Below are positions 1 through 21,104 of a stretch of DNA of 21,104 nucleotides, piece after piece. The notes under the pieces were generated by a model. It searched no databases. It had not been told where the DNA came from and saw only the letters and a program-made list of their open reading frames with translations. Where the stretch lies: the IMG/VR virus record IMGVR_UViG_3300027996_003090, positions 1-21,104 of that record; one strand, given 5' to 3'. Made by a program: the position numbers and the translations under genes. Every line of letters starts with the position of its first letter. Within the stretch, counting starts at the first letter, position 1. This DNA is from a virus.

Positions 1-438
1 TATCTCCCAGAAAAATACCATATCAGACCGCTCAAAATAATCCAATTCGCCATTTCTAAGCGAGGTTCCGTCAAATAAATCGATGTGATCTTCTTGATTG
101 CCAAAACCTGAAAAACTGATAAGTGCAACAATGCCAGACTTCCCGCCCAAGTCTTCAGATTGAATAACATTAAGACATTTTTTTTCAAAAACAACCAAAC
201 GCTCAGCTGGAAACTTTGATTTCAAATATAGAACAAGTTCTTCAATTCGCAGCACGTGATGCCCGTGTTTTCCATGGTACCAACAAAATTCGCCGTCGTA
301 GTCTTGAAACGGAAATCCTGACAATCTGAAGCACTCACTTAGTTTCATGGTGCATTGGTTTAGAAAATTGGGATTACCACCCTTGTCGCAACATGGCTCG
401 TAATCAGGGTAGTTTTTCCACAAGGTCTTGAAATCCAT
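1..438 (-). CDS. Tae4-like peptidoglycan amidase, probable phage endolysin (C-terminus cut by window edge)
   Basis: The first 146 codons of an open gene run off the left edge. The protein resembles type VI secretion amidase effector 4 (Tae4, NlpC/P60-like cysteine peptidases cutting the D-Glu/meso-DAP bond). An N-terminal LWKNYPDY segment is followed by NQCTMKLSECF, with Cys29 placed like the catalytic Cys of Tae4. After a GGKSGIV strand comes EDHIDLFDG, with His118 as the likely catalytic His; Asp120 or Asp123 may be the third residue. The final visible FFWEI resembles the usual end of the family, so few residues are probably missing. There is no signal peptide, so a holin or equivalent would be needed; none is visible. 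The start ATG follows a weak AGG. Placement after the tail fibres, where phages often keep lysis genes, suggests an endolysin. A virion-associated or effector role is possible. Confidence 0.75.
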   Translation of the reverse strand, partial: MDFKTLWKNYPDYEPCCDKGGNPNFLNQCTMKLSECFRLSGFPFQDYDGEFCWYHGKHGHHVLRIEELVLYLKSKFPAERLVVFEKKCLNVIQSEDLGGKSGIVALISFSGFGNQEDHIDLFDGTSLRNGELDYFERSDMVFFWEI

Positions 439-491
439 TGTTTGCCTATATTTATCTCAATCGTTCATCGTCTGTCATGTTGCCTTGCCTC

Positions 492-1430
492 TTATGTTAT
501 GGTCCATGTCATTGTAATGCCCGATGGGATACCTTTAGCCCCACTTGCTGTCCATGTGGCATAAGCACCACCACCTGAAATGCCTGTATATAAATTTAGA
601 TTTGAACTTGATGCATTTATATACCATAAACCTGCTGCAAGTATCGTACCATTATCAGTATATGCTACTATGTCCCCATTTTGTAACGATGTAGTCCTGA
701 TGTCTGTTGGAATATTGTTCAATATGAAATCGACACTATTAGATGTTTCCGTCCAGTTTCCTGGGAGGAATAATGTTACTACTTCTCCAATCCTAGTCCA
801 CCTGCAAGTGATTGAAGGATTGGCATCTACACCAGTAAATGTAGGGCTAAATGTACCTGTCTTATAGTATGTTAAATCACTTTCGCCTAAATTAATACCA
901 TCATCAAGCGTCTTAACGCCTGCAAATGTCTGTGCCTCAGTGTTAACCAGCCCTGCAACCGTGTCACTCGCAGGTGCGATATACTGATCGGCTCCTCGTG
1001 TTTCGACTACCGCTGCTGCGGTGGTTCCAATCGAGGTCCATGTTGGTTCTGCATTTAGGCTGACTGTTCCCGATATGTTAATACTTCCGATTGCTGTTCC
1101 ACTTTCTACAAGTATTTCATCGGCATCGCCTGTTGCCACAGTACTGCCCCATGAAGCAGCTCCTGAATATGTGATAACAGCCTCATTATTTTGGAAGTTT
1201 ATTCCCGCAAACACAAGAGTCATAATTGTACTAGGTGTTTGTGTTGCTCGCAAATTAAATACCATTCGCCATTGGTTATTGCTGTCTGCACTAAAGGTGG
1301 CCGTTGCATAAGATATAGATGTTGCGCCTGTGATATATGAACTAATATCAACTTCCTTAGTAATCTTACTAACACTCTCATAAGGCACTATTGCATTTCC
1401 TGCTTTCAAACCAGCGATCCCGTAAGTCAT
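492..1430 (-). CDS. Second tail fibre / receptor-binding-type protein
   Basis: This 312-residue protein is rich in Ser, Thr, Gly and Asn, with predicted beta structure throughout and no enzyme motif. Residues 1-145 form a beta-rich N-terminal part. Residues 153-182 hold the linker style common in phage fibres, including DTVAGLVNTEAQTFAGVKTL. Residues 187-312 look like a compact C-terminal beta domain beginning YYKTGTFSPTF, a plausible receptor-contacting tip. The start overlaps the stop of the upstream S74 fibre as ATGA and has AAGGAG just upstream, so the two fibres are likely made together by coupled translation. It could be an accessory fibre or a tip protein that attaches to the S74 fibre. 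The fibre role is inferred from composition and position; the ligand is unknown. Confidence 0.7.
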   Translation of the reverse strand: MTYGIAGLKAGNAIVPYESVSKITKEVDISSYITGATSISYATATFSADSNNQWRMVFNLRATQTPSTIMTLVFAGINFQNNEAVITYSGAASWGSTVATGDADEILVESGTAIGSINISGTVSLNAEPTWTSIGTTAAAVVETRGADQYIAPASDTVAGLVNTEAQTFAGVKTLDDGINLGESDLTYYKTGTFSPTFTGVDANPSITCRWTRIGEVVTLFLPGNWTETSNSVDFILNNIPTDIRTTSLQNGDIVAYTDNGTILAAGLWYINASSSNLNLYTGISGGGAYATWTASGAKGIPSGITMTWTIT

Positions 1431-3406
1431 ATTTTTTCTCCTTCAAGTGCCGTTAGGCGTGCTAAGATTGCTTCGATTTGTACGTCTTTTTTTGCTAGTT
1501 CGCTCTCGTGTTTTGTGTTTAGTTCTTGGATTGCTTTCATGGCGATAAATAACAATCCTTTATTATTGATACCCTTGGCCATGAATTCATTTTCAGTACC
1601 TTTGTTGACTAAGAATGTATCCTTGATTACTTCAGGAAAATGCTTCTCTACATCTTGTGCCATTGATCCTATATGGATGTGGTCTAGGTTATCCAAGTAA
1701 GCCCATGTACCTATTGGGATTTGAACAAATCGTTCTAGAACAGATTCAAGAGGTGTTAAATCAGTCTTCATACGTTGGTCGGACAGGTCACTATCATTTG
1801 ATTGATAATTATAAATACCCCCATTACCAGCTACATAAAATCTTGAAGCTGTGGCATCTTCGCATAAGATATAATAATTACCCGTAGATGCACTTGGTGA
1901 GGCGACAGTATAGCTAATATTTAGCCCCCAAGGATCAGAAGCATGGGTGTGTCTTAGTGCATTAGTAAACGATCCACCTGCATTTGTTCCTGTATTCAGT
2001 GCAATTGTACCACCAGCTGCATTATCAATTGTGGCAGCACCATTTATATCAACATTGCCTTGGACGGCCATAACATTAGAACCGCTGAAGATTTCAAATC
2101 TAGCATCATTATTAACGCTGCATTTCAGTATACTTGTTGCATCATTTGAACCTGAACAATCTATTTGTACACCATCATCACCGGTAGCGGTACCAGTGTT
2201 GTCAAACCTTGCTACATAATTCCCTGTATTTGATTTGGAAACTTCGAGGGGATACGCAGGTTCTTTACCTACACCAAGACCGCCATCAATCTCAACATCA
2301 CCAGCAACATCCAAATCATCATTGAAAACCCATGGACCTTCAAGAGTTCTGGCAACAAAAGCCGTAAATGGAGTTACCACCCACCACGGCGATCCTGTGT
2401 CCCACGCAAATGAAACATAGTCAGACGCCTGCCCGATTGTAATCCCAGTTGTATAGTCTTTCCCGTCAAGCCTGAATGCATCTGAACCGTTTTTCAAAAC
2501 ATCAACATAGTAAGGAGTTGATGCATATGCAGCCTGATCTTCAGTGCCTGTTACAGCAACTTCAAGATAGTATCCCGTCGTTCCTGAAGGTGCATTCACA
2601 TCGATTTTTGCAGAGGCACCGCTCATGTCTATGATATATCTGAAGCCATCAGCAAGGTTTGCACCATCGTCTGTATGATCTAGATAAACTGTTGAGATAC
2701 CACCGCCACCGCCCAATGGTAGGAGTGAAGAACCATTGTCAAGGTATGCCTTGTCTTCATCGCTTGCATACAAAAGAGTTGCCTGTTTTCTAGTCAGACC
2801 ACCGAGGTTTGCAATGGTGTTTTTTGGAATTGTGAGCCTGCTTGTATCTGAAGCTGTACCACCTGCGAAGTCTTTTGCAGTTAAGATCTGAGTGCCGTCG
2901 ATAGTAGCAATATCACCTGTTGAAGTCCCACCGACTGAAACACCATCAAGCTGGTTGAGCTCCGTCGCAGTTGACGACAGGGCTACGTCTTCATTTATCT
3001 TTGGAGACGTCAACCGCTTGTTTGTCATGGTCTGAGTGCCGTCGATAGTAGCAATATCGCCTGACGATGAACCGCCGACTGAAACACCATCAAGCTGATT
3101 GAGCTCCGTCGCAGTCGATGCAAGAACGACGTCTTCATTCAGTTTTGGTGAGTTCAACCGCTTGTTTGTCATGGTCTGAGTGCTGTCATCATCGACCATT
3201 GCAGACCATGCACCATTTGAATAATACCGCACCAGTGCAGTTGCAGTATTGTAATAAACATCGCCATTGGCTGCAGCTGATCCCTTTGCACTCACAAATG
3301 CAGCATCACTGGCATATGCTACATAGCTACCTGCAACTGATGTAGTGTTGGTTGTCGGTGTTACAGTTATACCCTCTGCAAGCAGAAGTGTTTTTACGTT
3401 TGTCAT
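1427..3406 (-). CDS. Tail fibre with C-terminal peptidase S74 intramolecular chaperone
   Basis: This 659-residue fibre or tailspike has a beta-rich shaft and a self-cleaving chaperone. Residues 74-169 are two 48-residue repeats containing NKRL.SPK and ATELNQLDGV, a motif frequent in phage fibres. Residues 235-350 and 385-530 look like beta domains. From residue 542 the sequence matches peptidase S74: SDQRMK gives the Ser542/Lys547 pair, followed by a GSMAQDV segment and a C-terminal coiled-coil-like stretch (about 620-659). In this family the domain drives trimer folding and is then cut off at the Ser, which here would remove 118 residues. The start has AAAGGA nearby, and the gene lies 3 bases after the upstream gene. 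The protein probably forms a trimer at the tail tip. The S74 call is strong; the shaft fold is inferred. Confidence 0.88.
   Translation of the reverse strand: MTNVKTLLLAEGITVTPTTNTTSVAGSYVAYASDAAFVSAKGSAAANGDVYYNTATALVRYYSNGAWSAMVDDDSTQTMTNKRLNSPKLNEDVVLASTATELNQLDGVSVGGSSSGDIATIDGTQTMTNKRLTSPKINEDVALSSTATELNQLDGVSVGGTSTGDIATIDGTQILTAKDFAGGTASDTSRLTIPKNTIANLGGLTRKQATLLYASDEDKAYLDNGSSLLPLGGGGGISTVYLDHTDDGANLADGFRYIIDMSGASAKIDVNAPSGTTGYYLEVAVTGTEDQAAYASTPYYVDVLKNGSDAFRLDGKDYTTGITIGQASDYVSFAWDTGSPWWVVTPFTAFVARTLEGPWVFNDDLDVAGDVEIDGGLGVGKEPAYPLEVSKSNTGNYVARFDNTGTATGDDGVQIDCSGSNDATSILKCSVNNDARFEIFSGSNVMAVQGNVDINGAATIDNAAGGTIALNTGTNAGGSFTNALRHTHASDPWGLNISYTVASPSASTGNYYILCEDATASRFYVAGNGGIYNYQSNDSDLSDQRMKTDLTPLESVLERFVQIPIGTWAYLDNLDHIHIGSMAQDVEKHFPEVIKDTFLVNKGTENEFMAKGINNKGLLFIAMKAIQELNTKHESELAKKDVQIEAILARLTALEGEKI
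2900..3187 (-). repeat. Two tandem 144-bp coding repeats in the tail fibre
   Basis: Residues 74-121 and 122-169 of the S74 fibre align without gaps and differ at few positions. The same stretch (gagtgccgtcgatagtagca) appears in the DNA 144 bases apart, near 2888 and 3032. A third, broken unit starts at residue 170 (DGTQILTAKDF). The high DNA identity suggests recent duplication or ongoing recombination, which would change shaft length. Confidence 0.85.
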
Positions 3407-3409
3407 TTT

Positions 3410-3886
3410 CTAAATCCTTTCATATCCAAAAACCTGAAAAGCAATCGGATGGTCTGCATAAGAATCCTGCCTCGTTCCGTTCCATGGAGCGGGATAGTCA
3501 AATATCATGTTGATGCTATGATCCAGTGTTTCAGTATATCCTGTTGCACTCATTAAGAGGTGATATTCTGTTGATGCATAGATCCATTGTTTGGAAAAAT
3601 CAAACGTGACCCAGCCAAGCCATTTTGCACCAGTCTCAAATGTAGGATCAAGATTCTTGCACAATATTATATCTGAATCCCATGAAAATGTAGGTGATCC
3701 AACGGAATCTGTTGCAGTCAACTTGACACGCTCGCCTGTAAATGAGCCGTCAAAATACATTACAACCCTGATGTTGGATATTTGTCTGGGCGTTGAATCG
3801 TTTGTAAATGATCCCAGATGAACAGGGTTTGTTGAACCGAGCATCGGTTGTACAAATAATGTTTCTGAAAAGTTTTTTATACTCAT
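3410..3886 (-). CDS. Small beta-rich tail-tip protein of unknown function
   Basis: This 158-residue protein has alternating hydrophobic and polar strands and many aromatic residues (for example KWLGWVTFDF and KQWIYASTEYHLLMSA). No signal peptide, membrane segment or catalytic motif is visible. The pattern fits a single beta-sandwich, possibly of carbohydrate-binding type, but I do not recognise the family. It lies between the large tail-tip protein (8 bases upstream) and the S74 fibre (3 bases downstream) and has AGGGG before its ATG. That position suggests a component joining the fibre to the tail tip, or an accessory glycan-binding module. This role comes from context only. Confidence 0.6.
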   Translation of the reverse strand: MSIKNFSETLFVQPMLGSTNPVHLGSFTNDSTPRQISNIRVVMYFDGSFTGERVKLTATDSVGSPTFSWDSDIILCKNLDPTFETGAKWLGWVTFDFSKQWIYASTEYHLLMSATGYTETLDHSINMIFDYPAPWNGTRQDSYADHPIAFQVFGYERI

Positions 3887-3894
3887 GAAAACCC

Positions 3895-5991
3895 CTATGA
3901 TACATATTCAACTGTTCTAGCCTTGACTGTCACCTTTGAAATTGATTTTGTCACATCAGTTACAAGAAGCAATACCCAGTTGCTACCATCCTTGTATGAA
4001 GTAGGAAGTCTGCTTGATGTTACTTTTATATATTCGCCAGGTGCAAGGCTGTACCATTTTACAGTTAGATCCATCTGATATATTATTTTTGGCTGTTGTG
4101 CTATCTGCCAATATTTATCAATCTTGACTTCACCAGTTTTTCTTGTACCTGTATTTTGAATGGAAGCCTTGTTTTCCAAATTGTGTTTTCTAAAAACACG
4201 CTCGCTTATATAGTCTATATTGACATTTGATTGAAAAGTCAGGTTTTCGGCTTCTGGATGCTTGAACTCCAACTGGTTTATTATATCTTGATAATCTATT
4301 GATGAAGTCAATGAATCACTGAGTATTTCAGATTCATCGATTTCATATATGGTGCTTGGGGGGTTCAGACTATCAATAGTAGAATAAATATCGCCCAAAT
4401 CAATATCAAGTGAATCGGTTTTTGATATTTGGAGAAATTTTAATTTTGGTGCTAAAAGCAATGCAATGTATTCATCATATGTTTTGAAATCTGTTTCCTT
4501 ACCAAAAGGCAATTGCATGAATTCAGGCTGAATATTGCTTGATGTTATCGAAGTGTTAGAATATCCCGATTTTTGAAGCAAATCTTCTGCTACAACTTCC
4601 AAGGTAGGTGTTGTTGCTTCAAAAAGTGTAAAATAATGGGGTTTGTCTGGTCGCAATCCCGAAGTACCTGCTCCTCTAGTGAATTTATGAAGATAATTCC
4701 CGCCTGTTGTTAAAGTAGATGTTATTGAAGCCGTTGAAAGAAGTATGGGAGTAAGAAAAGATGAACCCGGAACTATTTCAATATTGCCTGCAATTGCATA
4801 GGGCTTTTCTCTAACTACCGCCGTTACCGTTTCAGTTGGATATGAATTAGTAATAGTAATATTTGCAGTTGTATAATTCACACTTGTAATTGTTTGATGT
4901 ATCACGCCAGTTGTTGACCATGTAATTTTGAGATAACAAAAAACGGAAACTCTGTGTATGTCTACAGCTTGTAGATGTATCACTCTGTGTGTTGTGGATC
5001 CAGATGAACCCGTGAAAGTTACCGTATCCGAAACACCACCAAGTGAAAATGTGAAATTTACATTGTCTGAATCAAGAACTCCTGTAGTCCTTCCCAGTAT
5101 CAATGTTTTATTTTTACCTGATCCTGAAAGATCTGAATAATCAGAATCCACAAGGGTTGCCTTCGGAAACCATCCACTTGGGTTTTCATCTACAGTTTCC
5201 AGATTCCTTCCGCCAATTATATTTGTAATAGCATTGGGCTTGCTTGATCCATATACAAAAGGAATGGGCTTGGCTATCATGTTTCTTTGTGTTTCTGGAT
5301 AAATTGAATCATTTATATAATTTTCTTCATAACTGTCATTGAACAGACATTGCTTCCTTAGTTTTCTGAAATTGTCTTTCAAGCTGATATTAAAAGTATT
5401 ATTATTAAGGGTTGCTTTTACAATAGTTCCGTAAAATGCAAGCTCAAATTCAGAATTGAAGCCAAACCAGACAAATATTTCCTTGTTTATAAACGATATC
5501 TGGATATTTTCTGCATCATCATTTCGCTTGAAATACTGATCGTAATGCCTGTCTATGTTTGTAAATGAAATACCAGTAGAACTGCTATAGATCCTTACTT
5601 CCAGAATATCACCGATTGATGATGTAGTTGCAGGTGACGTTGATATCCTTGGAAGCCATTCAGCTACAGTCGTTATTGATCCAGTTGGATCAGTTTCATC
5701 AAGGTATTTTGTTTGTGAATTGGTGGCAAAAATATAAAAATATGCAATCACCGGATTTGTTTCAGATGGTGCCGCTATCAATGTAACCGTCAAAATACTT
5801 GTTGATTCAACCCATGTAAATGATCTTGAAACACCATCTTCTTCAATTAAAACTGGCTTATAATCGAATGTCATGTCATAGGTGGTTCCAGAAACAAGAC
5901 TTAGATTGTCTGTAATATCATAGCCTGGCTTGATCCTGACAAGTATATCCCTATTGGAATATTGTTTTGAAGCTTCATCGATAATCGTCAT
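3895..5991 (-). CDS. Large tail-tip / baseplate hub-like protein
   Basis: This protein of 698 residues has mixed beta structure and no recognisable enzyme motif. A segment near residues 238-254 (AKPIPFVYGSSKP) resembles the 'G..iPivYG' motif of siphovirus and related tail-tip proteins. The N-terminal 220 residues contain several beta strands and aromatic patches. The last 130 residues (NQLEFKHPEAEN through VTVKARTVEYV) look like the final domain of hub proteins, which contact tail tube and fibre. Synteny supports the call: tape measure, distal tail, this gene, fibres. A TTG just before the ATG would add one Met, but AGAGG stands seven bases before the ATG, which I prefer. The ATG overlaps the upstream stop as TGATG. 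Whether it is the central hub or a peripheral baseplate component cannot be decided by eye. Confidence 0.65.
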   Translation of the reverse strand: MTIIDEASKQYSNRDILVRIKPGYDITDNLSLVSGTTYDMTFDYKPVLIEEDGVSRSFTWVESTSILTVTLIAAPSETNPVIAYFYIFATNSQTKYLDETDPTGSITTVAEWLPRISTSPATTSSIGDILEVRIYSSSTGISFTNIDRHYDQYFKRNDDAENIQISFINKEIFVWFGFNSEFELAFYGTIVKATLNNNTFNISLKDNFRKLRKQCLFNDSYEENYINDSIYPETQRNMIAKPIPFVYGSSKPNAITNIIGGRNLETVDENPSGWFPKATLVDSDYSDLSGSGKNKTLILGRTTGVLDSDNVNFTFSLGGVSDTVTFTGSSGSTTHRVIHLQAVDIHRVSVFCYLKITWSTTGVIHQTITSVNYTTANITITNSYPTETVTAVVREKPYAIAGNIEIVPGSSFLTPILLSTASITSTLTTGGNYLHKFTRGAGTSGLRPDKPHYFTLFEATTPTLEVVAEDLLQKSGYSNTSITSSNIQPEFMQLPFGKETDFKTYDEYIALLLAPKLKFLQISKTDSLDIDLGDIYSTIDSLNPPSTIYEIDESEILSDSLTSSIDYQDIINQLEFKHPEAENLTFQSNVNIDYISERVFRKHNLENKASIQNTGTRKTGEVKIDKYWQIAQQPKIIYQMDLTVKWYSLAPGEYIKVTSSRLPTSYKDGSNWVLLLVTDVTKSISKVTVKARTVEYVS

Positions 5992-6785
5992 CAAATAACC
6001 TCTTTCAGTTCAAAAGCCATGCTGAAAACATCGTTTGAAAAGTTTGTCAACTGCGGTTCTGATGCAAACTTAACCAGTCGTGTAAGCTCCCAGTCATATG
6101 TTGACCTTTGCAGTGCAGGATCAAGTGACACAAATAGAGGGCGTGTTATGCCGAATTCATAAAAAGTCTGTTCAATGGCCCTTCTGTCACTTCCAGTCAT
6201 GTATCCAAGACCCAGGCCTGTAAATGTTTTGTAGCTTTGCCGTTCTTCAGCATATTCGGTACCATCGATCGATCTTGCAATAATGCTTGGGTCGATTTGA
6301 CGCATGGCATAACCTCGGTTTATATCACGCTCCTCAATTTGAGTATGGTCGCCTAGATAAATATATCCAACCTCGTTTCGCACGGGATTTGAGGTGTCAC
6401 TCACATCGAGACGCCAATATCTGTAACCGCCTGTTGAATTGTCAAGTTGCTTGAAAGCTCCAAAGTCGGATGGTGTTATTGTTTCTTCAAGAGCAGGGCT
6501 TGTCCATGATGCAGCAATGTTTTCAGCCTTGATTGTGATTGTTGAATCTTCAGAGATAGTGAATATATCACCGAGCTTGCCAGCAATGCCTACAAACGAG
6601 ATAGGAGCTGGAAAACCGAAGTCCCATTCAAGTGACCATGAGTTGGAAGTAGGTCGCCACAGCTTGCTTCTGATAGTGTCTATTGCATTGGAAAATGGAT
6701 AGCCTGACGCCGTTGATGAAACTGTTGTATTTGAGACTGTAATATGCTGGTTGTCAAAGAACCTTACTAGTTTTGATACGCTCAT
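5991..6785 (-). CDS. Distal-tail-type protein with N-terminal discoidin-like domain
   Basis: This protein has 264 residues. Residues about 25-145 look like an F5/8 type C (discoidin-like) beta-sandwich: an early GYPFSNAID.....LWRP segment, WSLEWDFG, an ITIKAEN strand and GYRYWRLDVSD near the end are typical of the fold. Residues 150-264 form a second domain with RPLFVSLDP and a terminal FSMAFELKEVI strand, plausibly the tube-ring-binding part. It directly follows the tape measure gene, where siphoviruses encode the distal tail protein that closes the tube and docks the hub. The start overlaps the tape measure stop (TAATG) with GGAGG upstream. The glycan-binding reading of the first domain is inferred from the fold pattern. 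Confidence is good for a tail-tip protein and moderate for distal tail specifically. Confidence 0.68.
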   Translation of the reverse strand: MSVSKLVRFFDNQHITVSNTTVSSTASGYPFSNAIDTIRSKLWRPTSNSWSLEWDFGFPAPISFVGIAGKLGDIFTISEDSTITIKAENIAASWTSPALEETITPSDFGAFKQLDNSTGGYRYWRLDVSDTSNPVRNEVGYIYLGDHTQIEERDINRGYAMRQIDPSIIARSIDGTEYAEERQSYKTFTGLGLGYMTGSDRRAIEQTFYEFGITRPLFVSLDPALQRSTYDWELTRLVKFASEPQLTNFSNDVFSMAFELKEVI

Positions 6786-9325
6786 TACGCCAGCCTCCGG
6801 TTATCTCTGTTCAAGTCAAGTATGATATTGCCAAACGATTCTTCATTTATTGATAGTGTTGTAGATACCTGTATTGGTGCATTCTGGTTTTGAAGTATTT
6901 GACCAAGCATTGTCTGTGTTATCTGACTGTCAGCACCTAGGGCGTTTTGCTGATCCTTGTTCAAAACAACCTCGCCCGATGTGAGGCGCGCAGGAAACGA
7001 ATCATTGGGAAAGCCCTGCGGAATAACACCGCCACCAGCAAAGGCTCGTCCAAAACCGCCCGTTATCACATCTTCCAAAGTAACACCTTGGAAGCCACCG
7101 CCACCACCACCACTGATTCCTAATTTACCTCTGATTTGTTTCACAAGCTCACCAATAAAATCAGCTGCACCTATAATTAATCCCTTGATAAATTCATTAG
7201 GTGCTGCGACAAAGGTGTCATAGATATCTTGAAATGTTTGTTCGATCTTTTCAACGTCCAATATTACTTCGCCAAACAATTGACTAAAGATTCTTTCAAA
7301 CAATCTTTTGGTAAGATCAGCAGTGATCTGAATTGATTTTACCGTAGATAATACTATCCCCTTTACCAATGCCCCAGCAATGGCAGGTATATGCTCTATT
7401 ATAGAGTCAGTTATAGCAGGCATTGCTGCAACTATTGAATCCACAATTTGTGGCATATTCTCTGAAAGCCCTGATATGAACTGTTCGAAAGCCTCCGGAT
7501 CACTTGCCAGCTCACCGAAAGCTTCAATGAATTTTCCAGCTCCCTCACTCCATATCGAAGCTACTGCACCGGCAGTGCCGAACAGTGTCTTTTTAGCACC
7601 CTCTTCTTGAATGCCTTGAAGCTTTTTCTCGGCTTTTTCCTTTTCAATTTGAAGTTCATCAAATTGTTTCATATCATTCTTTGATTTTGCCAAAGCCTGC
7701 TTTTTTTCTATATCGCCTATCTCGTCCAATGTTGCTCTGGTTTGCTGTGTTCCTTGCACAAGTACGCCTGCAATTGTTGTGGCTACTGAAAGCAATGCCT
7801 GTGAACCTTGAGTTTTGAAGCTTTCCCAAAATGTGTCAAATCTGGCATCGACAGATACATCCAGATCTGTTGCTATTTTATCTGGGATAGCTTCAAGTCC
7901 GTCTTTAAGGTTTTCTACTTCATTTTTACTATCGGTTGCATTGTCCCCAACGCCCTTTAAGGCATCTTCTGTTTTCTCAAGACCTTTGTTGAACTCATCT
8001 ATAGCGGCAACACCTTTTTGAATGGAACCTGCTATGAACCCGCTTTCGATAGTTTCAGACGCAGTTCGATATGCATTTTCCATGATATCGACTTCGCTTC
8101 TCATTTCGGCGAACTGATTCGATACCTCAATGCCTCGTTTTGTGACACCCTGAAGTACCTCATTTGAGACAATGCCTATTGCATTCAAGCCCTCGGCAGT
8201 CGCAACAGATGCCTTTGAAATAAGTTCAAGAGGCTTGAGGAGTGCAACTCCAATGCTTGCACCAGTTGCCTTTATCCTAAGAGCGAGAAGGTCAAGATTT
8301 CTTATAAACACTTCTATAAATGATCCAGCAGCAACAATTGCAGTGCCTATCAGTGCAGCCTTTCCTGCCATTATTATAAATGCCTTGGTAGGTATTGCCA
8401 GTGCAATGCCCAATGTCTTGAGTGCAACTGTCAATTTGCTGATCTGATTGATTGACGCAACAAATGCTATACTACCGAGCACGCCTGCAAAGTATGCAAA
8501 GTCTTCTGCCAGATCCCTTACATTCACAGTTTCTATGGCCTTGCGCATTCTGACAAATACTTTTTCGATCTCAACTGCCATGGATACAATTTTAGTACCA
8601 AACTTACCTACATCACCGATCAGTTTGCCTATGAATTTGGAAAGATCTTTAATTGATTTTATGACTACAGGATTCTTTGTTATGAAAAATCCCAACTCCT
8701 CAAGCAGATCACCCCAGGTATTTGAAAGTTGCTGAACAGCCCCTGAATATGTGTTGACCTTCGCAGCAGCCGCGCCTCCAAACTGGGTTTGAAGCTTTTC
8801 AAGAACGTTGGCAAAATCCTTTGATGTGTCGCCTGTTTTCTTTATAACTATGCCATACCGACTTAATGAAGATATGTTTCCTGCTGCAGCCTTTCCCAAC
8901 AATAATGAAGCTGTTGTCAGATCAACACCAATTGCTGCACTAAGATCAACCGCAGCTGCAGTTGCATCCTTTAAAGCCTCGTTTGACAACTGTCCCATTG
9001 ATTGGATCAAAGCTGCATTCTGAAGAATTGCTTCATCGCCAACGGTAGTGACCTTTTGAATCGATGATGCGAATTCCTGAAAATCCTTTGAAGCCTGTTC
9101 GGTAAACTGTCCTGACAATTTCAAAGATGTATCCAAGGAATTGACGGCATCTTCTTGGATTGAAGCCGCTTGAGTAACCGTTTTCAGGGTGTTTATGACG
9201 CCCTTGGCTGCAAAGAATCCTGCAGCAAGTGCTCCAAGCGCCTTCAGGGAAGTGCCCAGGCTTGACAGTGATTTTTCCGCCTGCCTGGTATCTGCACCTA
9301 CCTTTATTGTCGTCTTTGCAACCAT
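6785..9325 (-). CDS. Tape measure protein
   Basis: This 846-residue protein sets tail length and is ejected during DNA delivery. It is Ala/Gly/Lys rich and mostly helical. There is a hydrophobic stretch at 29-46 and a long hydrophobic block at about 275-345 (FAYFAGVLGSIAFVAS, AALIGTAIVAAGSFIEVF), which are candidate membrane-interacting segments. Residues 535-572 form a charged coiled coil. A Gly6 run lies at 739-744. The C-terminus has the FPARLTSGEVVLNKDQ motif common in tape measures. At about 1.5 angstroms per residue the tail would be near 127 nm. It follows the frameshifted chaperone gene, the canonical order, and its GAGGTGA ribosome binding site overlaps the chaperone stop. No lysozyme or peptidase domain is visible. 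Confidence 0.93.
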   Translation of the reverse strand: MVAKTTIKVGADTRQAEKSLSSLGTSLKALGALAAGFFAAKGVINTLKTVTQAASIQEDAVNSLDTSLKLSGQFTEQASKDFQEFASSIQKVTTVGDEAILQNAALIQSMGQLSNEALKDATAAAVDLSAAIGVDLTTASLLLGKAAAGNISSLSRYGIVIKKTGDTSKDFANVLEKLQTQFGGAAAAKVNTYSGAVQQLSNTWGDLLEELGFFITKNPVVIKSIKDLSKFIGKLIGDVGKFGTKIVSMAVEIEKVFVRMRKAIETVNVRDLAEDFAYFAGVLGSIAFVASINQISKLTVALKTLGIALAIPTKAFIIMAGKAALIGTAIVAAGSFIEVFIRNLDLLALRIKATGASIGVALLKPLELISKASVATAEGLNAIGIVSNEVLQGVTKRGIEVSNQFAEMRSEVDIMENAYRTASETIESGFIAGSIQKGVAAIDEFNKGLEKTEDALKGVGDNATDSKNEVENLKDGLEAIPDKIATDLDVSVDARFDTFWESFKTQGSQALLSVATTIAGVLVQGTQQTRATLDEIGDIEKKQALAKSKNDMKQFDELQIEKEKAEKKLQGIQEEGAKKTLFGTAGAVASIWSEGAGKFIEAFGELASDPEAFEQFISGLSENMPQIVDSIVAAMPAITDSIIEHIPAIAGALVKGIVLSTVKSIQITADLTKRLFERIFSQLFGEVILDVEKIEQTFQDIYDTFVAAPNEFIKGLIIGAADFIGELVKQIRGKLGISGGGGGGFQGVTLEDVITGGFGRAFAGGGVIPQGFPNDSFPARLTSGEVVLNKDQQNALGADSQITQTMLGQILQNQNAPIQVSTTLSINEESFGNIILDLNRDNRRLA

Positions 9326-9328
9326 ATG

Positions 9329-9897
9329 TCACCTCTTTTTTGCTTGCTTTTTTGCATCCTCAACTTTGATTTCATCAAGAGTTGAATCAATCACTACAAA
9401 AATATCTGATTTCAGATATGGAAGGTCATCAAATGAACTGTGAAACCCTATGCCATTCAATCGCTTTCGCTGGATATATTCTTGAACGAATGACGTAAAT
9501 TCATGCTCGTTTGTATCCTTCCATGCAATTGCTCTTGTAGCCCGTCTGGCAAGCTCAACTACTTTTTTCCGGTATTGCCACCGATACCGAGCAGGGAAGC
9601 AGTTGCACAATCCATTTGCACTTTCTGACAATCCATATCTTCATCAAGTTCATCAAAGGTCTTGTATGTCTTGTGGCCTCTTGTAAGATTGACTTCCTTG
9701 TAATGTTTGATCGATGCCTTCAATAGCTTTATTACTACTTCAGGTTTCTTGAAAGCATTTTCTGCAGCTTTTTTATTGCCTGCAAGATCCATTACATTGA
9801 TACCAATTTGATCCAACATCTCCAGACGTTCAATATTCTTTGCCACGTTCATTGTCACGTGACCATCGAAACCCTTAAATGTAAGCTTTAAATCCAT
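9329..9897 (-). CDS. Tail assembly chaperone fusion (G-T type) made by -1 frameshifting
   Basis: This predicted 189-residue product reads 112 codons of the short chaperone frame, slips back one base on A_AAA_AAG, and continues for 77 codons as VVELARRATR to KKQAKKR. In lambda-like phages the equivalent gpGT fusion binds the tape measure and recruits tail tube subunits, and the ratio of short to fused product matters for tail assembly. The downstream frame has no good start or ribosome binding site of its own; its open stretch reaches 9631 but overlaps coding sequence of the first frame by 73 bases, as expected for a -1 extension. The C-terminal part is charged and helical. It stops 3 bases before the tape measure ATG. 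The frameshift is inferred from sequence, but the context is textbook. Confidence 0.85.
9559..9897 (-). CDS. Tail assembly chaperone, short (G-type) product
   Basis: This 112-residue protein ends at TAG directly after the slippery AAA AAG codons. It is small, partly helical and acidic near the C-terminus (TFDELDEDMD). By position, between tail tube and tape measure genes, it corresponds to lambda gpG-type chaperones. I place the start at the ATG giving MDLKLTFKGF, which has CAGGGA ten bases upstream, rather than at an in-frame TTG at 9927 that would add ten residues and has no clear ribosome binding site. It is the majority product; the fused longer form shares its N-terminus. There is little sequence conservation in this family, so the call rests on synteny, size and the frameshift signal. 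Confidence 0.83.
   Translation of the reverse strand: MDLKLTFKGFDGHVTMNVAKNIERLEMLDQIGINVMDLAGNKKAAENAFKKPEVVIKLLKASIKHYKEVNLTRGHKTYKTFDELDEDMDCQKVQMDCATASLLGIGGNTGKK
9562..9568 (-). promoter_or_regulatory. -1 programmed ribosomal frameshift site, A_AAA_AAG
   Basis: On the coding strand the zero-frame codons are GGA AAA AAG TAG, so the heptamer A AAA AAG fits the X_XXY_YYZ rule and is among the most efficient slippery sequences in bacteria. The zero-frame stop follows immediately, and the -1 frame stays open to the tape measure gene. A weak imperfect stem (CTTG.CC pairing with GG....CAAG, about 9530-9552) lies downstream and might stimulate slippage. No strong pseudoknot is evident by eye. 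Confidence 0.88.
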
Positions 9898-9930
9898 TTT
9901 TTTTATTCCCTGTAATTTAGTGTGCAAAAA

Positions 9931-11454
9931 CTATACAAAACTTAGATACATCTCGCCTAGTCCATTTGAAACGAATGGCTGAACTTCAGCTGTAACCCTT
10001 GCTATACCATCTTCATCGACGACTTCGATGTTGGTTATTTTTGCAGAAAATGTTGCCAGACAACCTGATTTTCCAGCGTCCCAGTTGGTACCATCAGCCT
10101 TCGTGCCAAAAATATAAGCAAACCGTACCGTGTCATTACGACGATACCTTGCAAAATTCTGAACACAATATTGTGGGATGATTGCAGTGAAGCCTATTGT
10201 TATCTCACGGGCTGTTATCAATGATCCTGATTGGCCTGATGCTGCACAAATATCATTTATGCTCGCCTTGGTTCCATTGATTGAAACATTGATTGTAGAG
10301 GGGTTTATGCAATCTATGTCACTTGATGAATCACCGAAAAGAACCTCTTGATTTTTCGCAGTGAGCGGGCTGGAATTATCGAAAGAAGGAGTATGAGGAG
10401 CTCCAAAGTCAAGCTCTGAATCACCATCATATGTCAGTGATCCAGTATCATCGGCGGCAACACTGAATCCAAGCTTCGTTCCAATCGTATTTGCTGCATT
10501 TGTTCCTGTATTCCAAAGAATGGAAAGCAATGAGCCATCGCTTGCAATTGTAAATTTGCCAGCACTTGCACCTTTGGAGTTGTAGGTAACTGTAAATGTA
10601 TCGGTTGACGCGGAGGTGTTGATTCCAGTCTGAAGTGCCAATGCGAGCTCTTCAGGATCTTGATACACTTTCGCTTCAACGCTTGCTGCAAATGTTGCGG
10701 GCCCAGTTTCAGTTATGTCAATATAACGTGTTGACGCTGTGATATCGATTGGATTGTTGAAAAAATTGATACCCTCAAGAGAAAAAGAACCATTAACTAG
10801 TTGACCTGCATCACCGGTAATATAACATCCAAGAACTCTTGCACCTGATATTGCTTGATGAAGACCACCATTCCCCCAATACATATGAGCGGAAAGGGTG
10901 TCGTGTCCAGTGTCAGTTGGGATGTAGGTGATCGCTTTTCCCAAATCTACGCCTGTTCCAGGTGCAGTTGCCAGATCGAAGCCCAAGGTCAAATCATCAG
11001 TTGATACTGATTCAATGGGCCTTATCGATCTTCCGTTTGTTCCGTCCTTTAGAAGGAGCGCCTGGCCTCTTTGAAAATTGACACCCTCACCAGAATCAAC
11101 CTTGATGATTGATACTGTCGATGAAGCAACAGTATCGTATTCAGTTGAGGCAACATCTTCAGAACCAAAAAGAGATTTATACAGCGGGCCTGCTTCAGGT
11201 GCAACCCCTTCAGTCTCAGAATGCTTTAAATATGAACTGAACGAAAGCGATGGCGCTGAAATGCCAGGTATCGGCTCGCCTACTCCAATGCTCCCAGTCA
11301 ATTCTGCATTGTCTAGAGATTCCTTGTTTTCAGTCAGCGATACATCATCCTGCAATTTTGTATAATCAGTATTTGCAGCAGGATCGATCAGCGTACCCTC
11401 TGTTGTTTCCGCTTTTATTCCAAGGATTGAATTTCTTGTCGTTATGTTTGTCAT
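9931..11454 (-). CDS. Major tail (tube) protein with inserted beta domain
   Basis: This 507-residue protein is likely the tail tube subunit that stacks in rings from neck to tip. The N-terminus TTRNSILGIKAETTEGT is typical of major tail proteins: a short 'K.E.T.GT' strand followed by the Asp/Glu/Ser-rich loop DDVSLTENKESLDNAEL. Residues 404-507 carry closing strands (SLITAREITIGFTA, ARVTAEVQPFVS). Residues about 243-355 form a distinct domain (TFTVTYNSKGASAGKFTI, WNTGTNAANTIGTKLGF) seen as a module in other phage structural proteins and probably facing outward. The protein is longer than the simple 150-250-residue tube proteins because of this insert and the N-terminal half. It sits between the tail terminator and chaperone genes. 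AAGGGG precedes the ATG. Confidence 0.83.
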   Translation of the reverse strand: MTNITTRNSILGIKAETTEGTLIDPAANTDYTKLQDDVSLTENKESLDNAELTGSIGVGEPIPGISAPSLSFSSYLKHSETEGVAPEAGPLYKSLFGSEDVASTEYDTVASSTVSIIKVDSGEGVNFQRGQALLLKDGTNGRSIRPIESVSTDDLTLGFDLATAPGTGVDLGKAITYIPTDTGHDTLSAHMYWGNGGLHQAISGARVLGCYITGDAGQLVNGSFSLEGINFFNNPIDITASTRYIDITETGPATFAASVEAKVYQDPEELALALQTGINTSASTDTFTVTYNSKGASAGKFTIASDGSLLSILWNTGTNAANTIGTKLGFSVAADDTGSLTYDGDSELDFGAPHTPSFDNSSPLTAKNQEVLFGDSSSDIDCINPSTINVSINGTKASINDICAASGQSGSLITAREITIGFTAIIPQYCVQNFARYRRNDTVRFAYIFGTKADGTNWDAGKSGCLATFSAKITNIEVVDEDGIARVTAEVQPFVSNGLGEMYLSFV

Positions 11455-11466
11455 TTTTGTAACCCC

Positions 11467-11913
11467 TTATTCAAAATATTCAGCAGAAATAGCTGATACA
11501 ATGGTTATTACCTTTCGATCATCTTCAATATACTCTATGCCTTGATCGGTGACATATCTCGCTCGAATCACCTGAACACCATTCAGAACACTTATTTTTT
11601 GCAATTCTTTCCAAACCAGAAAAGCATCTTCATAAAGCGCCTTTTCCTGCGTGGCCCTTTCGATTGGATCAGTTTCATGGGCTGTATATAAATTACTCAG
11701 AGTAAGATTATATGCCCTGTCAATCGTAAGTTGAACACCATCAAGATATCTCTCTGTGTTCTCACCACCTGCGATCCCTAGGGAATATCCCTTTTCAAGC
11801 CTGATTAAATCATTGTCGCCTATCTCATATGCATCAGCAAGCCTGTGATAAGCAGTCAACTTGCTTTCAATGAGCGTTATCAGACCATCATATACCAAAG
11901 ATCCATTTGACAT
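11467..11913 (-). CDS. Putative tail terminator / neck protein
   Basis: This 148-residue protein has an N-terminal helix (DGLITLIESKLT), a central segment with 'YSLGIAGGENTERYLDGVQLTIDRAY', helices around residues 80-110 and closing strands with VQVIRARYVTD and RKVITIVSAISAEYFE. The helix-strand-helix-strand order and size fit tail terminator proteins (lambda gpU or HK97-type), which cap the tail tube and dock it to the head. Its place between the connector protein and the tail tube gene supports this. The start overlaps the upstream stop as TAATG with AGGT just before it. The fold assignment is by pattern and position only. Confidence 0.6.
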   Translation of the reverse strand: MSNGSLVYDGLITLIESKLTAYHRLADAYEIGDNDLIRLEKGYSLGIAGGENTERYLDGVQLTIDRAYNLTLSNLYTAHETDPIERATQEKALYEDAFLVWKELQKISVLNGVQVIRARYVTDQGIEYIEDDRKVITIVSAISAEYFE

Positions 11914-12734
11914 TATCGACCTACTCTCATCATTGCTGGTGTTTTCTCAGACCTATCATAGTTCCCATTTAGGTTCTGGTCTATACCCCAGTCGCCACTA
12001 TTCATTGATTCAGTGTAATACTTCCTTGCATCGGCACGGTCTTCTGCATATGAAATTCCGAGACCTGCGAATATTATTTCAGCCGTTTTATGCACGCATG
12101 GTATTTCATAGCGCTTTGAATCAAGGATTTGATCTTTTGACAAAATCATGTTTCGACTTTTCAAATCGGTGATGATTGCATCACTTGCAGACACCTCCTG
12201 AGTAGTCCAGTCGGCTTTGCCTGCTTTGAACCGTGTCATGATTGATGAATTATTGAACAGCGGGTATTGTGAAAACAAGGCATTGTCATCACAGAATCGA
12301 TTTCCAATATAGTTGATTACAAGTGCAGAATCGCTTGATGCATCGTATCCAAAACGCATCCAATAAACACTATATACCTTGGTATCTGCGAGCTCTGTTA
12401 TATCAGAAGAATCGTCTTCTTGATCCCAGCCCTCGTCCTTGTCAACTGTAAAATTGATATTGCCTGAAACCTCGAGAGTATTTGTGCCTTTAGTATAATC
12501 AATTATATCTGCAACAGACACCCATGCGTTGTTGTACCAAATATCAATTGTCAGTGTCCCAGCCTGATCGTTTGCCGTCTCGATTTCAAAAAACTTGTGA
12601 TTGAAAGGAAAAAACGAGCTCACATAAAGATATGTTTTGCAATCCCATGCTCCAGTCGCAGTGAATGGATTTGACCATGGGATAGTGCGGTCTATGATTG
12701 TGCCTGCATCATCTATAAAATATCTGTCAAACAT
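11913..12734 (-). CDS. Head-tail connector protein with an N-terminal beta-sandwich domain
   Basis: This 273-residue protein has two parts. Residues about 1-148 are beta-rich and aromatic (GTLTIDIWYNNAWVSVADII, VYWMRFGYD) and look like a beta-sandwich virion domain. Residues about 170-245 are helical: ASDAIITDLKSRNMILSKDQ, then IPCVHKTAEIIFAGLG and EDRADARKYYTESMN. That pattern of helices with a conserved-looking A..i...l..lg region matches gp6-like head-tail adaptors that sit under the portal. The C-terminus is DQNLNGNYDRSEK, Asn/Asp rich and possibly a flexible or ion-binding tail. The gene starts the neck module. Most adaptors are only 90-120 residues, so the added N-terminal domain is unusual. 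A fibre or decoration role for the beta domain is inferred. Confidence 0.6.
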   Translation of the reverse strand: MFDRYFIDDAGTIIDRTIPWSNPFTATGAWDCKTYLYVSSFFPFNHKFFEIETANDQAGTLTIDIWYNNAWVSVADIIDYTKGTNTLEVSGNINFTVDKDEGWDQEDDSSDITELADTKVYSVYWMRFGYDASSDSALVINYIGNRFCDDNALFSQYPLFNNSSIMTRFKAGKADWTTQEVSASDAIITDLKSRNMILSKDQILDSKRYEIPCVHKTAEIIFAGLGISYAEDRADARKYYTESMNSGDWGIDQNLNGNYDRSEKTPAMMRVGR

Positions 12735-12746
12735 TTTAACCAGCCT

Positions 12747-14099
12747 TTAATATTTGGTTTGAATTGTTGCAGTCACCGTTGCAACGCCCTCGGTCACTAC
12801 ATGCTTGAGCCTTACAAACTGATAAAATATCCCGCTCTTGTTCAAAAAGCCAGTTGATGCACCTGAAACTGTGAAAGTATCCGATGTATCATGATATTTA
12901 ATATCATCTTGTGATGCCTGCACTGTAATAGTACCAGCAAGAGTGCTTTCAACAGCAAGTGTATGAACACCTGTTCCAGTATCAGTCAGATTTACAGCCG
13001 TGCCACCTTGTGTTGCTGATAATTGAATTGTATTTGCATCAATAATTTTTACAAAATAATCTGTTGCAAGGCTCAAGCCAGCGGGTAGAGTGTCCGTTGT
13101 TGTACCTCTTACCAAGAGCCCTTCCAAAAAACCATGGCTTTCGATAGCAATATAATCTGTTGCTATAAAAACATTTTCATCAACTCCTTCAGTAGTCTCA
13201 GCTGATGTTATGCTTCCTGCACCGCTGTCGTCTGCATTTTTTAATGCAGGATTTGTTGCTGCACCAGTGCTTGCATGTGTCATAATCATAGTACCATCGG
13301 CTGCAGTGTCATCGGTTGCTATCAATGCACTGAATCCTGTCAGACCATCAAAAACAAGTTCTGCTGAAGCCGCGAATTGAACCGCTGTAAGACCTGCCGA
13401 ACCATTGACCTGACTTTTTCTTGCTGAAGGGATAGCTGTCCATATTGCACCTGTAGGCTCTGCTCCAAGTACTGACCCTTGTGTTTCTGTAGTCAAGGTA
13501 AAGCCTGTATCACCATCGACTGCATCGGTTAGGGCTTCAATATCCACATTTGTCACCGTGCAAATATCGTCTGTACTTGAAGCAGTGAACTTTGAATCAG
13601 CATGAATTGCTGTTTCAAGTTTGCCAGCTATAACTGAAGCTGTATCATCTGCAGCTATAGTTGTTATTTCGACTGATCTAGTTGCGCCGTGAGAAGGTTC
13701 CGAGGTGCCGCTGTTATCTACATCAATCCAAAATCCGACGCTTCCTGCCGTATCCTGCAATACAAAATAAGTGCCATCAAGCGAGCCTGAAATATCTGCA
13801 ATAGCAGTTATGTCTGTTACTTCTGCTATGCCTGCCTTTGACAGAGCGCAACCCCAGGCGTCCCCACCTGTATCATACATCACTATATAGTCGCCGTGCG
13901 TTGCTGCAGAAGTAGCTGGAAACGTCAAGGTAGATACCTCTACAACTCCAGTATCAAATGTTTTTGATGTATAAGATCCTGTATCGTCAACCCATGATGC
14001 ATAAAGGCTATATCCGAGATAACCATAAAGGTTGTAAGATTCTGAATAATTTGTACCTCCAGTCGGCACAATACTTATATCTCGTTCTGAAACACCCAT
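12747..14099 (-). CDS. Multi-domain beta-rich virion structural protein
   Basis: This 450-residue protein is dominated by Thr, Ala, Asp, Gly and Ser, with no enzyme motif. Two related segments appear: HGDYIVMYDTGGDAWGCAL at 68-86 and DGTYFVLQDTAGSVGFWIDV at 108-127. The second leads into TTIAADDTASVIAGKLETAI, a module I have seen in many phage structural proteins. Residues 318-382 hold another common virion module (ESHGFLEGLLVRGTTTDTLP, then DYFVKIIDANTIQLS and LTDTGTGVHT). Residues 385-450 form a last beta domain (AGTITVQASQDDIKYHDTSD, YQFVRLKHVVTEGVATVTAT). AAGGAG precedes the ATG. The gene is 32 bases below the 357-residue virion protein and 12 above the connector gene. A capsid or neck fibre is the most likely role; the target is unknown. 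Confidence 0.6.
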   Translation of the reverse strand: MGVSERDISIVPTGGTNYSESYNLYGYLGYSLYASWVDDTGSYTSKTFDTGVVEVSTLTFPATSAATHGDYIVMYDTGGDAWGCALSKAGIAEVTDITAIADISGSLDGTYFVLQDTAGSVGFWIDVDNSGTSEPSHGATRSVEITTIAADDTASVIAGKLETAIHADSKFTASSTDDICTVTNVDIEALTDAVDGDTGFTLTTETQGSVLGAEPTGAIWTAIPSARKSQVNGSAGLTAVQFAASAELVFDGLTGFSALIATDDTAADGTMIMTHASTGAATNPALKNADDSGAGSITSAETTEGVDENVFIATDYIAIESHGFLEGLLVRGTTTDTLPAGLSLATDYFVKIIDANTIQLSATQGGTAVNLTDTGTGVHTLAVESTLAGTITVQASQDDIKYHDTSDTFTVSGASTGFLNKSGIFYQFVRLKHVVTEGVATVTATIQTKY

Positions 14100-14132
14100 T
14101 AGGTAACTCCTTTTTATTTTTAAAACTTAAAT

Positions 14133-15206
14133 TCAGTGTTCATACCACCAGAAATCAACGTCCATGTATCCAGCTTGAACTGCCTTTTTTACCAGTTTGA
14201 ATAAATATATGGTATTTTGATCGCCAACTATTTCATGGTTGAGACCTGGAGCAACGCCTGTTGCATTTTTTCCAGAACCCATTTTTGAAGCCCAAATTTG
14301 AGTGCCATCGGTTGTTACCGTCGGCCCTGCATATGCGACAAGCTCGGCAGTATTGGGACTATCACCTCGATTATTGACAGTAGTTACCTGAGTTCCGTTT
14401 ACACTGACTGTACCATCTCTAAAAATATATGCTTCAAACTCAACATTGGCATATAACGATACTTTTGCATGTATACGGGTATCTGTATCGGGCGTTATAA
14501 ACATGAAATAAACTGTTTCATCAGCACCACCAACAAAATCTACAAAATTCTTATAGAAATAATGATTTCCTTCATGCACTTCATGATGATCTGGATCAAG
14601 GACTACTGGGCCATTGAATTCTGAATCCAACTCTATATTTCTGTAAAGCCCGCCTTTGCCTTTGCCTGTTATTACAGCCTTGACAAGTCTTGAATCGTCC
14701 TCGCCTGAAATATTATCTTCAATCCTATGGCTTGATGCAAGTGCATTGCCTTTTTTTATCACTGCATGAAGTCTAAATTCTGTTTGTGCTATACCACCAT
14801 TTGTATATGTTATTCGCATATATTGCATTGACGGTTGTATGCTGAATGTTTTGCCAGTGCTTGCAGGTATTGTATAAGTGTCCTCAGTATCCCAGAAGAT
14901 GCTTTCAACACCATTTACAGAGTGACCTTGTTCGATAACAAGACCATCTATTGCACTTGCCTGATCGGCATAAACAGTTACAAAAATAATGCTTGCCTGC
15001 AATACGTCTGTTGCCGTGCCTGGGAAAACTTCATCGATTCCCAAAGGCTCATGGCTTGTATTGTTTTCATCAATCACACCATTGATGCTTATATCAACGC
15101 CATCACTTGCGAAAGGGGTTACCTTCAGCTGATTGTTGATCGATTCAATGTTATGAATCTTTCCAGTATGGTCTACATATAGAGTGTTTGGATCAAGACT
15201 AGACAT
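14133..15206 (-). CDS. Two-domain beta-rich virion structural protein
   Basis: This protein has 357 residues. Residues about 55-150 form one beta domain (ASIIFVTVYADQ, YTIPASTGKTFSIQPSMQYM, RITYTNGGIAQTEFRLHAVI). Residues about 175-357 form another (DETVYFMFITPDTDTRIHAK, EFEAYIFRDGTVSVNGT, GPTVTTDGTQ, YMDVDFWWYEH). From memory, both patterns recur in phage virion proteins of several lineages, often next to each other and sometimes as separate genes. The start lies inside the end of the 735-residue gene, with an 8-base overlap and GAGGTGG upstream, so translation is probably coupled and the products may form one assembly. Position between capsid and neck favours a head-associated decoration or fibre. 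No catalytic residues are recognisable. Confidence 0.6.
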   Translation of the reverse strand: MSSLDPNTLYVDHTGKIHNIESINNQLKVTPFASDGVDISINGVIDENNTSHEPLGIDEVFPGTATDVLQASIIFVTVYADQASAIDGLVIEQGHSVNGVESIFWDTEDTYTIPASTGKTFSIQPSMQYMRITYTNGGIAQTEFRLHAVIKKGNALASSHRIEDNISGEDDSRLVKAVITGKGKGGLYRNIELDSEFNGPVVLDPDHHEVHEGNHYFYKNFVDFVGGADETVYFMFITPDTDTRIHAKVSLYANVEFEAYIFRDGTVSVNGTQVTTVNNRGDSPNTAELVAYAGPTVTTDGTQIWASKMGSGKNATGVAPGLNHEIVGDQNTIYLFKLVKKAVQAGYMDVDFWWYEH

Positions 15207-17406
15207 CTACCACCTCAAAAGACAGCAAGCTTGAAAAATCAGCTTCGGATGCATTTGGAAGTGAAAACTTGTACCTCTGTTTTCCTACCTTCATTTCCCA
15301 GAATTGATTTTCAGCCTGGACGTAAATATCAGCTGTAAACCAACCATTAACATCGGTAGTGCCCAATGTTTCCCATTCATATATATGCAATGCAGTGCTG
15401 TTTATAAACCCTTGAAAAGGTCTTATTTGCACTACTTCACTTGCAACCGTACCATCATGGTCATATATATACCCGTCAAAACTGCAAACTGTTAAAACAG
15501 GAATGATAGGAGCAAGGTTGTATGTTATCGTCATCACATCAATAGATGGTGTAGTCAAACCATCATCACTGTGCAGAAATATTTTTGCTGTCGAGGCACA
15601 TTGAGTTGTTATCAGATCACTAATATCACTCACAAGCTCGGCGATGGTATTCGATTCTGCATACGTTCCGTTGCTGTCTTCAGCACTACCACCTGTCACC
15701 CATCGATCCTGTGCTCCACAAAGAGCCGTAAATTTAACTAGATCACTTCCAACTTCGGTAACGGTTGTAGATATGTTTTCCCAGTCAGAAGTTCTGAAGG
15801 TTGAATTTGGAACCAGTGCAGGGTTGGTTGTTGGATATATTTGGGATGTATAGGTTAAAGTCAATAAGTCTGCTGACATCTGGACAGTACCATCATCAAA
15901 AACAATATCCACATTTATATTGTCAGTTGCTGGCAGAGAGATGATATTGGATAATATTTCAGCCTCAGAATTTGATTGTGCATAGGTACCATCACTAGAC
16001 ACCCAACCGGAATTATAATATAAATCATTAATTACATAGTGCGGTATGTTTGCTTCGGTTGTTGAAAAGCTGGTGAACGTCTGTATTTCTCCAGCTCCTG
16101 AATAGGAGAATTGTGGTAGCTCTATTTTAGATGTTGGATAAACTGCACTGCTGTAAGTGAGTATTAGATTGTCGGATTCCATCAACGAACTGCCATCCCC
16201 GAAAACCAAGTCCACGTTCACTGTGTCCGTCTCTGTAAGGGCAGGTATATTTGTATTAACGTCGGCTTCAGAATTAGCTTGTGCATAGGTACCGTCACTA
16301 GATACCCACGCTGCACCGTTCCAATACTCATCATTTACTATATATCGAGGGCTGTTACCATCGGTTGTGGAAAAAGCGGTATAGTCTGAGATACTTCCTA
16401 GACCTGCAAAACTAAACTGAGGTAGCTCAATCTTAGACTCTATATACTTATATTCCGATAAGATGTACCCCGGAGTGTAGTTAGTAGTATGTTGAACGGT
16501 ATCAAACACTACTACGTCTTCAAAATAGGCATCAGAATTCCAAGTACCCCCTGCATTTGCCCCAACTCGGAAAAGACCTATATCCGAGTTTCTAGTTCCA
16601 GTAGAGATTAAATCGGATAGGGATAGTACTCCATCGATAAAAAGTCTAGTCTCACCACTAGTTAGATCGGTATTTACTTCGAACTCGTAGGTCACTCCTG
16701 AGTTAGGTAACCAAGTATCAGACACATCCAAAATAAGACCACCAGCCTGATCTGTTATGTATAAATGTAGTATTCCTCCACTACCATGATACATCCCTAT
16801 AGAGTTATCTGTCAGATTATGTCCTTCACAAATTACAAACATACCTCGTATTGTTAGTGGGCCTCCAGTATAATTAGGAGTATATTTAAACCTAAGTGTC
16901 AGTGTTTGCTGGCTAGATGCGTTACCTGCTGCGTCATAACTGACGTATTTGGAGGTACCTCCAGTGACATCCAACCGATTACTAACTACACTGGCTCCTC
17001 CGGTGGCGGTACCTGTTAGCACCCCCTCACCATAATTTAAATTGATGTCTGTGGTATACGTGCCAACCGACGTTGAATCAGTAGGTGCTTTGTCTTTTTG
17101 TTGTACTTTCCCTGCTACAAATTCAGCTTTTGTGTTATCGTAAGTAAACCCCGTATCATTCGCAAAATCCTCAGTGAAAGTCTGTCCTGTGGTAGTTATA
17201 AGTTTTTGTCGTACCACCCCAGCAGCAAATTCTGCTTTAGTATTATCATATGTAAAACCTGTATCATCGGCAAAGTCTTCGGTGAAGGTCTGATTAGGAT
17301 TATCTTGAAGCTTGAGTTGAGCTTTGCCGTCTACAAATTCAATGAGGTCTGTATCATATGAATAATTGCTGGCAGTCGTGAATTGATATGTAGTTATTGT
17401 TGTCAT
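15199..17406 (-). CDS. Mosaic fibre/adhesin-like virion protein with LamG-like domain and internal repeats
   Basis: This 735-residue protein is built from modules. Residues 8-110 hold two 36-residue repeats (QTFTEDFADDTGFTYDNTKA and a near copy) plus a degenerate first unit. Residues about 115-312 look like a LamG/concanavalin A-like lectin domain (LTLRFKYTP, YEFEVNTDLTSGETRLFIDG, YFEDVVVFD). Residues 324-425 and 426-526 are two 102-residue repeats opening with SKIELPQFS and containing WVSSDGTYAQ.NSEA; a divergent third copy covers 527-631. Residues 634-735 form a C-terminal beta domain (CSFDGYIYDHDG, DVNGWFTADIYV) like carboxypeptidase-regulatory or Ig-like folds. The start overlaps the previous stop as ATGA. 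Glycan binding at the virion surface is inferred from the LamG-like domain. The LamG region differs in base use from the rest of the window. Confidence 0.65.
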   Translation of the reverse strand: MTTITTYQFTTASNYSYDTDLIEFVDGKAQLKLQDNPNQTFTEDFADDTGFTYDNTKAEFAAGVVRQKLITTTGQTFTEDFANDTGFTYDNTKAEFVAGKVQQKDKAPTDSTSVGTYTTDINLNYGEGVLTGTATGGASVVSNRLDVTGGTSKYVSYDAAGNASSQQTLTLRFKYTPNYTGGPLTIRGMFVICEGHNLTDNSIGMYHGSGGILHLYITDQAGGLILDVSDTWLPNSGVTYEFEVNTDLTSGETRLFIDGVLSLSDLISTGTRNSDIGLFRVGANAGGTWNSDAYFEDVVVFDTVQHTTNYTPGYILSEYKYIESKIELPQFSFAGLGSISDYTAFSTTDGNSPRYIVNDEYWNGAAWVSSDGTYAQANSEADVNTNIPALTETDTVNVDLVFGDGSSLMESDNLILTYSSAVYPTSKIELPQFSYSGAGEIQTFTSFSTTEANIPHYVINDLYYNSGWVSSDGTYAQSNSEAEILSNIISLPATDNINVDIVFDDGTVQMSADLLTLTYTSQIYPTTNPALVPNSTFRTSDWENISTTVTEVGSDLVKFTALCGAQDRWVTGGSAEDSNGTYAESNTIAELVSDISDLITTQCASTAKIFLHSDDGLTTPSIDVMTITYNLAPIIPVLTVCSFDGYIYDHDGTVASEVVQIRPFQGFINSTALHIYEWETLGTTDVNGWFTADIYVQAENQFWEMKVGKQRYKFSLPNASEADFSSLLSFEVVDV
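15829..16437 (-). repeat. Two 102-residue coding repeats in the mosaic protein
   Basis: The unit starts at SKIELPQFS and ends at the next TSKIEL boundary. The two copies share DNA stretches such as ttgtgcataggtacc near 15976 and 16279, so the duplication is fairly recent. A third, much more diverged copy follows at about 15514-15828 and keeps NGTYAESNTIAE and VMTITYN. Confidence 0.8.
17077..17292 (-). repeat. Two 36-residue N-terminal repeats in the mosaic protein
   Basis: QTFTEDFA.DTGFTYDNTKA is repeated with a 108-base period. The protein copies are nearly identical, but many third codon positions differ, so the repeat looks old and held by selection. The sequence YDTDLIEFVDGKAQLK just upstream looks like a further degenerate unit. 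Confidence 0.8.
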
Positions 17407-17774
17407 GAATCGAAAGCCCCCAAAGCATAGATATAAGCCGTTTCAGAAGATACGATAGCCCATAGGTTATTGCTGTTGCCTCTTTTCACTCTCAGCAAAA
17501 AAGGATCTCCAGGCGACAATGGATAGGCATTGGAACCGCCCGCTGTAATCGTATTATCTTCGCCTATCCATATTATACCGCCCGTGTCAAGGTGTTTGAT
17601 GCTTACGGATTCAGCGTCATCAGGCAAATCAATCAATGTTGCCGTTGTAGTTATCAGTGTCCTGACAGCCCCAACAGAGTTGTATCTTGGATCAATTATT
17701 TTTCTGAATACCTGACTGCCTTTTTCTTCAAAGCAGTTTCGATTCAGATCACCAATCGGCGTCAATGACGGCAT
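17403..17774 (-). CDS. Small beta-rich virion protein, first gene after the capsid hairpins
   Basis: This protein has 123 residues. After a short N-terminus (residues 1-33), residues 35-120 look like one beta-sandwich: VRTLITTTATLIDLPDDAES, IIWIGEDNTITAGGSNAYPL, SPGDPFLLRV and LWAIVSSETAYIYALG. This 'IWIG..NT.....G.PL.PG....' pattern recurs in small phage structural proteins of unknown function. It is the first gene downstream of the double hairpin, with GAGGTGA before its ATG, and overlaps the 735-residue gene by four bases, so it may be the base or anchor for that fibre-like protein. The anchor idea is context only. Confidence 0.6.
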   Translation of the reverse strand: MPSLTPIGDLNRNCFEEKGSQVFRKIIDPRYNSVGAVRTLITTTATLIDLPDDAESVSIKHLDTGGIIWIGEDNTITAGGSNAYPLSPGDPFLLRVKRGNSNNLWAIVSSETAYIYALGAFDS

Positions 17775-17800
17775 AGCATCACCTCAAACATCAAACAAAT

Positions 17801-17822
17801 GGAAGGTACCGAAGCACCTTCC
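17801..17822 (-). terminator. Nine-base-pair UUCG hairpin downstream of the capsid genes
   Basis: On the transcribed strand GGAAGGTGC pairs with GTACCTTCC around a TTCG loop, with one G-U pair. The following ATTTGTTTGATG is only moderately U-rich, so termination may be partial. Its place after the capsid genes suggests a partial terminator or a block to 3' decay of the abundant capsid mRNA. Confidence 0.6.
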
Positions 17823-17848
17823 AAACAGGGAATAAAAACCGGATCGTT

Positions 17849-17862
17849 ACTCCCGAAGGAGT
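17849..17862 (-). terminator. Five-base-pair UUCG hairpin touching the stop of the decoration gene
   Basis: ACTCC and GGAGT pair around TTCG, starting at the last base of the TAA stop. A T5 run follows, but ten bases after the stem, so it is not a canonical intrinsic terminator by itself. With the second hairpin 27 bases on, it forms a tandem structure. Confidence 0.45.
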
Positions 17863-18272
17863 TAGAACTTTTTAATTTCCCATAAAAATACCATTTTGCC
17901 AGTCAACAGTGTTTCAGCTTCAATTGAAAACTGAAGCTTCTTTGTAGCTGATACTTTAACAAATCCCTCTGTACCGCCAGTTGTGGCGTTCTCAGGGATG
18001 ATAAAAGAACCTATTGTAAAAGTAGCAACGGGCTCTGAATTCAAAAAAGCGTCGGCAGTTTCATCACTCTCTACAGTCAGAAGCGCTGATCCTCCAGATG
18101 TAGGTGCGGTTGTAACCTTGACACCAACAAGCTTTACAAGCAAGTCATCGGCTGTAGCTGCAGTCATGACGTAATCGGCAATAGCTCCAGTATCTTCATC
18201 AAAATCGTAAGTTGTTTCATAAAATTCAGATGTATTTGAAAATGGTGCTCCAAAACTTCCTGTCTTTAACAT
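17862..18272 (-). CDS. Capsid decoration-like small beta protein
   Basis: This protein has 136 residues. The pattern TYDFDEDTGAIADYVMT, then LLVKLVGVKVTTAPTSGGSA, then a late LTGKMVFLWEI strand resembles a widespread family of small beta-rich virion proteins encoded just after major capsid genes. In those the core reads 'DF..DGGa.g...l.....p....i....v.v...PTSGGSA.......LTAGK'. A capsid decoration or stabilising role is inferred from family position and context. The start is one base after the upstream stop (TGATATG) with AAGGAAG upstream, and the gene ends at the tandem hairpins, making it the last gene of the capsid set. Confidence 0.6.
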   Translation of the reverse strand: MLKTGSFGAPFSNTSEFYETTYDFDEDTGAIADYVMTAATADDLLVKLVGVKVTTAPTSGGSALLTVESDETADAFLNSEPVATFTIGSFIIPENATTGGTEGFVKVSATKKLQFSIEAETLLTGKMVFLWEIKKF

Positions 18273-18273
18273 A

Positions 18274-18504
18274 TCATACTTCCTTTGTTTGTTTTTCTAG
18301 TTCAATTTTATTATTAGATAAATTCTTTTTCTTGACTTGACCAACGGGCCTGTCAAAAAGAACCCATACACCAAACATTTGACCATGAATGAGCCAACCG
18401 CCTGGCATAATCGTATGAACATTGTCGATCGCCTTCAGTTGATCTTTCAACTTTTCAGGTGATCGGGCCTCAAAATAATGCAGATTTTCATAATTGTTTT
18501 TCAT
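18274..18504 (-). CDS. Small protein of unknown function downstream of the major capsid gene
   Basis: This protein has 76 residues. The middle holds an alpha-beta pattern (YFEARSPEKLKDQLKAIDNV, then GGWLIHGQMFGVWVLFDRP) and the C-terminus is highly charged (KKKNLSNNKIELEKQTKEV). I do not recognise it. The start has AAGGGA six bases upstream. It lies 25 bases after the capsid gene and is almost fused to the decoration-like gene, so it should be co-expressed with both. It could be a minor capsid or assembly factor; nothing decides between these. Confidence 0.55.
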   Translation of the reverse strand: MKNNYENLHYFEARSPEKLKDQLKAIDNVHTIMPGGWLIHGQMFGVWVLFDRPVGQVKKKNLSNNKIELEKQTKEV

Positions 18505-18529
18505 TTTATTCCCTTGAACGATCCATTAA

Positions 18530-19396
18530 TTATGCTGCACTAGTGACCTTGTAACATTTTTTTGCACCATCAATGCTCAATTTGGCCCCAAAAAGAAGGT
18601 CAACTGACAAGGTATATCCAAACTGCTTGTTACCATGGAGATCTGAAAGCTTGAATTGTGGCTCCGTTTGAGCGGCATAAAGCAAAGCTTCAGGCAAAAA
18701 TGCTATGGATGATCCAGTCAGAGGAGCGCTGTCATCTTCATAGTTGATGAATCCGTAACGTTGCTGGCCCACTTGACCGCTGATCCTTGCACCATCTTCA
18801 AACCCAAACGTATCTGCGATTAAATTATTGTCAGAAAGAAAATCGCTGTAATAGCCAGGTCCCATTAAATTGTACCAAGGGCTTTCCTTTGACCAATGAG
18901 CTTCAGCACAGGCTTGTCGCATGTTTGCCATGATGGTGTTGCTCATTGCTGCAGTTGAGTTGATTGTATGATCAGGGTTTGAGGTGCTTGGTACCATCAA
19001 GGAATACAAGTATGTATTTATTTGACGGCCAACATCGTGCATCATTGCTTTTCTTACGTCAGGATTGCTTGAAGGATCGATGATGCTTTGGATTGAAACA
19101 AGATCATCAAATTCAATAGCAGATACTGCCCGTCTGTCAGCTTTCAAATCCACTTTTGAAGTTGTGATTTTGTTTGTCTCATATGTATCGGCGTCAACGC
19201 CCACTTCTCTGAGATCACTTTGGAGCTCATTTATTTGGGACACACGGACGGTATCACCCTTGAATCTTATTTCACCCTCATACGCTTTTGATACAAGCGA
19301 AGGAAGCAAAAAGGATTCCCTTAGTTCTTGCATGAAAAGAGTTGACCATTTTGTTTGGATTTGGTCTGCAACATCTGTCAAACTTGTTTTCGCCAT
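18530..19396 (-). CDS. Major capsid protein (HK97-fold, P22 coat-like)
   Basis: This protein has 288 residues. It shows features of the HK97-fold coat protein: an N-terminal helix (VADQIQTKWSTLFMQELRES) leading to 'GDTVRVSQI' strands, the ADRRAVSAIEFDDLVSIQS segment (E-loop/spine region), a long spine helix (KAMMHDVGRQINTYLYSLM), and a C-terminal P-domain ending GYTLSVDLLFGAKLSIDGAKKCYKV. Length fits the smaller members of the family. A separate scaffold is encoded immediately upstream and no prohead protease is visible, so cleavage-independent maturation as in P22 is possible; a protease could lie beyond the right edge. GGAG precedes the ATG by nine bases. Confidence 0.85.
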   Translation of the reverse strand: MAKTSLTDVADQIQTKWSTLFMQELRESFLLPSLVSKAYEGEIRFKGDTVRVSQINELQSDLREVGVDADTYETNKITTSKVDLKADRRAVSAIEFDDLVSIQSIIDPSSNPDVRKAMMHDVGRQINTYLYSLMVPSTSNPDHTINSTAAMSNTIMANMRQACAEAHWSKESPWYNLMGPGYYSDFLSDNNLIADTFGFEDGARISGQVGQQRYGFINYEDDSAPLTGSSIAFLPEALLYAAQTEPQFKLSDLHGNKQFGYTLSVDLLFGAKLSIDGAKKCYKVTSAA

Positions 19397-19454
19397 GATA
19401 AATAATCTCCAAAATTAAAAATGTGACCTCTTTTTTCATTTGAAGCAAGGGCTC

Positions 19455-20084
19455 TTATTTGTCTTCTGAATCCCAGTCGACTTCATTTGAGCGTTCCCTC
19501 ATTTCTTTTGAAGACTTGAGGCTTTTCCATTCACTAACAGTTAATCCCTTTTTGCCTTTGCCGCCTGTATGATTTTGCGGAAGGTCTGTTCTGGGATTTA
19601 TCAACAATCTTGTGTGTTCAGTTTTGAATTCATTGACACAGTTGTTCAATGAATCATGGTCTATTTGACCCTCATTATCCAAGTTGATCTTTTCTAGATC
19701 AACCAAACCGTAATATTTTGATTCAAGCTTGGAGCTTCCCAAGCCCTGCAAAAAACTTGTCAGCTTGTGAGTATCAACCAGCCTTTTTGTCGACTGATCC
19801 AACAAGCCCCTGGTCTCATCAATTTCACGCTGTTTTTCACTTAAAACTTCATCAAATTTCTTTTCTTCAATGAGAGCTTTTTCAGCCTGTTCTTGATCCT
19901 TGCTTTTGTATACAGCCAATTCAGCCAATGCATCAGAATGCTTGTCTGAAAGCCTTTTTTTCTCTCCAAGAACTTTTTGGAAAGAAGAATAACTAACTCT
20001 TTTGTCGTCTGAATTATAACCCACTGGGTCGCCCGCTGGGCTGTTTGGAAGTGTCACATCTGCTTTGTCCGAATCTGTAGTCAT
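19455..20084 (-). CDS. Capsid scaffolding protein
   Basis: This 209-residue, highly charged protein has a predicted coiled coil over residues about 38-106 (KKRLSDKHSDALAELAVYKS, EKQREIDETRGLLDQSTKRL). An N-terminal disordered acidic stretch carries the VSYSSFQKVLGEKKRL segment typical of phage scaffolds. A basic patch GGKGKKG at 174-180 is followed by an acidic C-terminus. Scaffolds fill the prohead and guide coat assembly through a C-terminal coat-binding element. The gene lies directly upstream of the capsid gene, the standard order. Low sequence conservation in the family means the call rests on coiled coil, charge, length and position. Confidence 0.83.
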   Translation of the reverse strand: MTTDSDKADVTLPNSPAGDPVGYNSDDKRVSYSSFQKVLGEKKRLSDKHSDALAELAVYKSKDQEQAEKALIEEKKFDEVLSEKQREIDETRGLLDQSTKRLVDTHKLTSFLQGLGSSKLESKYYGLVDLEKINLDNEGQIDHDSLNNCVNEFKTEHTRLLINPRTDLPQNHTGGKGKKGLTVSEWKSLKSSKEMRERSNEVDWDSEDK

Positions 20085-20111
20085 GATGGTATCATCCCTA
20101 TTTTAAAATTG

Positions 20112-20576
20112 TCAAATTTTTTTAATCAGTTTTTCAATCCTCTTTTCATACTGCCTGTGCATCGCAGTGAAATCCGCCCTGCCTATGAAAAGAAATGGTC
20201 TACCCTGTTCTGCCTGTCCTGATGCCTTGTCGTTATTTTTCCTATCCCTCCATCCAATTAGCAAATTTTTCTTTGTAGCACTTATCACAGTCATCTTATT
20301 CAGCATGGCACCAGTCAATGTGAGGTTTGACTTGTTGCCTGATGCTGCTTTTGGATGTTTTCCTTTAATCTTTTTTCTGAGTTTTGCATAGTTGTCTGTC
20401 ACACGCTTGATAGTTCGCTTGTTGCCACCTGCCTTTGCAACGCCCTTGTATTCATTTCTAGTTCTGTTTCGGATCAGTGTTATTGTACGTTTTCCGAGCA
20501 ATCGCATTTCCTTGCCTGAACTGATGTTTTTTAAAAATGCTTCCATTTTTTTAATCGCAGGATCTTTTTTTGCCAT
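20112..20576 (-). CDS. HK97-gp10-like (tail-completion type) protein, copy 2
   Basis: This 154-residue, strongly basic protein aligns with the gene just upstream at matching spacings: LIRNRTRNEY (34-43), NLTLTGAM (84-91), a short glycine-containing strand LLIGW, and GRPFLFIGRADF (125-136). That arrangement, 'L..tG.m...i......iG........GRPFL', is typical of HK97-gp10-like and Mu gpG-like virion morphogenesis proteins that join head and tail. The ribosome binding site GGAGG overlaps the end of the upstream gene (GGAGGGGTAG), so the two are likely coupled. The role in head-tail joining is inferred; a DNA-binding role is possible given the charge. Confidence 0.6.
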   Translation of the reverse strand: MAKKDPAIKKMEAFLKNISSGKEMRLLGKRTITLIRNRTRNEYKGVAKAGGNKRTIKRVTDNYAKLRKKIKGKHPKAASGNKSNLTLTGAMLNKMTVISATKKNLLIGWRDRKNNDKASGQAEQGRPFLFIGRADFTAMHRQYEKRIEKLIKKI

Positions 20577-20578
20577 GA

Positions 20579-21055
20579 CTACCCCTCCAGTTCTTCAGCC
20601 ACTTCTTGTGCGTAATCGTCAAGTATGGGCTGTAAATCCTTTTTTAAAATGTCAAGGAACGGACGAGCCTTGCCAGGTATAGGCGATTTCTTTCCATATG
20701 TACCTCTTATATTGCCTTCAGCCTTTCGTTCGTTTTTTGTATTCTTGGTGTACCCCACAACAATCTGTCCGTCTTTTGAAGCTCCCTTGAAGTATCTGAT
20801 TGCCTCAATCATCGAATGGGTGAGTGCAAGATCAACAGGCCCGCTTGCACTCACTCCTTTTTTCTTTGCATATTGCTTTGTGTATTTTCCAGCCTTTCCA
20901 GCCCAATCACGGCTATAGACATTATATCCAAGCCGTGTCCTGTCCTGAATGAACTTTATAACCCTGGATGCAACTTCATGCCTGTCATCAGCGTCAAGGT
21001 AATCAGGTATTGCTACCTTCAGTTTCGTTTCCGTCTTGTTCCGTTGGCTCGCCAA
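20579..21055 (-). CDS. HK97-gp10-like (tail-completion type) protein, copy 1
   Basis: This 158-residue basic protein starts at TTG (21055), with AGGAGG eight bases upstream. The family-like elements are FIQDRTRLGY (35-44), DLALTHSM (75-82), GQIVVGYT and ARPFLDI (130-136), matching the pattern of tail-completion proteins such as HK97 gp10 and Mu gpG. The TTG lies 53 bases inside the end of the upstream gene, in another frame. Its partner downstream shows the same motif order, pointing to an old tandem duplication. Location before the scaffold, rather than after the capsid gene, is not the usual place for this family. Function is inferred from motif layout. Confidence 0.6.
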   Translation of the reverse strand: MASQRNKTETKLKVAIPDYLDADDRHEVASRVIKFIQDRTRLGYNVYSRDWAGKAGKYTKQYAKKKGVSASGPVDLALTHSMIEAIRYFKGASKDGQIVVGYTKNTKNERKAEGNIRGTYGKKSPIPGKARPFLDILKKDLQPILDDYAQEVAEELEG

Positions 21056-21104
21056 AACTTAAAACCTCCTCGTCGTCTTCAATCTCAACCATCAATTCAT
21101 CGAT
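21003..21104 (-). CDS. C-terminal end of an upstream gene, probably head-associated (cut by window edge)
   Basis: Thirty-three codons plus TGA remain: an acidic, flexible tail (MVEIEDDEEVLSFGEP, then TEQDGNETEGSNT). In the standard order a portal, terminase or minor head protein would stand here, but the visible residues carry no diagnostic motif. The next gene starts within its last 53 bases. Confidence 0.6.
   Translation of the reverse strand: MDELMVEIEDDEEVLSFGEPTEQDGNETEGSNT

Follow-up and report, generated by a model that had tools for sequence, protein, structure and literature searches.

The island of four genes at positions 12747–17774 of the window is probably a modular appendage cassette docked to either the capsid or the neck of the virion, the capsid being the more likely site; this reading is based on sequence comparison. 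The window is the whole stretch of DNA analyzed here, the 21,104-base linear IMG/VR record IMGVR_UViG_3300027996_003090, and the genes treated here are all on its minus strand. The source virus belongs to an uncultured, siphovirus-like (long-tailed) phage lineage. Its relatives contain a conserved head–tail chassis with one hypervariable slot, exactly at the junction between the cement gene and the connector gene. A scan with an alignment of the major capsid protein (MCP) yielded 49 related loci, and L053, L054, and L058 were added from other scans, giving about 50 relatives. Their genes were labelled with profiles built from the proteins of the window. L054, the sole match of one scan of genome contigs, is binned as Candidatus Dependentiae (RXKB01000029.1), which is either a hint at the host or a misbinned phage contig. 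In tblastn searches against named phages, the MCP of the window found no match and the MCP of a relative found only about 25% identity; thus, cultured phages offer no guide to the virion structure.

In the order of transcription, two small proteins are followed by a scaffold-like protein (209 aa), the MCP (288 aa; 18530–19396), a 76-aa protein (18274–18504), and a 136-aa protein (17862–18272). Then come the island (123, 735, 357, and 450 aa), the 273-aa connector (11913–12734), and proteins of 148 and 507 aa, the latter being the probable major tail protein (MTP). The last part encodes proteins of 122 and 100 aa, the tape measure (846 aa), proteins of 264, 699, and 158 aa, the tail fibre (659 aa; 1427–3406), and a 312-aa protein. 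The MCP belongs with phrog_283/267 (phrog_283, E 9e-13 in the profile search) and is seen in 49 relatives, while the small conserved 76-aa protein between MCP and cement is seen in 35 loci. The earlier note placed four genes between capsid and connector, and the ORFs are indeed found there: 123 aa at 17403–17774, 735 aa at 15199–17406, 357 aa at 14133–15206, and 450 aa at 12747–14099. The first two overlap by 4 nt, the second and third overlap by 8 nt, and the last two are separated by 33 nt. These junctions indicate that the four genes form one co-translated, translationally coupled set. The GC content of the island is 0.39–0.44 and the flanks are alike, and a recent foreign origin was rejected on this basis.

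Among 28 non-redundant loci, the interval between the cement and connector genes ranges from −15 to 6706 bp, with a standard deviation of 1993 bp. Most other intervals of the chassis show standard deviations of 27–84 bp; the interval between the 148-aa gene and the MTP gene has one outlier. This difference indicates that the variable slot is not due to chance. The gene order around the slot is constant across the relatives, and the slot is empty in six of the 28 loci (L002, L014, L015, L020, L034, and L036; the connector of L034 is cut by the contig end). The order seen in the window is thus not universal among related phages, a point on which the earlier note had made its proposal depend. Where the slot is filled, its content differs. 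The slots of L001 and L042 start with 123- and 735-type genes. L006 and L008 have a 357-type gene alone. In L053, 735- and 357-type genes are followed directly by the connector, without any 450-type gene, and other loci contain quite different sets. The island is therefore not present or absent as a unit, as had been thought possible: the 357-type gene can stand by itself or have a different C-terminal domain.

The left border of the slot is the 136-aa gene, conserved just downstream of the MCP gene in 46 loci. The profile of its family (33 aligned sequences) matches the cementing protein of BPP-1 (PDB 3j4u) with E 7.6e-4 over about 75 positions. Based on this homology and on the adjacency to the MCP gene, the 136-aa protein is predicted to be a cement/decoration-like protein; the likeness to the BPP-1 protein is one of sequence profiles, and capsid binding is a prediction here. 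The cement gene is followed by twin hairpins (17775–17861; minus strand) with a folding z of −3.1. The second (17823–17800) has a 10-bp stem and a T-rich tail and resembles an intrinsic terminator. The hairpins, which had been regarded as the upstream boundary of the island itself, are real, but nearly all relatives have hairpins at the same position, and the terminator stands behind the cement gene even where the slot is empty. The hairpins end the transcription unit of the capsid genes and, throughout the lineage, delimit the slot on its left; they are a feature of the chassis rather than of the island.

The right border is the 273-aa connector. Its family (30 aligned sequences) combines a beta domain at the N-terminus with a C-terminal part that ends in a DxNxDG-like motif. 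The beta domain matches orf18 in the structure 9efk_M (E 3.5e-6), and neck-1 proteins with a beta-sandwich form a recognized class (PMC10491603). The earlier note saw in this extra domain a possible anchor specific to the island. The domain is present in every relative, with or without slot genes, and so does not represent an adaptation to the island.

The four proteins had been described as beta-rich and repeat- or lectin-like. This description fits the repeats of the 735-aa protein, the fibre-type domain of the 450-aa protein, and the modelled jelly roll of the 123-aa protein; it is putative for the 357-aa protein, whose AlphaFold model has a pLDDT of only 32, the 123-aa protein being the only one modelled with usable confidence. 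The 123-aa protein, 74% identical to its counterpart in L001, consists of an N-terminal docking motif (residues ~1–28) and a jelly-roll-like beta domain, with a pLDDT of 74.5 overall and 80–90 over most of the core. The motif is disordered in the monomer model. The best PDB matches of the modelled fold are generic and cupin-like (TM about 0.4), and a family assignment by fold was dropped. We propose that this protein is the base, or anchor, of the appendage. The 735-aa protein contains two repeat sets, with 26/30 and 59/102 identical residues. N-terminal 36-aa repeats are followed by a LamG-like region (residues 150–303; weak match to Laminin_G_3, E 0.007, below the cut-off), beta repeats of about 100 aa (321–640), and a C-terminal domain. 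Its homologues are found in L001, L042, and L053, and it is proposed to be the shaft. The 357-aa protein is proposed to be a distal, adhesive part. It shares its first 44 aa with L053 and its middle domain with L006–L008, and its C-terminus matches phrog_5335 (E 1e-13, profile search). Residues 34–156 in the middle domain show 39% identity to a stretch of LR756511, a 595-kb jumbo phage record, which at another locus encodes a phrog_1645-type protein resembling that of L053. The 450-aa protein, encoded by the last slot gene, contains at residues ~306–388 a domain common to tail-fibre and baseplate PHROGs (E 1e-7). Scans for close relatives of the 735-, 357-, and 450-aa proteins with exact 8-mer patterns confirmed nothing, because these proteins diverge fast and the patterns are strict.

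Across the relatives, the slot genes are mostly fibre- or adhesin-like, but genes of other kinds also occur there. The slot of L024 encodes the N-terminal domain of the BPP-1 major tropism determinant (Mtd_N, E 1e-16), those of L011 and L017 match GP4 fibre I gp80 (E 5e-25), and YadA stalk and F5/8-C domains are also found in the slots of relatives. PHROG labels, which are silent on the place of a protein in the virion, include phrog_697 (head), "structural protein", in L043 and L018, and phrog_1645, "virion structural protein", in L053 (E 8e-78) and L008 (E 3e-64). The latter occurs in many cyanophages and HMO-2011. In L032 (2046–5840) and L035 (8572–13073), the slot contains sugar genes instead of fibres: glycosyltransferase 2, PhyH (phytanoyl) dioxygenase, methyltransferase, polysaccharide deacetylase, and epimerase. 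This set possibly modifies glycans of the virion or of the host surface. In a near-identical group (L028–L030 and L052), the slot encodes a 92-aa protein of membrane/coiled-coil type, and a 734-aa ORF, still recognized by the 148-aa profile, stands in place of the 148-aa neck gene. Some fibre-like slot or tail-end proteins begin with Sec signal-peptide-like sequences such as MRTIFFILLLSSVALGQ, which is odd for virion assembly in the cytoplasm. Examples are L019:8097–9200, L041:6748–7833, L054:11995–14199, L065:2622–4817, and L066:7857–8843; with a simple heuristic, such starts were flagged in 15 of 855 proteins.

The first slot genes, different as they are, usually open with a common motif of about 25 residues, xINxREFxKFxExxxTAVR or a variant (I-x-x-L-E-R-x-x-F), which sits on unrelated C-terminal domains. 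In leave-one-out profiles, where each member and its near copies were omitted, 14 first slot genes are recovered at E 2e-4 to 4e-15; the best protein other than a first one, among about 950 proteins, has E > 0.17. A blind scan of 2.9 M IMG/VR contigs with the back-translated motif matched five stretches. Four are first slot genes: L055 (the contig of L011), L031, L057 (the contig of L012), and the new member L058, whose sole slot gene carries the motif. The fifth is a chance match in the middle of a protein. At most a vague resemblance, without leave-one-out support, is seen in the first genes of L006, L013, L019, L022, and L024, and the motif is absent from those of L028, L032, L035, and L041.

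The motif of the window (residues 5–28 of the 123-aa protein, TPIGDLNRNCFEEKGSQVFRKIID; 17691–17762, minus strand) is divergent, with E 0.04–0.16 against the family profiles. With the window and L001 left out of the profile, the 123-aa protein has E 0.043 and ranks at the top alongside other first slot genes. Its significance comes from the pairwise comparison with L007 only: residues 1–19 are identical at 12 of 19 positions, a result reached in none of 20,000 shuffles, and the score is 59 against 32 for the next unrelated protein. The bearer of the motif in L007 is a 357-type protein, which is the first in its slot, while the window has the motif on the 123-aa gene instead. This indicates that the tag follows the position and not the domain behind it.

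The joints between consecutive slot proteins are also kept. The first 44 residues are shared by the 357-type proteins of the window and L053, which beyond this segment carry phrog_5335 in the window and phrog_1645 in L053 (E 8e-78); the phrog_1645 profile has no match in the 357-aa protein of the window. The 735-type proteins of the two loci are best conserved toward the C-terminus, with 58–67% over the last ~100 columns. Such joints would fit a chain in which the C-terminal end of one protein meets the N-terminal end of the next.

The 659-aa tail-tip fibre at the other end of the window matches phrog_28766 (E 4e-18). Tail-end fibre genes are retained in both slot-full and slot-empty relatives, and they have their own N-terminal motif, M(A/S)GxVKKLxFAEGxxVxxP, with leave-one-out E 6e-5 to 4e-12. 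The profile of this motif recovers nothing but tail-end fibre genes; none of the slot proteins scores significantly. It is seen at 1427–3406 of the window and in L061–L066 and L069, and in L065 and L066 it is on a separate protein of about 100 aa. The window fibre has E 0.038 and ranks next after L069, on which the profile was not trained. The earlier note preferred head fibres or capsid-borne adhesins to tail fibres. The separate motif and the persistence of the tail fibres bear out the distinction from tail-tip fibres; the choice of the head over the neck is a matter of interpretation.

In the most likely reading, the cement–connector junction is an open slot behind the capsid terminator, and the island is probably the exchangeable appendage cassette of the window phage. 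The first slot gene would encode a base protein that binds through its N-terminal motif to a conserved component of the virion, the capsid shell (MCP or cement) being the most likely partner and the neck a less likely one. The 735-, 357-, and 450-aa proteins could follow one another as a repeat shaft and adhesive pieces, with the N-terminal segment of each holding it in place, so that distal domains could be swapped while the serial joints are kept. If it is part of the virion, the appendage would probably serve for initial, reversible binding to host glycans, ahead of the action of the separate tail-tip fibre.

The same modular appendage might instead sit on the connector beta domain, as whiskers, a collar, or neck fibres, and we consider this rather unlikely. 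The slot adjoins the connector gene, and the beta domain is conserved in all relatives. There are also precedents, namely the multi-gene neck fibres of A-1(L) with an N-terminal neck-binding domain (PMC10966104) and the collar of Milano, which binds the neck-1 beta-sandwich (PMC10491603). Yet the domain is equally present in slot-empty relatives, and the anchor does not vary with it. Among distant pairs from 12 loci, the similarity of anchors correlates with that of the MCP (r 0.75) and the cement protein (r 0.81), against r 0.10 for the connector and r −0.17 for its beta domain, although shared descent and the position of the anchor gene beside the cement gene confound the correlation with capsid genes, which was also computed on 21 loci. 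The remainder of the same first-gene proteins shows r 0.33 and 0.44 with MCP and cement, and a correlation with the anchor is also seen for the 148-aa gene, which lies downstream of the connector (r 0.51). Considering adjacency, descent, and this last correlation, the co-variation only tilts the choice toward the capsid. A broader form of capsid docking is conceivable, though we give it somewhat less than an even chance: one N-terminal peptide code, read by the cement or capsid and fused to whichever gene is first, would plug varied fibre sets onto the head across the lineage, and a second code would serve the tail tip.

The near-universal terminator could also simply make a permissive insertion point, a hotspot for morons, where the four genes of the window would be unrelated accessory genes. 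The sugar-enzyme genes of L032 and L035 and the membrane/coiled-coil protein of L028 are what such a hotspot might collect; unrelated cargo would not be expected to show a positional docking motif, conserved joints, and an excess of fibre-type domains, and this explanation appears improbable. Still less credible is that the island genes moved beside the head genes and encode side fibres belonging to the tip or the shaft of the tail. Some slot domains do match PHROGs called tail fibre or baseplate, but the tail-end fibre genes persist whether the slot is full or empty, and their N-terminal motif is absent from slot proteins.

The proposed appendage can be compared with known ones. The head spikes of RcGTA consist of a jelly-roll base, Rcc01079, which attaches to the capsid through its N-terminus, and a fibre, Rcc01080, and they bind the host capsule (PMC7296036). 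The window resembles them in its proposed two layers, a small base and a distinct fibre protein that would be fixed through an N-terminal peptide of its own; both a conserved N-terminal arm (the motif) and an adjacent fibre gene (the 735-aa gene, overlapping by 4 nt) are found. Membership in the RcGTA spike-base family was rejected by sequence, with no NCBIfam match at E up to 10 and no relevant PDB sequence match in the profile search. Unlike in RcGTA, the cassette lies between cement and neck genes, has more genes and swappable domains, and its capsid attachment is putative. In the cyanophage A-1(L), the neck fibres gp82-gp81-gp80 are arranged serially, with an N-terminal docking domain, repeat beads, and a distal carbohydrate-binding module (PMC10966104). 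By analogy, several genes of the window may build one fibre in series, although A-1(L) is a myophage and its fibre genes lie far from the rest of its structural genes. The capsid fibres of phage 7-7-1 (PMC12796354) and the turrets of the archaeal virus HFTV1 (PMC12494034) are capsid-borne appendages thought to make the first host contact in tailed viruses that also have host-binding structures at the tail tip. In HFTV1, unlike in the window, the gene numbers of the turrets (gp30-31) are well separated from that of the MCP (gp19).

Head and neck fibres are thus known from scattered phages, and what is new is a positional docking motif in a probable modular head/neck fibre cassette. The evolutionary swapping of such fibres is little described, and about 50 genomes show here a fixed slot, a positional motif, and domain exchange at kept joints. 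These features give testable criteria for recognizing phage genes that encode head appendages, and a short peptide for a trial of capsid binding. They also offer a marker for finding these fibres in metagenomes, in which host guesses rely on tail fibres alone.

Follow-up and report, generated by a model that had tools for sequence, protein, structure and literature searches.

The stretch of DNA analyzed, referred to here as the window, comprises the 21,104 nucleotides at positions 1 to 21,104 of the IMG/VR virus record IMGVR_UViG_3300027996_003090. The genes and modules given by position between 11913 and 19396 all lie on its minus strand. The major capsid gene (18530..19396; phrog_283, E 8.8e-13) is accompanied by a 136-amino-acid (aa) gene (17862..18272), a putative head decoration gene that is named by its position and is kept behind the capsid gene in relatives. 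Behind the decoration gene are found a terminator-like hairpin (17800..17823), a 123-aa gene (17403..17774), and a single open reading frame (ORF) of 735 aa encoding a LamG-repeat protein (15199..17406). Further along lies a 273-aa gene (11913..12734), called the neck gene here because of its position, which is conserved in relatives and had no PHROG match. The order capsid, small gene, decoration, 123-aa gene, and LamG was shared by the window and the related loci L002, L066, and L046, and the 123-aa gene had no match in L039. In L057 the order was LamG, a 357-aa gene and, further on, the neck gene. The window contained no tRNAs and no Rfam family at gathering score, and the number of promoter-like sites was 24, versus 22.3 in shuffled sequences.

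An earlier note on this DNA had described the LamG gene product as a mosaic, and its modular make-up was borne out. The N-terminal segment (residues 1 to 38; 17293..17406), with identities of 17/37, 15/32, and 15/38 to L002, L046, and L066, respectively, is followed by two 36-aa units (residues 39 to 74, 17185..17292, and residues 75 to 110, 17077..17184) and by a LamG/ConA-like domain (residues 111 to 312; 16471..17076). Then come three repeats of ~100 aa. The first (residues 318 to 423; 16138..16455) and second (residues 424 to 526; 15829..16137) are the pair of 102-residue repeats recognized previously, and the third (residues 527 to 637; 15496..15828) is the diverged copy also reported, which was 21 to 25% identical to the other two and 47/109 identical to the second L057 repeat. 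The C-terminal domain (residues 638 to 735; 15202..15495) is a putative anchor. It was 60/98 identical to that of L057 and, along with the 36-aa units (23/30 and 26/36 with L066), forms the best-conserved part of the protein; the LamG domain (85/198 with L066) and the repeats (40/103, 36/99, and 48/109 with L057) were less conserved. The protein is acidic, with 94 D+E versus 30 K+R residues.

The presence of a LamG-like domain at residues ~111 to 312 was confirmed by a weak Pfam match and a strong fold match. Pfam PF13385 (Laminin_G_3) was detected with an E value of 0.007 and 17.0 bits, below the gathering cutoff of 27.6 bits; the matches in L002 (19.7 bits) and L057 (16.9 bits) were also below the cutoff, and the Pfam scan did not find this family in the L039 or L046 homologues. 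Among the 50 matches listed in the VIA fold search, Z scores were between 15.6 and 16.8, with 164 to 194 residues aligned at an rmsd of 2.5 to 3.7, and in the predicted model a two-sheet jelly roll, as in ConA-like lectins, aligned across most of the domain. Residues 1 to 213 of the model (protein residues 106 to 318) matched domain 4 of AbnA (5hon, Z 16.2), the lectin domain of NanB (2vw1, Z 16.0), and a pentraxin-like domain (8b55, Z 16.7). This model, the second one, covers residues 106 to 425 only; its ten-residue pLDDT means were 53 to 90 at model residues 31 to 210 and below 50 for the first 30, and its repeat part was confident in part. The AlphaFold model of the whole protein, from a two-row alignment, had a pLDDT of 33, and the C-terminal domain was without a confident model. 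In BFVD, the fold matches of the LamG domain included phage LamG proteins and some baseplate wedge initiators. Among PHROGs, the domain was matched only weakly, by phrog_15260, whose function is unknown (E 0.0055 for the window and 0.0015 for L039). Rows for the botulinum and tetanus binding domains also occurred among the fold matches, at 7 to 14% identity; they reflect the shared ConA-like fold only and have no bearing on toxicity.

Homologues of the gene were identified in L002, L039, L046, L057, and L066. The number of 36-aa units was two in the window, one in L002, L066, and L039, and none in L046 and L065, and the ~100-aa repeats numbered three in the window and two in L057 and L039. This comparison of repeat number, proposed earlier, showed neither a second 36-aa unit nor a third repeat in any of the relatives in which these parts are visible, the window being alone in having them. 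As to full-length homologues of the same architecture, the module order was the same in kin, but such homologues were not lineage-wide, and only that of L039 was complete on one contig. The L039 homologue, in which no C-terminus is recognizable, is encoded at a distance from the head genes, beside terminase and portal genes and oriented divergently from the former. In L065, which has a capsid of a different family (Pfam GP7, E 3e-18), a LamG-type gene starts at the same place, after the capsid gene and a 159-aa gene. When LamG and capsid descent were compared over 257 shared columns, the values for the window were 0.47 with L039, 0.45 with L066, and 0.37 with L002. The column bootstrap for the window being nearer to L039 and to L066 than to L002 was 0.997 and 0.987, respectively; the AU test did not reject a grouping of the window with L002 (p 0.26), and we therefore claim no allele swap.

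A phage collection of 50,697 records, from which records very near the window may be absent, contained no match to the whole protein (E ≤ 1e-3), to the L039 homologue (E ≤ 0.01), to the LamG domain searched alone as the earlier note had proposed (16471 to 17064; E ≤ 1), or to the C-terminal domain alone (E ≤ 1). The capsids of the window and L019 and the neck gene had no match in this collection either, and the 357-aa gene matched four records over part of its length. A genome-contig search with A1 resulted in 65 pattern stretches and no relative. The viral-contig search revealed 3 loci with the window capsid, 49 with capsid alignment A2, and 3 with neck alignment A4; the L039 homologue retrieved itself and L065, the L057 part itself and L066, and the L002 fragment only itself, and there was no relative for the window LamG protein or the tail-tube-like protein. 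Comparison of the window protein with whole contigs gave matches in 3/33, 1/3, and 2/2 records.

The stretch from the decoration gene to the neck gene, bounded on the left by the hairpin and on the right by the neck gene, is a variable slot, the capsid-to-neck gap ranging from 613 to 7,397 bp in 26 distinct relatives. A terminator-like hairpin followed the decoration gene in 18/38 loci, a count that takes the window and near copies (e.g., L013 and L014) as separate loci. In relatives, the slot genes included members of tail-fiber and virion-protein PHROGs, the L028 slot had an Mtd_N protein, and genes for glycan modification formed a cassette. This cassette was seen in one closed slot (L039, with a glycosyltransferase), with homologues in one open slot (L036). 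The number of annotated genes behind the term recognition slot is thus small, no more than 8/42 slot proteins having a Pfam match. The slot set (A9) omits L003:4271-4720, of the decoration family, and L017:8035-8496, of the small-gene family. The LamG gene was distributed patchily on the capsid tree, with two changes, equal to the number forced by the starred branches, and was absent from the sisters L010 and L012, whose slots are closed. The tree comprised 38 of the 49 A2 loci plus L066 and the window, with L039 labeled as without LamG in the slot and 10 rows unlabeled; the full or near duplicates L016, L020, L029, L033, L034, L044, and L051, the partial loci L054, L055, and L056, and L053 were omitted.

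This setting bears on where the protein may act. None of the 26 distinct relatives with closed slots had the LamG gene there, and the three others having it had open slots. A gene absent from most of the closed slots observed cannot be needed for the head, which, together with the variable number of modules, makes it quite unlikely that the product serves as a cement or minor capsid component, stabilizing the head and using the lectin fold merely as a structural brick, even though the gene lies directly behind the decoration gene and ConA-like folds need not bind sugar. A tail or tail-tip fiber protein whose gene adjoins the head genes by chance would agree with the tail-fiber families among the slot proteins of relatives and with the baseplate wedge initiators among the fold matches. 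However, PHROG labels do not fix the place in the virion, the genes flanking the slot are those of the head and neck, and separate tail genes with an S74-chaperone fiber are located at the opposite end of the window (492 to 5994), so that we consider this explanation unlikely. ConA-like folds also include glycanases, and one slot protein of kin matched a hyaluronidase PHROG, but the fold matches seen were binding domains of larger proteins and no enzyme family was matched in Pfam or PHROGs; a catalytic glycanase degrading a host surface polymer is thus highly improbable.

The earlier note had regarded the N-terminal repeats as old and the 102-residue repeats as recent, which the sequences contradict. 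The 36-aa pair had 26/30 identical residues (0.78 at the nucleotide level), versus 58/100 to 58/101 (0.60) for the 102-aa pair, and the N-terminal repeats are thus not the older ones. Identical residues kept the same codon in 13/26 cases in the former and 29/56 in the latter, versus 0.41 expected by chance. Synonymous sites are therefore near chance in both pairs, so that neither is recent, and the recent amplification suggested for the segment finds no support.

Base usage had also been cited as a sign of import. The seven CTAG sites between 15990 and 16915 were counted exactly as reported; the remainder of the window, however, contained 24 rather than ~16, giving a total of 31 versus 46.7 expected from shuffles, and the window is thus poor in CTAG overall. 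With 31 sites placed randomly, a stretch of 926 bases containing seven had a scan P of 0.035, and 32/254 tetramers reached P ≤ 0.05 in the same type of test, indicating a marginal cluster. The LamG gene contains 9 CTAG, one of which spans the stop codon, where 3.0 ± 1.7 are expected under the codon use of the window; against a shuffle of its own codons the values were 8 versus 4.7 ± 1.9 (P 0.073), and the excess was not common to the L057 and L066 homologues. Its GC (0.408) and GC3 (0.323) were ordinary. In codon use, the gene was the top outlier among the 16 window genes tested, 6 shorter ones being left out (G 109 versus 43 ± 9, z 7.2; next 2.8), and the deviation came mainly from the codons for Ser, Gly, Leu, and Thr. 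In L039, too, the homologue deviated most (z 4.8), and in L057 it did so by a narrow margin (4.4 versus 4.3 for its neighbor), but that of L002 agreed with the other window genes (z -0.8). Among 150 long ORFs of relatives the LamG gene ranked 20th; since these ORFs were called mechanically and some of the highest-ranking ones are likely artifacts (e.g., minus-strand ORFs overlapping the capsid genes of L040 and L043), fewer than 19 true genes may precede it. Compared over plus-strand ORFs of 25 loci, slot genes as a class showed no significant tendency to be more atypical (p 0.088 and 0.066).

Codon outliers of this size are thus common in the lineage, and a short-motif cluster combined with a codon outlier inside a single window is a weak sign of import, because kin show as much. 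Although patchy presence and the codon signal would fit a recent import of the segment, from a source with different base usage, followed by amplification, the old repeats, the ordinary GC, and the marginal CTAG cluster make this very unlikely. Of the acquired adhesin segment proposed earlier there remain a mosaic, adhesin-like protein, its patchy occurrence, the varying slot content, and an L039 homologue located elsewhere; the arguments from base usage and recent amplification do not.

Taken together, the predicted lectin fold, the module order, the gene order, the patchy presence, and the varying number of units and repeats suggest that the LamG gene probably encodes an elongated, acidic, beta-rich, exchangeable virion appendage, for which we infer a location on the head or neck, glycan binding, and the end by which it is anchored. 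The LamG/ConA-like domain would bind glycans on or near the host, and the ~100-aa repeats may act as spacers or extra binding modules. Attachment to the particle would be through the conserved C-terminal domain, possibly aided by the N-terminal segment, a claim weakened by the L039 homologue, which is remote from the head genes and devoid of a recognizable C-terminus. The LamG and 123-aa genes would form an exchangeable cassette in the slot, which has the decoration gene and its terminator-like hairpin on one side and the neck gene on the other. More tentatively, it is possible that an uncultured siphovirus lineage uses this stretch as a dedicated exchange slot for swapping recognition cassettes (LamG fibers, Mtd_N-type proteins, and glycan-modifying enzymes), the LamG cassette being a length-tunable, Hoc-like lectin fiber on the head or neck that is also taken up, at the corresponding position, by phages whose capsid is unrelated. 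If true, part of the variation in host recognition in an environmental phage lineage would reside beside the head genes and not only at the tail tip. The natural series of 0, 1, and 2 units and of 2 and 3 repeats suits tests of fiber make-up versus adsorption.

Such an appendage may work like Hoc or like neck proteins bearing carbohydrate-binding modules. Among the top literature matches listed, in which subscription journals are thinly covered, none described a LamG-repeat protein encoded behind the decoration gene of a siphovirus. Lectin domains with the Laminin G3 or ConA fold that occur in phage virion proteins are proposed to bind host-surface glycans (PMC7824862). The predicted fold of the LamG domain is the same, as in the BFVD matches, but it scores below the Pfam cutoff, two kinds of repeat module are joined to it, and its gene occupies a slot behind the decoration gene. 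Hoc of T4 and relatives is an acidic head accessory protein with Ig-like domains, whose number differs among phages, and a conserved C-terminal domain (PMC10385173). The LamG protein, a putative head accessory, likewise combines acidity and a conserved C-terminal domain with a string of beta domains variable in number (three repeats in the window and two in L057 and L039), but carries a ConA-like lectin domain and unassigned ~100-aa repeats in place of Ig-like domains. No sequence relation to Hoc was found; the PDB sequence search with the whole protein gave one weak match (E 0.087), which was not Hoc. In lactococcal siphophages of the 936 group, the neck passage structure proteins have ~500 to 900 aa, occur in 73/113 phages, and carry carbohydrate-binding modules (PMC6669499). 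Their anchor is N-terminal (BppU-like) and joined to a coiled-coil fiber, whereas the C-terminus is the best-conserved end of the LamG protein; nevertheless, the two are alike in size, partial presence, a conserved anchor (here putative) combined with exchangeable glycan-binding modules (here predicted), and occurrence in siphoviruses.

The window, 21,104 bases long, is an entire IMG/VR virus record and represents a linear-ended fragment; its genes follow a siphovirus order, and the long ones all lie on the minus strand. The capsid gene (18530-19396, phrog_283) is followed by genes of 76 and 136 aa, then by genes of 123, 735, 357 and 450 aa, a conserved 273-aa gene, a 507-aa gene, the tape measure (Pfam TMP_3, 20.9 bits, under the cut-off), and finally tail genes and a protein bearing an S74 chaperone. 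We named the 136-aa gene (putative decoration), the 273-aa gene (neck) and the 507-aa gene (tail-tube-like) from their positions. Between the tail-tube-like and tape-measure genes, two small minus-strand ORFs overlap (9329-9631 and 9559-9927), with GGAAAAAAG right ahead of the stop codon of the first, an arrangement that resembles the programmed frameshift seen in tail-assembly chaperone genes. The 357-aa gene (14133-15206) is assigned to phrog_5335. Its C-terminal part also occurs just ahead of the gene for the small terminase in Vibrio phage VvAW1 and, in Methylophilales phage MEP301, between the genes for terminase and connector, both genomic contexts unlike that in the window.

The 735-aa LamG-repeat protein (15199-17406) is, in our verdict, an adhesin-like phage protein of a known kind, present as a variant form within an exchange slot between the decoration and neck genes. 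A capsid alignment search gathered 49 loci from relatives; in the 26 distinct relatives with both slot ends visible, the capsid-to-neck gap ranged from 613 to 7397 bp and none carried the LamG gene there. Nineteen of these yielded 42 proteins encoded in the slot and measuring 150 aa or more, the remaining 7 having none that large. At most 8 of the 42 had a Pfam match at E <= 0.001, including one each to DUF6385 and F5/8 type C, and several tail-fibre and virion structural families were among the best 25 of the 34 PHROG families matched at E <= 1e-5. The slot of one locus (L039:8572-13070) is a glycan-modifying cassette with Pfam matches to a glycosyltransferase, a PhyH dioxygenase, a methyltransferase (under its cut-off), a polysaccharide deacetylase and a sugar epimerase, and L036 holds relatives of five of its genes. 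Another slot encodes a 966-aa protein (L028:2347-5244) carrying the N-terminal domain of the Major tropism determinant (Mtd_N, E 9.7e-17).

Behind the decoration gene lies a terminator-like hairpin (17823-17800). By one common rule, such a hairpin was found in 18 of 38 loci, including the window, compared with 14 of 488 ends of other ORFs and 10 of 600 stretches drawn at random; among the 20 loci that fail, L002 has a clear fold and too few T. In five folded hairpins the stem sequence varied and the pairing was preserved. These findings suggest that the head genes are transcriptionally set off from the slot, with the hairpin as its stable left edge.

The order capsid, small gene, decoration, 123-aa gene and LamG gene recurs in L002 (capsid 82%, LamG 97/262 identical to the window), L066 (205/287 and 126/272) and L046 (capsid 40%). 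L057, which shares its metagenome of origin with L066 (overlap 110/114 aa identical), carries the downstream half of the LamG gene, then a 432-aa gene whose start resembles that of the 357-aa gene, and then the neck gene. All four contigs break off within the LamG gene. The sole complete homologue, of 635 aa, is in L039 (327-2234), on the opposite strand and adjoining terminase and portal genes. In the capsid tree, the window, L002 and L066 form one clade (support 100/98); L010 and L012, beside it, have no LamG gene, and L046 is distant, so that LamG presence needs two changes. In L011, a relative of the 357-aa gene directly follows the decoration gene, up to the contig end. A LamG-type gene also begins in the same place in L065 (8456-10228), behind a capsid gene that belongs to a different family (Pfam GP7) and a 159-aa gene; the contig stops there.

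The earlier note had read the gene as a mosaic imported from another source, based on a CTAG cluster and on repeats of different ages. Both the ORF and the modules within it were confirmed, and the mosaic reading is broadly right; the argument from composition and the ages given to the repeats are not. The seven CTAG sites in 15990-16915 were confirmed, with 24 rather than about 16 in the remaining window. Seven is the highest number in any 926-base stretch of the window; when 31 sites are placed at random, some stretch of that length holds as many with P 0.035, and P <= 0.05 was reached by 32 of 254 tetramers in the same kind of test. The gene contains nine CTAG, one spanning the stop codon. 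Window codon use would predict 3.0 ± 1.7, and the gene's own codons 4.7 ± 1.9 versus 8 observed (P 0.073). Homologues ranged from 3.15 (L039) and 3.80 (L002, part) to 0.82 (L057, part) and 1.07 (L066, part) CTAG per kb.

The LamG gene was the top codon-use outlier among 16 window genes (leave-one-out z 7.2; 5.8 and 6.7 when other gene sets were used), with TCA and GGC down and AGT, TCC, ACC, TTA and CTA up. Against relatives, the deviation is unexceptional: it ranked 20th among 150 ORFs with 300 codons or more, and z of 6-10 was attained by capsid, tail-tube and further structural genes. Slot genes were slightly, not significantly, more atypical than others (36 versus 148 genes, p 0.088; long genes only, 22 versus 72, p 0.066). 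Conversely, the homologue likewise leads the outliers in L039 (4.8) and, by a small margin, in L057 (4.4); that in L002 ranked second (2.3). Base use thus neither demonstrates nor excludes import.

The two 36-aa units share 26 of 30 residues, and the first two ~100-aa repeats 58 of 101, the third being 21-25% identical to these. Identical residues used the same codon in 13 of 26 and 29 of 56 cases, respectively, near the chance value of 0.41 and like window-L002 orthologues (capsid 0.43, decoration 0.58, 123-aa gene 0.51). Both duplications are therefore old, rather than an old N-terminal pair and a recent 102-residue pair. L057 and L039 each have two ~100-aa repeats; since repeats 1 and 2 are closer to each other than to any of these copies (at most 0.36), the additional repeat looks, from sequence, like a feature of the window's line alone. 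Another explanation of this likeness could be conversion between copies. There is one 36-aa unit each in L002, L066 and L039, and none in L046 and L065.

In a structure model of residues 106-425, built from an 11-row alignment, pLDDT averaged over ten residues lies at 53-90 for the lectin part (model 31-210) and at 59-86 for the repeat 1 core (model 241-300); it is low at the ends. The lectin part matched ConA-like domains (Z 15.6-16.8 among the matches listed) as well as phage LamG proteins. Considering this fold match, the acidic make-up, the conservation gradient and the place of the gene, the best reading is a putative glycan-binding appendage on the head or neck. Phage T4 Hoc (PMC10385173) and, in 936 phages, the neck proteins that bear a CBM (PMC6669499) act as such appendages; the likeness proposed for the LamG protein is one of mode of action.
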